A program made the translations under genes and the position numbers. This document shows positions 1 to 64,000 of a stretch of 64,000 bases of DNA, piece after piece. The notes beneath the pieces are model-generated. The model had not been told where the DNA came from, did not search any database, and saw only the letters and a program-made list of their open reading frames with translations. How positions within the stretch are numbered: position 1 is the stretch's first letter; each line of letters starts with the position of its first letter. Source of the DNA: an uncultured Bacteroidota bacterium (GTDB lineage Bacteria > Bacteroidota > Bacteroidia > Flavobacteriales > Flavobacteriaceae); assembly GCA_902582405.1 (NCBI GenBank), contig CACHSA010000002.1:62001-126000 (forward strand). The letters are read 5' to 3'.

Positions 1-128
1 ACGTTTATGTAACAGATGGTTCAGCAATGACATCCTCCGGTAGCCAGAATCCTTCCCTTACATACATGGCTTTAACTGCCAGAGCAGCAAATCATGCTGT
101 TAAAGAATTAAAAAAAATGAATCTTTAG
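1..128 (+). CDS. GMC family oxidoreductase, C-terminal end (partial)
   Basis: The window opens inside a gene; the frame starting at base 3 reads 41 codons to a TAG at 126-128. The tail contains VTDGSAMTSSGSQNPSLTYM followed by a helix rich in Ala and Arg. This is the typical end of GMC flavoprotein oxidoreductases, where the His/Asn active-site pair and the last FAD contacts lie. Here the Asn of SQNPSLT is visible. Members oxidise sugars or alcohols. The next gene is a gluconate 2-dehydrogenase subunit 3 homologue 9 bases downstream, the usual partner of a membrane-linked GMC dehydrogenase. The substrate cannot be read from this fragment. Confidence 0.85.
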   Translation, partial: VYVTDGSAMTSSGSQNPSLTYMALTARAANHAVKELKKMNL

Positions 129-137
129 TTGATAAGA

Positions 138-740
138 ATGGATAGAAGAAAAATCTTGAAGAAAATTGGATATGGAAGTGCTGCGATATTTGTTAGTCCA
201 CAAATTATAAACATGCTCCATAGTTGTAAATCAAGTGTGAATAAATATTCACCCGTATTTTTTACAAGCAATCAATTTCAATTTGTTTCAAAAATAATGG
301 AAGTAATCATACCTAAAACCGACATCCCTGGTGCTATTGAATTAAAACTACCAGAATTTTTAGATAACTATATTGTCGTTGTGATGAATCAAAGTGAAAG
401 AGAAACTCTTTTAAGAGGAACAGAGCATTTTATTAAAGTAATTATAAACGAAACTAAAAAAATCAACTCTAAAGAAATAAATTCAAATGATATAAATACC
501 CAACTAAAAAAATATCTTCTAGCAAGTGATAAACAAACAGATAGGTGGGAAAAAGATGCGAAAAGTCACGAATCACAAGTATATCGTTACTTAATTCATA
601 TCAGATCTTTAACCTTAAATGCATTTAGGTTAAATGAATATATAGGAGAAAAAGCATTGCCATACGACCCAATACCTGGTGATAGAAAGGTTTGCCTTGA
701 CCTAAAAAAGACTACAGGTGGTAAAAGATGGTCACTTTGA
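138..740 (+). CDS. Gluconate 2-dehydrogenase subunit 3 family protein
   Basis: About 200 residues. The ORF track starts at a TTG (129), but ATG at 138 fits better because it begins MDRRKILKKIGYGSAAIFV, a twin-arginine-type export signal (RRKILK plus a hydrophobic stretch). A Cys follows near residue 30 (LHSCKSS). The mature part resembles the small subunit (gluconate_2-dh3) that is co-exported with GMC-type dehydrogenase large subunits. It follows the GMC gene by 9 bases, so the two probably form one exported dehydrogenase complex. Family assignment rests on context, length and the C-terminal pattern with YDPIPGDR. The substrate is unknown. Confidence 0.72.
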   Translation: MDRRKILKKIGYGSAAIFVSPQIINMLHSCKSSVNKYSPVFFTSNQFQFVSKIMEVIIPKTDIPGAIELKLPEFLDNYIVVVMNQSERETLLRGTEHFIKVIINETKKINSKEINSNDINTQLKKYLLASDKQTDRWEKDAKSHESQVYRYLIHIRSLTLNAFRLNEYIGEKALPYDPIPGDRKVCLDLKKTTGGKRWSL

Positions 741-797
741 AATTAATTATATTTTTTCTAATAGAACATTGAATAGAAATTATTTATCCAGCAAACT

Positions 798-805
798 TAA
801 TTTTG
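798..805 (+). promoter_or_regulatory. Bacteroidota -7 promoter element before the MFS gene
   Basis: TAATTTTG matches the Bacteroidota -7 consensus TAnnTTTG. It lies 30 bases upstream of the TTG start at 836. A TTG that could serve as the -33 element (769-771) is 26 bases upstream, slightly far. Confidence 0.4.
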
Positions 806-835
806 TAGTTTTAAAAGGTTAATAAGAATTTTCAT

Positions 836-2059
836 TTGAGAAGTAAGTTTTTAGTTGGTATTATATTATTTGTATTTTTTGTTATTTCGTTTTTAACAAA
901 TATCATTGGCCCGCTCGTGCCTGACATAATTAAGGCATTTAATTTGAGTTTGTCCATGGCTGCCTTTCTACCCTTTTCATTTTTTTTAGCATACGGGGTT
1001 ATGTCTATACCTTCTGGATTTTTAGTTGAATACATAGGTGAAAAAAAGGTGATGGTCTTGGCTTTTTTTATTTCATTTTGTGGGGCCCTTATTTTTTCGA
1101 TTAATCCTAATTATTTGTTTTATATTCTATCGCTGTTTCTTATTGGAACAGGGATGGCTATGCTCCAGGTGTCAATAAATCCTTTATTAAGGAATATTGG
1201 AGGAGAAAAAGAATTTGCATTCAACTCGGTTTTGGGTCAATTTTTTTTTGGGCTCGCATCTTTTATTAGTCCACTTATTTACTCTTATTTAATAACTAGA
1301 TTATCGGTTGATAGCGGGTATTCAAACTACATTATTTTATTTTTTAAAAAAATCACATTCCCAAACCTACGATGGGTATCTCTTTATTGGATTTTTGCTT
1401 CAATATCTTTTTTGATTTGCATAGTATTAATGTTTACAAATTTCCCAGATAAAGAAAATCCTGAACAAGAAAATAAAGAAAAACTAAATAATTACATCGT
1501 GCTAATTAAAAATCCTACTGTGATACTTTATTTTTTTGGTATTTTCTCCTACGTAGGATTGGAGCAGGGTGTTGCAAATTGGATTTCAAAGTTTCTTGAA
1601 ATTTATCATTCAATAGATCCTCAAATTTTGGGCGCTAAAATTATTTCCTACTTCTGGGGCTTGATGACACTTGGGACTATTTCTGGACTTTTCCTATTAA
1701 AAATAATAGATAGTAGAAAAATATTAATTTTTTTTACATCAGCTTCGATCATTTCCTTTTTAATGGCCGTCTTTGGCCCATTAGAAATTTCTTTAATTTC
1801 ATTTCCTTTGATTGGTTTTTTTATATCCACAATGTGGTCAATCATAATTTCCCTTGCTCTAAATTCTACTTCAAAAAACCATGGGGCTTTTTCTGGAATA
1901 TTAGTCTCTGGTATTATTGGAGGAGCATTTTTCCCACTAATTATTGGAATAATTGCTGATTTTACAGGTTTAAAAATTGGCATAACTTTACTTTTAATTC
2001 CTCTGCTATTTATTTTATCAATTGGATTTTGGTCTAGCCCACTAGTAAATAACAAATAA
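836..2059 (+). CDS. Sugar MFS transporter (FucP/GluP-like)
   Basis: A 407-residue polytopic membrane protein with about 12 hydrophobic segments, the usual MFS length. The conserved pattern GTGMAMLQVSINPLLRNIGG in helix 4/5 is typical of the FucP/glucose-galactose permease branch, which are proton-driven sugar importers. The start is a TTG; no ATG precedes the first membrane segment, and the next Met (residue 41) would remove it. A -7 promoter-like element sits 30 bases upstream. The gene stands alone between the dehydrogenase pair and a secreted BNR protein, so the sugar is not indicated by context. Confidence 0.82.
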   Translation: MRSKFLVGIILFVFFVISFLTNIIGPLVPDIIKAFNLSLSMAAFLPFSFFLAYGVMSIPSGFLVEYIGEKKVMVLAFFISFCGALIFSINPNYLFYILSLFLIGTGMAMLQVSINPLLRNIGGEKEFAFNSVLGQFFFGLASFISPLIYSYLITRLSVDSGYSNYIILFFKKITFPNLRWVSLYWIFASISFLICIVLMFTNFPDKENPEQENKEKLNNYIVLIKNPTVILYFFGIFSYVGLEQGVANWISKFLEIYHSIDPQILGAKIISYFWGLMTLGTISGLFLLKIIDSRKILIFFTSASIISFLMAVFGPLEISLISFPLIGFFISTMWSIIISLALNSTSKNHGAFSGILVSGIIGGAFFPLIIGIIADFTGLKIGITLLLIPLLFILSIGFWSSPLVNNK

Positions 2060-2133
2060 AACAAGAATTTTTCTTACTTAAATGAAAGTAAAATTTCATA
2101 ACTTAATCATCCCAATTCCAAAAATGCTGTTTT

Positions 2134-5100
2134 ATGAAGACTAAAAAAATAATTCTTCTCACTTTAATTTTATCTCTTTTATTTCTAGAAACCAATAATT
2201 TCAATGCTCAGACAAGTTCATCAATGTCAGAAATGATTAAAAATTACACTTGGAGGGCAATTGGCCCTGCAAACATGGGGGGTAGGGTAACTGATGTAGA
2301 CGGAGTTCCTGGCGATCCATCCACTTTTTACGTTAGTGGTGCCGACGGAGGTATATTTAAAACAACCAATGGTGGAGTAAGCTTTGACCCTATTTTTGAA
2401 AATCAAAGAGCATATTCTGTCGGTGCACTTACAATTGCACCTTCTGATAAAAATATTCTTTGGGTTGGTACTGGTGAGGGGGACCCAAGAAATAGTGTTG
2501 GCTATGGCTGGGGGGTATATAAATCCATTGACGGAGGAATGTCCTGGAAGCATTTAGGATTAAAAAATACCGAAAGAATAAAAAGAATAGTCGTACATCC
2601 AGAGAATCCTAACATCGCATGTGTGTGCGCACTTGGAAAAGAATGGGGTCCAAATAAAGAAAGAGGGGTTTTTAAAACAATAGACGGAGGAAAGACATGG
2701 GAAAAAATCCTATATATAGACGAGAATACAGGCTGCGCTGACATTGCAATGGAAATAAATAATCCTAGGATTATGTATGCTGGAATGTGGACATTTAGGA
2801 GAAAGCCTTGGAGATTTGACGACGGAGGTAAAAACACAGCCCTTTACAGAACAATGGATGGTGGGCAAACTTGGAAAAAAATTATGAATGGTCTTCCTGA
2901 AAAAGACATGGCTAGGCCAGGGGTCCATATTGCCCAAAGTGAACCAAACATTATTTACTTAATGACAGAATTTAAAGGAGGTGGAACAGTATTTAAATCA
3001 GAAGATAGAGGTGAAAACTGGAAAATGGTAAATGATGATCCTAATATAAATTTCCGACCTTTCTATTACAGCGACGTAAGAGTTGATCCTAATCAACCAA
3101 ACGTACTTTTTTCAATTTCAGGTAGATTAAGTCGTTCTAAGGATAGTGGAAATACATGGGAACAAATTGCTAAAACAGTGCACGGCGACCATCAAGCACT
3201 GTGGATTGATCCTACTAATTCAAAGTACATCCTTAACGGAAGTGATGGTGGGTTTCAAAGGTCATTCGATGGAGGGGACAGTTGGGAAATTATAAACAAT
3301 ATTGAGCTTTCACAATTTTACCAGATGGAAATTGATAATAAAAAGCCTTACAATATTTATGGTGGTCTTCAAGACAACGGGACATGGGTAGGCCCTAGTA
3401 ATTCTCTATACCAAGCAGGAATTTTAAAACGCCATTGGAAAGGGCTTGCATATGGAGACGGATATTTTGCGGTCCCCATACCTGGAGAGGAACATTTTGT
3501 TTACACAAATCTTCAAGGAGGAGTTCCTTTTTTGGTAGATAGTAGGTACGGTAATGTACAAACCATACATCCCTATCCAAAAATTGTTGGAAGTGCAGGT
3601 GACGCTATAGAAAAACACAAATATAGATTTAACTGGGATTCTCCAATTATGATATCACCACATGATCCAGAGACTGTATATGTTGGCGGTAATGTGGTAT
3701 TTAAGTCAAATAATAGAGGGAAAAGTTGGGAAGTAATTAGCCCAGATTTAACTACCAATGACAAAAGTAAACAGAGAAGTTCTGGAGGAACAATTTATCA
3801 GGACAACACTGCAGCTGAATTTCATTGTACAATTCTTTACTTGGCTGAATCTCCAATTCAAAAAGGTGTAATTTGGGCCGGAACTGATGACGGAAATATT
3901 CAAGTTACTTTAGATGGTGGGAAAAGTTGGTCTAATCTAAAAAACAGGATTAAAGGTTTACCTCAGTATTCATGGATTTCAAAAATACATGCTTCCGAAC
4001 ATAATGCTGGTACTGCTTTTATAGTTGTTGACCAGCACCGAATGAATGACTTTAGACCCTACATTTTTATGACAGATGATTTTGGAAAATCATGGAAGAA
4101 AATTACTTCAAATCTTCCATCAGATGACTATGTTAAAGTTGTGAGACAAGATCCACATAATCCAAATCTTCTTTTTGCCGGTATGGAACACGGTATTTTT
4201 GCTAGCTGGAATATGGGTAAGAGTTGGGAGAAAATAAATAATAATCTCCCAAATGTCTCGGTTAGAGACCTACGAATTCAAAAAAGGGATCGTGACTTAG
4301 TAGTGGCCACACACGGAAGAGGGGTTTTTATTCTTGACGATATTCACCCAATTGAAGATTTAAAAAACTCAATAGGAAAAACAATTCATTTATTCCCAAT
4401 CAGAGAAGCCACTCTTTGGAATTTGTATTGGAGATTAGAGAATTTAGGTGATAGAACTTATGCGGCTAAAAATCCAGAATATGGGGCATATATTAATTTT
4501 AGCCTAGAAAAAGATTCAAAATCTCCCATTAATGTTGAAATAATTGATAGTGATGGCCTAATAGTAACCTCTCTACATATGAAAAAAGCTAAAAAAGGTA
4601 TAAACAGACTGGTTTGGGATCTTGGTTACGATGCAGCAGTAACTCTAGAAAACAAAATTGTGGAGGGATTTAGTTCTAGTGAAATAAGACCAAAAGTTGT
4701 ACCCGGTGAATACACAGCCAGGGTGAATTATGAGGGTTCTGTTTTAGAGGAAAAAATTAATGTTGTAGGTGATAATAGAATTAAAATGTCAACAGATGAC
4801 TACAAAAAAAAATTGAAGGCCCTACTTACCCTTCGTGATTTACTTAGCAAAACTCATAAACTGATTGATAAGGTATCTTTTTCTGCCGACCAACTTGAAG
4901 ATCTTATTAAAAAATTAAATGATGATACTTCTCAAAATACAAAAGATGCCAAAAAAATTCATAAAAAGATTGTGGAACACAAATTCGAATTTTTAATGCG
5001 TCCACCTCCTTCTATGACCTACAGACAAAAACCAAGGTTACGAGAAGAAATCCGTTCCCTAATGAGTGCGATAGACAATACCACCAACCCTCCTACTGCT

Positions 5101-5229
5101 CCACAGGTTGAAAGAATTGCAAGTCTCATAAAAGAAGTTGATGAACAAGAAAAAACTGTACTTTTAAACGAAAGCGATCTACTGAATCTAAATAGAAAGT
5201 TGTCGTCTTTACCTCAAATTCTTTATTAG
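2134..5229 (+). CDS. Secreted giant BNR/Asp-box (sortilin/VPS10-like) repeat protein
   Basis: 1031 residues with a Sec signal peptide (MKTKKIILLTLILSLLFLE, cleavage near FNAQ). I count about eleven Asp-box motifs of the form S/T-x-D-x-G-x-(T/S)-W, for example SIDGGMSW, TIDGGKTW, TMDGGQTW, SFDGGDSW and TLDGGKSW. These predict one or two seven-bladed beta-propellers spanning roughly residues 40-730. After that come a beta-sandwich-like part with an RLVWDLGYDA segment and a helical charged tail (about 880-1031). Such proteins are commonly annotated glycosyl hydrolase or VPS10 domain, but I see no catalytic signature that supports an enzyme. It is a clear paralogue of the gene at 21799-24807. Confidence 0.8.
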   Translation: MKTKKIILLTLILSLLFLETNNFNAQTSSSMSEMIKNYTWRAIGPANMGGRVTDVDGVPGDPSTFYVSGADGGIFKTTNGGVSFDPIFENQRAYSVGALTIAPSDKNILWVGTGEGDPRNSVGYGWGVYKSIDGGMSWKHLGLKNTERIKRIVVHPENPNIACVCALGKEWGPNKERGVFKTIDGGKTWEKILYIDENTGCADIAMEINNPRIMYAGMWTFRRKPWRFDDGGKNTALYRTMDGGQTWKKIMNGLPEKDMARPGVHIAQSEPNIIYLMTEFKGGGTVFKSEDRGENWKMVNDDPNINFRPFYYSDVRVDPNQPNVLFSISGRLSRSKDSGNTWEQIAKTVHGDHQALWIDPTNSKYILNGSDGGFQRSFDGGDSWEIINNIELSQFYQMEIDNKKPYNIYGGLQDNGTWVGPSNSLYQAGILKRHWKGLAYGDGYFAVPIPGEEHFVYTNLQGGVPFLVDSRYGNVQTIHPYPKIVGSAGDAIEKHKYRFNWDSPIMISPHDPETVYVGGNVVFKSNNRGKSWEVISPDLTTNDKSKQRSSGGTIYQDNTAAEFHCTILYLAESPIQKGVIWAGTDDGNIQVTLDGGKSWSNLKNRIKGLPQYSWISKIHASEHNAGTAFIVVDQHRMNDFRPYIFMTDDFGKSWKKITSNLPSDDYVKVVRQDPHNPNLLFAGMEHGIFASWNMGKSWEKINNNLPNVSVRDLRIQKRDRDLVVATHGRGVFILDDIHPIEDLKNSIGKTIHLFPIREATLWNLYWRLENLGDRTYAAKNPEYGAYINFSLEKDSKSPINVEIIDSDGLIVTSLHMKKAKKGINRLVWDLGYDAAVTLENKIVEGFSSSEIRPKVVPGEYTARVNYEGSVLEEKINVVGDNRIKMSTDDYKKKLKALLTLRDLLSKTHKLIDKVSFSADQLEDLIKKLNDDTSQNTKDAKKIHKKIVEHKFEFLMRPPPSMTYRQKPRLREEIRSLMSAIDNTTNPPTAPQVERIASLIKEVDEQEKTVLLNESDLLNLNRKLSSLPQILY

Positions 5230-5302
5230 TTTTGCTAAAAAATTTAACAAATTTTTATAAATGAAAATTTTAAAAACTTTTGATATTTGAAAAAAATTAA
5301 AA

Positions 5303-6040
5303 ATGAGAAATCACCTATCGTTGCGCTCTGGAAACCCAGTACTTTCAAAAGAAACTTTTAACACTGTTTATTCAAGCTCTGGTAAAATGACAATCGAAGG
5401 AACGGTTAATAAAACTGCACTAAGTTTATTTCTTCTTATTGCCACAGGATATTTAACCTTCAATCCAATTAGTCCAGCTATCATCTTTACTTGTGGTATT
5501 GGCGGTTTTATTGTGGCTATTGTTACAGTTTTTAAAAAACAATGGGCTCCAATTACAGTACCTATTTATGCCATTTTAGAGGGGGCACTGCTAGGGGGTA
5601 TCTCATTTATGTATAACTCCTTATATGATGGTATTGTTACAAATGCAATTTTTTTAACTGTAGGAATCTTACTTGCACTTCTAACCGCCTACAGATCAGG
5701 TATAATTAAGCCTACTGAAAACTTTAAACTCGGTATTTTCGCAGCTACCGGGGGAATAGCCATAGTTTATCTTGTAAATTTTATTATGGGATTTTTTGGT
5801 TCATCTATGGGTATAATGCAAATTGATAATGCGTCTCCTCTTAGCATAGGTTTCAGTCTAGTAGTTGTTATAATTGCTTCACTTAATTTAGTGCTGGACT
5901 TTGACTTTATTGAAGAAGGTGCTGAAAAAGGAGCACCTAAATACATGGAATGGTATGGTGCATTTGGACTACTTGTAACCTTAATTTGGCTCTATCTCGA
6001 AATTCTTAGACTCCTTGCTAAACTAAATTCAAGGAGATAA
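5303..6040 (+). CDS. Bax inhibitor-1/YccA family membrane protein
   Basis: 245 residues with about seven hydrophobic segments after a soluble N-terminal stretch (RSGNPVLSKETF). This layout and the ending FDFIEEGAEKGAPKYMEWYGAFGL are characteristic of the bacterial YccA-like branch of the Bax inhibitor-1 family. Relatives are pH-sensitive cation leak channels (BsYetJ) or modulators of membrane proteolysis (E. coli YccA). ATG start 74 bases after the BNR gene. Housekeeping-like; no regulatory site recognised. Confidence 0.88.
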   Translation: MRNHLSLRSGNPVLSKETFNTVYSSSGKMTIEGTVNKTALSLFLLIATGYLTFNPISPAIIFTCGIGGFIVAIVTVFKKQWAPITVPIYAILEGALLGGISFMYNSLYDGIVTNAIFLTVGILLALLTAYRSGIIKPTENFKLGIFAATGGIAIVYLVNFIMGFFGSSMGIMQIDNASPLSIGFSLVVVIIASLNLVLDFDFIEEGAEKGAPKYMEWYGAFGLLVTLIWLYLEILRLLAKLNSRR

Positions 6041-6063
6041 ACCTTTATTACCTACTATAATTA

Positions 6064-6786
6064 ATGAGAAAATTATTTATTGAAGGCTTGGTTATATTCA
6101 TAAGTATTTTAGCTTCTTTGTCCGTAGATAATATGAGGGAGTTAAATGATGAAAAAGAAATTTTAAATGAAGCAGTAACTACCCTTGGAGATGAAATAAA
6201 ATCTAATATTAAATATACGAAGGAACATATCAAGCAAGTTAAAAATATGCTTTACTTGACATCTGAAACGGTTGATAAATTTAATAAATTGACATTTTCC
6301 CAAGTTCTAAAAATTCATTCTGACAAACCATATATGCATTCAATCACTGAAAACGGAAGGATTGAATACATAAAAAAATACGAAAATGAAAATTATAATA
6401 TTTTTATATGGACAAATGCCTGGGAACCAGAAGACGTTTTTTTTCAATCAATGCTATATTCTGGTAAATTGCTTGAAATTAAAGACAAAATTTTGAGAAA
6501 AAAAATAGAATCCATATACACGAATCAAGAAGAGAGAATAAGTGGAATGCATAAAATTACTGGTTTTCTTGCCCAAGATATTTTGAAATGGTTTGATGAA
6601 AAAGAAAATGAAATTAATAAGGACATCAAAGTATCTCAAGTTTTTAACACCCTTAAAGACCAAAAATTGAAAAACTTCTTAAAAAGAAGGAGAAATCAGT
6701 TGTCTCAAAGAATTACAGATCTTGAAAATTATTTGCAATCTTTAGAAAAGGTTGTTTTATTAATCAATACTAATTATAAAGTTTAA
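6064..6786 (+). CDS. Hypothetical protein with one N-terminal membrane anchor
   Basis: 240 residues. A single hydrophobic segment near the N-terminus (LFIEGLVIFISILASLSV) is followed at once by a charged helical region (DNMRELNDEKEILNEAVTTLGDEI). The N-terminal arrangement resembles the Bacteroidota DUF6090 family as I remember it, but I am not sure. The body is Lys/Glu-rich with long predicted helices and no catalytic motif. It lies 23 bases after the YccA-like gene on the same strand and may be cotranscribed. Function unknown. Confidence 0.6.
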   Translation: MRKLFIEGLVIFISILASLSVDNMRELNDEKEILNEAVTTLGDEIKSNIKYTKEHIKQVKNMLYLTSETVDKFNKLTFSQVLKIHSDKPYMHSITENGRIEYIKKYENENYNIFIWTNAWEPEDVFFQSMLYSGKLLEIKDKILRKKIESIYTNQEERISGMHKITGFLAQDILKWFDEKENEINKDIKVSQVFNTLKDQKLKNFLKRRRNQLSQRITDLENYLQSLEKVVLLINTNYKV

Positions 6787-6880
6787 AGTAAATCTTTTTA
6801 CTACCACTCTGTTTTTAAAATACCTCCCTACCCAAGGAAACTTCTTGTACAGTCTGAAAAAAAAATAATTAAAACTACTC

Positions 6881-7285
6881 CTAATAAGATACAATTATTA
6901 AATATTTTGAAAGCCAGAAAAAAGTTCTCAAACCGTTTAATCTTATCATCCTTTCAACCCTTTTTTTACAATGATTTGTGTTTAAAAAGTTGTGTATTGG
7001 TACAATAAACAAAAATGTCAGCAGCCATATTAACAGCAAAAAAATTAGTGAAATAAGATATGTTTTAGAGGGCGTTATATAAACTAGAATTAAAGAGGAA
7101 AACAACTCTGTCAGCATAATTGGTGCGACTATATAAAACATTTTATTCGAATAAGAAAAGTGAAATGAGTTGAAATGTTTAAAATCGGGATCTTTAAAAG
7201 AAGGATAAATAATAAATTGCACCAAAATAGAGATTCCTAACATTAATAAATTTGATATTTTGTTAAGTTCAAAAGCTGTATCCAT
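6881..7285 (-). CDS. Small integral membrane protein, unknown function
   Basis: 134 residues with four hydrophobic segments (around residues 10-28, 48-70, 75-95 and 112-130). The loop motifs YPSFKDPDFKHFNSFHFSYS and HNFLNTNHCKKRVERMIRLN resemble small four-helix membrane proteins of the DUF1772/DUF4149 type, though I cannot assign a family firmly. It converges with the preceding gene and diverges from the SDR gene. No functional residues can be named. Confidence 0.6.
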   Translation of the reverse strand: MDTAFELNKISNLLMLGISILVQFIIYPSFKDPDFKHFNSFHFSYSNKMFYIVAPIMLTELFSSLILVYITPSKTYLISLIFLLLIWLLTFLFIVPIHNFLNTNHCKKRVERMIRLNGLRTFFWLSKYLIIVSY

Positions 7286-7352
7286 ATATTTTAGTATTAT
7301 AAAATCTTAATTGGTAAACATATTCCTCCTTAATATACTAACTTTATGTATT

Positions 7353-8024
7353 ATGAAAAATGCAATAATAACTGGTACAAGTTCTGGTTTAGGTTTTGAG
7401 CTTGTTAAAAAATTTGTCGCCGAAAATTATAATATAATTTCTCTTTCAAGATCACCTTCTTCAATTAAAAGCGATCTAGTTGAGCACTATAATTTCGATA
7501 TTACAAATTCAAAATCTATTTCTGAGCTACAAAAATTGATAAAATCAAAATATAAATCAATTGATATATTGATAAATAATGCTGGGATGCTTATAAATAA
7601 ACCTTTTATTGAACTTACTAAAGAAGAATTTATCTCTGTTTATGATGTAAATTTTTTTGGGGTCATTGAACTTATTCGAGCTATTTTGCCTTTTCTTAAA
7701 AGTAAATCTCAAATTATAAATATTAGCAGTATTGGGGGAATCAATGGTACAAGCAAATTCAAAGGTTTATCTGCTTATTCATCAAGTAAGGGAGCTCTGA
7801 ACATACTAACTGAAGTTCTTGCTGAGGAATTCAAAGAAACAGGGCCAGTAATTAATTCTCTTTGCTTGGGCTCTGTACAAACAAAAATGTTGGAGCAGGC
7901 GTTTCCAGGTTACAAAGCACAAGTACAGCCACAAGAAATGTCAAACTTTATATATGATTTTTCTCAATCAGGAGGTAAAGTCTTTAACGGAAAAGTAATT
8001 CCCGTGTCACTTTTAGACACGTAG
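7353..8024 (+). CDS. SDR family NAD(P)-dependent oxidoreductase
   Basis: A classical short-chain dehydrogenase of 223 residues. It has the cofactor motif TGTSSGLG at the N-terminus, NNAG near residue 80, a Ser in the INISSIGG strand, and the catalytic YSSSK. The ORF track starts at 7311, but the ATG at 7353 gives MKNAIITGTSSGLG, which places the first beta-strand at the N-terminus as in the family, so I use it. The stop codon abuts the stop of the convergent queD gene with no spacer. Substrate unknown. Confidence 0.85.
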   Translation: MKNAIITGTSSGLGFELVKKFVAENYNIISLSRSPSSIKSDLVEHYNFDITNSKSISELQKLIKSKYKSIDILINNAGMLINKPFIELTKEEFISVYDVNFFGVIELIRAILPFLKSKSQIINISSIGGINGTSKFKGLSAYSSSKGALNILTEVLAEEFKETGPVINSLCLGSVQTKMLEQAFPGYKAQVQPQEMSNFIYDFSQSGGKVFNGKVIPVSLLDT

Positions 8025-8432
8025 TTAGGCAGTGTACTCTACAAAATTTCTTGGTGTTTCATATAAAATAACAGAAATTTTGCAATCTATATCTATAGCT
8101 TTTCTCAATTTTTCCCATATGAAGATGGACAAGTTTTCCGTAGTTGGAATTTTATCGTTAAAATAAGGAATATCTATATTTAAGTTTTTGTGATCTAATA
8201 GATCTTCAACTTCAGATTTTATAATACCTTTTAGTTTGGCAAGGTCAAAAACCATTCCGGTTTCCTTGTCAATTTCTCCGTAAAGTTTTACTATCAACTC
8301 ATAATTGTGACCATGAAAATTATCATTACTACACTTACCAAAAGTTGCAGTGTTTTTTTCTTTAGACCAATTTTTGTTGTATAATTTGTGAGCTGCGTTA
8401 AAGTGCGCCTTTCTGCATACAGTTATTTTCAT
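8025..8432 (-). CDS. queD: 6-carboxytetrahydropterin synthase QueD
   Basis: 135 residues, normal for the PTPS/QueD family. The zinc ligands appear as AHFNAAHKL (first His) and HGHNYEL (two His). The catalytic Cys region is FGKCSNDNFHGH, and the C-terminal Glu lies in VILYETPRNFVEY. QueD converts 7,8-dihydroneopterin triphosphate to 6-carboxytetrahydropterin in queuosine (7-deazaguanine) synthesis. It is monocistronic here, with a TATATTTG -7 element about 31 bases upstream. The alternative PTPS activity of biopterin synthesis is less likely given the bacterial length and motif spacing. Confidence 0.88.
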   Translation of the reverse strand: MKITVCRKAHFNAAHKLYNKNWSKEKNTATFGKCSNDNFHGHNYELIVKLYGEIDKETGMVFDLAKLKGIIKSEVEDLLDHKNLNIDIPYFNDKIPTTENLSIFIWEKLRKAIDIDCKISVILYETPRNFVEYTA

Positions 8433-8462
8433 TTCATTGTTAAATTTATTTTTAAATTAATT

Positions 8463-8470
8463 CAAATATA
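8463..8470 (-). promoter_or_regulatory. -7 promoter element for queD
   Basis: On the minus strand this reads TATATTTG, an exact match to TAnnTTTG, ending 31 bases before the queD ATG. A TTG (8497-8495) is 24 bases further upstream, somewhat longer than the usual -33 spacing. Confidence 0.5.
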
Positions 8471-8552
8471 ATTTCTTTTAACACTAAACTGTTACAATTT
8501 TAATTCATTTAAATCTAGAAAAATCTGTGATGTATAAAAAAATAGATATGTG

Positions 8553-10154
8553 CTAGTATAGAAAAGGAAAACTTAAACTAAAAATTAAGATTATGAAAAA
8601 GTATAAAATTAGTTTTAATATATCTTTCACGTCTGCATAATATTCAACTTTTAAATTTTGAGTCTTTCTACCGTCTATGAAATAACTGGCTAATAAACCG
8701 ATTGTAAATGTTGTGGTAAAACCAATTGCATTCCACCAAAACCAAAAAATATCTGGTACACTTAGCCATAAGAAAATATTTAGAAAAACTCCAGCTAAAA
8801 TTCCAATATTAGCTCCTTTCGAATGAGTCTTTTTGGTCATTATAGCTAAAACAAAAGTTCCTATAATTGGACCATAAAAAACTGAACCTATTTTATTGAT
8901 AACCTCAATTACTGTACCTTCAATCTTGCCTGTAAATAAAGCAATAAAGAGACACAATAGCCCCCAAAACATCGATACAATTCGTGAAAGATTAATATAT
9001 TTTTTGTCAGAAATATTACTGTTAAACCTTTTGACAATGTCCTCCATAGTTACTGCCGATAGTGAGTTAATTGTTGAACTTAAAGAAGACATTGCGGCTG
9101 ACATGATTGCAACAATTAAAATACCTATAATTCCAGAGGGCAGATAGTGTATAATAAAAACCGGAACCATTAGGTCAGCTTTTTTGCCCTCAAGGAAATT
9201 TATATTTGAGGAATAAACCGAAGCAATCATTTCTTGAAAAGAATTGTCTTGATAAAAAAGTGTACCAAGCACCAGCCCCATAATACAGTACGTTAATGTA
9301 ATAGGAAATCTAAAAATTGCATTTGCAAACAAAAGCTTTTTTATGGTACCCATATTTTTTGAGGACAATAATCTTTGTGATTGTGTTTGATCTGTTCCAT
9401 AATATGATGCATATAGAAAAAATCCGCCAATTAACATTGGCCAAAATCCAAATTCATCGTTTTTAGAACTATTACTAAACCCTAACTTTTCAAAATTTAC
9501 TACTTGTAATCTGTCCTTATCAACAAGTTCAATGAATTTTTCTATCCCACCTAACTCATTTAATCCAAAAAATAGGCAAATAATAATTCCTAAAAATAAG
9601 ATAATCATCTGAATTACATCACCCCATATAACAGCTTTCATCCCTCCTTGAAATGAATATATTAGTGTAATTATACCAATTAAAAGGATTGATAACCAAT
9701 AATCAATGCCCACTGTAGCTTGTAAAATAAGAGCCATAGTGTAAATCATTACCCCAGTTGCTACAGATCTGCTTATTTGAAAAACAAAACTTATCAATAA
9801 TCTTGAAGATGCATCAAACCTGTTTTCTAGATATTCATAAACGCTAACAACCCCAGATTTATATAAAGTTGGAACGATTGCTATCATCAAAAATGCCATA
9901 GCGAGGGGTACCCCAAATTCGAATGTCAGCCACTGCATTCCTCCACCAATTTTTAATCCCACAAAAGCTGGAGCTGAAATAAAGCTGATGGCAGAAAGTT
10001 GAGTGGCCATAGTTGATAATGTAAGAGGTCCCCAGCCTACAGATCTACCACCTAAAAAATAATCCTTGGAACTTTTATTTTCTTTAAAGATGAATCCAAT
10101 TGCTAAAAATATAGTTAGATACAAGAAAATAATTACATAATCAATAAGTGTCAT
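8553..10154 (-). CDS. Sodium:solute symporter (SSS family)
   Basis: 533 residues with about 13-14 membrane segments. Family features include the N-terminal SKDYFLGGRSVGWGPLTLSTMATQLSAISF and GGMKAVIWGDVIQ in the middle helix. The start of TM8, MSAAMSSLSSTINSLSAVTMEDI, carries the Na+-site Ser pair. The gene starts 12 bases after the stop of the glucosylglycerate hydrolase-like gene, so it is probably cotranscribed. Import of that enzyme's substrate is a reasonable inference. It is longer at its C-terminus than the second SSS gene in the window (50972-52513) and is not a close paralogue. Confidence 0.87.
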   Translation of the reverse strand: MTLIDYVIIFLYLTIFLAIGFIFKENKSSKDYFLGGRSVGWGPLTLSTMATQLSAISFISAPAFVGLKIGGGMQWLTFEFGVPLAMAFLMIAIVPTLYKSGVVSVYEYLENRFDASSRLLISFVFQISRSVATGVMIYTMALILQATVGIDYWLSILLIGIITLIYSFQGGMKAVIWGDVIQMIILFLGIIICLFFGLNELGGIEKFIELVDKDRLQVVNFEKLGFSNSSKNDEFGFWPMLIGGFFLYASYYGTDQTQSQRLLSSKNMGTIKKLLFANAIFRFPITLTYCIMGLVLGTLFYQDNSFQEMIASVYSSNINFLEGKKADLMVPVFIIHYLPSGIIGILIVAIMSAAMSSLSSTINSLSAVTMEDIVKRFNSNISDKKYINLSRIVSMFWGLLCLFIALFTGKIEGTVIEVINKIGSVFYGPIIGTFVLAIMTKKTHSKGANIGILAGVFLNIFLWLSVPDIFWFWWNAIGFTTTFTIGLLASYFIDGRKTQNLKVEYYADVKDILKLILYFFIILIFSLSFPFLY

Positions 10155-10166
10155 TTTTATAAAAAT

Positions 10167-11492
10167 TTAGTTGTTAGTCCCCCTCTTAAAAAAATCTAAA
10201 TAAAGCGCAGCAGTCCATGAAAAGTTATTGCTCCCACATGCCCTTTTTTTATTTTTATCGTTTTTGTTTGTTGGGTCAAAATACTCATAAAACCCCTCAT
10301 TCTCAATCAAATCTATTGAATCTTTTTTTATTCTTTTAGATATATCAACAAGTCCGTATTCGTTGAACCCATGAAACAATATCCAATTTAAATTTAACCA
10401 AACTGGTCCTCTCCAATATTTTTTAGGACTAAAGCTTTCACTTGAGGGATCAAAAGAGGCACATATATATTTATCTTCTACACTAAATTTTTTGTTAAAT
10501 GTTTTTTTTAGTTGGTTAGAAATTCTTTCATCTGGAGCCCCACAAAACAATGGGGAAAAAGATGAAGATGAGATCCCTTTTAATTTTTTGCTATTTCTTA
10601 AATCATAATAAACATATGCTCCAAGTTCTGTATCATATAATTTTTTATTCAGTGAATTTATTCCGAGGTTCTTTTTATTTTCTAAAAATTCAATTTTCTT
10701 TTCTTCTCCTCCAATAATTGAATATAAATTAATTAGCGACTGATTTGATTTTAAAAGGATTGAATTAAATAGTGGATCTAGAACTAAAAATGGAGAAAAA
10801 TCAGCAATTTTTTTGTCTTCATATTTGTATTTTTTTGCTATCTCAAGAAGATGGATATAATGATCATATTCCCTTTTAGTTGGGCGTTGTGTGGAATCAA
10901 CGTGATTTGTATCTTTTCTTTCAAATTTATAATCTGGAGGATTCATGGTCTTCCAAATACTATCCCACAAAGGAGAGTTATCTGTACCAGATTCCCAGTT
11001 ATGATATATGTAGACAAGACCTTCGTTGTTTACATCTCTATTTTCGTAAAAGTAAACATGATTAAAATACACCTTATCAATTTGAGTTTTTATAAATTTT
11101 AGAAAATCTTTTTTATCATCTACAATTTGGTAAATCTTTTCTAAAACAAATCCAAAAACAGGTGGTTGAGTAATTCCAGAAGTTTTAAATTTTTTTGAGG
11201 AAAATTTACTAAGCTCCGATTGAAAGAAATCTGGGCCTGGAAAATATGTGTCTGCTTTGGTATGAAAAACAATATGAGGTATAAACCCGTTCCCCCATTG
11301 AGCGTTAAGTATATTGTTTATTTCACTTTTGGCTTTTTCAATATCAAAATGGGCAAACCCTAGAGCTATAAATCCAGAGTCCCACATCCATTGAAATGGA
11401 TAAAGTTTTTCAGTTGGAATTGTAAATCCACCCTTTTGATGATTATTAAGAAGTACTTTTTTAGCTCTTTCAATTAAAATATTACTTATCAT
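10167..11492 (-). CDS. GH63-type glucosylglycerate/mannosylglycerate hydrolase-like protein
   Basis: 441 residues, (alpha/alpha)6-barrel type, no signal peptide, so cytoplasmic. The motifs fit the small GH63 branch that cleaves glucosylglycerate or mannosylglycerate. They are YPFQWMWDSGF (Y31, W37), Y83, SGITQPP (Q109), ESGTDNSP (D171, candidate general acid), STQRPTKREYDHY (R203), KYWRGPVW (Y359, W360, W365) and FYEYFDP (E403, candidate base). Their order and spacing agree closely with the substrate-contact and catalytic residues I recall for the mycobacterial enzyme. Products would be glucose or mannose plus D-glycerate. The partner is the SSS symporter 12 bases downstream. Trehalase-like or other alpha-glucosidase activity remains possible. 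Confidence 0.75.
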   Translation of the reverse strand: MISNILIERAKKVLLNNHQKGGFTIPTEKLYPFQWMWDSGFIALGFAHFDIEKAKSEINNILNAQWGNGFIPHIVFHTKADTYFPGPDFFQSELSKFSSKKFKTSGITQPPVFGFVLEKIYQIVDDKKDFLKFIKTQIDKVYFNHVYFYENRDVNNEGLVYIYHNWESGTDNSPLWDSIWKTMNPPDYKFERKDTNHVDSTQRPTKREYDHYIHLLEIAKKYKYEDKKIADFSPFLVLDPLFNSILLKSNQSLINLYSIIGGEEKKIEFLENKKNLGINSLNKKLYDTELGAYVYYDLRNSKKLKGISSSSFSPLFCGAPDERISNQLKKTFNKKFSVEDKYICASFDPSSESFSPKKYWRGPVWLNLNWILFHGFNEYGLVDISKRIKKDSIDLIENEGFYEYFDPTNKNDKNKKRACGSNNFSWTAALYLDFFKRGTNN

Positions 11493-11592
11493 AAAATCAC
11501 TTAAAAGAATATATTACAATATAATAGTTTTATGTATATATGCTTATTGAATTACTTATCTAATCATAAAATTCAAAATGTAAAAAAACCTT

Positions 11593-13848
11593 TTAATTGT
11601 ATTTTTTTAATAATTCTAATTGATATTTGATGATGGTATCTTTTGGAAGTCCATGTCCAATGTTTTCTAGAATTACAATTTTTTTGTCCTTTACTGGAGT
11701 CCCAATAAGTTTATTCCAAGGTTTAAAAGACTTTTCATGATCAAAAACTCCGTCTGACTTTCCGACGATGTGAAGGACAGGAATCTTTATCCTTCTTAAA
11801 TATATGTGTGGTTCAATTTCTTTTTTACTTTTTTGAAGCATGAGACCCCCCACGAAGATTGCAGCACTTTTGACCCTATCTTCAATAGCAAGTAAGTAAT
11901 TAGAAGAAACAGATCCCCAACTATATCCTTGATATGAAAGCTTAGATATATCAAATTCCTTCCTTGATTCAATGTAATCTATGACTCTCTTGAAGTCCTT
12001 ACCTATTTTTAATATGGATTGCTTGTACTCCTCAGATTTATTTGGCCACCAAGAATCTATAGTTCTTTTTCTAGATAAAGTTGAGTGATAGACTGGCAAA
12101 ATAACTGCGTATCCTTCATCAAGTAAAAATTTATTATCTCTAATAGAATATTTCTTGAGCCAATTTGTTGTTTTATCAAATAATGCTCCGGCGCTTGGAT
12201 GGTCAATTATTGGTTTTAAATAGTCCTTAAATTTTAAAGAATAGATGATAAATCCAAAAAGTTTTTCATCACTTTTATATGGAGTATCCATTTCAAATCT
12301 CTCCATCTTATAACCCTTTTCAGGAGTCTGTATATCCTCTAAAAGAACTTCCATAGGATAATCCTCGAAATCAAATTGAGATTTATAATACTGAAAAATT
12401 TCATCGCTGACATTTTCTTCTTTATCGAAATCGCGAATATAATTTTTATCATATTTTATAGTGATTTTGTCTTGTTTTCTATCTTTTTCTGAAAATGACT
12501 TTACTAGTCTAAATCCATTTTCGGCTGTCCTTGCAAATGGTGAAAGGCTATAGTAACTACTAAAAGAGTAGGTCGGTTCATTATATGAACCACCAAGTGC
12601 AGAGTAATTAAAATCTGAATCAGGATTTGTTACCCATTCCCTTACATTCCCCGCTATATTTGGCAGTAATTTAAGAGAATCTGGTTCATAAAATACATCA
12701 ACAAGTTTATCTGAATTTAGATTGACTTTTTCCAAATTAGGTAATTTTCCTATATTGAAACCGTGCAAGTTTGCTGCATGTAGCCACTGAAATACATTTG
12801 GCAGTTTTAGGCCCTTAAACCTTGCAAATGCACTAGCTTCAAACCATGAAATATTTGAAACAGGGTAGTTTTCTTCTCCTTTTGGATATTGCCCGTAACG
12901 CCAGTTGCCAGGACCAAATTTTCCAAATTTGTCGGTAAATCTGCCAATCGTATTCTTGTAAGTGTATTCTTTCCCCTTAATAACTATTGGGAAATCCCAA
13001 AATTCTGAATTCTCATAACCACCTTGATCCAAAAATTCTTTAAACTCAATATTTGATACTTCAAACCTTGAAATCCCAAAAGCATCCCAAGAAATGTTTC
13101 TCCCAAAAAATAATCCAGGGAAAACCATAGGTTGATTAACATTCGCACTTTTTAATATAAAATTTTCAGGCAATCTTTCTAAGTATGACAAATTAAACAT
13201 CCCTTTTTGTTCATCTTCTCCTATGTATTCAACATCTCCAGAGATTAATTTAAGATTAAAATCATTCTCTTGACCCAAAGCTGGTACATGTATACTATCC
13301 ATTGGTGCTATTCCAAGATAATTCCATGTTGAATCTCTACCATATTTGATATAAACATCAGTATTGGGCAAGTCACTGTCTACATTTACTACCCAAGAGG
13401 ACTTTTCTAAAAAATCATTTATGATTTTATTGTCGGGATATTCTTTTAGAAGTTCTTTAGAAGTTTTAAATACGTAATAAATATCACCTTTGTCATACGC
13501 ACTAGAAATTTTAGGAAGTAGATCATTAATTAAAATTTCTTCGAAATTAGATTTTCTAAAAAAGTAAATGAACAAGAAAAGGAGTAAAGAAGTGATGACA
13601 ACATTCGCAATCTTAATATAATTTCCTTTTTTTGGTTCCCCTACCTTAGATTTATCAGACTTATTTTTTTTAAAAAATAAAAAAAATAAGGACCCAAGAA
13701 AAGACAAAACAAGTAGAGCAAGTAGAAAATTAAAATATTTATTATCAATAGAATATTTCTTAAACAGCCAGTCTACCCCCTGAAGAATTGTAAATCCAAA
13801 GGCTAAAAAGGCTCCTGAGAATTGAAGAAATTTATTTGACCCTAACAA
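11593..13848 (-). CDS. Membrane-anchored SUMF1-like domain / alpha-beta hydrolase fusion
   Basis: 751 residues from a TTG start (an in-frame stop lies just upstream). Order: two or three membrane segments (about 10-115), a PEGA-like beta domain (about 150-185), a SUMF1/FGE-fold domain (about 245-455), then an alpha/beta hydrolase (about 500-750). SUMF1 marks are SNIEFKEFLDQGG, YPVSNISWFEASAFARFKG, GNVREWV and ENGFRLV. The hydrolase shows the nucleophile elbow GYSWGS, an acid in VGKSDGVFDH and the His in NIGHG. The SUMF1 domain lacks the paired Cys of true formylglycine-generating enzymes. Relatives carry an N-terminal protein kinase, absent here. It lies 100 bases upstream of the GH63 gene on the same strand. 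Confidence 0.75.
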   Translation of the reverse strand: MLGSNKFLQFSGAFLAFGFTILQGVDWLFKKYSIDNKYFNFLLALLVLSFLGSLFFLFFKKNKSDKSKVGEPKKGNYIKIANVVITSLLLFLFIYFFRKSNFEEILINDLLPKISSAYDKGDIYYVFKTSKELLKEYPDNKIINDFLEKSSWVVNVDSDLPNTDVYIKYGRDSTWNYLGIAPMDSIHVPALGQENDFNLKLISGDVEYIGEDEQKGMFNLSYLERLPENFILKSANVNQPMVFPGLFFGRNISWDAFGISRFEVSNIEFKEFLDQGGYENSEFWDFPIVIKGKEYTYKNTIGRFTDKFGKFGPGNWRYGQYPKGEENYPVSNISWFEASAFARFKGLKLPNVFQWLHAANLHGFNIGKLPNLEKVNLNSDKLVDVFYEPDSLKLLPNIAGNVREWVTNPDSDFNYSALGGSYNEPTYSFSSYYSLSPFARTAENGFRLVKSFSEKDRKQDKITIKYDKNYIRDFDKEENVSDEIFQYYKSQFDFEDYPMEVLLEDIQTPEKGYKMERFEMDTPYKSDEKLFGFIIYSLKFKDYLKPIIDHPSAGALFDKTTNWLKKYSIRDNKFLLDEGYAVILPVYHSTLSRKRTIDSWWPNKSEEYKQSILKIGKDFKRVIDYIESRKEFDISKLSYQGYSWGSVSSNYLLAIEDRVKSAAIFVGGLMLQKSKKEIEPHIYLRRIKIPVLHIVGKSDGVFDHEKSFKPWNKLIGTPVKDKKIVILENIGHGLPKDTIIKYQLELLKKYN

Positions 13849-13990
13849 ATCAGATTATGGTTTAATGGTTAACTAATATAAAAATTATTCTTAACCAATT
13901 CAATTTACGATTAAGATCATATTGAAGAAATTTTTTGCAGAAATAGTCAATAAGTAATTAAAAAAGATTAAAAATGGTAAAATATTAGAT

Positions 13991-14040
13991 AAAAATGATC
14001 AAAAATGATCAAAAATGATCAAAAATGATCAAAAATGATA
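13991..14040. repeat. Tandem decamer array AAAAATGATC (4 exact + 1 variant)
   Basis: Four exact copies of AAAAATGATC in a row (13991-14030) and a fifth ending GATA. Each junction creates the palindrome TGATCA, so four sites sit at exact 10-base spacing. Degenerate copies seem to precede it (AAAAAGATTAAAAATGG from about 13960). A5 tracts repeated every 10 bases predict strong intrinsic bending. Confidence 0.95.
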
Positions 14041-14073
14041 AAATTTTCAAAGTCGAGAAACACATGTAATATT

Positions 14074-14098
14074 TAAAAATCTTGAGATTAGATTTTTA
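14074..14098. other. Perfect 9-bp inverted repeat (hairpin or protein site)
   Basis: TAAAAATCT, a 7-base loop TGAGATT, then AGATTTTTA: a perfect 9-bp stem located between the two repeat arrays. It is AT-rich and has no T-tract placed as in a terminator, so a binding site or a cruciform is as likely as an RNA hairpin. Confidence 0.6.
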
Positions 14099-14100
14099 TC

Positions 14101-14114
14101 TGATTTTAAAATCA
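14101..14114. promoter_or_regulatory. 14-bp perfect palindrome TGATTTTAAAATCA
   Basis: A perfect palindrome whose ends, TGAT and ATCA, are the same half-sites that overlap to form TGATCA in the flanking arrays. It starts three bases after the 9-bp inverted repeat. It could be the operator form of the same recognition sequence; no regulator is identified. Confidence 0.4.
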
Positions 14115-14120
14115 ACAAAA

Positions 14121-14210
14121 AGTGATAAAAATGATCAAAAACAATCAAAAATGATCAAAAACAATCAAAAATGATCAAAATATGATCAAAAAAGATCGAG
14201 AAATGATCAA
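14121..14210. repeat. Second decamer array, alternating ATGATCAAAA / ACAATCAAAA
   Basis: From 14131 the units are ATGATCAAAA, ACAATCAAAA, ATGATCAAAA, ACAATCAAAA, ATGATCAAAA. They are followed by TATGATCAAA, AAAGATCGAG and AAATGATCAA. The alternation gives a 20-base higher-order unit on top of the 10-base period. Five TGATCA palindromes are present here, nine in the whole 215-base region. Confidence 0.93.
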
Positions 14211-14271
14211 TTTTTGAAATAAATTAAATTAAAATTCGAATATTAAAACGATGTCTTCACAATGTGAATAC

Positions 14272-14279
14272 TATATTTG
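14272..14279 (+). promoter_or_regulatory. -7 promoter element for the DUF6150-like/nnr unit
   Basis: TATATTTG, an exact Bacteroidota -7 match, 17 bases upstream of the ATG at 14297 and 60 bases after the last TGATCA. It overlaps codons of the track's GTG start (14264), which argues that translation begins at 14297. No clear TTG -33 box is visible. Confidence 0.5.
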
Positions 14280-14296
14280 ATGTTATATTTAAGTTC

Positions 14297-14626
14297 ATGA
14301 GAATACTTGTAGCAATTTTATGTTTTTCTCCACTTTGTTTGTTTTCACAGAAAATATTTTCAGTAAAATATCCCTCGCAAGCAGATATTAAAGTATTTGT
14401 AACCAGATACTCTTCTCAAGCAGACCTTAATGTATTTAAAGTTAAATATCAATCCCAGGCTATTAAAAACGAGGGTAAATGGTTTTTCGTAAAATACCAA
14501 TCTCAGGCAGACAAAAAAATTTACTTTGTAGACTATGCATCACAAAGTGATTTAAAAATATTTTTTACTAAATACTCTTCTCAAAGCGGCTGGAGAAATA
14601 AAGAAAAGGTTCATCTTCTGTATTAA
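14297..14626 (+). CDS. Secreted mini-protein with six 13-residue Y-x-SQ-A/S-D repeats (DUF6150-like)
   Basis: 109 residues from the ATG at 14297. A signal peptide (MRILVAILCFSPLCLFSQ) is followed by six repeats, KIFSVKYPSQADI, KVFVTRYSSQADL, NVFKVKYQSQA, KWFFVKYQSQADK, KIYFVDYASQSDL and KIFFTKYSSQSGW. Nearly the whole mature protein is repeat. Each unit reads as a beta-strand plus an SQxD turn, so a small beta-solenoid or stacked sheet is likely. I recall this pattern as family DUF6150 of Flavobacteriia, function unknown. It is followed 12 bases later by nnr and preceded by the TGATCA repeat region. The track's GTG start at 14264 would overlap the promoter. Confidence 0.78.
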   Translation: MRILVAILCFSPLCLFSQKIFSVKYPSQADIKVFVTRYSSQADLNVFKVKYQSQAIKNEGKWFFVKYQSQADKKIYFVDYASQSDLKIFFTKYSSQSGWRNKEKVHLLY

Positions 14627-14638
14627 AAATTAAATGCT

Positions 14639-16147
14639 ATGACTAAACTTTTAAGCTATTCTGAAATCAAAAAAATCGATAGCAAAACAACAGAAAATAA
14701 AAATATAACATCACTTGATTTAATGTCTGATGCAGTTCTAGCAGTCGAAAAGTGGATACTAAATAATTATAAAAAAAATCAAAAATTTTCAATTATTTGT
14801 GGAAATGGAAATAATGGAGCAGATGGAATCTTACTTTCCTGTAAATTGATGACGAAAAATTATAAAGTTCAGGTATACTATATGAATGAAGTTGGATCTC
14901 CTGAATTCAATCATCAATTCAAATATGCAAAAAGTATGGGAGTAAATTTGGAAAAAATAGATTTTGATAACTTAAGATTAATTGATTTTTCAGGTGTGAT
15001 TATTGACTGTATTTTTGGGGTAGGGCTTAACAGAGAAGTCACTGGCAAGTATTTAAAGCTTATAAATATTATTAATTCACTTAAAAAAAAAATAATTTCA
15101 ATTGACACTCCATCTGGTATTTCAGCAGATACATATTTCTCGTCAAATCATATCATCCCAGATATGGTTTTAACCTTTCATGCTCCAAAACTTACTTTTT
15201 TTTTCAGTGAATACTTAGACAAAATTAAAAATGTAGAAATCTTGGATATTGGTTTAGATAATTCTGAATACAAATGTATGGATGGAGTTGGTGAATTAAT
15301 TGATATAGACATGATTGCCAAAATATATAAGCCTAGGGAAAAAGTAGTACACAAAGGCAACTTTGGGCATGCCCTTTTATTTGCGGGGAGTGAGGGTAAA
15401 TATGGAGCCTCTATATTATGTGGGAAGTCTTTGTTTAGAAGTGGGGCTGGATTACTTACTTTTTTATGTGATGAAAAAACGAAAGAATTTATTTACAAAT
15501 CGCTCCCCGAGGCAATGACATCTGATATTATCATTAAAGACCAATATTCCATTAGTGCAGAAATAAAAAAATACAAAGTGATTGGAATTGGACCAGGTCT
15601 TGGAACCACGAAACAAGTAATTGAAAATTTTAAAAAGATAATTGGTGAAGTGCATTATCCAATTGTAGTTGATGCTGATGGTTTAAATATTTTATCAAAG
15701 GATAAAGATTTATTTGAAAAATTACCAAAAGAGTCTATTTTAACTCCTCATGTTGGAGAATTCAAAAGGTTTGCTGGAAACTTTGAAAACTCAAATGAAA
15801 AGATAATGCTGCAAAGAAGAATTAGTAAAAAATATGGATTAAATATTGTTTTAAAAGGTCCCTATACAACAATGACTGATTCAAAGGGGAATCTTTATAT
15901 AAATACATCTGGAAACTCTGGTCTGGCTACTGCAGGTTCAGGAGATGTTTTAACAGGTATTATAACAGGGCTTTTAGCTCAAAATTATACACCGTTCAAG
16001 GCAATGATTTCTGGAGTTTTCCTTCACGGTTTGTCAGCTGATATAGCTGTAAAAAAATCACATGTTAATTCTCTGATCGCATCTGATATAACTGAAAATT
16101 TGTCAAGTGCATTTAAGGCGTTAGAAAAAGTCATCACTTCAAATTAA
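14639..16147 (+). CDS. nnr: Bifunctional NAD(P)H-hydrate repair enzyme Nnr
   Basis: 502 residues, the usual fused length. The N-terminal YjeF epimerase domain (about 1-215) shows ICGNGNNGADGILLS. The C-terminal ribokinase-fold dehydratase domain (about 225-500) shows GIGPGLGT, VVDADGLNIL, LTPHVGEFKRF and ATAGSGDVLTGIITGLLAQ. It epimerises and dehydrates damaged NAD(P)HX back to NAD(P)H. It lies 12 bases after the DUF6150-like gene and probably shares its promoter. The 3' end overlaps the convergent Stealth gene by 14 bases, with no terminator between them. Confidence 0.93.
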   Translation: MTKLLSYSEIKKIDSKTTENKNITSLDLMSDAVLAVEKWILNNYKKNQKFSIICGNGNNGADGILLSCKLMTKNYKVQVYYMNEVGSPEFNHQFKYAKSMGVNLEKIDFDNLRLIDFSGVIIDCIFGVGLNREVTGKYLKLINIINSLKKKIISIDTPSGISADTYFSSNHIIPDMVLTFHAPKLTFFFSEYLDKIKNVEILDIGLDNSEYKCMDGVGELIDIDMIAKIYKPREKVVHKGNFGHALLFAGSEGKYGASILCGKSLFRSGAGLLTFLCDEKTKEFIYKSLPEAMTSDIIIKDQYSISAEIKKYKVIGIGPGLGTTKQVIENFKKIIGEVHYPIVVDADGLNILSKDKDLFEKLPKESILTPHVGEFKRFAGNFENSNEKIMLQRRISKKYGLNIVLKGPYTTMTDSKGNLYINTSGNSGLATAGSGDVLTGIITGLLAQNYTPFKAMISGVFLHGLSADIAVKKSHVNSLIASDITENLSSAFKALEKVITSN

Positions 16148-17129
16148 TTTTGGTTTTAGTTTTCAACCAATCCAAAATAATTTTTAAATCAGTAGAATTC
16201 ACAAGATCTAAACTTTGAATGTTTAATGTAAAAACTGAATTGTTAGATTCATTTTTGTTTAAAAGTGAAATGACTTTTTTAAATCCTATTTTATGTGGGC
16301 GATGTATTTCCAATAAATCATTGTTTTCTTTTAGAATAAGAGATTGGTTATTTATGGCCTTGTGCCAAACTAAAGAATAAGAATAATATTGCTTATAATT
16401 TCTAAATCTATATTTTATTTGATCTATTAAATCTTTTTTTTCCTTTGAAATGTAATTAAAAAAGTGAGACTTCAAAAGCGGTCTTGGCTTATGATGCGTA
16501 AGAAAATATTTTTCTTTAAATCCAGCTATTTGTGCAGAATGAGCCTGGGAATATTTAAATCCAGCCCTTTTTAAAGTCCAAGGAAACAACAAATATTTCA
16601 ATTGGTAATACCAAATTTTTTGAGGGAGTTTTTTCCATTTACCAGAGACAATTGGTGTCCCATCTTTAAACCAATCCGAAATCTTTGTTGGCTTAATTAA
16701 AAACATATCATCATTGAAATAAATAAAATGTTCTGACAAATTTGGAATGCAATGCAGCATTGTTTCAATACTTGTACTATTAAATGTTGGAAGAAATTCA
16801 ATAAAATCTCTAAAAATTACTTTATGATCTATCACTTTTAATTTATCTCTGTACTCCTTTCTCCAACTATTTGACTCATCAATTATTTTGGGACTTTGGT
16901 CATCAGTTACAATAAAAATATTATTAATAAATGGAGCAAATTTGATTATGGACTTTATTACGAATTCGATCTCTCCTACTTGGTTGTACCTAGTTTTTAC
17001 ATTTTGGATTTTACTTTCTTTTTCACTATTTAAGTACTTTGCCTTTTTTTTGATTAAACCTTTATCTGATCCATCAACCCATGTGATTACAGCGTCAACT
17101 AAAATCTTTGATTTAATATTGGAATCCAT
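16134..17129 (-). CDS. Stealth-family sugar-phosphate transferase
   Basis: About 331 residues. The track's first residue is a GTG at 17132; the ATG at 17129 is the likelier start. Stealth conserved regions are visible: CR1 VDAVITWVDGSD, CR2 RYNQVGEIEFVIKSIIKFAP through FIVTDDQSP and HFIYFNDDMFLI, CR3 around YSQAHSAQIAGFK, and a CR4-like tail HKAINNQSLIL. The family includes capsule hexose-1-phosphate transferases and the GlcNAc-1-phosphotransferase of animals. A role in phosphodiester-linked surface polysaccharide is likely. It begins a few bases after the penicillin acylase stop, so the two are probably cotranscribed. Confidence 0.85.
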   Translation of the reverse strand: MDSNIKSKILVDAVITWVDGSDKGLIKKKAKYLNSEKESKIQNVKTRYNQVGEIEFVIKSIIKFAPFINNIFIVTDDQSPKIIDESNSWRKEYRDKLKVIDHKVIFRDFIEFLPTFNSTSIETMLHCIPNLSEHFIYFNDDMFLIKPTKISDWFKDGTPIVSGKWKKLPQKIWYYQLKYLLFPWTLKRAGFKYSQAHSAQIAGFKEKYFLTHHKPRPLLKSHFFNYISKEKKDLIDQIKYRFRNYKQYYSYSLVWHKAINNQSLILKENNDLLEIHRPHKIGFKKVISLLNKNESNNSVFTLNIQSLDLVNSTDLKIILDWLKTKTKINLK

Positions 17130-17135
17130 CACACT

Positions 17136-19541
17136 TTAGTTTGACCCTGGTAAAAGAACAGTTTTTTTATAAGTTGAGGTCAAAACTTTATCTTTAGAAT
17201 AATAAAGAGGAAAGTATTCATCTTGAGCCCAAGATTTGAATAAATTTTTATAAAATGGACTACTAGGATCACCCGACTGCCCAGGTGAATTGGTCCCCAC
17301 AGCCTTATCCCAGTCTCCAGTATTAGTTATTATTCTAAAGGTGGCTCCACTAGATTGATTTAAATTATTACCTGTAGAATTAGGCGTGTATCCGTTACCT
17401 CCTCTTGAAAGAGGTCCAAGATTTAAACTATCGGAATAATTACTGTTAGAAACTAAACCTAAAGCATGAGTAAGGGTTATATGTTTTAAGTCTTTTTGAC
17501 CATATTCCCAATTCAAAGTTTCATTTCCAGCCATATTTTTTAAATCCTTTACGGCTTGTTCAAATGTTTTTTTAATAAATTTATTTCTTGCCTCAATAGG
17601 GTTTTTACCAAAGAAAACTTCGGTGGGATTGTCGAGGATATCAATTATTCTTTTAAGTTGGATGCTCCTCAAATATGGTCTGGCTTTTTTTGGAACAAAA
17701 GTATTTGTAGCTTCTTCTTTAATTTTATTTTCCCAAAACACATAAATAGATGCCTCAACGGAGTTAGGAGTTAGTTTGTAGTCCCAATTTTTTAATATGT
17801 TTCTTAATTCTCTTTGCTCAACATTTAAATAAATATTATCTAAATATGGAATCAGTTTTTTAGCTGGTAGTGAAGTAACATCTACCTGCAGATCTATCAT
17901 ATCTTTCATCGTTAGAGAATCATTTTCAGACAAAACTTGATTTAATCTTTCTCCTCGGTAAGGGTCAGACCATGAAAATCCGATTGCATCCCATTTTTTG
18001 TAATCGGTTGGAATTACATTTTGATTTGCAGTTGCAAAAAATCCATTAGCTGGATTTTTTATATGTGGCTTCTCAATAATAGGTAAATATCCGTCCCATT
18101 CATAACTCCCATCACCGGGAACAGGTACTAATCCACTAAAGTTTCTTCTTATTGGGGCAATCCCTACTGATTGCCAACCTATATTCCCATTTTTATCTGC
18201 CCATATCATGTTTTCCCCTGGGACATTACTATAATTACAAGCTTCTCTAAATTCCTCCCATGTTTTCGCTTGATCCATTCTTAGAGAGGCCAGATATGGA
18301 GATCCTCCAATTTCAAGCCATGCACATCGAACCCCAAACGCAACAGATTTTTCTTTATTTATATATGTAACTGGGCCATGAATTGAATAATTCAATTCAA
18401 TTTTTTTTGGACTTTCTCCTTTTACTGGAATCTCCTCTTCAATAACTTTAAATTTTAACCACTTCCCTTTGTGCCAATATTTAGAAGGATCTTTAGGGTT
18501 TAATTTGTATTGATACAAATCCTCACCGTCTGTTCTAAAAACGGTTAGTCCCCAAGCTCCGTATTCATTGTGTCCTATTGATATCCCTGGAATTTCAGGC
18601 TCACCTCCTCCTATAACGTTCCATCCTGGAGCAATCAAATGAGCCATGTATCTAAGTGAGGGTACCGCAACCTTTCTGTGAGGGTCGTTTGCCATGTACG
18701 TATTTTTATCTTTGGTTTTTGAACCACTAACAACCCAGTTGTTGCTCCCTATTTGTAGAGAATCTTCAGCTTTATCGTTAATGAAATTAGCAATTCCCAA
18801 TAATTCTTTATCTTGATATCTTTCAATTAGGTCTTCTTTTTCAAACTTAACATCTTTTCTAAAATCAAAATATGGCTTTAATATGTTTTCAAATAATAAC
18901 TGTCTATTTATTTTTTTGTCTAGTTCTATTTTAGGCTCTTTAGGGTGAAACCATAAAAGTTCCTTAACTTTTTTTTCGCCAAGAATTGCAACTGCTCTGC
19001 CAATTTGAAGCTCCTGTCCAATATTCCCTAATAATCCCTGATGTCTAGATATCACGACCTCTGGAGTCCATTTTTGAGGTTTTATCCCCAACATTTTAAA
19101 TGGTAATGGAAGCTTTTTTGGAGTTTTTAGAATCTCGTCAATATAAGCATTAATCCCATTTACAAAAGACTCGACAATTTGTTTACCTTGAGGGTGATAA
19201 TGATTTAATTCAGCGTCAATGTTCCCTCTAAACTTAAATAATCTAACACCAATGTCTCTGTCAAGTTGCTTGGATCCCAAGATTTCTGATAAATTACCCA
19301 ATGCTTGTCTTCGCCATATCTCAAATTGAAACAAGCGATCTTTCGCTGCAGCATAACCTTGAGCGAAAAATAAATCGTTTTGATTCTCCGCGTATATATG
19401 ATTAATACCCCAATTATCCCTGAAAATTTCAACTTTTTCTGAGATATCGTTGACATATTTTTTACTAGTTGAAAATTTGTTTTTATTGTCAGAACAATTA
19501 AAAAAAATCAACACAAAAATTATAAATGAATATCTATACAT
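17136..19541 (-). CDS. Penicillin acylase family lipoprotein (Ntn hydrolase)
   Basis: 801 residues. A lipoprotein signal (YSFIIFVLIFFNCSDN) predicts attachment at Cys16. The family order is an alpha chain with a WGINHIYAEN/QGYAAAKDRLFQFE start, a linker, then the autocatalytic site QIGSNNWVVSGSKT. Ser266 would become the N-terminal nucleophile of the beta chain. Further marks are NDPHR, PEIPGISIGHNEYGAWGLT and PGQSGDP near the end. Members cleave amide bonds of beta-lactams, N-acyl homoserine lactones or other acyl amides; the substrate cannot be read here. The Stealth gene follows directly. Confidence 0.9.
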   Translation of the reverse strand: MYRYSFIIFVLIFFNCSDNKNKFSTSKKYVNDISEKVEIFRDNWGINHIYAENQNDLFFAQGYAAAKDRLFQFEIWRRQALGNLSEILGSKQLDRDIGVRLFKFRGNIDAELNHYHPQGKQIVESFVNGINAYIDEILKTPKKLPLPFKMLGIKPQKWTPEVVISRHQGLLGNIGQELQIGRAVAILGEKKVKELLWFHPKEPKIELDKKINRQLLFENILKPYFDFRKDVKFEKEDLIERYQDKELLGIANFINDKAEDSLQIGSNNWVVSGSKTKDKNTYMANDPHRKVAVPSLRYMAHLIAPGWNVIGGGEPEIPGISIGHNEYGAWGLTVFRTDGEDLYQYKLNPKDPSKYWHKGKWLKFKVIEEEIPVKGESPKKIELNYSIHGPVTYINKEKSVAFGVRCAWLEIGGSPYLASLRMDQAKTWEEFREACNYSNVPGENMIWADKNGNIGWQSVGIAPIRRNFSGLVPVPGDGSYEWDGYLPIIEKPHIKNPANGFFATANQNVIPTDYKKWDAIGFSWSDPYRGERLNQVLSENDSLTMKDMIDLQVDVTSLPAKKLIPYLDNIYLNVEQRELRNILKNWDYKLTPNSVEASIYVFWENKIKEEATNTFVPKKARPYLRSIQLKRIIDILDNPTEVFFGKNPIEARNKFIKKTFEQAVKDLKNMAGNETLNWEYGQKDLKHITLTHALGLVSNSNYSDSLNLGPLSRGGNGYTPNSTGNNLNQSSGATFRIITNTGDWDKAVGTNSPGQSGDPSSPFYKNLFKSWAQDEYFPLYYSKDKVLTSTYKKTVLLPGSN

Positions 19542-19595
19542 ATTTGATAAATATATGACTAAATTGAATAACAGATGTCTTCTTAATTTAACATA

Positions 19596-20765
19596 ATGAA
19601 AATGAATTTATTTAATTTTTTTATGATTAACATGTTGAACAGAACTAAACAGATTTTAAAAATTTTCTTTTTTCTAATTTTCATTTTTGAATGTGCCTCT
19701 CAATCAAATAAAACCGAAAGTAGTTTCCAATCAAGTAATCGTTTGGTACTTGGTGATTTAAAGCTAAAAACAGCCTCCCTGGATTTAGGAGATGTTGATG
19801 GTGACGGTGATATAGATATCGTTGTTGCAAACGGAAGACACTGGCCGGCACAGAATCAGGTTTTCTTCAATAACGGTAGTGGTATTTTTACAGTTTCAAA
19901 GAATTTAGGCACCTTGAGTAGTACCAGTTATTCAACAGAATTAGGTGATTTTGATAACGATGGGGATCTAGATATTGCTGTTGGAAACGATAGAGCTCCA
20001 AACAAAATTTTTGAAAATGATGGTTTAGGGAATTTTAAATTTAAAGGAATTTTTGGAAGCCTGAACTCACCAACCAGAAACATTGTGTTGTCAGACATCG
20101 ACCAAGATAATGATTTAGATATTCTCATTACAAATAGAGGTCATGTAAATGAAATATGTTTAAATGATGGAAATGGGTATTTCGATCAAGTTTTATTTTT
20201 TGGTTCAAAATCAGATTCAACAATCGATGTTGAGGCAATTGATATAGACTTTGATGGAGATATTGATTTAGTTTTAGCAAATAGAGATAGCCAACAAAAC
20301 TTTATTTATTTAAATGATGGTAAATTAAATTTCAATAAAAAAATTGCTTTTGGAAGTGAAAATGAAAATACTAGAGCAGTTGAAGTTGCCGATATAAATA
20401 ATGATAATTTTTATGACATTGTTTGTGCTAATATCAATGCTCCTAACACAATTTTTTACGGCAACAAAAGTTTGAACTACAATACATCCGATCAATTTGA
20501 TAAAGGAAATGATTTATCTTACTCTCTTGATGTTGGAGATTTTGACAATGATGGAGACCCCGATATAGTGGTAGGGAACTCAAAAAGTCCTAACTCAGTT
20601 TTTTTTAATCTAGGAAAAAAGGGATGGAAAAAAGAATTAATTAAAAAAGAAAATTTTAACACCTATGATATTAAAGCCTTTGACATAAATGGTGACTCTT
20701 TTTTGGACATAATTGAAAGTAATTCGGATGATTTGAATTATTATTACATAAATAAAAAAAGATAG
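19596..20765 (+). CDS. FG-GAP/VCBS repeat lipoprotein
   Basis: 389 residues. A lipoprotein signal ends at IFECASQ; a start at the later ATG (19632, MLNRTKQILK) would give a more standard signal length and is a real alternative. The mature part holds about seven repeats with Ca2+-loop motifs such as DVDGDGDIDIVVANG, DFDNDGDLDIAVGN, DIDQDNDLDILITN, DFDGDIDLVLAN and DFDNDGDPDIVVGN. This predicts a seven-bladed integrin-like propeller at the cell surface. The MBL-fold gene follows 5 bases after the stop and is likely cotranscribed. Function unknown; binding or adhesion is plausible. Confidence 0.85.
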   Translation: MKMNLFNFFMINMLNRTKQILKIFFFLIFIFECASQSNKTESSFQSSNRLVLGDLKLKTASLDLGDVDGDGDIDIVVANGRHWPAQNQVFFNNGSGIFTVSKNLGTLSSTSYSTELGDFDNDGDLDIAVGNDRAPNKIFENDGLGNFKFKGIFGSLNSPTRNIVLSDIDQDNDLDILITNRGHVNEICLNDGNGYFDQVLFFGSKSDSTIDVEAIDIDFDGDIDLVLANRDSQQNFIYLNDGKLNFNKKIAFGSENENTRAVEVADINNDNFYDIVCANINAPNTIFYGNKSLNYNTSDQFDKGNDLSYSLDVGDFDNDGDPDIVVGNSKSPNSVFFNLGKKGWKKELIKKENFNTYDIKAFDINGDSFLDIIESNSDDLNYYYINKKR

Positions 20766-20770
20766 CCTTG

Positions 20771-21721
20771 ATGAAAAAATTAATTTTGTTTTTTTTGATG
20801 GGGTTTCACTTTAATGTTTTATCGCAAGGTGTGAAAGGCCCACTAGAATTTAGATATTTTGGAACGGCTGGTTTTGAAATTACGGATGGTAAAACTACAG
20901 TTTTACTTGACCCATATATTTCGAGAATAAAATTAGGTGAGTCCTCAATAAAACTTCCTTCGGGTAACAAAAATTCTGTTACAGACACTAAAGACAAAAG
21001 AAAGAGTTTTAAAAGGACAGACATATACGAATCGGATACAACATTAATTAAAAGAATTATTCAAAAAGCGGATTTTATTTTTATTCATCACTCTCATTTT
21101 GATCATCTTGCTGATGTCCCTTTTATTGCAAAATTAACAGGTGCCAAAATTATTGGAACAGAAACAACTATTTCTATATTGGAAGCCTACGGGATAAAAA
21201 AAGATAAACTTTACACTGTAAAAGGAGGAGAAGATTATCAATTTGATGGGTTCTCTGTTCGTGTAATCCCTGGAATACACTCTGCATTAGCAGATAAACA
21301 TTACTTCAGTTCAGAAACTTACAAAGCTGGAGAAGTTGTGGCGCCCTTGAGGATAAATCAATTTATTGAAGGGGGATCGTTAATGTTTATGCTAAGGATA
21401 AATAATCAAAAAGTTTTGACCATGGGGTCTATGAACTTTATCGAAAGAGAAATTGAAGGTCTTGACCCAGATATATTATTAGCTGGAGTTAATCTTTCTA
21501 GATTTAACATGTATAAATATGATGAAAGATTGTTATCTGTAACTGGTTTCCCTAGAATAGTAATTCCGACTCACTGGGATAATTTCAGAATGCCTTACAG
21601 TTTTTCTCAAGAAGTTAGTATTGAAAATAAATTAGTCCCTTTTCGAAACAAAGTAAGAGAAGTTTCACCCGACACAAAAGTGATTTTCCCTGTGCATCTT
21701 CAAAAGTTTATAGTTAAATAA
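20771..21721 (+). CDS. Exported MBL-fold metallohydrolase (UlaG/PhnP-like)
   Basis: 316 residues from the ATG at 20771 (the track begins one codon earlier at a TTG). A signal peptide, MKKLILFFLMGFHFNVLSQ, predicts export. The metal motif HHSHFDH (about residues 106-112) follows the strand FIFIH, with GIHSA and PTHWD providing later ligands, as in the beta-lactamase superfamily domain 2 branch. A 30-residue insertion sits between DPYISR and the HxHxDH motif. It lies 5 bases after the FG-GAP lipoprotein gene. A hydrolase acting on a secreted or periplasmic ester or phosphodiester is likely, but the substrate is unknown. Confidence 0.82.
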   Translation: MKKLILFFLMGFHFNVLSQGVKGPLEFRYFGTAGFEITDGKTTVLLDPYISRIKLGESSIKLPSGNKNSVTDTKDKRKSFKRTDIYESDTTLIKRIIQKADFIFIHHSHFDHLADVPFIAKLTGAKIIGTETTISILEAYGIKKDKLYTVKGGEDYQFDGFSVRVIPGIHSALADKHYFSSETYKAGEVVAPLRINQFIEGGSLMFMLRINNQKVLTMGSMNFIEREIEGLDPDILLAGVNLSRFNMYKYDERLLSVTGFPRIVIPTHWDNFRMPYSFSQEVSIENKLVPFRNKVREVSPDTKVIFPVHLQKFIVK

Positions 21722-21798
21722 GAATTAATTATTTAATTAAAATATAACTTTTATATAAAACCTTAACTTTAAGTTGATTAGAAAATAAATTTAAAACT

Positions 21799-24700
21799 AT
21801 GATAAACTATATATTAAAGATAGGTCTTGTGATATTATCTCTTTCACACATTAATCTTAGAGGACAAGAACCTTTAAATGAGAACAAATCTATTCCTGAT
21901 TTCAAAGAACTAAAATATAGAAATGTAGGTCCCACTAGAGGCGGTAGGGTAACCTCAGTTTGTGGTGTAAATAATAATCAATTTACATTTTACATGGGTA
22001 CAACTGGCGGAGGTTTGTGGAAATCAACAGATGCTGGTTTGAATTGGAATAATATAAGCGATGGTTTCTTTAAATCACCGTCAATAGGAGCAATCAGAGT
22101 TTATCAAAAAAAACCATCTGTAATTTACGTTGGTACTGGCTCCGACGGCATCCGGTCCAATGTAATTGTAGGTAAGGGGATTTATAAATCAACTGACGCT
22201 GGGAAATCGTGGATGCATATTGGTCTTCAAAATGTAGGGCAGATTGGTGCTGTAGAAACGCATCCGGAAAATCCAGACATAGTCTATGTTGCTGCTATAG
22301 GGCAACCCTTCCAACCAAATGAAGAAAGGGGATTATATAAATCTTTAGATGGAGGAAAAACTTGGGAAAAAATTCTTTTTATTTCTAACAAAATAGGTAT
22401 TGTTGATATTGAAATATCACCCGATGATCCAAATATAATATATGCAGCCTCTTGGAGAGGAGAGAGAAAACCATGGACAATAATTAGTGGATCAGAAGAA
22501 GGGGGGATTTACAAATCTTTAGATGCGGGTAAAACTTGGCAAAAATTAAAAAAAGGACTTCCTAAAGGATTAATTGGTAAAATAGATCTCGCAACCACTG
22601 CTGCCGACCCTAACAGAATTTATGCTTTAATTGAAGCTGAAAATGGTCAAGGTGGAGTTTACGCATCATACGATAAAGGGAAAAACTTCACAGCTATGAG
22701 CCACAGAAAAGAACTGGTTAATAGACCTTTTTATTATTGTAACCTAGAGGCCGATCCAAAAAATGCAGATATTCTTTTTTCCAATGCAAATAGATTTATG
22801 ATGTCTAATGATGCAGGTAAAACATGGAAAATAATGAGAACTCCTCATGGTGACAATCATGATATCTGGATTAACCCTAACAACACTAACATATGGATAC
22901 AGTCTAACGATGGAGGTGCTAATATCACTTTTAATGGTGGTAAAAGTTGGACCACTCAATTTAACCAACCAACAGCAGAAATTTACCAAGTTGAAGTTGA
23001 TAATCAGTATCCATACTGGCTTTATGGAGGTCAACAAGATAATTCAACTACTATTTCAGTTCCCAGTCTTCCCCCATATCCAATGCAAGCAGGACCTAAC
23101 GCTTGGATCATGCAAACTGGAGGCTGTGAAACAGGACCTGCTGTTCCAAATCCAATTAACCCAAATATAGTTTATTCAAATTGCAAAGGAAAATTTGGAG
23201 TTTACAACAAAGAAACAGGACAAGAAAAGCAGTTTTATGTTGGAGCGGCTAATATGTATGGTCACAACCCAAAAGATCTTAAGTTTAGATTCCAAAGAGT
23301 CTCACCAATTCATATTTCACCTCACGATGAAAAGGTTATTTATCATGGGTCCCAGTTTGTTCACAAAACCGTAGACCAAGGAATTACATGGGAAAAAATT
23401 TCCCCCGATCTCACTGAGTTTGATCCAAGTAAGCAAGTAATTTCGGGTTCGCCAATTACAAGAGATGTGACCGGAGAAGAATTCTATAGCACTATTTATT
23501 CTATTAGAGAATCTAACATTGAAAAAGGGCAGATTTGGGTTGGATCCAATGATGGACTAATTCATATTACAAGAGATGGTGGTGAAAGTTGGAAAAATGT
23601 TACGCCAAAGAGTTTAAAAAAAGGAGGTAGAGTAGATTCTGTTGAACCATCAAAACACGAAAAGAGTACTGCGTTTGTGACTGTTTTGAGATATCAGCTT
23701 GGAGACTGGTCCCCTTACATATATAAAACAACCAACTATGGGGAGGCCTGGAAATTAATAACAAACGGTATTCCATCAGACTTCCCGGTAAGAGTGGTTA
23801 GAGAAGATCCAAACAAAAAAGGATTATTATATGCTGGTACGGAGTTTGGAATATTTATTTCAAGGAATGGAGGAGAAAACTGGGAGTCATTTCAACAAAA
23901 TCTTCCAATTACTCCCATAACTGATCTTAAAGTTCACAGAGATGATATTGTTCTTTCAACTATGGGTAGATCATTTTGGATCTTAGATAGAATTAATTTT
24001 TTACACCACGATTATGAAGTTGATAAACCCTATCTAGTTCAACCTTCAGAAACTTTCAGATATAGGTATAGAGCATCAAGGAATTCAAATAATTTTTATC
24101 CCCAATCTAGTGTGGTTTTGGATTATTATCTAGAAAGCGATGCATACGAGAATATAAATCTCTCATTTTATGACAAAGACAATAATCTAATAAATTCGTT
24201 TTCAAATTCATCGGGTGAAGATATAACTGACACATCTTATAATATGGAATTGAGTCAATACGAGTCTATTACTACAAAAAGCTTGAAAATTCAGTCTGGT
24301 TTAAACAGATTTAGATGGGATATGAGACATCGAGGATCTTGGGATAAAGATGAGAATAAATCTTATAAAAATGGACCTCTTGTTTGTCCTGGAAAATATA
24401 AAGCTGTTTTGTCTTTAGGTGAAAAAAAGTTAGTGACAGAATTTATTATAAGCAAGGATCCAAAATTATCTGTTTCAAATCAGGATCTTAGAAATTTAGA
24501 ATTATTCCAGCTTAAAGTTGTTGAGAAGATTTCAGAGGCTAAGAATTTGGAAAATAAAATTGAACAAATACTTTCTGAAAAAAAATTGAACAATAAGGAG
24601 AAAAGTATAGTCTTAAAAGCTCAAGAGGATATGGCAACTAAAGAAGGAACTTACATGCAGCCAATGCTAGTAGACCAATACAACTACTTATATAGCATGT

Positions 24701-24807
24701 TATCTAGATCTGATCAAGAAGTTGGTAACGATGCTCACTTAAGATTAATAGAATTAAACAAAAGGCTTGAAAAAAACAAAAAATTAATAAATTCCGTTTC
24801 ACCATAA
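21799..24807 (+). CDS. Secreted giant BNR/Asp-box repeat protein (second copy)
   Basis: 1002 residues with a signal peptide cleaved near LRGQ. About eleven Asp-boxes, for example STDAGKSW, SLDGGKTW, SLDAGKTW, SNDAGKTW, TVDQGITW, TRDGGESW and SRNGGENW. Blocks align with the protein at 2134-5229: GGRVTSVCGV with GGRVTDVDGV, RPFYYCNLEADP with RPFYYSDVRVDP, YGGQQDN with YGGLQDN, ISPHDEKVIYHG with ISPHDPETVYVG, and SPDLT in both. It has the same C-terminal layout of a beta domain with RFRWDMRHRG and a helical tail. Two seven-bladed propellers are likely; no enzyme activity is supported. A long poly-purine stretch and no clear promoter precede it. Confidence 0.8.
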   Translation: MINYILKIGLVILSLSHINLRGQEPLNENKSIPDFKELKYRNVGPTRGGRVTSVCGVNNNQFTFYMGTTGGGLWKSTDAGLNWNNISDGFFKSPSIGAIRVYQKKPSVIYVGTGSDGIRSNVIVGKGIYKSTDAGKSWMHIGLQNVGQIGAVETHPENPDIVYVAAIGQPFQPNEERGLYKSLDGGKTWEKILFISNKIGIVDIEISPDDPNIIYAASWRGERKPWTIISGSEEGGIYKSLDAGKTWQKLKKGLPKGLIGKIDLATTAADPNRIYALIEAENGQGGVYASYDKGKNFTAMSHRKELVNRPFYYCNLEADPKNADILFSNANRFMMSNDAGKTWKIMRTPHGDNHDIWINPNNTNIWIQSNDGGANITFNGGKSWTTQFNQPTAEIYQVEVDNQYPYWLYGGQQDNSTTISVPSLPPYPMQAGPNAWIMQTGGCETGPAVPNPINPNIVYSNCKGKFGVYNKETGQEKQFYVGAANMYGHNPKDLKFRFQRVSPIHISPHDEKVIYHGSQFVHKTVDQGITWEKISPDLTEFDPSKQVISGSPITRDVTGEEFYSTIYSIRESNIEKGQIWVGSNDGLIHITRDGGESWKNVTPKSLKKGGRVDSVEPSKHEKSTAFVTVLRYQLGDWSPYIYKTTNYGEAWKLITNGIPSDFPVRVVREDPNKKGLLYAGTEFGIFISRNGGENWESFQQNLPITPITDLKVHRDDIVLSTMGRSFWILDRINFLHHDYEVDKPYLVQPSETFRYRYRASRNSNNFYPQSSVVLDYYLESDAYENINLSFYDKDNNLINSFSNSSGEDITDTSYNMELSQYESITTKSLKIQSGLNRFRWDMRHRGSWDKDENKSYKNGPLVCPGKYKAVLSLGEKKLVTEFIISKDPKLSVSNQDLRNLELFQLKVVEKISEAKNLENKIEQILSEKKLNNKEKSIVLKAQEDMATKEGTYMQPMLVDQYNYLYSMLSRSDQEVGNDAHLRLIELNKRLEKNKKLINSVSP

Positions 24808-24814
24808 AAAGTAT

Positions 24815-25810
24815 TTAAAGATCTTTTGGCATAGTGTTAAGGTAATTCTGTTTCCAAATTTTCCTTCTTGTCTTATCATCTACATTGCCTCCAGATAGAA
24901 TAATAAGAATTTCTTTTTTTTTTGATTGTTTTTTTAACCATTTAAAAGCCGCCTCCATTGTCATTGCACAAGTAGGTTCTATTTGAATTTTGAGCATATG
25001 ATTTAACCACTGTGTCCAATAAATAATTTTATCTTCTTCAACCTCGTAGAATTCGTCTAATTTTTTTAAAAATTCAAACGTTATATCACCTATCGCCATT
25101 GTCATAGCTCCGTCAGCTATTGTATCGGGAATTCCTTTTAGTCTTTGAATTGAATTCAATCTAACGGACTGAACAGCGTCATTTGCATTTAAAGGTTCTG
25201 CACCAATTACTTTTGCAGAAGGACAAAGTTGTCTAGCTGTAATAAGAGCTCCAGATAAAAGTCCACCACCGCCACAAGGTGCAAAAACTGCATCTACAAA
25301 CTTTAGTTTTTCAAGTGCCTCAAGAGTCGCTGTGCCCTGTCCAGCAATTACTTGCTTGTTGTTAAAAGGTGGTAACCAATAGACATCTTCGTCTCTTGAC
25401 GCATTAATTACTTTCTCATCAGATTCGTCTCTGGTGGGTGAAAGCACAACTTCAGCACCGTACGATCTAGTTGCTTGAATTTTAATTTTGGATGCATATT
25501 CAGGCATAAAAATAGTTGACGGTATTCCAAATTGACTTGAAGCCCAGGAGACAGCTTGAGCATGATTACCAGAACTGTTTGCAACTATTTTTTTGGGTTT
25601 TTTATCCTCTTCTACAAGCCATGAAATAGCATTACTGGCGCCTCTAGACTTAAATGCTCCAATTTTTTGAAAACTATCTGCCTTGAAATATATTTTGTGA
25701 CCTAACCAATCATTTAATATTGAAGATGAAATAATTGGTGTGTCAACAATAAACTTACTAATTCTGTTTTTTGCTTCAACTATATCCTTAAAAGATGGTT
25801 TAGTTTTCAA
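24815..25810 (-). CDS. Threonine ammonia-lyase / serine racemase-like PLP enzyme
   Basis: 331 residues, fold-type II PLP enzyme. The lysine that binds PLP lies in QKIGAFKSRGASNA, substrate-binding NSSGNHAQA follows, and the phosphate loop is PCGGGGLLSG. The protein has no C-terminal ACT domain, so it is the short catabolic type (threonine/serine dehydratase or serine racemase), not feedback-controlled IlvA. The start is TTG at 25810, which gives the expected N-terminus; no in-frame ATG is nearby. It converges with the BNR gene after only 7 bases. Threonine to 2-oxobutyrate plus ammonia is the likely reaction. Confidence 0.85.
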   Translation of the reverse strand: MKTKPSFKDIVEAKNRISKFIVDTPIISSSILNDWLGHKIYFKADSFQKIGAFKSRGASNAISWLVEEDKKPKKIVANSSGNHAQAVSWASSQFGIPSTIFMPEYASKIKIQATRSYGAEVVLSPTRDESDEKVINASRDEDVYWLPPFNNKQVIAGQGTATLEALEKLKFVDAVFAPCGGGGLLSGALITARQLCPSAKVIGAEPLNANDAVQSVRLNSIQRLKGIPDTIADGAMTMAIGDITFEFLKKLDEFYEVEEDKIIYWTQWLNHMLKIQIEPTCAMTMEAAFKWLKKQSKKKEILIILSGGNVDDKTRRKIWKQNYLNTMPKDL

Positions 25811-25918
25811 ATCTAGAGACCATTATTTTTTCCTGAAGGTAAATAAAAAATTGTATGGTGGTAAAATATTCAATTTGTTTTTTTAATTTGTTTGTTATTA
25901 ACTATAAATCAATTTAAA

Positions 25919-26665
25919 ATGAAAAAAACTATTTTATCAATTTGTTTGTTTGTTTTATCTATTTTAAACATACAAGCACAGGAAATATGGATGACCTATG
26001 ATTTAAAAGTAAAAAAGGGAATGTCTGAAAAATTTGAGCAAGCAGCCGCAAAAAAAACGAGAATGTTTAATAAAGGTGCTGAAGACGCTATTTTTACTTT
26101 CCAGTATAGAGATGGTGAAAAACAAGGTCAATACCAAAGAGTTGTTGGTTATAAAGACTGGGATTTTATGAATAATCAAAATCCAAATGGAAAACAACAA
26201 AAATATTGGAGAGAAAATGTTTCTCAGTATATAGAGAGTCAAGAAGGATGGAAAGTTTGGGAAAGGTTGGTTGAAGTATCCCACAACTGGAATCCCGAAA
26301 CTACTTTCAAACATATGTATGTTTTAAGAAGATTCATTAAACCGGGGCATAACCAAGACGTATACAATTTCTTACAAAGAATGAAAATGGTGAGGGAAAA
26401 ATATAATTATACTGGCATCACAGGAGTTTTCAAGGTTTTATCAGGTGGTAACACAAGTGAATTTGTGATCTGTCAAGGATTTAATGAATTTGGAAAGCTT
26501 GGAGAATTTGAAGGAACAGATAAATCGCTACAAGAACTTTACAATGAAATGTTTGGATGGGGAGCGTATCGTAAAGATTCACGAACCTACAATAGAGCCT
26601 TGGAGATGTATAGTAGAACAACTCAAAGAATGACTTTTATGGAAGAATTAAGCACTAAACTGTAA
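25919..26665 (+). CDS. Exported protein of unknown function
   Basis: 248 residues from the ATG at 25919 (the track start at 25892 would place nine extra residues before the signal). The signal peptide is MKKTILSICLFVLSILNIQAQ. The mature part seems to be two similar halves: IWMTYDLKVKKGMSEKFEQAAAKKTRMF and MYVLRRFIKPGHNQDVYNFLQRMKMV. Each is a strand-helix followed by strands. This suggests a duplicated ferredoxin-like (dimeric alpha-beta barrel) fold, but that is inference. A bidirectional terminator separates it from the convergent susD gene. Confidence 0.72.
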   Translation: MKKTILSICLFVLSILNIQAQEIWMTYDLKVKKGMSEKFEQAAAKKTRMFNKGAEDAIFTFQYRDGEKQGQYQRVVGYKDWDFMNNQNPNGKQQKYWRENVSQYIESQEGWKVWERLVEVSHNWNPETTFKHMYVLRRFIKPGHNQDVYNFLQRMKMVREKYNYTGITGVFKVLSGGNTSEFVICQGFNEFGKLGEFEGTDKSLQELYNEMFGWGAYRKDSRTYNRALEMYSRTTQRMTFMEELSTKL

Positions 26666-26681
26666 AGGCAAATTAAAATTT

Positions 26682-26707
26682 AAAACCCTCTATTTTGAGG
26701 GTTTTTT
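26682..26707. terminator. Bidirectional intrinsic terminator
   Basis: AAAACCCTC, loop TATTTT, GAGGGTTTT, then more T on the plus strand and an A-run on the left, so it can work both ways. The 9-bp stem sits 17 bases after the exported protein and overlaps the last codon of the convergent susD gene. Confidence 0.88.
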
Positions 26708-28022
26708 AATACCCAGGATTTTGAGTCATTTCTGAATTACTGTCCATTTCACTTTGTGGAATGGGTAGTAATAATTTTGGATCATTAGATTGAAGACTTC
26801 CAACATTTTTACCAAGTCTTTTGTGATCATGGATAAGGTGACCCTCAAAAGCAAGCTCAAGCTGCCTTTCATTAAAGATAACATCTATACTAAGCTCTGA
26901 TAATGGTTTTGCATTAGATCTTGCTCTTAATGTATTTATCTCAGAAAGGGGTGTCATACCCTCAGAACTGGAAAGTCTAAAATTTGACTCAGCCCTAATT
27001 AGGTGCATCTCCGCCATTCTAAAAACAGGTACATTTCCATACTGATTTGTGAATTTTGAAGTAAGAGTTCCTCCATTGTCAGGACTAACGTAATTAAAAG
27101 AATACCTCGCATCATTTAAATCGTCTCCAAAAAGTTCAAAATATGCTGGTTGCAAAGTGATATCTCCCTGCCTTCCTCCATTTGACTGGGAAGCATAAAA
27201 TATTATACACTGGTTGGTTCCTCCTTGACTAGTTACTTGAAATGCAAAGATATCTTCAACTCCATCAACGTCGTTGTTAAATGCACCTGCAAAAGTATCA
27301 GCTAACTCGTGACCACTATTTACAATTACATCATGGGCTGCATCCAAAGCATCGCTATACTGTGAGCGTTGAAGGTAGACTCTTGCGAGTAAAGCTTTAG
27401 CAGCATATTTATCTGCAAAAAAATCATTTGATTGAGGTAATAGGTTATATGATTCATTTAAATCAGAAATTATTTGATTATAGATTTCTTCTTCAGAGCT
27501 TCTTTGTTTGTTAAGGTCAGAGCTGTAATCCACGATTCCCTCTGTTCGTAAAGGTACTCCTCCAAAATGTCTTACTAGATCAAAATAAGCGAGAGCCCTA
27601 AGAAACTTAGCCTCACCTTCAACTCTATTACTTTCATTTGTTTGATTAATCACAGTTATGTTATCTATAACTAGATTCGCTTGATTTATTACTTCGTATG
27701 AATTTTGCCACAATCCTTCAACAAATGAATTATCTATTAGGATGTTTTTTGTAAAAATTTGCCTTGGCTCTAAAAATGTCCCCTCCCATGATATCTGATC
27801 AGATGCGCCTAGCAAATCAGATATCACATGATTTCGGCCACCAAATGATGCACTTTGACCAGCTTCTTCATAAGTTCCAATTAATATGTTTTTTATGGTA
27901 TTTTCTTCCGAAAGAGCTTTATCTACAGATATACTTTGTGCTGGTTCAATATCCAACTTTTGATCGCAAGACAATAAAGCCAAACAAAAAATTACTTTTA
28001 AAGTTTCTTTTATTTTTCTCAT
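26706..28022 (-). CDS. RagB/SusD family nutrient-uptake lipoprotein
   Basis: 438 residues with the lipoprotein signal KETLKVIFCLALLSCDQKL. SusD traits are VEGEAKFLRALAYFDLVRHFGGVPL (TPR helices) and YAAKALLARVYLQRSQY, and the C-terminus carries RMAEMHLIRAESNFRLS, FNERQLELAFEGHLIHDHKRLG and LPIPQSEMDSNSEMTQNPGY. It is a surface glycan- or peptide-binding lid for the SusC barrel encoded 7 bases upstream. It is at the short end of the family. No glycosidase, peptidase, sigma or hybrid sensor gene is adjacent, so the ligand is unknown. Confidence 0.95.
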   Translation of the reverse strand: MRKIKETLKVIFCLALLSCDQKLDIEPAQSISVDKALSEENTIKNILIGTYEEAGQSASFGGRNHVISDLLGASDQISWEGTFLEPRQIFTKNILIDNSFVEGLWQNSYEVINQANLVIDNITVINQTNESNRVEGEAKFLRALAYFDLVRHFGGVPLRTEGIVDYSSDLNKQRSSEEEIYNQIISDLNESYNLLPQSNDFFADKYAAKALLARVYLQRSQYSDALDAAHDVIVNSGHELADTFAGAFNNDVDGVEDIFAFQVTSQGGTNQCIIFYASQSNGGRQGDITLQPAYFELFGDDLNDARYSFNYVSPDNGGTLTSKFTNQYGNVPVFRMAEMHLIRAESNFRLSSSEGMTPLSEINTLRARSNAKPLSELSIDVIFNERQLELAFEGHLIHDHKRLGKNVGSLQSNDPKLLLPIPQSEMDSNSEMTQNPGY

Positions 28023-28029
28023 AATTAAA

Positions 28030-31023
28030 TTAAAAACCTAAGTTTAAACCAATTGATATCGTCCTAGCCGCAGGAGCAGAATAAAAAACTTGTCCAATCC
28101 CACCAGCGTCAGTTCTAGATTCTGGATCATATCCAGAATAATTTGTGAACGTTAAAAGATTAAATCCTGACAAGTAGACCCTCGCATTTTTTAATTTCAA
28201 TCTTTCATTAATTTTTTCTGAAAAATTATATCCAACAGTAAGATTACGTAATCTAATGAAATCTCCATCTTCAAGATATCTTGTAGAATGACCAGTTCCA
28301 TTTGACCATCCCAGTCTTGCTTGAGGAACATCTGTCTCATCCCCAGGATTTTGCCATCTGTTTAGCTGATCTTTTGTTTGATTATCAAACCAATCACCAT
28401 TTGCAGACTGAAACCTACCAGCAGAATTGTATATGCTAGCTCCAAACTCTCCTTGGAAAATTAAAGTGAAGTCAAAATTTTTATAGGTTAAAGTGTTTGT
28501 AAGACCGAAAATGAATTTAGGCAGCGGGTTTCCAGCGACTATCCTTTTTGCATCAGTGTATTTGTTTGTAGTAGATTTGTTTAATGTTCCGTTTTCATCT
28601 GTATTTAAATAATAAAGGGCATCTCCATTTTGAGAATCAACACCAGCATACTCAGGTAAGTAAAAAGAATAGAGTGGCTCTCCTTCCCTAAGAATATTTC
28701 TAGAATTTATAACATCATTCCCTCCTGGCAAGGTAACTACCTCACTAGTATTAATTCCAACATTAAAACTTGTTTTCCAATTGAAATCTTCCTTTACAAT
28801 ATTTTTAGTATCCAATAGGAATTCAAGACCTGAATTCTTAAGCCTACCAATATTTTTTGTTATGCTTGACGCACCAGAAGAAAGTGGGAGGGGCTGATCA
28901 AAAAGAAGGTTATCGGTATCCTTGTTATAATAAGTTATTTCTCCAGAAATTTTATTTTCCAGAATTCCAAATTGTAAAGAAATATCTGTTTGCGCTGAAC
29001 TTTCCCATGAAAGCTGTGCGTTTTCGGCCTGAATTGGAGCAATCCCCGGCCTTTGATTATATGAAACCCCACCAAATAGTCCTCGTGAAGCAAAATTTCC
29101 AATTTCAGCATTCCCGACTTGCCCCCAACTAGCTCTAAATTTTAAAAAATTAATTAATCCATTATCTGCAAGAAAATCTTCCTCCGAAAGAATCCATCCA
29201 GCAGAAAATGACGGAAATGTTCCATATTGGGCATTTTTCCCAAATCGAGATGAACCGTCGTAACGAAGTCCTAACTTCAGCAAATATTTATTTTTAAAAG
29301 AATATGTTACTCTTGAAAAATATGAGAGAAAACTATAGGCGGTTGTACTTCCACTTCCAGAGGTTATTTCTGCAGCACTTGATAAAGTTTGAAAATCATC
29401 CGTTGGAAATTGTTCTCCTTGAACACTTGTAAAACGTCGATTGCTCTCGTTGTATTCAGTCCCTAAAACAGCATTTAAAATATGGTCTTCACCAAAATTT
29501 TTGTCATAGGTCAGATAATTTGAAAAAATATAATTTTCTGTTTGAACGTTGGTGGCTGTACCTTCTCCATTGGTAGACTGAAAAGGTGTTTTACTACCTC
29601 TAAACTGGTCTTCAGTTTGAGCAAACGAATCGAAAGCAAAGCTTGATGTAAATTTTAGATTAGGAATAATTTTATAGTCTCCTGAAATTTTTCCAGTTGC
29701 TCTTCTTATAATAGTAGCGAAGAAACCATATTTGTCCTCTAGTAAAAAATTTGCATATACAGTATTTGTAAAAGGTTCGCCATCAAGAAAAGCTGGTGAG
29801 ATCGGAGCCTGAGCAATAGCTTGAAGAGGGGTTACAAAGGCATTATCATTTGCAATTCTATCTATTTTTGAACGATTAAAACCTAGATTCATTGACAATG
29901 AAAACTTATCAGAAAAATTATGACTGACATTTGTTCTAGCGTTAATTTTTGTCAATTCATTACCTCTAACAATACCTTTTGTATCGTTATAGGATACTGA
30001 AAAATAATAGTTCGTTTTTTCACTTCCCCCAGACATAGAAATATCTGCATCTCTTGTATGCCCATCAACCAAAGCAATTTTTTCCCAATCAGTATCATAC
30101 GCACCTTCTTGCCATGTATAATCAGAATATCTGTCAAACCTTGCTTCTGCATAGGCAGCTCCATTACCTGGCCAACCACCATATGCAAGACCATTTTCAG
30201 CAGCCTCAGTGAAAATTTCTATATATTCATCTGCATTCATCCATTCTCTTGTTTTAGCTGGAGAACTAAAACCATTTGAAAAATTAATATTAAAGCTTGC
30301 TTCTCCAGATCTTCCTTTTTTTGTTGTTATGATAACTACACCATTTGCTCCTCTCGATCCGTAAATTGAAGCAGCAGATGCATCTTTAAGTATATCTATG
30401 GACTCAATTTCTGACGGGTTTAAGGTAATTAGAGGGTTGGTAGGAGCGCCATTGCTTGACTCATCATCATTAATCAACGGAACACCGTCAAGAACATACA
30501 AAGGGTCTGAGCCCGCACTTATACTAGATTGACCTCTTATTCGAAAATTTAATCCTGCCTCTACTTTACCGTTAGTCTGATTAATTTGTACGCCCGCCAC
30601 TCTTCCTGTGATAGCATTAAACAGGTTTGGTGTCGGGACATCACTTAAATCCTCCGAAGTTACTCTTGCAACGTTATCAGTTAAAGTTACCTTTTTTTGA
30701 GATCCATATCCAACAACCACTACTTCAGCTAATTCATTTGAAGGATTAAGTGTGACATCTATTTTATCTTGTTCCCCTACAAGAATTGTAATAGATCCAT
30801 ATCCCACAAAACTAAATTCTAAGCTGGAATTTTCATCTATATCAATTGTATAATTCCCATCAAAATCTGTACTTACACCGTTGGTTGTTCCAACTTCAAC
30901 TACTGAAGCACCTGGCAGTGGAATGCCAATTTCATCAACAACGACACCGGTAATCGTTTTTTGACCTGTGAGGATCGTCATAAATAATATGCTAAATAAA
31001 AATGAAAAAAATATTTTACTCAT
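28030..31023 (-). CDS. SusC/RagA family TonB-linked outer membrane receptor
   Basis: 997 residues. Signal peptide (ILFMTILTGQ), carboxypeptidase-regulatory-like domain (KTITGVVVDEIGIPLPGASVVEVGT, residues about 20-100), then a plug domain with VVVVGYGSQKK, VLDGVPLINDDES and DILKDASAASIYGSRGANGV. A 22-strand barrel ends with an aromatic C-terminus (ISIGLNLGF). It imports the ligand captured by the SusD protein encoded 7 bases downstream. A TATATTTG -7 element lies about 20 bases upstream. The pair is an orphan nutrient-uptake module without enzymes nearby. Confidence 0.96.
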   Translation of the reverse strand: MSKIFFSFLFSILFMTILTGQKTITGVVVDEIGIPLPGASVVEVGTTNGVSTDFDGNYTIDIDENSSLEFSFVGYGSITILVGEQDKIDVTLNPSNELAEVVVVGYGSQKKVTLTDNVARVTSEDLSDVPTPNLFNAITGRVAGVQINQTNGKVEAGLNFRIRGQSSISAGSDPLYVLDGVPLINDDESSNGAPTNPLITLNPSEIESIDILKDASAASIYGSRGANGVVIITTKKGRSGEASFNINFSNGFSSPAKTREWMNADEYIEIFTEAAENGLAYGGWPGNGAAYAEARFDRYSDYTWQEGAYDTDWEKIALVDGHTRDADISMSGGSEKTNYYFSVSYNDTKGIVRGNELTKINARTNVSHNFSDKFSLSMNLGFNRSKIDRIANDNAFVTPLQAIAQAPISPAFLDGEPFTNTVYANFLLEDKYGFFATIIRRATGKISGDYKIIPNLKFTSSFAFDSFAQTEDQFRGSKTPFQSTNGEGTATNVQTENYIFSNYLTYDKNFGEDHILNAVLGTEYNESNRRFTSVQGEQFPTDDFQTLSSAAEITSGSGSTTAYSFLSYFSRVTYSFKNKYLLKLGLRYDGSSRFGKNAQYGTFPSFSAGWILSEEDFLADNGLINFLKFRASWGQVGNAEIGNFASRGLFGGVSYNQRPGIAPIQAENAQLSWESSAQTDISLQFGILENKISGEITYYNKDTDNLLFDQPLPLSSGASSITKNIGRLKNSGLEFLLDTKNIVKEDFNWKTSFNVGINTSEVVTLPGGNDVINSRNILREGEPLYSFYLPEYAGVDSQNGDALYYLNTDENGTLNKSTTNKYTDAKRIVAGNPLPKFIFGLTNTLTYKNFDFTLIFQGEFGASIYNSAGRFQSANGDWFDNQTKDQLNRWQNPGDETDVPQARLGWSNGTGHSTRYLEDGDFIRLRNLTVGYNFSEKINERLKLKNARVYLSGFNLLTFTNYSGYDPESRTDAGGIGQVFYSAPAARTISIGLNLGF

Positions 31024-31043
31024 TGATTGCAGTTGGTTAAATG

Positions 31044-31051
31044 CAAATATA
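31044..31051 (-). promoter_or_regulatory. -7 promoter element for susC-susD
   Basis: The minus strand reads TATATTTG, 20 bases before the susC ATG. No TTG at the -33 distance is seen, so an activator or a degenerate -33 is possible. Confidence 0.5.
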
Positions 31052-31112
31052 TGATATTTAAATTTTTTTTGGATTGATTATATTTCAAGCATGGTGATTC
31101 CTGAGATGATTT

Positions 31113-32063
31113 TTATCTAGACTTAAATTTTTTTAAACTGTCTATTAATTTAGGAACCACATCGAAAGCATCACCAACAATACCGTAATCAGCCGCTTTA
31201 AAAAAAGGAGCTTCAGGGTCATTATTGATAACAACCTTGCATTTTGACGCATTTATACCTGCAAGATGCTGGATTGCACCGGATACCCCAATCGCAATAT
31301 ATAAATTTGATGCAACCGGTTTACCTGTTTGACCTACATGCTCGCTGTGTGGTCTCCACCCCATGTCAGAAACTGGCTTTGAACAAGCCGTAGCAGCTCC
31401 TAATATTTTTGCTAGGTCCTCAATTAAGGTCCAGTTTTCAGGACCTTTTAAACCCCTGCCGCCTGAAACTACGATTTCAGCATCAGCTATAGAAATTTTC
31501 TCTTTATCCTCTTTTACTGATTCAACTTTAAGTTTTGAGTCGATACTTTCAGGAATATAATCTTTTACTTCAAGTTTTCTTTCGCTTTTGTGTATACCGT
31601 ACGAATTATTTAAAATCCCTATAATTTTTTTGTTTGTCTTAAGTTCAGTAAATACAAATCCCTTGTTTGTAAATACACTTCTTTTTAAAACTAGTGGTGA
31701 AACACTCGAAGGAAATTCAACAACATTAGTAGCATAAGCCGCATCCAGCGAGATAGATACTACAGGAAAAATAAATCTTGAATCTGCACTAGATCCAGTT
31801 ATAAAAATTGTTCCGCCAAGGTCATTGAAATTTTTACATAATAGGTCGGCATATATTTTTGGATTAAACACATGATCAGTTTTAATGTTAATAAGTTTTT
31901 CAACACCATATTTTTGAATTTTAAGAGGATCTACTGCATTAAATGTAATTCCATATAAATTGGTTTTCATTTCATCAGCTAGTTTCCTACCGTATGAAGA
32001 CACCTCTAAGGCAGTTTTTTTGAAATTGCCATTTTCAGTTTCTAAATAAACTATAATCGCCAT
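31113..32063 (-). CDS. etfA: Electron transfer flavoprotein subunit alpha
   Basis: 316 residues. The C-terminal FAD domain is clear: SGGRGLKGPENWTLIEDLA, KPVSDMGWRPHSEHVGQTGKPVASNLYIA, GVSGAIQHLAGI and NNDPEAPFFKAADYGIVGD. With EtfB it accepts electrons from acyl-CoA dehydrogenases and passes them to ETF:quinone oxidoreductase. It follows etfB by one base. The presence of 3-hydroxyacyl-CoA dehydrogenase and thiolase genes close by supports a beta-oxidation or short-chain acyl-CoA role. Confidence 0.96.
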   Translation of the reverse strand: MAIIVYLETENGNFKKTALEVSSYGRKLADEMKTNLYGITFNAVDPLKIQKYGVEKLINIKTDHVFNPKIYADLLCKNFNDLGGTIFITGSSADSRFIFPVVSISLDAAYATNVVEFPSSVSPLVLKRSVFTNKGFVFTELKTNKKIIGILNNSYGIHKSERKLEVKDYIPESIDSKLKVESVKEDKEKISIADAEIVVSGGRGLKGPENWTLIEDLAKILGAATACSKPVSDMGWRPHSEHVGQTGKPVASNLYIAIGVSGAIQHLAGINASKCKVVINNDPEAPFFKAADYGIVGDAFDVVPKLIDSLKKFKSR

Positions 32064-32064
32064 A

Positions 32065-32811
32065 CTAAATTACTTTTGCTTCATTGTGTAACAAATCTAT
32101 CAAATCATCAATTTTTTCAGGATTAACAAGTTTTACTTCACCTTTTGGTGGAAGCTTTTCGTATTTAACAGTTTGCGTTTGACACCTTTGGTATTTAGCC
32201 TCAATAATGGTTAATGGCTTTTTTCTAGACATCATAATACCTCTCATATTGGGAATTATTAAATCACTTTCTTCAACAAGTCCTTTTTGGCCACCAATCA
32301 CAAGAGGTAGAGTCCCAGATATTTCTTCCTTACCCCCATCTGTTTCTCTAGTTGCTTTGAAATTTGATTGACTTACTTCTAGGCTTACACAGTTGCTGAC
32401 ATAATTTGCATTTATTAAAGTTGCTATCATACCTGGGACCATTCCTCCGTTGTAGTCGATAGATTCCCTTCCTGCAATTATTAGATTATATTCTTTGTCC
32501 TTTACAAAATCAGAAATTTCTCTTGCAACCTGATTGGCATCCACTGGATTTGTGTCAACTCTAAAAGCTTGATCTGCACCAATAGCAAGAGCTTTTCTAA
32601 GTATAGGATCCGTATCAATCTTACCAACACATATAACATGCACTTCACAACTTTCCTTTTCTTTTAACCAGATTGCTCTAGTTAAACCAAATTCATCATT
32701 AGGATTAATTACGTACTGTATTCCTGATTTATCAAATCGAGTTTCATTTTCAATAAAATTAATTCTTGATGTTGTATCAGGAACGCTGCTAATACATACC
32801 AAAATCTTCAT
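32065..32811 (-). CDS. etfB: Electron transfer flavoprotein subunit beta
   Basis: 248 residues, typical. The N-terminus MKILVCISSVPDTTSRINF, the AMP-site segment IIAGRESIDYNGGMVPGMIA, and the recognition-loop strand LPLVIGGQKGLVEESDLIIPNMRGIMMSRKKPL are all family marks. It heads a two-gene unit with etfA. The next gene upstream on the same strand, the hydroxyacyl-CoA dehydrogenase, ends 70 bases away, so the three may be cotranscribed. Confidence 0.95.
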   Translation of the reverse strand: MKILVCISSVPDTTSRINFIENETRFDKSGIQYVINPNDEFGLTRAIWLKEKESCEVHVICVGKIDTDPILRKALAIGADQAFRVDTNPVDANQVAREISDFVKDKEYNLIIAGRESIDYNGGMVPGMIATLINANYVSNCVSLEVSQSNFKATRETDGGKEEISGTLPLVIGGQKGLVEESDLIIPNMRGIMMSRKKPLTIIEAKYQRCQTQTVKYEKLPPKGEVKLVNPEKIDDLIDLLHNEAKVI

Positions 32812-32881
32812 GTCTCTCTGAACTATTTAATTACACTTTAAAATTAAGTATTATTCTTGCATAATAAAATTTTTTATTCAT

Positions 32882-33769
32882 TTATATGTTAAATATTATT
32901 GGATAAGGTTTTTTTGGATCTTTATCGTAACCGTAAAAACCTCTTTTAGTCTTACATCCCAAATTTCCTTCTTCAACCATTTTAATAAGCAATTTGTTGG
33001 GTGAATATTTTTTATCGCCAAAACCATTTTCTAAGACTTTCAAAACTGATAAACAGACATCCAGTCCTATTAAATCAGCCAGTCTTAAAGGACCCATAGG
33101 GTGACCCATTCCTAATTTCATTATTTGATCAATACTATAAACATCTGCAACTCCCTGTGATAAAGTTTCAATTGCTTCATTTATCATTGAAAGTAAAATT
33201 CTATTTGAAACAAAACCTGGTGAATCCTTGACCACCAAAGGAATTTTATTAATTCTTGTAGTTAAAGATTTAGTTAGATCAACAGTTTTTTTACTTGTAT
33301 TACTACCAACTACAATTTCGACTAATGACATTACTGGAACTGGATTCATAAAATGCATGCCTATAATCCTCTCTGGATAACGAGTTTTATCTGCCAGACT
33401 TGATATAGATAATGATGACGTGTTGGATGAAATTATAACATCGCCTTTACATATAAAATCTAAATCTTTAATTATTTTTTTTTTCAGTTCAAAATTTTCA
33501 TGAACAGCTTCAATAATTAGGTCTGCCTTTTTAGCAGATTTATTTAATTCCTTCGTGAATAATATGTTTGATAATATATTTTTTTTTTGTTCGTCCTTGA
33601 TAACTCCTTTTCTTATTTGTCTATCAATATTAGTGGAAATTGTTTTTTTCGATTCAATTAATATTTCTTCACTTAAATCAATTAAACTTACTTCTAGGTC
33701 GTATTGAGCCATAATGTGTGCAATTCCTAAGCCCATTGTTCCTGCACCTATAATAGCGATTTGATTCAT
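32882..33769 (-). CDS. 3-hydroxybutyryl-CoA / 3-hydroxyacyl-CoA dehydrogenase
   Basis: 295 residues, the stand-alone short form. Rossmann motif IGAGTMGLGIAHIMA, NAD-binding strand SLIDL, catalytic region SSNTSSLSISSLA and GMHFMNPVPVMSLVEIV (His), and the C-terminal HMGHPMGPLRLADLIGLDV-like block. It oxidises L-3-hydroxyacyl-CoA to 3-oxoacyl-CoA, the step before the thiolase encoded at 35143-36324. A TAATTTTG -7 element is 17 bases upstream of the ATG. Confidence 0.93.
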   Translation of the reverse strand: MNQIAIIGAGTMGLGIAHIMAQYDLEVSLIDLSEEILIESKKTISTNIDRQIRKGVIKDEQKKNILSNILFTKELNKSAKKADLIIEAVHENFELKKKIIKDLDFICKGDVIISSNTSSLSISSLADKTRYPERIIGMHFMNPVPVMSLVEIVVGSNTSKKTVDLTKSLTTRINKIPLVVKDSPGFVSNRILLSMINEAIETLSQGVADVYSIDQIMKLGMGHPMGPLRLADLIGLDVCLSVLKVLENGFGDKKYSPNKLLIKMVEEGNLGCKTKRGFYGYDKDPKKPYPIIFNI

Positions 33770-33785
33770 TTTAAAATAATTTACC

Positions 33786-33793
33786 CAAAATTA
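33786..33793 (-). promoter_or_regulatory. -7 promoter element for the hydroxyacyl-CoA dehydrogenase gene
   Basis: The minus strand reads TAATTTTG (TAnnTTTG), 17 bases before the ATG at 33769. A TTG at 33812-33810 is 16 bases further upstream, a little short for the -33 element. Confidence 0.42.
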
Positions 33794-33867
33794 AAGTCTT
33801 GTTAATCTACAATATTATTTATTATTATAATTTAACGGTAGTTATTTTCATTAAAAACAACATACAA

Positions 33868-34476
33868 ATGTTAACCAATATAAAAACAATTGAAACAATA
33901 TTTAAAATGAAAGTTGCAGACAATAGAGCTTTTGTGTTAAACAAAATTGTAAATTATACACATAAAAAAATATCTGAAAACAAAATTCCAAAGCTGAACT
34001 TTATATGTACTCATAATTCAAGGAGAAGCCAATTTTGCCAGTTTTGGGCAACTTTTTTTTCTAATTATTACAATATTGAATGTAGAGTTTTTTCTGGCGG
34101 TACTTTTGAAACTCAAGTGAACAAAAATGTGATTAATAACATAAAGGATTACGGTTTCAGTATTAGTTTTAAAGAGTCAAATAATCCCATTTATTCCATA
34201 CATTATAAAAATTTAAATCTTGGTGATTATTTCTCAAAAATATACCTTGATTTAGAAAATCCAAAAAGTGAATTTGCAGCAATTATGACCTGCTCTGATG
34301 CAGAGAATAATTGTCCTTTAGTTGAAGGGGCAGAAATTAAGTTTTCCCTTCAATACGATGATCCAAAAAGGTACGATAAGTCAAAAATTGAAAAAACTGA
34401 GTACAAAAAAACTTCTGAAAAAATTGCCTCTGAGATGAATTATTTGTTTCATAAATTAAAATCCAATTATGAGTAA
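33868..34476 (+). CDS. Low-molecular-weight protein-tyrosine-phosphatase-like protein
   Basis: 202 residues from the ATG at 33868; the track start (33799) is a TTG that adds a hydrophobic but unconserved leader. The phosphate-binding loop C-x5-R is present in FICTHNSRRSQFCQ, and the C-terminal part has MTCSDAENNCPLVEG and LQYDDPKRYDKS, where the general-acid Asp would lie. It resembles Bacteroidota proteins annotated as arsenate reductase or protein-tyrosine-phosphatase. It is longer than the classic 150-residue family, with extra N-terminal helix. The lipoprotein gene that follows overlaps it by 8 bases. Confidence 0.78.
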   Translation: MLTNIKTIETIFKMKVADNRAFVLNKIVNYTHKKISENKIPKLNFICTHNSRRSQFCQFWATFFSNYYNIECRVFSGGTFETQVNKNVINNIKDYGFSISFKESNNPIYSIHYKNLNLGDYFSKIYLDLENPKSEFAAIMTCSDAENNCPLVEGAEIKFSLQYDDPKRYDKSKIEKTEYKKTSEKIASEMNYLFHKLKSNYE

Positions 34477-34741
34477 TTTTAAGTCAAATAGAATTATATT
34501 TTTAGTACTTGCTTTTACTTTGTTATCATGTAAAAAGGACGACATATGTGGGATAATAATTGATAAAGTCTTTATTGAAAATCGTTACTATTTTATATTT
34601 GATTCCGATACCTTCAATCAATTTGGTGGGACAAATGTAAACCAAACTATATATTATGTGCCCGATAACAGAAGTAGTGGTGAAATAAGCGAGGACATTT
34701 ATAATGAATTTAGTATTGGAGACGAATATTGTCAATCATAG
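34469..34741 (+). CDS. Small lipoprotein, unknown function
   Basis: 90 residues. The signal RIIFLVLAFTLLSCKKDD has a good lipobox (LLSC). The mature part is short and acidic with two further Cys (DDICG and GDEYCQS), perhaps forming a disulfide. It overlaps the phosphatase-like gene by 8 bases at its start, which suggests translational coupling, and overlaps the convergent gene by 6 bases at its end. I do not recognise a family. Confidence 0.65.
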   Translation: MSNFKSNRIIFLVLAFTLLSCKKDDICGIIIDKVFIENRYYFIFDSDTFNQFGGTNVNQTIYYVPDNRSSGEISEDIYNEFSIGDEYCQS

Positions 34742-35143
34742 TCTTTCCATTATAAATTCATAAGTGTCGGACAGAAAATTGATGTAATTGTCCCTAAATC
34801 CAACTTCAGATTTAAATGCTCCAATATATTCTTCTTTCACAGGAACAGGAATTTTTATCATTTTTGATTTATTGGAGTGTTCAATTATAAATTGAATGGT
34901 TATTTTAGAAGATAAAACAGGGTTTTCTCTAAGTTCTTTAATAACATATTTTAGTATTTCAATTGGCCATTGTTGAGATTCGAAACTTAAATTAAGTTCA
35001 TCAATTTCATTATTTGATGATTTAAATGCAATATCTGAGTTTACTCTTAACTCATACTTTTTTAAAAAATTGTCAAAGCTGTTTTCTTGTGTAAAAGAAA
35101 ATTGAGCTATAATTATTAAAAAAAATAAAAATTTGATGTTCAT
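34736..35143 (-). CDS. Exported protein of unknown function
   Basis: 135 residues with a signal peptide (MNIKFLFFLIIIAQFSFTQ). The mature part starts with a charged helix (NSFDNFLKKYELRV) and continues with alternating strands. No motif is recognised. Its start codon overlaps the thiolase stop by one base, so it is probably the last gene of the BASS transporter-thiolase unit. Confidence 0.62.
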   Translation of the reverse strand: MNIKFLFFLIIIAQFSFTQENSFDNFLKKYELRVNSDIAFKSSNNEIDELNLSFESQQWPIEILKYVIKELRENPVLSSKITIQFIIEHSNKSKMIKIPVPVKEEYIGAFKSEVGFRDNYINFLSDTYEFIMERL

Positions 35144-36324
35144 TAGTTTTTTTCAATTATGATTGCGGATGCTCCACCTCCTCCATTACAAATTATTGCT
35201 GCACCCCTCTTTAAATTTCTTTGATTTAAAGCGTAAATAAGGGTGACAACAATTCTTGCCCCAGAACATCCCAAAGGATGACCCAATGAGACTGCACCCC
35301 CGTTAACATTTACAATATCGGGATTTATTCCTAAAATTTTCATGTTTGCCAAAGTAACAACAGAAAAAGCCTCATTAATTTCAAATAGATCGATCTGCGA
35401 TAAATCTAAATTGGCCTTTCTTAATGCGATCGGTAAAACTTTTGATGGAGCGGTTGTGAACCATTTAGGTTCATTAGCAGCATCTGCATGGGAAATAATT
35501 TCAGCTAACGGCCTTAAATTTAGTTCTTTGGCTTTTTCTTCTGACATTAAAATTAACGCTGCAGAGCCGTCGTTTACTGTTGAAGCGTTAGCCGCTGTTA
35601 CGGTACCACCTTTTAAAAAAGGAGATTTCAAATTTTTAATTTTTTCAAAATTTACACCAACGCATTCCTCATCTTTTTTGAAGCTAGTTTCTTCTCCTTT
35701 TGAATCCTTAATTTTTATTTCGCAGACTTCATTATTAAAAAACCCTTTATCCCAAGCGTTCTGACTTTTCAAATATGACTCTTTACAATATTTGTCTTGC
35801 TCCGATCTTGAAATTCCATATTTTTTTGCAGTTTCCTCAGCATAAACTCCCATTACTTTATTGTGAAAGGGATCCATTAGTCCATCTACTTCCATTATGT
35901 CGTTTAATTTTGAAGCTCCAAATTTCACCCCACTTCTTAAATTGAAATAATGTGGAGACATGCTCATATTTTCCATTCCACCGGCAACAACAGTATTGTT
36001 TTCACCTAGAGCTATTGATTGAGCCGCTACTGAAATGCTTTTCATGCCCGATGAGCAAACCTTATTGATTGTGGTGCAGGGGACATGTTTTGAAATACCA
36101 CCAAAGATTGCAGCTTGTCTTGCCGGAGCTTGTCCAAGACCAGCTTGAAGCACATTCCCAAAGTAAACTTCATCAATAAGTTCAGGATTTAACGAAATGG
36201 AATTTATGGAGGCCTCAATCGCTTTAGAACCAATTAAAGTCGCAGGGACTTTAGATAAAGATCCCATGAAAGATCCAATTGGTGTCCTTTTAGCTGCAAC
36301 AATTACAACTTTATTTAATTTCAT
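35143..36324 (-). CDS. Acetyl-CoA C-acetyltransferase (thiolase II type)
   Basis: 393 residues, standard length. The acyl-accepting Cys lies in TINKVCSSGMKS, the His in NVNGGAVSLGHPLGCSGAR, and the second Cys in AAIICNGGGGAS. The substrate loop EINEAFSV is intact. It catalyses reversible condensation of acetyl-CoA or thiolysis of acetoacetyl-CoA. Its start overlaps the BASS transporter by 14 bases. With the nearby 3-hydroxyacyl-CoA dehydrogenase and Etf genes it would complete the end of short-chain beta-oxidation. Confidence 0.95.
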   Translation of the reverse strand: MKLNKVVIVAAKRTPIGSFMGSLSKVPATLIGSKAIEASINSISLNPELIDEVYFGNVLQAGLGQAPARQAAIFGGISKHVPCTTINKVCSSGMKSISVAAQSIALGENNTVVAGGMENMSMSPHYFNLRSGVKFGASKLNDIMEVDGLMDPFHNKVMGVYAEETAKKYGISRSEQDKYCKESYLKSQNAWDKGFFNNEVCEIKIKDSKGEETSFKKDEECVGVNFEKIKNLKSPFLKGGTVTAANASTVNDGSAALILMSEEKAKELNLRPLAEIISHADAANEPKWFTTAPSKVLPIALRKANLDLSQIDLFEINEAFSVVTLANMKILGINPDIVNVNGGAVSLGHPLGCSGARIVVTLIYALNQRNLKRGAAIICNGGGGASAIIIEKN

Positions 36325-37237
36325 TACTTACTTTGTTTTCCTTAAAAATCGAAACAAATATACTCCCGTAAATAGAATGGACCAAACTTGATATCGCCGA
36401 AGGAATAGCCGTTGAAGGGTTCACATAATTTTCTTTTGCTAAGACAACTCCTAGTCCAGAATTTTGCATTCCAATTTCAATACAAATTGTTTTCGATAAT
36501 TTCTTATTTCTCAAAATAATAAAACTTATAATATATCCAATTATAAATCCCAAGAGATGTAAAGTCATAACAGAAAATATAAGTTTTATCCCTGACTCGA
36601 AAATTATTTCTTTTCCTTCTCCAATAATACTTGCTACTATTAACACTATTAACAAAACCGCAACTGAGGGAGAATAAATTATCATTCTCTTTGTAAACAA
36701 TGGAAAATATTTATTTACAACAACTCCTAAAAAAACTGGCACTATAACAACCTTTGTTGTGGTTAGTAATAGACCTGTTAAATCAACATTTATTAAATCT
36801 CCAGATATATTTGTTATCAAAAGAGGGGTTAAAATAACTCCTGCAACAGTTGATATAAAGGTCATACTAACAGAAAAGGCAACATTTAAATTTGAAAGGT
36901 ATGCTATAACATTAGATGCAGTCCCTCCTGGACAACATGAAACCAAAATTAATCCAACAGCTAAGGAATCAGGTAATTCAAAAATTTTAGTGATTATCCA
37001 GCCCAAAAAAGGCATAACTGAGAATTGAATTATTACTCCAATAATAGTCCATTTTGGATTTTTATACAATATTTTAAAATCATTGACTTTTAGTGTTAAG
37101 CCCATTCCAAGCATAATTATACCTAAACCGAAGGTTATTAGATTACCACTGAACCATGAAAATAGTTTTGGCTTTATTAAAGCAGCAAATGAGAAGAGAA
37201 TTACCCATAAAGGAAAAAGGTTTACAAAAAATCTCAA
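36311..37237 (-). CDS. Bile acid:sodium symporter (BASS) family transporter
   Basis: 308 residues with 9-10 hydrophobic segments. The conserved GLGIIMLGMGLTL, the crossing-helix segment VGLILVSCCPGGTASNVIAYLSN and the late ICIEIGMQNSGLGVVLA are diagnostic for SBF/BASS transporters. Bacterial members carry organic acids such as pyruvate or pantothenate as well as bile acids. TTG start. Its stop overlaps the thiolase start by 14 bases, so transport and acyl-CoA metabolism may be coordinated. Confidence 0.9.
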   Translation of the reverse strand: MRFFVNLFPLWVILFSFAALIKPKLFSWFSGNLITFGLGIIMLGMGLTLKVNDFKILYKNPKWTIIGVIIQFSVMPFLGWIITKIFELPDSLAVGLILVSCCPGGTASNVIAYLSNLNVAFSVSMTFISTVAGVILTPLLITNISGDLINVDLTGLLLTTTKVVIVPVFLGVVVNKYFPLFTKRMIIYSPSVAVLLIVLIVASIIGEGKEIIFESGIKLIFSVMTLHLLGFIIGYIISFIILRNKKLSKTICIEIGMQNSGLGVVLAKENYVNPSTAIPSAISSLVHSIYGSIFVSIFKENKVSNEIK

Positions 37238-37262
37238 TTAGATAAATTTAATTATATAAGTT

Positions 37263-37820
37263 TTAATATGTCCACTCTAAAGACTCCATTAATTTTGCTA
37301 TATCATTCCCTATATAATTTACAGCTGGCATTATAGAATCATAGTTTGGTTTTCTGTAAAAATATAAAGCTCCAAAAATAAAGTGATTTAGGCTGTCTGT
37401 TAAAAAAAATTGAACTTGAGAAGCAGCGTTACCCTCTATCTTAAATATAGAGCCATAGGTCTTTTTTACATTATTGAAATATGCTTTCTCGGGTATTCTA
37501 ACGGCTTTCCTTGTGTGTTTTAGTGGCATTCTATAAGCATCAGACAATAGTGAATCAAGATTATTTTGGACTTTTCTATAGGTTAAGAATATAGTCCCTT
37601 TTAAGTTTGGATAAATTATTTGATCATTACATTTACTAGAAGACACGAAATTACTATTGACATTAACTTTAAATGAATATGGGCACTTTGACTTTTTTTG
37701 AATGTAACCAGGATAAGGATATTTTAGATCTAACATCGATTTTGGTTTAGGTTTCAATGGCTTTTCCGTGCAAGAAATAATGAGTGTTGTTAAAATGAGC
37801 TGAATAAAAGACCTTTTCAC
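37263..37820 (-). CDS. gldD: Gliding motility lipoprotein GldD
   Basis: 185 residues with a lipoprotein signal (IQLILTTLIISCTEKPL). GldD features are KPKPKSMLDLKYPYPGY, KCPYSF, the long central region, and the conserved EGNAASQVQFFLTDSLNHFIFGALYFY near the C-terminus. GldD is required for gliding and type IX secretion in Flavobacteriia. It begins with GTG, overlapping the gldE stop by four bases (GTGA), which indicates translational coupling. Confidence 0.9.
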   Translation of the reverse strand: MKRSFIQLILTTLIISCTEKPLKPKPKSMLDLKYPYPGYIQKKSKCPYSFKVNVNSNFVSSSKCNDQIIYPNLKGTIFLTYRKVQNNLDSLLSDAYRMPLKHTRKAVRIPEKAYFNNVKKTYGSIFKIEGNAASQVQFFLTDSLNHFIFGALYFYRKPNYDSIMPAVNYIGNDIAKLMESLEWTY

Positions 37821-39085
37821 GGAAGTTTAACTTTAATTCTTTTAATTCTTTTTTTGTCAACCGATTCGATTGTAAATTGAATTTTTTCAAATGATATTTT
37901 TTCTCTTATTCTTGGAAGTCTTTGTGAAATTTCGGTCAAAAAACCTCCTAAAGTCTCTGCTTCACCTCTTCTTTTTTCAAAATTCTCAATAGACAGAATT
38001 TTTGATACCCTGTAGAAATCATTCAGACTAATTTTTGCATTAAATAAATATACGTTGTTGTCAATCTTTGAATACTCTAGGCCTTCGTAGTCAAATTCAT
38101 CAGATATATCGCCTACAATTTCTTCAATTAAATCCTCTAATGTTACTAATCCGGATGTACCCCCATACTCATCAACAACCACAGCAATATGCATTTTCTT
38201 TGATTTGAATTCTTTGAATAAATCATCTAATTTTTTGTTTTCAGGAACAAAATACGCAGGTCTTAAAATTGAAACCCAATTGAATTTTTTTTCTTTAATG
38301 TGTGGTAAAAGGTCTTTAACATATAGTATCCCAATAATATAATCAAGTTGATTTTCAAATACTGGTATTCTAGAAAATCCATTTTCTATTAATCTAGGTA
38401 AAATTTTATCAAGAGATAAATTAGATGATAATGCAAAAATATCAACTCTTGGACACATAACTTGACTAATTTCAATATTCCCAAAGTTTACTATCCCTTT
38501 TAAAATCTTTTCCTCTTCTTCGGTTGTATCATTTTGTTTTGTTAATTCCAAAGCTTTTGATAATTCATCAACAGAGAAATTACCTCCTTTTTGACCAAAT
38601 CTTTTCTCAATTATGTTAGTTATAAAACTCATTGGTATAGTTAAGACAAATAATAAAAATTTGTCCAACCTGTAAATTATAGATGCTGTAAATCTTGCAA
38701 ATATTAAATTATTTCTGTTAGCAAATATCTTTGGTAAAATTTCACCAAAAATCAGAATAATAAAAGAAATCACTACAACCTCTATAAGCAAACTAAGAAG
38801 ATGGTTGTCTATTTTGGATAGATACACCTGACTTAAATTAGAAAATAAAAGAACTAAAGCAATATTTATGAAATTATTAGCAACAAGAATTGTTGCTAGT
38901 AGCCTTTTGGGTTTATTAAGGAGTTTTTCAATCAAACCTTTTTCCCTAGCAAAGTTATCCTGTATTGAATCTAATTGGGTTGAGGAAATAGAGAAAAAAG
39001 CCACTTCGGCTCCTGAAATAATCGCAGAACAAAACAATAAAAAAAATAATGTTATTGATTGAATTAAAATAATTGAGGTTAGCAA
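37817..39085 (-). CDS. gldE: Gliding motility-associated protein GldE (CNNM/CorC-like)
   Basis: 422 residues. N-terminal DUF21 membrane domain with four helices (about 1-170), two CBS domains (about 195-320, with PRVDIFALSSN, ENGFSRIPVFENQLDYIIGILYVKDLLP and IAVVVDEYGGTSGLVTLEDLIEEIVGDI), and a C-terminal CorC/HlyC domain. Adjacent to gldD, as in Flavobacterium where GldE over-production suppresses some gldB mutants. TTG start, no ATG available before the first helix. The ssb gene lies just upstream. Confidence 0.93.
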   Translation of the reverse strand: MLTSIILIQSITLFFLLFCSAIISGAEVAFFSISSTQLDSIQDNFAREKGLIEKLLNKPKRLLATILVANNFINIALVLLFSNLSQVYLSKIDNHLLSLLIEVVVISFIILIFGEILPKIFANRNNLIFARFTASIIYRLDKFLLFVLTIPMSFITNIIEKRFGQKGGNFSVDELSKALELTKQNDTTEEEEKILKGIVNFGNIEISQVMCPRVDIFALSSNLSLDKILPRLIENGFSRIPVFENQLDYIIGILYVKDLLPHIKEKKFNWVSILRPAYFVPENKKLDDLFKEFKSKKMHIAVVVDEYGGTSGLVTLEDLIEEIVGDISDEFDYEGLEYSKIDNNVYLFNAKISLNDFYRVSKILSIENFEKRRGEAETLGGFLTEISQRLPRIREKISFEKIQFTIESVDKKRIKRIKVKLP

Positions 39086-39111
39086 ACTTATTACTATATT
39101 ACTTAGTTGTA

Positions 39112-39516
39112 TTAGAAAGGTAAATCCTGACTTTCTGCATTAGATTGGTCATTTTCAGAGCTTTGAGATTCTGAATTCTTTTTGGTTGTCAAAAATGTGA
39201 ATTGATCTACGTTGATTTCTGAGGTATATCTATCGGTTCCATCTTCGGCTTTCCATTTTCGAGTTTTAATTTTCCCCTCAATATAAATTCTGTCTCCTTT
39301 ACTAAGGTACTTTAAACAAATTTCAGCAGCTTTATTTCTGACAACAATGTTGTGCCACTCGGTTTCAGTAATTTTTTCTCCTGTATCCTTTTTTGTGTAT
39401 GATTCATTCGTTGCAAGAGGAAAGCGGCCTATTGAACCTCCACCTTCAAAATGATGGATTTTTACGTCATCCCCAAGATTTCCAATTAACATCACTTTAT
39501 TTAAGGAACCACTCAT
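39112..39516 (-). CDS. ssb: Single-stranded DNA-binding protein
   Basis: 134 residues. OB fold over about residues 1-105 (SLNKVMLIGNLGDDVKI, ATNESYTKKDTGEKITETEWHNIV, YLSKGDRIYIEGKIKTRKW) and the acidic protein-interaction tail ending QDLPF. It is shorter than E. coli SSB because the disordered linker is only about 20 residues. A TATATTTG -7 element lies 18 bases before the ATG, inside the mutY-ssb gap, so ssb-gldE-gldD has its own promoter. Confidence 0.95.
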   Translation of the reverse strand: MSGSLNKVMLIGNLGDDVKIHHFEGGGSIGRFPLATNESYTKKDTGEKITETEWHNIVVRNKAAEICLKYLSKGDRIYIEGKIKTRKWKAEDGTDRYTSEINVDQFTFLTTKKNSESQSSENDQSNAESQDLPF

Positions 39517-39533
39517 AGATATAATTTAAAAAC

Positions 39534-39541
39534 CAAATATA
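39534..39541 (-). promoter_or_regulatory. -7 promoter element for ssb-gldE-gldD
   Basis: The minus strand reads TATATTTG, ending 17 bases before the ssb ATG and lying between the mutY stop and ssb. Confidence 0.5.
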
Positions 39542-39551
39542 ATAAAACTTG

Positions 39552-40589
39552 TTATGACTTTAAATGTTTATTTATAAAGTCAGAAATTACTACAGGTTTA
39601 GGTAAGTTTACAATTTCATTAATAGGAAGCGAATTTTTTATATAAACAGGTGAACTAAAAATCCAAAATTTGATTTTTAATATCTGATGGGTAAGGATTT
39701 GTTTAACATTTATTACTTCCAAAAATTTTGGTGGTTTTTTCATTTTATTGGTTAAAATGTTAAATTCTTTTTTGTTAACTATCTCATTCAATTTAGAATA
39801 TTCACCTTCAATTAATGGAAATTCATAAAGATTTTTCCATATGTCTGTTTTAACTCTCTTTCTAAAAATCAGCTTTTTGTTACTTACTATTACTATGTAA
39901 TTTAAATGTCTTTGTTTTTTTACAATTTTGGAGGTTTTTTGAGGATATGAAGAGACATCTCTCTTAAGATATGCTATACATTGTGAATTGAAAACGCAAG
40001 AATAACAGAGGGGTTTTTTGGGTAAACATTGTAAAGCACCGAATTCCATTAAAGCTTGATTAAAGTCCCCTGGGTTTAAATTACTAATTAATGATTTTAA
40101 TTTTTTTTTAAAAAAAAATAATGTGGTCTTTTGTTTTAAGTCTCTTTTGATTCCAAATAATCTAGATATAAATCTATGTACATTTCCATCTACAACAACT
40201 TCTTTTTCATCAAAGCAAATAGAAGATATAGCACTTGCAGTATAATCTCCAACTCCCTTAATTTTTAAAATTTCTCCGAAAGTGCTTGGGAAGATTGCAT
40301 TATTTTTTTTCACAATTATTTTGGCGGATTCTAGAAGGTTTGTTGCTCTTTTATAATATCCTAGACCTTGCCACAACTGTAAAACCTCATTTTCGGTTGC
40401 CATGGATAATTCAGTTAGAGAAGGGTATCTTGCTATGAATTTTTTGTAATAAGGTAGCCCTTGCTTTACTCTTGTTTGTTGAAGTATCACTTCAGATATC
40501 CAAATCTTATAGGGATCCTTTGTTTTTCTCCAAGGTAAATCCCTTTTATTCTTCTTATACCAATAAAATAATTTTGCTGAAAATTTCAT
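39552..40589 (-). CDS. mutY: A/G-specific adenine glycosylase MutY
   Basis: 345 residues. Endonuclease III-type core with IWISEVILQQTRV (catalytic Glu), helix-hairpin-helix LKIKGVGDYTASAIS, catalytic Asp in VVDGNVHRFISRLFG, and the iron-sulfur loop C-x6-C-x2-C-x5-C (CLPKKPLCYSCVFNSQC). A C-terminal NUDIX-like domain for 8-oxoG recognition follows (about 230-340). It removes adenine mispaired with 8-oxoguanine. It diverges from the HU gene. Confidence 0.96.
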   Translation of the reverse strand: MKFSAKLFYWYKKNKRDLPWRKTKDPYKIWISEVILQQTRVKQGLPYYKKFIARYPSLTELSMATENEVLQLWQGLGYYKRATNLLESAKIIVKKNNAIFPSTFGEILKIKGVGDYTASAISSICFDEKEVVVDGNVHRFISRLFGIKRDLKQKTTLFFFKKKLKSLISNLNPGDFNQALMEFGALQCLPKKPLCYSCVFNSQCIAYLKRDVSSYPQKTSKIVKKQRHLNYIVIVSNKKLIFRKRVKTDIWKNLYEFPLIEGEYSKLNEIVNKKEFNILTNKMKKPPKFLEVINVKQILTHQILKIKFWIFSSPVYIKNSLPINEIVNLPKPVVISDFINKHLKS

Positions 40590-40658
40590 TTCAAAAATAA
40601 TATCTATTATAGGAAATAATAATATTTATACAAAATCAAACATTGTGATTATTATTTT

Positions 40659-40666
40659 TATATTTG
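40659..40666 (+). promoter_or_regulatory. -7 promoter element for the HU gene
   Basis: TATATTTG, exact consensus, 34 bases before the HU ATG. The only nearby upstream TTG (643-645) is 13 bases away, shorter than the usual -33 spacing. Confidence 0.52.
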
Positions 40667-40700
40667 CCATCAGAAAACAATAAACCATAACTTAAATTAT

Positions 40701-40988
40701 ATGACAAAAGCAGAAATTGTTTCTAATATTTCAGACAAATTAGGAATCGATAAAAGCGATGTTCAAATTACTATTGAAAAATTTATGGATGAAATAAAAG
40801 GTTCGCTAGAACATGGCAATAATGTCTATTTAAGAGGATTTGGTAGTTTCATTGTTAAAAGACGAGCTAAGAAAACTGGTAGAAACATATCTAAAAATAC
40901 AGCTGTGATTATTCCAGAGCACAATATACCCGCATTTAAACCCTCAAAGGTATTTATGAATGGTGTAAAATCTAAAGTAACTATATAG
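40701..40988 (+). CDS. HU/IHF family DNA-binding protein
   Basis: 95 residues, the histone-like HU/IHF fold. The start MTKAEIVSNISDKLGIDKSDV, the strand region GNNVYLRGFGSFIVKRRAKKTGRNISKN and the DNA-binding arm HNIPAFKPSKVF are conserved. It acts as a nucleoid protein that bends DNA. The COX24-like mini-gene follows 11 bases later and RNase G 90 bases after that, so the three are probably cotranscribed from the TATATTTG promoter. Confidence 0.95.
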   Translation: MTKAEIVSNISDKLGIDKSDVQITIEKFMDEIKGSLEHGNNVYLRGFGSFIVKRRAKKTGRNISKNTAVIIPEHNIPAFKPSKVFMNGVKSKVTI

Positions 40989-40999
40989 AAATACTTAAT

Positions 41000-41089
41000 A
41001 TGCCAAGTGGTAAAAAAAGAAAGAGGCACAAAGTAGCAACTCATAAAAGAAAAAAAAGAAGGCGAGCTAATCGACATAAAAAGAAATAG
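41000..41089 (+). CDS. 29-residue basic protein (AURKAIP1/COX24-like, ribosomal type)
   Basis: Too short for the ORF track. It reads MPSGKKRKRHKVATHKRKKR then RRANRHKKK and TAG. Two-thirds of the residues are Lys, Arg or His, with no acidic residue. This is the small conserved Bacteroidota protein annotated as AURKAIP1/COX24 domain-containing, related to the C-terminal motif of mitochondrial mS38 and to actinobacterial bS22. A ribosome-bound role is therefore likely. It sits between the HU and RNase G genes, an arrangement I recall from other Flavobacteriia. Confidence 0.85.
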   Translation: MPSGKKRKRHKVATHKRKKRRRANRHKKK

Positions 41090-41127
41090 TGTTAGAAACA
41101 CTTAAAAATTGAATGTTCTTTGAAAAT

Positions 41128-41144
41128 TTGGCTGAAAAAGCTAA
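41128..41144 (+). other. Leader hairpin upstream of RNase G
   Basis: TTGGCT, loop GAAAA, AGCTAA: a 6-bp stem with one G-U pair in the 89-base gap before the RNase G gene. There is no T-tract after it, so it is not a terminator. It may be a leader structure. Confidence 0.35.
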
Positions 41145-41171
41145 ATACGTAAAATAAAAATTTGTTTAATC

Positions 41172-41185
41172 GACGCTTATGCGTC
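41172..41185 (+). promoter_or_regulatory. GC-rich hairpin over the RNase G start codon
   Basis: GACGC, loop TTAT, GCGTC. The ATG (41179-41181) lies across the loop and the first base of the right arm. In this AT-rich sequence a perfect 5-bp stem with four G-C pairs at a start codon stands out. It could limit initiation, and RNase E/G genes are known to autoregulate through their leaders in other bacteria. Confidence 0.45.
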
Positions 41186-42753
41186 AAAAAATAATCGATG
41201 TGAATAAAGAATTGATAATACGATCAAATTCTTCAGCTGTTGACTTTGCCCTTTTAAAAGAAGGAAAATTAATTGAACTCAACAAAGAGACGGATAACAA
41301 TAAATTTTCTGTTGGTGATATTTTCTTTGCTAGAGTAAAAAAACCAATTTCTGGATTGAATGCAGCTTTTGTGAATATTGGCCATGAAAAGAATGGTTTT
41401 CTTCATTATCATGACTTAGGACCTCAACTTTTATCTCTTCTAAAATTTGTCAAGCTTTTGAATTCAGGTAAAATCAAAAACTTTATGCTTGACGGTTTTG
41501 ACTTAGAAAAAGATATTGAAAAAAATGGTAAGGTTATAGATTTGCTTAAACCTAATCAATTTATTTTGGTTCAGATAATTAAAGAACCCATTTCAACGAA
41601 AGGTCCAAGGATATCCTGTGAAATTTCGTTAGCGGGAAGATATATGGTTCTAATTCCTTTTTCTGATCGGGTTTCTATTTCTCAAAAGATTGAAAGTAAA
41701 GAAGAAAGAACCCGTCTAAAACGACTAGTAAACAGCATTAAGCCTAAAAACTTTGGGGTTATTGTAAGAACCGTTGCAAAAGAGAAAAAAGTTGCTGAAT
41801 TAGATTCTGATTTACAAAGTCTTGTAAATAGGTGGATTAAACTTTGCAAGAGTATTCGTAACATCAACAAGTGCCCTCACAAAGTGTTAAGTGAAATAAA
41901 TAGAACTTCGTCTATATTGAGGGACATTTTTGATGACAGCTTTAAGGGAATCTATGTGGATGATAAAATCCTTTTGCATGAAGTAAAAGAATATTTAGAT
42001 TCCATTGCCCCAAAAAAAATCAATATTGTAAGTCTTTACAACGACTCTGTCCCTATTTTCGAAAAGTTTGGAATTGAAAGACAAATAAAGACTTCATTTG
42101 GCAAAACTGTTTCTATGAAAAAAGGAGCATACCTAGTTATAGAGCATACTGAGGCATTACATGTAATTGATGTAAATAGTGGAAATAGATCCAATAGAGA
42201 AAAAAGTCAGGAAGAAACCGCTTTCGAAGTAAACATGATATCTGCTACTGAGATTGCAAGGCAACTCAGGTTAAGAGATATGGGTGGTATAATAGTTATT
42301 GATTTTATTGATTTATCATCTAGTGAAAATAGAAAAAAACTTTTCACACACTTGAAGGAAGAAATGAGTAAAGATAGAACTAAACACAAAATTCTTCCTC
42401 CATCAAAATTTGGACTTATTCAAGTAACTCGTCAGAGGGTTAGACCAGAACTAAACATTAAAACTTTAGAACCTAATCCAAATTATAATAATGAGGTAGA
42501 AGCTCCAATAGTTATGATAGATAAAATAAATTCAGAACTTAATAGTATATTGAATCATCCTAAGCATAAAAAGAAAAAGATATACTTACATGTTCATCCT
42601 TTTGTTGCAGCATACTTAAGTCAAGGTATTACGTCAATAAAATTTAAATGGTGGATAAAATTTAAAAAAAGAATTAATGTAATTCCAAGAGATGCCTATC
42701 AATATTTGCAATATAAATTTAGAGACGAAAAAAACAGAACTTTAAGAATTTGA
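41179..42753 (+). CDS. rng: Ribonuclease E/G family endoribonuclease (RNase G type)
   Basis: 524 residues. N-terminal S1 domain (about 38-130, with FFARVKKPISGLNAAFVNIGHEKNGFLHYHDL), a sensor region, then the DNase I-like catalytic part with IEHTEALHVIDVNSGNRSN and GGIIVIDFIDLSS (metal-binding Asp pair). The CPxCxG zinc-link of E. coli RNase E/G is absent; the same place reads TLEPNPNYNNEVE, so dimer formation must differ, as I recall in other Bacteroidota. There is no degradosome scaffold tail. It functions in mRNA turnover and rRNA maturation. Confidence 0.94.
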   Translation: MRQKIIDVNKELIIRSNSSAVDFALLKEGKLIELNKETDNNKFSVGDIFFARVKKPISGLNAAFVNIGHEKNGFLHYHDLGPQLLSLLKFVKLLNSGKIKNFMLDGFDLEKDIEKNGKVIDLLKPNQFILVQIIKEPISTKGPRISCEISLAGRYMVLIPFSDRVSISQKIESKEERTRLKRLVNSIKPKNFGVIVRTVAKEKKVAELDSDLQSLVNRWIKLCKSIRNINKCPHKVLSEINRTSSILRDIFDDSFKGIYVDDKILLHEVKEYLDSIAPKKINIVSLYNDSVPIFEKFGIERQIKTSFGKTVSMKKGAYLVIEHTEALHVIDVNSGNRSNREKSQEETAFEVNMISATEIARQLRLRDMGGIIVIDFIDLSSSENRKKLFTHLKEEMSKDRTKHKILPPSKFGLIQVTRQRVRPELNIKTLEPNPNYNNEVEAPIVMIDKINSELNSILNHPKHKKKKIYLHVHPFVAAYLSQGITSIKFKWWIKFKKRINVIPRDAYQYLQYKFRDEKNRTLRI

Positions 42754-42758
42754 AAAAC

Positions 42759-42792
42759 ATGCGGTACCATAGTTGGTATCGCATTTTTTTTT
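42759..42792 (+). terminator. Intrinsic terminator after RNase G
   Basis: ATGCGGTACCA, loop TAGT, TGGTATCGCAT, then nine T: an 11-bp stem with one G-U pair and a T-tract. It starts 5 bases after the rng stop and ends just before the recX ATG at 42798. This shows that the track's recX start at 42750 is not the real one. Confidence 0.92.
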
Positions 42793-42797
42793 ACATA

Positions 42798-43274
42798 ATG
42801 AAAGAGAAAAACTCATATACCGAAATTTTAATTAAGCTTGAAAGGTATTGTAAATATCAAGATAGATGCAAATCTGAAATTGAAAATAAATTAAAAAAAC
42901 TAGAAGCAACGGAAAAAATAAAAGATTCAATAATTAGTGAACTTTCTGAAAAAAATTATTTCGATAACATGAGGTTTTCTTGCGAATACGCCATTGGCAA
43001 ATTTAGAAACAACCTTTGGGGAAGAATCAAAATCAGATATAACTTGAAGTGTAAACTTATTGAAAAAAAGGTAATCGATGAAGCCTTAAAAAAAATACCT
43101 GAAGATGAATATATATTAACTTTTAACAAAATGGCGATGAATGAGTGGACTAATAGATCCCAATTAGATTCTACTACTAGAATAAGGAGGTTTTACAAAA
43201 CTCTTCAAAGTAGAGGTTGGGAATTTGATTTAATTAAGAACTTTTTATTTAAAATCAGAAAAGATAAATTTTAA
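42798..43274 (+). CDS. recX: Regulatory protein RecX
   Basis: 158 residues from the ATG at 42798, chosen because the track's TTG start (42750) would have the terminator hairpin within the coding region and add unconserved residues. Family marks are ILIKLERYCKYQDRCKSEIENKL, IISELSEKNYFDNMRFSCEYAIGKFRNNLWGRIKIRYNL and RRFYKTLQSRGWEFDLI. These are the three-helix repeats of RecX, an inhibitor and modulator of RecA filaments. It overlaps the convergent atpC gene by four bases. Confidence 0.88.
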   Translation: MKEKNSYTEILIKLERYCKYQDRCKSEIENKLKKLEATEKIKDSIISELSEKNYFDNMRFSCEYAIGKFRNNLWGRIKIRYNLKCKLIEKKVIDEALKKIPEDEYILTFNKMAMNEWTNRSQLDSTTRIRRFYKTLQSRGWEFDLIKNFLFKIRKDKF

Positions 43275-43555
43275 TCAATTAGAACTTTAATTGAATTTTT
43301 TTTCATCTCCACTAAGCCTGAATTGATCTGCAGTAATGTTTTCTTCCTGTCTTTTTTTATGTTGTATAAATCTCCATAAGATTTATCATTTAGAGAAATT
43401 TCTCCTTCTATTATTATTTCACCTTTTTTAAGTGTAGAAACAATTGGGGCATGGTTTTTTAGTATTTGAAAAGAGCCATCTGTCCCAGGAAAAATTATAG
43501 AATTAATATTCCCGGTTAGCAATTTACAATCTATTGAAAAAATCTCAATTAGCAT
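43271..43555 (-). CDS. atpC: ATP synthase F1 epsilon subunit (short form)
   Basis: 94 residues. Only the N-terminal beta-sandwich is present (SIDCKLLTGNINSIIFPGTDGSFQILKNHAPIVSTLKKGEI). The C-terminal helical hairpin that inhibits ATP hydrolysis in longer epsilon subunits is missing, as is usual in Bacteroidota. It lies one base after atpD. The rest of the F1Fo genes are not in the window. Confidence 0.93.
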   Translation of the reverse strand: MLIEIFSIDCKLLTGNINSIIFPGTDGSFQILKNHAPIVSTLKKGEIIIEGEISLNDKSYGDLYNIKKDRKKTLLQINSGLVEMKKNSIKVLID

Positions 43556-43556
43556 A

Positions 43557-45146
<1,590 letters not shown>

Positions 45147-45173
45147 TTATTAAAATAAATTGTCAATTAAAGT

Positions 45174-46241
45174 TTGATTAGTTTTAAAGTAAAAAAAGTG
45201 GAAAAAAAGTTTTACAGTTTCATAAGAATTATTTCAACATTTTACAACAATTTTTTTTTTAAAAAACTTACTATAATCGGTAAAGAAAAAATACCAAATG
45301 ATGGGGCAATTATTTTTTCTCCAAACCATCAGTCAGCTTTATTAGACCCTTTACTAATAGGATCCACATGTGGTAAAAGACTCTATTCATTAACAAGAAG
45401 TGATGTGTTTAGAAAACCTTTTTTATGGGTTTTAAATGCAATGCAAACGATACCTGTTTACAGAATGAGGGATGGTTTTGAAAAATTACACCAAAATAAG
45501 AAAGTCTTTGAAAAGTGTTATGAGTTGTTAAAAGTCAAAAATAACTTACTGATTTTTTCAGAAGGAAAACATCATGATGAATATTACTTAATGCCAATTT
45601 CTAAAGGAAGTTCAAGAATTGGCTTGGAAGGTTTAAAAAAATTTCCAAACACAATAATTTATCTTCAAGCAGTTGGAATAAATTATGGGAGTCATAAACA
45701 CCCATATCATAATTGCACAATTGTGTATGGCGACCCAATTAAATTAAATGAATTTATTAATCTTTATGAAAAAAAACCAATTAAAACGCTTAACAGAGTC
45801 AGATTAAAATTAGAGAGAGAAATGAAAAAATGTCTCTGGTTGCCTAACTACTCCAAAGAATACTTTATAAAGAAAAATTTGATAAATTTTAAAAACACTA
45901 AACATGAATTTAATTTACTAAAAAAGAAAATTAGCCTTGAGGGTAATAAACTAAAAAATAACAATTCTAAAACAATTATTGACGAAATAGCGATTGCATT
46001 TTTTTCAATATTTAATCTGATTCCTTTAATGCTGATTCATTCAGCCTTAAAAAAAATTAATGATAGGGTTTTTCACCTCTCTGCTAAATATTTGATAGGA
46101 TTTTTTATTTTTCCTTTGTGGTGGACAATTGTATTTATAGTTTCAGTCAATTTTTTTAACATCACATTAAGCATTGCAATTATTTTGTTTCTGGTATTGT
46201 TTTTGTTTTTTAGACAGTTTTTAATTATAAAAAATAAATAA
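45174..46241 (+). CDS. Lysophospholipid (1-acylglycerol-3-phosphate) acyltransferase-like protein
   Basis: 355 residues. The acyltransferase block shows NHQSALLDPLLIGS (the Bacteroidota H-x5-D form of the catalytic motif), TRSDVFRKPF, the glycerol-phosphate loop FSEGKHHDEYYLMPISKGSSRIGL, and a C-terminal hydrophobic pair of helices (about 270-345). The start is uncertain: TTG at 45174 (used) or GTG at 45198. Such proteins acylate lysophosphatidate or related lipids at the inner membrane. It diverges from atpD and stands alone. Confidence 0.83.
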   Translation: MISFKVKKVEKKFYSFIRIISTFYNNFFFKKLTIIGKEKIPNDGAIIFSPNHQSALLDPLLIGSTCGKRLYSLTRSDVFRKPFLWVLNAMQTIPVYRMRDGFEKLHQNKKVFEKCYELLKVKNNLLIFSEGKHHDEYYLMPISKGSSRIGLEGLKKFPNTIIYLQAVGINYGSHKHPYHNCTIVYGDPIKLNEFINLYEKKPIKTLNRVRLKLEREMKKCLWLPNYSKEYFIKKNLINFKNTKHEFNLLKKKISLEGNKLKNNNSKTIIDEIAIAFFSIFNLIPLMLIHSALKKINDRVFHLSAKYLIGFFIFPLWWTIVFIVSVNFFNITLSIAIILFLVLFLFFRQFLIIKNK

Positions 46242-46409
46242 CGATAGTTTTTTGCTATCAAATTGGCAAAAAAATACTTTTTTTAATTTTTTTTCTCTAC
46301 ATATATTTATATATTATAATTTAATCTTATGTTTAATTTTTCCCCATAGTTTTATGTTATATTAATTGCTGGTTGATTCAAACGCTTTATAAATACATAT
46401 CTTTACAAA

Positions 46410-47372
46410 ATGTTTGATGTTATAATAATTGGTGCTGGTCCTATAGGTTTAGCGTGTAGTGTTGAAGCTAAAAAAAGAAATTTGAAGAGTTTAATTTTGG
46501 AAAAAGGAGTCTTGGTGAATTCCATTTACAATTATCCACAAAACATGACTTTTTTTTCTACATCAGATAAGCTTGAGATAGGGGAAATTCCATTTATTTC
46601 TCAAAACCCAAAACCCACACGCCCTGAAGCATTAGAGTATTATAGAAGAGTATGTACATCATGGGATTTGGAGGTGAATTTATACGAAACTGTAAAGGAA
46701 GTAAATGTTCAATCTGAAATATTTAATATTAAAACAGATAAATCAAATTATAAATCAAAAAATATTATAATTGCAACCGGCTTTTATGACATCCCCTTTC
46801 CTTTAAATATAAAAGGAGAAAATCTTTCAAAGGTCTCTCACTACTATTCGGAACCTCACCCCTATTTTGGAATGAACCTTGCAATTGTGGGTGCTGCGAA
46901 TTCAGCTGTAGATGCAGCATTAGAAACGTTTAGAAAAGGAGCTAAAAGTGTTACAATGATAGTTAGAGAAAAAAATATTAGAGAAAATGTAAAATATTGG
47001 TCCAAGCCAGACATAGAGAATCGAATAAAGGAAGGATCCATTAAAGCTTTATTTAATTCTGAAATTATAGAAATTCAAAACGAATATATTATTGTCAAAA
47101 AAGGTAAGGAAAACACTAAACTAAAAAATGATTTTGTTTTAGCTATGACTGGCTATCAGCCAAATTTCGAGCTTTTAAAGTCGGTTGGAATAAAATTTAA
47201 AAAGGACAAATACTCTAGCCCATACTACAACTCAAATACAATGGAATCAAACGTAAATGGTGTTTACCTTGCTGGAGTAATTTGTGGAGGGTATCAAACT
47301 AATAAGTGGTTTATAGAAAATTCCAGAATTCATGCTTGTCAAATAATTAATCATATTAAAGATAAGGCATGA
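46410..47372 (+). CDS. ypdA: YpdA-type putative bacillithiol disulfide reductase
   Basis: 320 residues. FAD motif DVIIIGAGPIGLACSVEAKKR, NYPQNMTFFSTSDKLEIGEIPF, the YpdA pattern PKPTRPEALEYYRRV, and the NADPH motif LAIVGAANSAVDAALE. Unlike thioredoxin reductase it has no CxxC pair. YpdA reduces oxidised bacillithiol with NADPH. It is first in a seven-gene plus-strand run and overlaps the glycerate kinase start by four bases. A TTG-N22-TATCTTTA pattern ends five bases before the ATG, which would make a near-leaderless transcript. Confidence 0.9.
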   Translation: MFDVIIIGAGPIGLACSVEAKKRNLKSLILEKGVLVNSIYNYPQNMTFFSTSDKLEIGEIPFISQNPKPTRPEALEYYRRVCTSWDLEVNLYETVKEVNVQSEIFNIKTDKSNYKSKNIIIATGFYDIPFPLNIKGENLSKVSHYYSEPHPYFGMNLAIVGAANSAVDAALETFRKGAKSVTMIVREKNIRENVKYWSKPDIENRIKEGSIKALFNSEIIEIQNEYIIVKKGKENTKLKNDFVLAMTGYQPNFELLKSVGIKFKKDKYSSPYYNSNTMESNVNGVYLAGVICGGYQTNKWFIENSRIHACQIINHIKDKA

Positions 47373-48493
47373 ATATTTTAATCGCACCAGATTCATTTAA
47401 GGAGTGTTTAAATGCAAAGAAAGTAGCTAGATCAATTGCGAAAGGTATTAACAAAATAAACCCTAACCATAATATTGAGGAAATCCCAATTTCTGACGGT
47501 GGGGAGGGTTCCATTGATTTTTTAAAAAAAAACTGTGATGGAAAGGCTGTTAAACATGAAACTGAAAACGCTATTGGGAATAAAATTTTAAGTGAATATT
47601 ATAAGTTTAGAAATTCAAAAAAAGCTTGGGTTGAACTGTCTAAAGCATCAGGATTATCACTGATAGCAAAAAAAAACAGGAATCCTGGTCTTACATCTAC
47701 ATATGGCACTGGATTATCAATAAATCATGCAATTCAAAGTGGATGTTCAGAGATAATTTTAAGCCTTGGTGGAAGTGCAACCAATGACGCAGGTGCAGGT
47801 ATTTTCCAGGCACTAGGTGGAAAGCTTTTAGATGAGAACAACAATCAGATAGAAAAAGGGTGTGAGTCTCTATTTAAAATAAAACAAATAAAAATCCCTG
47901 AATATTTAAATGACATAAAATTTCAAGTCACCTATGATGTGTCAAATCCTTTGCTTGGCCTCAATGGAGCAACAAAGACTTATTCAAAACAAAAAGGGGC
48001 TACCTTAGATCAAATAGAGAAATTAGAAAAGAATATTTTATATTTCTCTCAAATAATAAAAAAAGATTTAAAAATTGATATAACTAAAATCAAGGGGGGA
48101 GGGTCAGCTGGAGGAACAGCCGCCGGTTTGTATGGTCTTCTAGGAGCCAAGCTCAAAAATGGGTTCAAATTGATATCTGGACTGGTAAATCTCGAAGATA
48201 AGGTGAAGTCATCGGACATCATTTTTACTGCTGAAGGGAAACTAGATTATCAATCATTAAATGGAAAAGTCCCTATTGAGTTAGGAAAATTAGCTAAAAA
48301 ACACAAAAAGACACTCATATGCTTGGCTGGGAGCATTGAGCCTCCATACGAAGATTTTTACAAAAACGGGGTTACAGCAATTTTCAATATTCAAAATAAA
48401 CCGATTTCGTTAGAAGAATCTATGAAAGAGGCTGAAAATCAAATTTCAGATATATCTAGCAGAGTATTTTCATTTCTTGAAAAAGTTCAATAA
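47369..48493 (+). CDS. Glycerate kinase
   Basis: 374 residues, glycerate kinase type 1 family. Marks are MNILIAPDSFKECLNAKKVA, PISDGGEGSIDFL, GGSATNDAGAGIFQALGGKLL, GGGSAGGTAAGLYGLLGAKL and IIFTAEGKLDYQSLNGKVP. It phosphorylates D-glycerate, typically to 2-phosphoglycerate, feeding lower glycolysis. It overlaps ypdA by four bases and the GntP-type permease by one base, so kinase and permease are almost surely made together. Confidence 0.95.
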   Translation: MNILIAPDSFKECLNAKKVARSIAKGINKINPNHNIEEIPISDGGEGSIDFLKKNCDGKAVKHETENAIGNKILSEYYKFRNSKKAWVELSKASGLSLIAKKNRNPGLTSTYGTGLSINHAIQSGCSEIILSLGGSATNDAGAGIFQALGGKLLDENNNQIEKGCESLFKIKQIKIPEYLNDIKFQVTYDVSNPLLGLNGATKTYSKQKGATLDQIEKLEKNILYFSQIIKKDLKIDITKIKGGGSAGGTAAGLYGLLGAKLKNGFKLISGLVNLEDKVKSSDIIFTAEGKLDYQSLNGKVPIELGKLAKKHKKTLICLAGSIEPPYEDFYKNGVTAIFNIQNKPISLEESMKEAENQISDISSRVFSFLEKVQ

Positions 48494-49824
48494 TGCTTTT
48501 CATTTTAATCACAATAATTATATTAATTGTATGGATTATAATAGGTACTACATATTTTAAGTTAAATCCATTTTTTGTGCTTTTTGTGGCATCTATATCA
48601 CTTGGTCTTTCATTAGAAATTCATTTTACCGAGCTCCTAAAGTTGATGTTTTTTGGATTTAGTAGTACAATACAAAAAATAGGTTTACTAATAATTTTCG
48701 GGACTGTTATTGGAAAAACTTTGGAGCTAACAAATGCTACTTCATCAATTGCTAACAATATAATTATGAGATTTAGAAAAATGCCTCTTCAATTTAAAAT
48801 TGGATTTATAGGTTATATAATTTCAATTCCTGTTTTTTGTGATGCAGCTTTCATAATACTTTCGAAAACCATAAAATCAATATCGATAAAGTCAAAGATT
48901 CCATTAAAATCTATTGGAGTTGCTCTATCAACTGGCCTTTTTGCACCTCATGTTTTGGTTCCACCAACTCCAGGCCCACTTGCTGCTGCATCTAATCTCA
49001 AATTAGAAAACTTTTCTCTTTTGATAGTTATTGGAAGTGTTCTTGCTTTTTTTTTAGTGATTATAGGCTCTACTTTTTCATATTTAATCTACAATAAATC
49101 AGGCTTTGACACCAATTTATTTTATGATCAAAAAAACAAGAAGAAATTTCCAAGTTTAAGTGAATCTATAGTTCCAATTATTGTCCCGGTTATATTAATT
49201 TCAATTGGGACCTTTTTTGGGAATTTAAATATTTTAAAAAATTTAGATTATTTATTTGGATTTTTAAGCAAACCTTCTTTTGCTTTATTCGTTGGTGTTA
49301 TTCTTTCATTTAGATTAACTAAATTTAACTCAGAGATTGGATTTAAGTATTGCATTAAAAGTGGACTCATTAGCGCTTTCCCAATAGTTTTAATAACTGG
49401 GATGGGAGGAACACTTGGCCTTATAATGCAAAATATCCCTTTAGAAGATTTTATAAACGTCGGCTCTTTTGACTTTAGTTTAGTTCTTTTAGTTCCATTC
49501 TTTATATCTTCCGTATTTAAAACTGTTCAGGGTTCATCAACTGTGGCAATAATCACTACTTCCACAATAATATATCCCCTCTTAGGTTCACTAGGCCTTG
49601 ATAATGAGATTGATAAAATCTGGACCATCTTGTCTATAGGTGTAGGTTCTATGACAGTATCTCACACAAACGATTCATATTTTTGGATAGTTTCTGAAAT
49701 GACTGGGATTTCAGCTAAGAAAGCTTTGAAATATCACACAACGGGGACTTTAATACAAGGTATAGCTGGTATTGTTTTTATTTTAATTGGGTACAAGTTA
49801 ACTTCACTTGCTAATTTTATTTAA
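48493..49824 (+). CDS. GntP family permease (gluconate/glycerate type)
   Basis: 443 residues with about 12-14 membrane segments. GntP-family signatures are GLLIIFGTVIGKTLELTNAT, the helix pair around FAPHVLVPPTPGPLAAAS, GMGGTLGLIMQ, and VSHTNDSYFWIVSEMTG in the C-terminal half. Members import gluconate, glycerate or other sugar acids with protons. Overlap with the glycerate kinase by one base makes glycerate the best guess for its substrate. Confidence 0.93.
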   Translation: MLFILITIIILIVWIIIGTTYFKLNPFFVLFVASISLGLSLEIHFTELLKLMFFGFSSTIQKIGLLIIFGTVIGKTLELTNATSSIANNIIMRFRKMPLQFKIGFIGYIISIPVFCDAAFIILSKTIKSISIKSKIPLKSIGVALSTGLFAPHVLVPPTPGPLAAASNLKLENFSLLIVIGSVLAFFLVIIGSTFSYLIYNKSGFDTNLFYDQKNKKKFPSLSESIVPIIVPVILISIGTFFGNLNILKNLDYLFGFLSKPSFALFVGVILSFRLTKFNSEIGFKYCIKSGLISAFPIVLITGMGGTLGLIMQNIPLEDFINVGSFDFSLVLLVPFFISSVFKTVQGSSTVAIITTSTIIYPLLGSLGLDNEIDKIWTILSIGVGSMTVSHTNDSYFWIVSEMTGISAKKALKYHTTGTLIQGIAGIVFILIGYKLTSLANFI

Positions 49825-49839
49825 ATTGAATTTAATTTC

Positions 49840-50970
49840 ATGTCTTTAAAAAAATCTGCTGAAATTTCTTGGTTTGCTCCCATTTGTGACGGAGATGATG
49901 ATTTTCTTGGTAATAGAAATCCATTATATAAAAGTTCTTGGGAGAATACTTGTAAAATCGTTCAAACTGCAGACAAATTAGGATATAAGAATATCTTATG
50001 CCCATCCTCTTTCCAGGTTGGACAGGACCCTCTTTCATTCGTAGCTGCAATGTCAAATCTAACAAAAGATATAAATTTTCTTCCTGCTGTTAGGTGTGGA
50101 GAAATTCACCCTCCAATGCTTGCTAGAACTATTGCCACAATTGATCATATGGTTAAGGGAAGATTAACTTTAAATATTATTTCATCAAACCTGCCTGGAG
50201 ATAATTTATCATCTAAAGTGCGCTATGAAAGATCTAGAGAAGTTATTCAGATTTTGAAATTGTTCTGGTCAAAAGATTTTGTGGATTTTGAGGGTCAACA
50301 TTATTCTTTTAAACTGCCTTCAGACCCTGCGAAACCATACCAATTAGGAGGTCCACTTTTATATTTCGGAGGGTATTCAGATGATGGGATCGAACTCTGT
50401 GCTGAATTTTGTGATGTTTATTTAATGTGGCCAGACAAAGAGGAAAATTTAAATGAATTAATCAAAAAAGTCAAGAACAAAGCAATGAGGTATGGAAGGT
50501 CAATAAAATTTGGTCTTAGAATACATGCAATTGTGAGAGAAACTGAAGATGAAGCAAGGGCTTATGCTAGAGGGTTAATTTCTAAACTAAATTTGAAGAA
50601 AGGAGAAGATATAAAAAATCGAGCTTTAGACTCAAAGTCATTGGGTGTTTCAATTCAAAACAATTTAAGATCACAATCCGATCAAGACTTTTTTGTCGAA
50701 CCAAATTTGTGGACAGGGATAGGTTTAGCTAGATCTGGTTGTGGAGCAGCTTTGGTTGGGAATCCCGACCAAATTGCTTCAAAGATTAAGAGTTATATAG
50801 ATATGGGTATAGACTCTTTTATTTTTTCTGGGTATCCTCACAATAAAGAGTGCAAAATATTTGGAAGTCATGTTTTACCTTACTTTAATAATATTTCCTT
50901 GTCAAAACAATTAAGCAGGTTTCCTGAAATAAAATCTAATTCGCCTCTTAGCGAAGGTCCAAGGAAATAA
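49840..50970 (+). CDS. SsuD-like FMNH2-dependent monooxygenase (LLM class)
   Basis: 376 residues, TIM-barrel luciferase-like. Blocks shared with alkanesulfonate monooxygenase SsuD are LYFGGYSDDGIELCAEFCDVYLMW, KFGLRIHAIVRETEDEARAYA (Arg and His of the active site), PNLWTGIGLARSGCGAALVG and IDSFIFSGYPH. The Cys of SsuD in the early loop is not at the same place. SsuD converts sulfonates to aldehyde plus sulfite using FMNH2 and O2. No flavin reductase gene is adjacent. It sits between the GntP permease and an SSS symporter, with one base to the latter. Confidence 0.85.
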   Translation: MSLKKSAEISWFAPICDGDDDFLGNRNPLYKSSWENTCKIVQTADKLGYKNILCPSSFQVGQDPLSFVAAMSNLTKDINFLPAVRCGEIHPPMLARTIATIDHMVKGRLTLNIISSNLPGDNLSSKVRYERSREVIQILKLFWSKDFVDFEGQHYSFKLPSDPAKPYQLGGPLLYFGGYSDDGIELCAEFCDVYLMWPDKEENLNELIKKVKNKAMRYGRSIKFGLRIHAIVRETEDEARAYARGLISKLNLKKGEDIKNRALDSKSLGVSIQNNLRSQSDQDFFVEPNLWTGIGLARSGCGAALVGNPDQIASKIKSYIDMGIDSFIFSGYPHNKECKIFGSHVLPYFNNISLSKQLSRFPEIKSNSPLSEGPRK

Positions 50971-50971
50971 C

Positions 50972-52513
50972 ATGTTTGATCTATTTACAGTAATTTTTTA
51001 TTTTTTAATTGTAATTTCATTTGCCTTTAGGGGAAGATTAAGCAAAGACGCAAGTGCAAGCCAATATTTTCTAAGCTCAAGAAACCTCCCTTGGTATTCA
51101 GTAGCTATATCTACTATTGCAACAAATATCCAGGGATATCAACTATTAGGGATGATGGGTTCCGCCTATATATATGGTCTTGCACAAGCAAATCTAGAAA
51201 TTAATGCTATTCAGGGAATATTGATTGGAGCATTTATTTTTGTTCCTTTTTATTTAAAAGAAAAAGTTTTTACCATAACCGAGTTTATTGAAAGAAGACT
51301 TGGAAAGAAAATCGCATTATTTTACTCTGTAGCGAACATATCTCTTTTTTCAACTATCACACTCGGTGCTGCTCTTTTTTGGGGGGCATATGCAACAGAG
51401 GTAGTGTTTGAAAACCTTCTAGAGCCTTTTTTCCAAAATAAATTTGAGAGAATAACCTATTTAATTCTCCTTTTAGGTGTAATCTCTGGTTTTTATACAT
51501 ACCTAGGGGGGTTAAATGCTGTGGTAAAAACAGATATAATTCAATTCATAATTATTATAGTTGGCGGCATAATAGTTTTATATACAACTATATCAAATTT
51601 AGGAGGAATAGAACAGTTGTACGAAAAGACAGAAGAAAAAATGCACCTCCATCTTAATGCCAACCATCCAACTTTGCCATGGACACACCTTTTAGGGCTA
51701 TTTTTTCTTAATATAAATTATTGGTGTGCCAATCAAACAATAATGCAACGGGCAATAGCAGCGAGAAATTTAAAACATGCTCAGATAGGGCTGTTAGCAG
51801 GTGGATTAATTAAGTATTTTATGGCTATAGTTATTGTTCTGCCTGGAATTGCATTATATGGAATCTTAGGGGAAAAGCTTCAAGACCCTGATTTAGCTTT
51901 CCCCTACATTGTAAAAAACCTATTACCTAATGGATTTAAAGGTATTATTCTTTGTGGTCTATTCGCTTCTTTAATGAGTACTCTAGATTCTACTCTAAAC
52001 TCAATAGCTACAATGTGGTCAACTGATATTTACTCGAAATATATTAATAAAGCTGCAACCGATAAAGAAAAAATAATTGCTGGAAGAAAGTCAATTATAA
52101 TTGCACTTTGCATTGGACTAACAGTTGGAGTATGTTTACTTTATATAAAACTTGACAAACCTCAGATAGCATTTACGCATGTTTTAAATAATTTAAGATA
52201 TTATATAAATTGTGGTATAGTTTTGCTGATTTGTACCTCGGTTTTGCTAATAAAACCAAACAAAAAAATAATTTTTTACCTACTGGTTTTAAGCATTCCT
52301 CTTAACTTAGGAATTGAAAAAATTTTCCCAAAATTAAATTATTTCTTGCGAGCATTTACTGTGATTATATCTTTATTGAGTTTGTCAATCTTGTTTAGTG
52401 AAAGAAAAATAAATAATATTAAAAGTTTGTTTAATCCTAGTTCTATATTAATTAGAAATTTAGGTTATTTGCTTTTGGGTAGTTTAATAATTACACATTT
52501 TTTATTTAGTTAA
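50972..52513 (+). CDS. Sodium:solute symporter (SSS family), second copy
   Basis: 513 residues with about 14 membrane segments. SSS marks are SKDASASQYFLSSRNLPWYSVAISTIATNIQG, YLGGLNAVVKTDIIQFIIIIVGG, and the Na+-site helix GLFASLMSTLDSTLNSIATMWSTDIYSKY. It starts one base after the SsuD-like gene, so the two are probably one functional pair: uptake of the compound that is oxidised. It is related to but clearly distinct from the symporter at 8553-10154. Confidence 0.9.
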   Translation: MFDLFTVIFYFLIVISFAFRGRLSKDASASQYFLSSRNLPWYSVAISTIATNIQGYQLLGMMGSAYIYGLAQANLEINAIQGILIGAFIFVPFYLKEKVFTITEFIERRLGKKIALFYSVANISLFSTITLGAALFWGAYATEVVFENLLEPFFQNKFERITYLILLLGVISGFYTYLGGLNAVVKTDIIQFIIIIVGGIIVLYTTISNLGGIEQLYEKTEEKMHLHLNANHPTLPWTHLLGLFFLNINYWCANQTIMQRAIAARNLKHAQIGLLAGGLIKYFMAIVIVLPGIALYGILGEKLQDPDLAFPYIVKNLLPNGFKGIILCGLFASLMSTLDSTLNSIATMWSTDIYSKYINKAATDKEKIIAGRKSIIIALCIGLTVGVCLLYIKLDKPQIAFTHVLNNLRYYINCGIVLLICTSVLLIKPNKKIIFYLLVLSIPLNLGIEKIFPKLNYFLRAFTVIISLLSLSILFSERKINNIKSLFNPSSILIRNLGYLLLGSLIITHFLFS

Positions 52514-52537
52514 ATTTATCTGTAATAGTGAAGTAAG

Positions 52538-53263
52538 ATGTCTTTGAATATTATTATCCCCTGCTACAACGAATCTATTAGGCTTCCTGTTAAAAAGTAT
52601 TTAGATTTTTTGAAACTAAATCAGAAAGTCAAAATAATTTTTGTGAATGATGGTTCTACTGATTGTACAAAAAAGATTTTAAGTACAATATCAAATAGGT
52701 TTCCGAAACAAATTAAAATTTTGTCTTATGAAAAAAATAAAGGAAAAGGGAATGCTGTGCGTGATGGCATTCTATACGCAGTTCACCAAAATATGATTGG
52801 GAATTTGGCCTATCTAGATGCTGACTTATCAACCTCACTTGAAGAATGCAAGTTATTGTCCGAAAAAATAAATGATAAAATCAAATTTGTGTTTGGTTCG
52901 AGAATCCCCGAGCCGGGTAATGTCATTAAAAGAAAATTTCATCGTTTTATAATAGGAAGAAGTATAGCTACTATTATATCTTCAATTATAGGGGTTTCTA
53001 TTTATGACACTCAATGTGGATGTAAAATAATAGATCAAAAATTGGTAAAACTCTCATTTGAAAAAGTTTTTTTGTCTAGATGGTTGTTTGACGTTGAAAT
53101 ATTTTTAAGGCTTATAAATGTTTATGGCAAGGATAAGTTTTTAGAAATTTCAAAAGAGATCCCTCTAAAAAGTTGGATTGACACTGAAGATTCAAAAGTA
53201 AAATTCGTGCATGCACCTTGGATTATTTTAGACCTTTTAAAAATTAAAAAAAGATATAAATAA
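52538..53263 (+). CDS. Family 2 glycosyltransferase (DPM1/ALG5-like)
   Basis: 241 residues, GT-A fold. It has SLNIIIPCYNESIRLPV, the nucleotide loop FVNDGSTDCTKKIL, the metal-binding AYLDADLSTS, FVFGSRIPEPG and TQCGCKIIDQKLV. No membrane helix at the C-terminus. This is the polyprenyl-phosphate sugar transferase type. It overlaps the ArnT-like gene by one base, a common pairing in which GT2 makes a lipid-linked sugar that the GT39/ArnT enzyme transfers outside the membrane. Confidence 0.88.
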   Translation: MSLNIIIPCYNESIRLPVKKYLDFLKLNQKVKIIFVNDGSTDCTKKILSTISNRFPKQIKILSYEKNKGKGNAVRDGILYAVHQNMIGNLAYLDADLSTSLEECKLLSEKINDKIKFVFGSRIPEPGNVIKRKFHRFIIGRSIATIISSIIGVSIYDTQCGCKIIDQKLVKLSFEKVFLSRWLFDVEIFLRLINVYGKDKFLEISKEIPLKSWIDTEDSKVKFVHAPWIILDLLKIKKRYK

Positions 53264-54666
53264 TGGGTCCCCGTTTTTTTAAATACACAAATAAACTTTG
53301 GGTTGCCTTTTTATTAATTGTATTAATTGCTAATAGAGGAATTATAAACTATTTGCTTCCATTAATGGATAAAACCGAAGCTAGATACGCCGAAATAGCC
53401 AGAATTATGGTCGAAACCAATAACTGGATATTATTACAAATTGACTATAATATTCCATTTTGGGCAAAACCCCCGCTCTCTACCTGGCTGACTGCTATTT
53501 CAATTAAAGTTTTTGGATTACATGAGTTTTACATAAGGCTGCCTTATTTAATTATAACTTTAATTATCCTTTTTTTTATCTCCAGATATGATAAAAATAA
53601 CAATAAAATCTTTTTTCTTACCCCTCTGATACTACTATCGATACCTGAATTTTACTTGCATGCAGGTGTAGTTTCAACTGATACAATCTTAAATTTTTCA
53701 ATAATTCTAGTTATGCTTTCTTTTTGGGAAATAGTTGGTAAAGGATCTGGGTCCAAATGGTGGTATGGTTTTTTTATTGGAATTGGGCTGGGACTTTTAT
53801 CAAAAGGACCCATAATTTTAATATTAACTATACCTCCAATTTTTATTTGGCTTTTTATTTACAAAAAAGAATTTAAAAAGCTTAAAAAAATACCAATCTT
53901 TAAAGGCTTATCATTAACATTTTTAATATCGTTCCCTTGGTACTATTTAACTGAGTTGAAATCACCTGGCTTTATAAACTATTTTGTTTACGGAGAACAT
54001 TTCAGAAGATTTTTTGACTCAGAATGGAAAGGAGATTTGTATGGCTTCGCTAAACAGCAACCATTTGGGATTATATGGTTATTTTCAATAATAGCCATTT
54101 TCCCGTGGTCAATAGCAATAATAAGTAGTTTTAATAAAATAATTAAAGGGGCTTACAAAAACAAATGGGTTTGTTTTCTTGTTTGTTGGATGCTATTTAC
54201 ACCTGTTTTTTTCACTTTTTCAAGCAGTCTTATTCATACATATACTTTACCAATGACTACCCCTGCTGCACTTCTAATTAGCCACTATTGGTCGGAAATT
54301 AAATTAAGAAAATATTTTCTATTCATATCTATGCTATTGTATTTAACCATATTGCCTGTTTTTTATTCTGGATTAGTAGATGAATCTATTCGAAATAACT
54401 GCGATGAGGAATTGGTAAAAAATTCATTAGTAAGTGATTACTCACTATTTTATTTAAATTACAAGTCTTTTTCTAGCCGATTTTACAGTTTAGGCACAAT
54501 AAAGGAGATTAATATAGAAGAATTAAAGGAGAAGATTATAAATCAAGAAAAATTTGCCGTAATAATAGAAAACTCTGAAATTAAAAAAATAGATTTATCT
54601 ACAATTAAAAAGCTAAAAAGGATAAAAAAAACAAAGAAGAAAAATCTATATATACATAATTATTAA
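53263..54666 (+). CDS. ArnT/PMT-like membrane glycosyltransferase (GT39/GT83)
   Basis: 467 residues with about 11 membrane segments. The first periplasmic loop carries the catalytic acidic pattern MDKTEARYAEIARIMVETNNWI and FWAKPPLSTWL, as in ArnT. It transfers a sugar from a polyprenyl-phosphate carrier to lipid A, a protein or a glycan. It starts within the stop of the GT2 gene and is the last gene of the plus-strand run; the next gene converges after 37 bases. Confidence 0.88.
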   Translation: MGPRFFKYTNKLWVAFLLIVLIANRGIINYLLPLMDKTEARYAEIARIMVETNNWILLQIDYNIPFWAKPPLSTWLTAISIKVFGLHEFYIRLPYLIITLIILFFISRYDKNNNKIFFLTPLILLSIPEFYLHAGVVSTDTILNFSIILVMLSFWEIVGKGSGSKWWYGFFIGIGLGLLSKGPIILILTIPPIFIWLFIYKKEFKKLKKIPIFKGLSLTFLISFPWYYLTELKSPGFINYFVYGEHFRRFFDSEWKGDLYGFAKQQPFGIIWLFSIIAIFPWSIAIISSFNKIIKGAYKNKWVCFLVCWMLFTPVFFTFSSSLIHTYTLPMTTPAALLISHYWSEIKLRKYFLFISMLLYLTILPVFYSGLVDESIRNNCDEELVKNSLVSDYSLFYLNYKSFSSRFYSLGTIKEINIEELKEKIINQEKFAVIIENSEIKKIDLSTIKKLKRIKKTKKKNLYIHNY

Positions 54667-54703
54667 TTCATTAAATACTATAAATTAAACCTTTTGTTTA
54701 ATT

Positions 54704-56518
54704 CTAGAATTCCGTATATTTTAACTCTAAAGTTAATTTTTTATCAATTAGACTCTCGGGAGGATTTTCATTTAAAATAACTGTGCCTAACGGATTATAT
54801 ATAGCCCCTTCAGGTATTGCAATTTCGTCAGTTTCGTTTTTTAAAATTGCTGTTCTAGATCTAATAAATGCTACATCTGAGGTAACAACTAGAGAAAGAG
54901 GTATGTTCTCTGAATACACTCCATCGCTTAAGTTAATTAATTCAGATACGTGCTCTGTAATATTGATTTTATATCTAAATGGCTTGCCATCCTTATACTC
55001 CAATTTCCCTCCATGAAGAATTTTATTTAAAGTCGGGTCCGTTTCGCTGCTTGTTGGGTCAGAGAAATAGTCTGAAACAGGAAGGTTGTCTGACGTTTTA
55101 TACACATACAGCCTTTCTGCAATTAAACTTTGAATGTTCCAATTTTGGACAAACAAAGGATCGACATAAAAAATTAGGTTAGCCTCATTTATTAAAATAT
55201 TGTTTTTTGTTCTCAAATCGTCAATAACCTCAGAGCTTCCTTCTTTATCAAAAAGATTTAAAATTGATCTAGTACCTAAACCTCCCTTAAGGTAAATTTT
55301 ACCTGACGAAAGGGTATTTTCTGGCATGTCATAATTTTTAAAATGATTGATTTTTACACCTCCAATCGGCAACTCCAAAACTCTTTCACCCTCTTCAATA
55401 GTGTCGTCTGTCAAAATATTTTGAGTGCCATTATCATCAACCAAATCAAAATTATATTTTACCTTAATTGATGCTCCGGTCATATTCAATAGCATATAAA
55501 TATCCTCATTCGAGTTGGATATTCTAAAATTTATAGACTTTATGTGATTGTGAAAATTATTAGCATTTTCTAGAGCCTCCGTACTTTCCATGTCTAGTAT
55601 TTTTTCTTGAAAAAATGATTTGTCAAGAGGTATCCTAATCCTTGGTGTTAGTCTTGTTTCAACAACCTCAGTCTCGTCGATACTTTCTGTTTCGGGATCA
55701 TCTTCTTTGTAATTGTATCTTATTTCATTAAAGTCTAACTCATAAGGATAATCTGCTAAAACTCTACCTAAAAAACCTTCTTCATAATAATCTCTTTGTG
55801 AGTAATATTTTTTTATACTTTCAAAATTATTATCTGGGTCTAGATCATTAAAGAAATATGTTAATTCAGTTACCTTAAAGTTGAATTGAGTATTTTTATT
55901 TCCGTAAATAGAATCAACACTGTACACTTTATTTTCACTATCATATGAACTGTTATCAACATCTGTTAAATCAGAAATTCCGTCACCATCAGAATCTGAA
56001 TTGAGAGGATTTGTTCCGTTACGCTGCTCCTCAATATCAGTTACACCGTCACCATCTGTATCGCTATTAGGGTCATTTGGATCAATATCAAAGGCATCTA
56101 TCACCCCATCATTATCTGAATCCCTTTGATCAACTATAAAGGGTATTTCAAGATAAACATCCTTAACTCTTTCATTTTCTTCAATAACCTTTGTGTTGTT
56201 AGGGTCCCCCTCTAATTCACGATTTTGAGAAAAATTTCCAAAAATACTATTGGGTGGAATATTAATTTGTGTAGTGAAATTTGCCGAACTCCTCCCAAAA
56301 AAAGGGAGTGAAAGCTCACCTAAATGCATGAAAACCTGTCTATCAGACTGTATATCAGCAATTGAATCAGTTTTAGTGTAGACTGGAAAGTATTCCGTTT
56401 TAGTTTCAAAATCAGATGTAGTTACAAGATCTACACCAATAGTGTTGAATTCCTCGTTGCAGGAATAATTAAAAAATATAATAAAAAGAGTTAGTAAAAG
56501 AAAATTGATAAGTTTCAT
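54704..56518 (-). CDS. DUF4270 lipoprotein with inserted thrombospondin-type-3-like repeats
   Basis: 604 residues from the ATG at 56518 (the track adds one TTG codon). Lipoprotein signal LFIIFFNYSCNEEFNTIG, then the DUF4270 start (VDLVTTSDFETKTEYFPVYTKTDSI, HLGELSLPFFG). Residues about 131-190 carry Asp-rich Ca2+ loops DQRDSDNDGVIDAFD, DPNSDTDGDGVTDIEEQRNG and NSDSDGDGISDLTDVD, which look like TSP type 3 repeats. The beta-rich remainder ends in LTLELKYTEF. Surface or T9SS-linked role suspected; function unknown. It lies 10 bases after the GT5-like gene on the same strand. Confidence 0.85.
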   Translation of the reverse strand: MKLINFLLLTLFIIFFNYSCNEEFNTIGVDLVTTSDFETKTEYFPVYTKTDSIADIQSDRQVFMHLGELSLPFFGRSSANFTTQINIPPNSIFGNFSQNRELEGDPNNTKVIEENERVKDVYLEIPFIVDQRDSDNDGVIDAFDIDPNDPNSDTDGDGVTDIEEQRNGTNPLNSDSDGDGISDLTDVDNSSYDSENKVYSVDSIYGNKNTQFNFKVTELTYFFNDLDPDNNFESIKKYYSQRDYYEEGFLGRVLADYPYELDFNEIRYNYKEDDPETESIDETEVVETRLTPRIRIPLDKSFFQEKILDMESTEALENANNFHNHIKSINFRISNSNEDIYMLLNMTGASIKVKYNFDLVDDNGTQNILTDDTIEEGERVLELPIGGVKINHFKNYDMPENTLSSGKIYLKGGLGTRSILNLFDKEGSSEVIDDLRTKNNILINEANLIFYVDPLFVQNWNIQSLIAERLYVYKTSDNLPVSDYFSDPTSSETDPTLNKILHGGKLEYKDGKPFRYKINITEHVSELINLSDGVYSENIPLSLVVTSDVAFIRSRTAILKNETDEIAIPEGAIYNPLGTVILNENPPESLIDKKLTLELKYTEF

Positions 56519-56528
56519 CAACTAATAA

Positions 56529-57329
56529 TTACAAAAAGTATTTTTTGAAGAAGTTCGAATGTCCATTTTCTTTTTTTGCGTTATCAAAGTCTAAAATAGG
56601 TTTATCAAATTGCTTTAATTTATCTAACAAACTTGTACTCAAGTTATCTGTATAAGTTATTGCTCCATCTGAGTGATCTAAAGCAAGTGATATTAAAGAA
56701 TCATAATCGGGTTTATTGATTGAATCTAAATTTAAATTTATCTCATCAAATTTAATTTTGTCTTTAAGTTTTTTATTTAAAATTCCTCCCATATCATTTT
56801 CATATATTGATGTTACAATCTTACTTTTACTGAATATTTGGTCATTTTTAAAATAAGTTTTCATGTATAGGGGAAACAATGAGGTAAACCATCCATGACA
56901 ATTAATTATATCTGGAGACCAGTTTAATTTTTTAATAGTTTCTAAAACACCTTTAGTGAAAAAAATCATTCTCTCATCATTATCTTTAAAACTATTTCCT
57001 TTCATATCCACTAGCATTTGCTTTCGCTTAAAGTATTCTTCATTATCTATGAAATAAACCTGCATTCTTTCCTTAGGTATAGAAGCAACTTTGATTATGA
57101 GAGGCATGTCTATATCATTGATTACCAAATTCATGCCAGAAAGTCTTATTACCTCATGCAGTTGATGACGGCGCTCATTAATTATACCATACTTAGGCAT
57201 AAAAATTCTGGTTTGTCCACCCATATCATTAATTTCCTTTGGAACTTTAAATGAGCTTTTGGAAAGTATAGTTTCAGGTAAGTAAGGAACTACCTCTGAA
57301 GAAATAATGAGTGTTCTAGTGTTACGCAT
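56529..57329 (-). CDS. Short glycogen/starch synthase-like protein (GT5 N-terminal domain only)
   Basis: 266 residues from the ATG at 57329 (MRNTRTLIISSEVVPYLPET); the track's earlier start adds an unconserved hydrophobic leader that would cover the promoter. GT5 N-domain marks are ISSEVVPYLPE, NDMGGQTRIFMPKYG, PDIINCHGWFTSLFPLYMK and LDHSDGAITYTDNLS. The K-x-GG-L motif that binds ADP-glucose is missing and there is no C-terminal Rossmann domain. It is therefore probably not an active glycogen synthase. The order with DUF4270 and divergent panC is one I recall as common in Flavobacteriia. Confidence 0.8.
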   Translation of the reverse strand: MRNTRTLIISSEVVPYLPETILSKSSFKVPKEINDMGGQTRIFMPKYGIINERRHQLHEVIRLSGMNLVINDIDMPLIIKVASIPKERMQVYFIDNEEYFKRKQMLVDMKGNSFKDNDERMIFFTKGVLETIKKLNWSPDIINCHGWFTSLFPLYMKTYFKNDQIFSKSKIVTSIYENDMGGILNKKLKDKIKFDEINLNLDSINKPDYDSLISLALDHSDGAITYTDNLSTSLLDKLKQFDKPILDFDNAKKENGHSNFFKKYFL

Positions 57330-57356
57330 AAATTTTTTGCAATTAGAAAAGTTTAG

Positions 57357-57364
57357 CAAAATTA
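57357..57364 (-). promoter_or_regulatory. -7 promoter element for the GT5-like/DUF4270 unit
   Basis: The minus strand reads TAATTTTG, 28 bases before the ATG at 57329. It lies within the longer reading frame of the track, supporting the later start. A -33 TTG is not obvious. Confidence 0.42.
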
Positions 57365-57421
57365 CAAAAAATCTTTTCTTGAACTTAAAAAAGACTAAAT
57401 TTAGAATTATAAACACTTATA

Positions 57422-58264
57422 TTGAGAAGTTTTAATCATTCCACTGAAATACTTAAGCTTTTAAAAAGGCGGAAATATAAAAGTCTTGGCCTGGTACCCA
57501 CAATGGGGTCACTACACAACGGGCACATTAAACTTATTGAAGCATGTTCAATGTATTGTGATGAAAATATTGTTTCAATTTTCGTAAACCCAACTCAATT
57601 TAATAACAAAAAAGATTTGGAAAACTATCCTCAATCTATCAAAAATGACATTGATATTATAAATAAAATTAGTCCAAACATTATAGTTTACACTCCCAAA
57701 GCGTCAGATCTATATGATTCACCAGCAAAAGCAGAAGTTTTCGATTTAGATGGAATTGATGAGTTAATCGAAGGAAAATACAGAAAGGGCCATTTCCAAG
57801 GTGTTGCAACTATTGTTAAAAAGCTTTTTGAAAGGTTTTCTCCAGATTATGCATTTTTTGGAGAAAAAGACTATCAACAAATTTTAGTTGTAAAGAAACT
57901 AATAATAAATTATAATTTGAAAATTAAAATCAAAAGTATCTCTACTGTGAGGGAAAAAAATGGGTTAGCAATGAGCTCAAGAAATATATTATTAGACAAG
58001 GAAACAAGAGATGATGCGAAAATAATTTATGAATCTCTCTGTACAGCAAAGAAAATGATAAAATCAAAAAAATTGGAAGAAATAAACTACTTTATTAGCA
58101 ATTTCTATGTTAATAAGAAAAAATTTAAACTTGAATACTTCTATATCGCTGAAAATCATTCTTTAAAAGTGGTGACATCTTTAAATTCTAATTTGAAATT
58201 AAGGGCTTTTATTAGTGTAAAAGTTAAGGGAATAAGGCTTATTGATAATATTGCTCTCTTTTAA
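57422..58264 (+). CDS. panC: Pantothenate synthetase
   Basis: 280 residues, normal length. ATP motif TMGSLHNGHIKLI, IVSIFVNPTQFN, EGKYRKGHFQGVATIVKKLF, FFGEKDYQQILVV and LAMSSRN are all conserved. It condenses pantoate with beta-alanine. TTG start, confirmed by length and the N-terminus. It overlaps the flippase-like gene by one base. The panD gene that often follows panC in this group is not present. Confidence 0.96.
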   Translation: MRSFNHSTEILKLLKRRKYKSLGLVPTMGSLHNGHIKLIEACSMYCDENIVSIFVNPTQFNNKKDLENYPQSIKNDIDIINKISPNIIVYTPKASDLYDSPAKAEVFDLDGIDELIEGKYRKGHFQGVATIVKKLFERFSPDYAFFGEKDYQQILVVKKLIINYNLKIKIKSISTVREKNGLAMSSRNILLDKETRDDAKIIYESLCTAKKMIKSKKLEEINYFISNFYVNKKKFKLEYFYIAENHSLKVVTSLNSNLKLRAFISVKVKGIRLIDNIALF

Positions 58265-59229
58265 TGTCAAATTCATTTAAAAGAATATTTTATAAAACAG
58301 CACCTCCATTAGCAGGTCTTTTCTTTATATATCTTTCCTTTTACTACACAAGCCAAGCTGAGAGAAATGAAATATATAGATCCCTAAAAGAGGCAAAGGT
58401 TGAATATATATTTTTATCTATTCTTCTTGGGATTATAAGCTTCCTTTCTCGTGCATACAGATGGAATTATATGCTTAACTCGATGGGGTATTACCCAAAA
58501 TTAATCAATAATGTTTTAGCTGTTTTTGTGACTTATTTGGCAAATTTAGGGATACCACGGTCGGGAGAAATATTGAGGGCTTCGGTTATGCAATCATATG
58601 AGTCAATACCATTTAACAAAGGATTTGGAACGGTAATTGCAGAGAGATTAGTTGATTTAATCATATTATTTTCTCTAATTTTTTTATGTTTATTTTTAGA
58701 AACAGACGCTTTTTTACCATTTGTAAAACAGAAGATAAATTTGTACACAAAAAAATATCATCTTCTCTTATTAGTACTCATTTTTTCACTACTAGTTTTT
58801 ATCATTGCCAAAGTTTTCAAAGACAGAATGATTAAAAAAATTTCAAGTTTGCTTAATGAAATTAGTGTGGGGTTTATTACAATTTTGAAAATGAAAAATA
58901 AAATTTATTATGTAGCACATACCATACTGATTTGGACTACATACATTTTAGTTTTTTATATAATGAAGTTTAGTTTAAACGGAACTGAGATACTAGAATT
59001 TAAAGCACTTTTAGTATCTTTTGTCTTTGGAGCCATTTCAATAACAACTACAAACGGAGGTGTTGGTGTATACCCACTTTCAATATCAGTGGCTTTAGGT
59101 TTTTATGGTATACCACTCGAAACAAGTTTAGCATTCGGTTGGTTAACGTGGTCTGTTCAAACCATTGTGATCTTATTTTTTGGGGTTTTGTCTTTTTTCC
59201 TTCTTCCAATTGTTAATAATAAAGGTTAG
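58264..59229 (+). CDS. Flippase-like / lysylphosphatidylglycerol synthetase TM-domain protein (UPF0104)
   Basis: 321 residues with 7-8 membrane segments. Conserved pieces are ISFLSRAYRWNYMLNSMGY, GIPRSGEILRASVMQSYESIPFNKGFGTVIAERLVDLI and GAISITTTNGGVGVYPLSISVALG. The family is a stand-alone form of the MprF membrane domain, with proposed lipid-flipping roles. It overlaps panC by one base and precedes radA by 43 bases. Confidence 0.88.
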   Translation: MSNSFKRIFYKTAPPLAGLFFIYLSFYYTSQAERNEIYRSLKEAKVEYIFLSILLGIISFLSRAYRWNYMLNSMGYYPKLINNVLAVFVTYLANLGIPRSGEILRASVMQSYESIPFNKGFGTVIAERLVDLIILFSLIFLCLFLETDAFLPFVKQKINLYTKKYHLLLLVLIFSLLVFIIAKVFKDRMIKKISSLLNEISVGFITILKMKNKIYYVAHTILIWTTYILVFYIMKFSLNGTEILEFKALLVSFVFGAISITTTNGGVGVYPLSISVALGFYGIPLETSLAFGWLTWSVQTIVILFFGVLSFFLLPIVNNKG

Positions 59230-59272
59230 AAATCTTTATCTTAATAGTGCTCTTGATTAATTTTATTATGAA

Positions 59273-60634
59273 ATGAATAAAGAAAAAATAGTTTTTTTTT
59301 GCAATAATTGCGGTAATGAACACGCGAAGTGGCACGGTCAATGTAAATATTGTAAAGAGTGGAACTCTCTAAAAGAAGTAAGAAAAAGTTCTATAAAAAT
59401 CAAATCTCAAATTGAAATCGCAGACTATTTTAAAAAAGAAAGTATTCCTCTTCGAATAAATGAAATAAATAGTGAAAATTTAATGAGGCTAAGGGTAAAT
59501 GACAGCGAATGGAATAGGGTTCTTGGAGGAGGTCTAGTGCCTGGATCAATTTGCTTAATTAGCGGGGAGCCTGGAATAGGAAAATCCACTTTATTATTAC
59601 AAATTTCAATAAAGTTTGATAAAAGAATACTATATGTATCTGGAGAAGAAAGTCAACAGCAGATAAAAGTTCGTTCTGATAGAATTGGAGAAGAATTAGG
59701 TGAGGTTTTTATTTTGAGTGAGACTGAAATAGAGAGTGTTTTTAAACATATCAAGAAGATTAATCCTGAAATAGTGATTATAGACTCAATTCAGACTTTA
59801 CATTCTAAAAGAGTGGAAGGTTCTCCCGGAAGTGTAATTCAAATAAGAGATTGTTCAAATGAACTTATTAAGTATGCAAAGAGTACTGGTTCAGCTGTCA
59901 TATTAATAGGTCATTTAACTAAAGACGGTAACATAGCTGGTCCAAAGGTTTTAGAACATATGGTTGATGTAGTTATAAGTTTTGAAGGAGATAATAATCA
60001 TGCGTACAGAATATTAAGAGCTAAAAAAAATCGTTTTGGTTCAACAAGTGAAATAGGTATTTATGAAATGTCATCTTCGGGCCTGAAAGAAGTTAAGAAC
60101 CCAAATGAAATTTTCTTGACATTAAATAACAGCAAAATGAGTGGACATGCAATTGGAGTATCAATGGAGGGTATGAGACCCTTAAATCTAGAGGTGCAAG
60201 CACTTGTGGGTAAAGCTGTTTACGGGACACCTCAAAGAAGCAGTAATGGATTTAACTCTAAAAGATTAAATATGCTCCTAGCAGTGTTGGAAAAAAGAGC
60301 TGGAATTCAATTATCTAACAAAGATGTTTTCTTAAACATAACGGGAGGAATTAAAAGCGAAGACCCATCTCTTGACCTAGCAGTAGTTTCAGCCATTTTA
60401 TCAAGTTATCACGACACCCCCATTAATGAAAAGATCTGTTTTGCTTCCGAAATTGGTCTATCGGGGGAACTCAGGCCTGTAATTAAGCTAGAAAAAAGAA
60501 TTAGTGAGGCAGAAAAACTTGGTTATGAAGTATTTGTAACATCAAATTTTAAAAAAGAAAATATTAAAAAAAATAGGATCGAGATTTTAGAAATTAATAA
60601 AATTGGTGGTCTTATGGCTAAATTATTTAAATAA
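59273..60634 (+). CDS. radA: DNA repair protein RadA
   Basis: 453 residues. Zinc finger FFCNNCGNEHAKWHGQCKYCKEWN, Walker A GEPGIGKSTLL, Walker B VIIDSIQT, RadA signature KKNRFGST, and the C-terminal Lon-protease-like domain (about 280-453) with GGIKSEDPSLDLAV and GLSGELRPV. RadA is a branch-migration helicase in recombination. The ATG at 59273 is chosen; an ATG at 59268 leads straight into a stop. Confidence 0.97.
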   Translation: MNKEKIVFFCNNCGNEHAKWHGQCKYCKEWNSLKEVRKSSIKIKSQIEIADYFKKESIPLRINEINSENLMRLRVNDSEWNRVLGGGLVPGSICLISGEPGIGKSTLLLQISIKFDKRILYVSGEESQQQIKVRSDRIGEELGEVFILSETEIESVFKHIKKINPEIVIIDSIQTLHSKRVEGSPGSVIQIRDCSNELIKYAKSTGSAVILIGHLTKDGNIAGPKVLEHMVDVVISFEGDNNHAYRILRAKKNRFGSTSEIGIYEMSSSGLKEVKNPNEIFLTLNNSKMSGHAIGVSMEGMRPLNLEVQALVGKAVYGTPQRSSNGFNSKRLNMLLAVLEKRAGIQLSNKDVFLNITGGIKSEDPSLDLAVVSAILSSYHDTPINEKICFASEIGLSGELRPVIKLEKRISEAEKLGYEVFVTSNFKKENIKKNRIEILEINKIGGLMAKLFK

Positions 60635-60663
60635 TTTAAGTTAAATTAAAGTAAAAAATTTGA

Positions 60664-62004
60664 ATGCAAAAAATTGTAAAATCTTTTTTAGATGAAGTAG
60701 GGAAAAGGAACCAAAATGAACCGGAATTTATGCAGGCTGTAACTGAGGTTGCCGAGACAGTAATCCCTTACATTTGTAAAAATGAAATTTACTATGGTCA
60801 AAATATACTCCTTAGAATGGTTGAACCTGAAAGAGTAGTTTCATTTAGAGTAGCATGGATCGATGACCAGGAAGAAATTAGAGTTAACAGAGGGTACAGG
60901 ATTGAAATGAATTCAGCGATAGGCCCTTACAAAGGTGGACTAAGATTTCATCCAAATGTAAACTTAAGTGTGCTTAAATTTTTAGCATTCGAACAAATAT
61001 TCAAAAATAGTTTAACTACCCTTCCAATGGGAGGCGGTAAAGGTGGATCAGATTTCAATCCAAAAGGTAAAACTGATACAGAAGTAATGAGATTCTGTCA
61101 GAGTTTTATGACAGAATTATTTCGTCACATTGGCCCCAACCGTGATATACCAGCAGGAGATATTGGTGTTGGCAGTAGAGAAATAGGTTACCTTTTTGGA
61201 CAATACAAAAGATTAAAGAATGAATTCACCGGTGTTTTGACAGGAAAGGGGGTTAGTTGGGGAGGTTCACTTATCAGACCTGAGGCAACCGGTTATGGTG
61301 TGGTATATTTTGTAGAAAAAATGTTGGAACAAAAAAATTTAGACTTCAAGAATAAGAAAGTATCCATTTCTGGTTCTGGAAATGTTGCTCAATATGCCGC
61401 TGAAAAGGTTATATCGCTTGGTGGTAAAGTTATTACGATGTCTGATTCCTCTGGCTTTATTTATGATAAAGATGGTATAGATATTGAAAAACTTAAGTAC
61501 ATAATGAAAATTAAAAATATCAATAGAGAAAGAATCAATAAGTATGCTGAGAAATATTCCTCAGCCTCTTACTATCAAAATAAAACTCCTTGGGGAATAG
61601 AATGCGAAATAGCTATACCTTGCGCTACTCAAAATGAGTTAAATTTATCAGACGCAAAAAGTCTTATCAAAAAAGGATGTATCTGTGTTGGTGAAGGAGC
61701 AAATATGCCTACCACACCAGATGCAATTAGTTTATTTATTGCAAAAAAAATATTATTTGCACCAGGCAAGGCCTCAAATGCAGGTGGTGTAGCAGTTTCC
61801 GGTTTGGAAATGGCTCAAAATTCTTTACGATATAATTGGAGTAGAGACCAAGTAGACTCTAAGTTGAAAGAAATAATGAATGAAATTCATAAGTCCTGTT
61901 TAAAGTATGGCTCAGAGAAAAATTATACCAATTATGTTAAAGGCGCTAACATTGCAGGTTTTGTAAAAGTGGCTGATGCTATGATTGCCCAGGGGGTCGT
62001 CTAA
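60664..62004 (+). CDS. gdhA: NADP-type glutamate dehydrogenase
   Basis: 446 residues, hexameric GdhA length. GLRFHPNVNLSVLKFLAFEQ, the catalytic Lys motif LPMGGGKGGSDFNPKGK, DIPAGDIGVGSREIGYLFG, SGSGNVAQYAAEKV (cofactor fold) and CVGEGANMPTTPDA are intact. It interconverts 2-oxoglutarate plus ammonia and glutamate. It stands 29 bases after radA and recO follows after one base. Confidence 0.96.
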   Translation: MQKIVKSFLDEVGKRNQNEPEFMQAVTEVAETVIPYICKNEIYYGQNILLRMVEPERVVSFRVAWIDDQEEIRVNRGYRIEMNSAIGPYKGGLRFHPNVNLSVLKFLAFEQIFKNSLTTLPMGGGKGGSDFNPKGKTDTEVMRFCQSFMTELFRHIGPNRDIPAGDIGVGSREIGYLFGQYKRLKNEFTGVLTGKGVSWGGSLIRPEATGYGVVYFVEKMLEQKNLDFKNKKVSISGSGNVAQYAAEKVISLGGKVITMSDSSGFIYDKDGIDIEKLKYIMKIKNINRERINKYAEKYSSASYYQNKTPWGIECEIAIPCATQNELNLSDAKSLIKKGCICVGEGANMPTTPDAISLFIAKKILFAPGKASNAGGVAVSGLEMAQNSLRYNWSRDQVDSKLKEIMNEIHKSCLKYGSEKNYTNYVKGANIAGFVKVADAMIAQGVV

Positions 62005-62005
62005 A

Positions 62006-62725
62006 ATGATAATTTCAACAAAAGCAATTGTCCTTCGTAAAATAAAGTATAATGACTCTAGTCTTATAATAGATGTTTTTACAAATATTGAGGGGAGAAA
62101 GTCTTTTTTCTTAAAAGGAATATTAGCAGGAAAAAGAACAAAATTTAAGAATTCATATTTTCAACCTTTGTCACAGATTTTAATAAAATACAACAAGAGA
62201 GAAAGGAAAAAGATCAATTTTCTAATAGATTGTAGGCTTAACGTTCAATGCCAAAATTTATATATGGATTACTACAAGAGTTCAATTATTCTTTTCTTAA
62301 ACGAGATTCTTAATATGTGTTTAATAGAAGAATCTAGTAATAAAAACTTATACCATTTTCTTGAAAGTTCACTTAAGTGGTTGAATGAAAATGATAAAAT
62401 ATCCAATTTCCATATCATATTTATTTTGAAACTTTTAGAATATTTAGGTATAAGTCCAAACTTAGAGAAATTTAATTCTAAGTTTCTTTCATTTGAAAAT
62501 GGTTCTTTTGAAGATACAAAACCAGAGGGTTTATATGCAGAGGGTGAATCGATAAAACAAATAATCCGTTTATTAGGCATGAAATTTGATGATTGTTATT
62601 TGCTAACAATTAGTCAATTACAAAAACGTGAAATCCTTAAAATACTATTGGAGTATATTGAATATCATGTTCATGGTTTCAAGAAGCCCAATTCACTTGA
62701 TATATTACATCAAGTCTTTGAATAG
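62006..62725 (+). CDS. recO: DNA repair protein RecO
   Basis: 239 residues from the ATG at 62006 (MIISTKAIVLRKIKYNDSSLIIDVFTN); the track start at 61985 lies inside gdhA. N-terminal OB fold, helical C-domain. The zinc Cys residues of some RecO proteins are not evident here. RecO loads RecA on SSB-coated DNA with RecR. It starts one base after the gdhA stop and overlaps the start of the TonB receptor by 8 bases. Confidence 0.88.
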   Translation: MIISTKAIVLRKIKYNDSSLIIDVFTNIEGRKSFFLKGILAGKRTKFKNSYFQPLSQILIKYNKRERKKINFLIDCRLNVQCQNLYMDYYKSSIILFLNEILNMCLIEESSNKNLYHFLESSLKWLNENDKISNFHIIFILKLLEYLGISPNLEKFNSKFLSFENGSFEDTKPEGLYAEGESIKQIIRLLGMKFDDCYLLTISQLQKREILKILLEYIEYHVHGFKKPNSLDILHQVFE

Positions 62726-64000
62726 TTCTTTTGGGCTATTGATCATCCCTCTTTTGCTAATATCGTCTCTTAGCACCTCTCAAAATGTAAAAGTAAATGA
62801 TATGCTCACCCAAGAACCTTTATCTGACGTATATGTATTCAATAAGGGAAAAAATAAATATACATCAACCGACAATAACGGAGTTTTTAATTTGAACATT
62901 TTTTCAGTAAAAGATACGCTAACCTTTAGTCTAATTGGTTATGATGACAAAAAAATTACTGTTGAGGATATAATTCTAAATTCAAATTTAATAGAAATGA
63001 GTGTTAATGAAAAACAATTAACCGAAATCGTCCTTTCAGTTGCTAGAACGGCTTTACAGTCAAAAAAAATCACTCAAAAGGTCAAAATTATTGACAAAAA
63101 TTCAATTATTGAAAATTCACCAGCAACTGGTGCCGAGGTTTTATTATTAGCTCCTTCCGTCAGGATTCAAAAGTCTCAAGGCGGTGGTGGAAGTCCTGTT
63201 ATTAGGGGCTTCGAAGCAAATCGAGTTCTATTAGTTGTCGATGGGGTACGTATGAATAACGGAATTTTTAGATCTGGGCATTTACAAAATGCTATAACAG
63301 TAGACCCAAGTAGTCTTGAGCGAGTTGAAATTATTTATGGCCCATCGTCTGTTGGTTATGGTTCCGATGCGCTTGGTGGGGTAGTTCACTATTACACTAA
63401 AACCCCGAAAATCAATAATAGCCAAAAATTGACTAATTCCTTTTCATCCACCTTTAATAGCTCCAGGCAAAGTTTTATTCATCATTTAAGTAGTGAAGCC
63501 AGCTTTAAAAAATCTGCTATTCTAACGAGTTTTACGTATTCAAAATTTGGAGATATTATAATGGGGAAAAATAGAAAGCACGGTTTTCAAAACTGGGGAT
63601 TGATTGGTGAATACTCGTCTAATTCCAATTCTTTATATTTCGAATACCCCTCAAAAAACAACAATCCAAATATTCAAAAAAATTCAGGATACAGCCAAGT
63701 AGATTTTTTACAAAAGGTTGTTTTCATATTACCAAAAGAAAAACAGTTATTAATCAATTTTCAATTTTCAAACTCTTCAGATATCCCAAGATTTGATAAA
63801 TTAAACGAAATGATGAAAAACAAGTTGAGATTTGCTGAGTGGAACTATGGGCCACAAAAAAGATTATTAATTTCGCCTCAACTGAAAATATTTCCTAAGA
63901 AAAAATACCTCTACAAGGGAAATATTACAGGCGCCTATCAATGGGTAAAAGAATCTAGAATTCAAAGACGATTTGAATCACTAGAGAGAATCAATCAAAA
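62718..64000 (+). CDS. TonB-dependent receptor, 5' part (runs off the window)
   Basis: An open frame from 62718 to the end of the window, missing from the ORF track because no stop is included. The TTG at 62718 gives a hydrophobic signal (FGLLIIPLLLISSLSTSQ); an alternative TTG is at 62739. Then follow a carboxypeptidase-regulatory-like domain (LTQEPLSDVYVFNKGKNKYTS), the TonB plug (GAEVLLLAPSVRIQKSQGGGGSPVIRGFEANRVLLVVDGVRMNN) and YGPSSVGYGSDALGGVVHYYTKT, then barrel strands. The plug with IRGFE and VDGVRMNNGIFRSGH resembles haem/haemoglobin-type receptors, but the ligand is not proven. Confidence 0.9.
   Translation, partial: MNSSFGLLIIPLLLISSLSTSQNVKVNDMLTQEPLSDVYVFNKGKNKYTSTDNNGVFNLNIFSVKDTLTFSLIGYDDKKITVEDIILNSNLIEMSVNEKQLTEIVLSVARTALQSKKITQKVKIIDKNSIIENSPATGAEVLLLAPSVRIQKSQGGGGSPVIRGFEANRVLLVVDGVRMNNGIFRSGHLQNAITVDPSSLERVEIIYGPSSVGYGSDALGGVVHYYTKTPKINNSQKLTNSFSSTFNSSRQSFIHHLSSEASFKKSAILTSFTYSKFGDIIMGKNRKHGFQNWGLIGEYSSNSNSLYFEYPSKNNNPNIQKNSGYSQVDFLQKVVFILPKEKQLLINFQFSNSSDIPRFDKLNEMMKNKLRFAEWNYGPQKRLLISPQLKIFPKKKYLYKGNITGAYQWVKESRIQRRFESLERINQ

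Follow-up and report, generated by a model that had tools for sequence, protein, structure and literature searches.

The decamer arrays upstream of a DUF6150 repeat protein gene in an uncultured marine Flavobacteriaceae bacterium are best explained as an intrinsically curved DNA element made of helically phased A-tracts, a reading to which a probability of about one half is assigned. Such arrays are located at a small number of fixed intergenic positions in each genome; the geometry persists through changes in core sequence and copy number. This pattern suggests that the bend, or the regular spacing of the A-runs, is maintained and the palindrome TGATCA is not. The window (i.e., the whole 64-kb stretch of DNA that was analyzed) originates from a draft genome of 1.36 Mb in 49 contigs (G000), and its arrays are referred to as locus A.

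Sequence and geometry of the arrays

TGATCA occurs 26 times in the window, which is near the expected 23.4 ± 4.9; nine of these copies are packed into 215 bp (Poisson P ~2e-17, with the rate outside as reference). The original prediction of nine TGATCA copies in two decamer arrays, the first being homogeneous, with an inverted repeat and a palindrome between them, agrees with the counts, with the TRF calls (13960-14044 and 14108-14210), and with the sequence (Table 1). Weaker A-tracts precede array 1 from ~13960. The 20-bp alternation proposed for array 2 is present in 14127-14177 only, and the spacing beyond is irregular. TGATCA is not a motif in its own right; it arises as a by-product where the unit AAAAATGATC runs into the next A-tract. 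A coding repeat is ruled out, since the 10-bp unit puts its TGA into every frame and thus creates stops in all of them. An Rfam search of the array region matched no family. Elsewhere in the window, an intergenic, degenerate AT-rich 26-bp tandem repeat (5237-5303) bears no relation to the decamer.

Table 1. Features of locus A (window coordinates) and of the convergent gap, locus D
Feature	Position	Strand	Description
Left neighbor, divergent	11593..13848	-	FGE-sulfatase and dienelactone hydrolase-like domains
Array 1	13991..14040	+	four AAAAATGATC units and one AAAAATGAT variant
Spacer separating arrays 1 and 2	14041..14116	.	9-bp inverted repeat and 14-bp palindrome
9-bp inverted repeat	14074-14082/14090-14098		TAAAAATCT/AGATTTTTA, in spacer
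14-bp palindrome	14101-14114		TGATTTTAAAATCA, in spacer; read from sequence
Array 2	14117..14210	+	phased A-tracts; cores GTGAT, TGATC, CAATC, TATGATC; 3' end degenerate
Palindrome	14256..14268	.	TTCACAATGTGAA, directly upstream of the DUF6150 -7 box
-7 element match	14272..14279	+	TATATTTG, matches Bacteroidota TAnnTTTG; upstream of DUF6150/nnr
DUF6150 repeat protein gene	14297..14626	+	PF19647; downstream of arrays
nnr	14639..16147	+	NAD(P)H-hydrate epimerase/dehydratase; after DUF6150 gene
Locus D			gap between convergent DNA glycosylase and aldo-keto reductase genes; second genus

Across the arrays of all loci, the tracts recur every 10-11 bp with a mean step of 10.24 bp (33 contiguous runs, 287 tracts), i.e., as the 4-6 bp A-tracts at the helical period that characterize a phased A-tract element. 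The phase is held over several steps: the variance of the k-step spacing stays at ~1.2-1.6 for k = 2-6, versus 1.8-3.5 for shuffled step orders (0 of 2000 shuffles), a contrast that is supporting rather than decisive because jitter of the A-run boundaries accounts for part of it. Of the 23 intergenic regions, 22 reached p ≤ 0.01 in periodograms compared with dinucleotide shuffles, and the remaining one reached 0.05. The tracts lie almost exclusively on one strand, with 287 A4+ runs versus three T4+ runs in 2764 bp of array. The cores between them comprise 99 distinct sequences (e.g., TGATC, TGATG, TGGCC, GAGCT, and CAGTC) with a GC content of 42.5%, versus 17.4% in the flanking intergenic DNA.

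When ten mostly heterogeneous arrays are compared by position, A makes up 95-99% at the four tract positions and the commonest core base reaches 35-57%, although recognition based on A-runs favors this contrast. The conservation of the tracts is somewhat inflated, because the arrays were both found and scored by their A-runs, and broken tracts were bridged by interpolation (13 of 144 and 8 of 132, about 6-9%). The sequence patterns were relaxed stepwise, from exact TGATC units through TGATN to any core. Among 89 intergenic gaps of the fetched contigs, those with arrays contain 5-18 phased tracts and every other gap at most three. Few other strong tandem arrays were called by TRF in 443 kb of these genomes; the strongest non-decamer repeat in the fetched contigs is a nine-base tandem array, TGTATCACT (G621:C8 24858-24961, L206:4858-4961). 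Scrambling in close relatives, which had been named as the mark of slippage-prone junk, was observed for the sequence of the arrays and not for their geometry.

Strong planar curvature is predicted by a wedge model with Bolshoy wedge parameters, and all values are predictions only. The two arrays rank first and second among the 100-bp segments of the 64 kb (segments starting at 13957 and 14117 for arrays 1 and 2, respectively), with contour to end-to-end ratios of 2.67 and 2.23, followed by 1.63 for the third segment. Most arrays at other loci yield 2.2-5.3, while locus D of G622 yields 1.67. Together with the phasing kept in relatives, these predicted ranks support the expectation that the phased tracts should bend the DNA. 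Curvature was compared three times (whole window, rpmF-fabH gaps, and intergenic gaps), the p-values being nominal. The third segment, at ~46204, covers the 3'-terminal part of an acyltransferase-like gene together with the following gap, and contains no array.

Loci and taxonomic spread

At locus A, nnr is probably co-transcribed with the DUF6150 gene, because the gap between them is only 12 bp. The left neighbor is a different gene in G002 and G004. A distance of 78 bp separates the end of the final phased tract in array 2 from TATATTTG downstream, and the corresponding distance to TAnnTTTG is 50-78 bp in all six cases from loci A and B. The palindrome preceding the -7 box is kept as TTCACGATGTGAA in G002 and as TTCACAATGTGAA in G005; the window has no other TTCACnnnGTGAA, and the palindrome resembles an operator.

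Pattern searches also covered the source genome itself, where the AAAAATGATC-type unit forms an array at one further locus only: locus B (C11:16138-16234), which lies upstream of a gene for a predicted lipoprotein that matches no Pfam family. In this genus (seven genomes), five genomes gave pattern matches, and true arrays are found in G000, G001, G002, G004, and G005. Locus A is complete in G000 and G002 (in the latter with degenerate units) and cut in G004, whereas the locus B array is present in G000, G001, G004, and G005. Copy number and cores at both loci differ between the congeners and G000. All genomes are drafts and several arrays sit at contig ends; contigs of G004, G005, and G006 stop at or near the actual or expected array site. 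The further phased-tract matches in congeners that were inspected lie in coding sequence (the rpmG/DUF4295 region and mraY) and add no further array. Outside the genus, no array adjoins the orthologs of the DUF6150 gene or of the locus B lipoprotein gene, and transfer of the arrays along with the downstream gene is therefore rejected.

An exact 27-mer search of the GTDB collection returned six records, all from uncultured Bacteroidetes or Flavobacteriaceae: G004, G005, AG-319-P13, MED-G13, BS301-5m-G29, and AG-313-I14. In AG-319-P13 the array lies between a divergent gene pair (locus E), and in MED-G13 it adjoins accB, also between divergent genes (locus F). The last two records are members of a second genus (22 genomes), in which arrays occupy two loci, C (the rpmF-fabH gap) and D. 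An order-wide sample of 398 genomes added one array genome, G310, from another family, with the array next to fabH; AG-319-P13, MED-G13, and G310 are thus the three array genomes beyond both genera. The unit AAAAATGATC is favored at unrelated loci and in several genera. The placement upstream of DUF6150/nnr is conserved where it is visible among the congeners (G000 and G002), but comparable arrays occur elsewhere, at loci with no relation to it, one of them a convergent gene pair. Most Flavobacteriaceae have no such arrays at loci A and B, and most also gave none in the order-wide pattern scan. No exact 23-mer of the array was found in viral contigs, and a phage or mobile array was rejected on this ground. 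Gene calls are ORFs, and counts over genomes reached through the loci ignore kinship.

Locus D was spotted by eye first and scored afterwards. Each of the ten genomes having the aldo-keto reductase gene shows same-strand A-tracts in 10-11 bp steps, with the cores differing by species (GAGCT in G633, TGACC/TGGCC in G630, CGATC in G642, and CAGTC/TAGCC in G637); the adjacent gene shares 69-83% DNA identity among the ten species. As in the window, an AT-rich spacer splitting two arrays recurs. The gap holds the promoter of neither gene, so the array is not merely a promoter part and the promoter-only account is rejected as a general explanation.

At locus C, three second-genus species have the array directly after rpmF, at the position that a GC hairpin terminator occupies in typical relatives. 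In 29 of 37 other Flavobacteriaceae, the predicted curvature of the rpmF-fabH gap exceeds that of the gap's dinucleotide shuffles, versus 8 of 82 non-array gaps of the fetched contigs (nominal Fisher p ~2e-13), a comparison that is only indicative because the control gaps come from different species. The arrays of the second genus may have been amplified from a curved region of the rpmF-fabH type. The region upstream of fabH is itself predicted to be curved and carries loosely phased T-tracts in most of the 37 Flavobacteriaceae, many of which keep the GC hairpin after rpmF.

Possible function and competing explanations

In a curved element, unit duplication and slippage would generate and homogenize the arrays, while selection would preserve the tract spacing because the curve is useful; an HU/IHF-type protein would probably stabilize the curve. 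At loci A and B, the array would most likely serve as an upstream bent-DNA or UP-like promoter element, because it ends at a short distance upstream of TAnnTTTG, and the similarity of this distance at the two loci counts in favor of the curved element. At locus D, where no promoter part of either gene is possible, it would most likely act on local supercoiling or chromosome folding. A single curved element that aids promoters and affects supercoiling or folding could cover loci A, B, and D. Several observations argue against the curved element: it is dispensable, since most Flavobacteriaceae lack it at loci A and B and in the order-wide scan; pure curvature would permit phased T-tracts, yet the polarity is nearly absolute; and the orientation of transcription around the arrays varies by locus. 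The GC skew around eight arrays is weak and inconsistent, and a role in origin, terminus, or replication polarity was rejected for this reason.

Because of this polarity, the strongest rival is a polar array whose A-tract and loose YRRY core are read by a specific protein on one helix face, in an iteron-, ParR/parC-, or silencer-like manner, for segregation, silencing, or anchoring. The one-strand bias, the GC-enriched cores, the favored AAAAATGATC unit at unrelated loci in several genera, the small number of sites per genome, and the paired arrays flanking an AT-rich inverted repeat at several loci are all consistent with it. It is nevertheless considered rather unlikely: cores such as GAGCT, CAGTC, and TGGCC have little in common, viral contigs gave no match, and no partner gene accompanies the arrays, whose neighbors are ordinary genes (DUF6150/nnr, the predicted lipoprotein, DNA glycosylase/aldo-keto reductase, and rpmF/fabH). 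Neither a linked partition operon nor a conserved repeat sequence, as expected of a partition site, was found, the cores being variable. Similarly doubtful is the notion of functionless, tolerated minisatellites produced by slippage and homogenization, in which the founding unit would supply period and polarity. Variable copy number, homogenized units, assemblies that break at arrays in several cases, and the lack of arrays in most relatives fit such an origin. However, mostly heterogeneous arrays combine diverged cores with kept tracts and phase, GC stays in the cores despite the AT-rich genome, the locus D array persists across ten species, other strong tandem arrays are rare in the 443 kb, and independent slippage would not predict the AAAAATGATC unit at unrelated loci. 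Neutral slippage accounts for homogenization and copy number, but would not readily account for conserved tracts beside diverged cores.

The position of the arrays after rpmF, in place of the GC hairpin of typical relatives, and the need of the two convergent genes at locus D for termination would suit a hairpin-free multi-U terminator at loci C and D, formed by the T-tract strand in the transcript. This is very unlikely, as relatives with the hairpin also have loosely phased T-tracts in their fabH leader, and a terminator-only account is rejected by the wrong orientation elsewhere: the A strand is the sense strand at locus B, and divergent genes flank loci A, E, and F. Least probable of all is a cooperative or methylation-sensitive control region with the TGATCA palindrome as its functional unit, as originally envisaged from the nine in-phase copies in the window. 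This proposal is not supported, because the cores vary from species to species and GATC is missing from every core of five arrays (C of G622, G626, and G631, D of G633, and that of G310); most other arrays include GATC-less units, and the relatives do not keep a cluster of GATC sites. Going beyond the curved element as such, streamlined marine Flavobacteriales might possess a kind of chromosomal element not described before, whose identity lies in DNA geometry and strand polarity rather than in its sequence. Each genome would carry one or two of these curved arrays at genus-fixed sites, and a specialized architectural protein would read them to fold or insulate the chromosome; this extension is judged improbable.

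Relation to known systems

The limited literature collection that was searched holds no account of the unit AAAAATGATC or of such arrays in Bacteroidota. Most known cases of bacterial bent DNA concern either individual promoters or a periodicity spread over chromosome segments. Discrete arrays keeping helical phase amid the turnover of their letters would constitute a natural experiment on how cells read DNA shape, and arrays between convergent genes would link curvature with supercoiling or chromosome folding.

ParR/parC or iteron-type centromeres consist of two arrays of ~10-11 bp repeats flanking a spacer. The window arrays have the same layout; in contrast to these centromeres, no partition gene was seen near the present arrays and the repeat sequence is not conserved. 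Genome-wide A-tract periodicity has been linked to nucleoid-associated proteins (PMC3940949; PMC3431218). The two phenomena share helically phased A-tracts and a possible nucleoid-folding signal, but the described periodicity extends over chromosome segments, whereas here each genome has one or two dense, separate arrays among otherwise ordinary gaps. The TAACTGA direct repeats of Beggiatoaceae, Cyanobacteria, and some Bacteroidetes (PMC4679880) are likewise short intergenic arrays in marine bacteria with no function assigned; they differ in being heptamers off the helical period, with a fixed sequence, 169 sets in one genome, and a position mostly right before start codons.

A close parallel for loci A and B comes from the Mannheimia leukotoxin (lkt) promoter, whose upstream phased A-tract repeats have been described as enhancers; related bent upstream DNA cited there includes that of Clostridium perfringens plc, along with upstream A-tracts and the RNA polymerase alpha subunit (PMC2697988). 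Both systems contain tandem A-tract units at 10-11 bp upstream of a promoter, with copy number varying among relatives and with curvature, which is predicted here. The location just upstream of a promoter, typical of bent-DNA promoters, is matched at loci A and B by TAnnTTTG and is not matched at locus D. Unlike those of lkt, the present arrays recur at several unlinked loci, which include a site within an operon and a gap between convergent genes, their cores are GC-enriched and turn over, and they comprise up to ~18 phased tracts.
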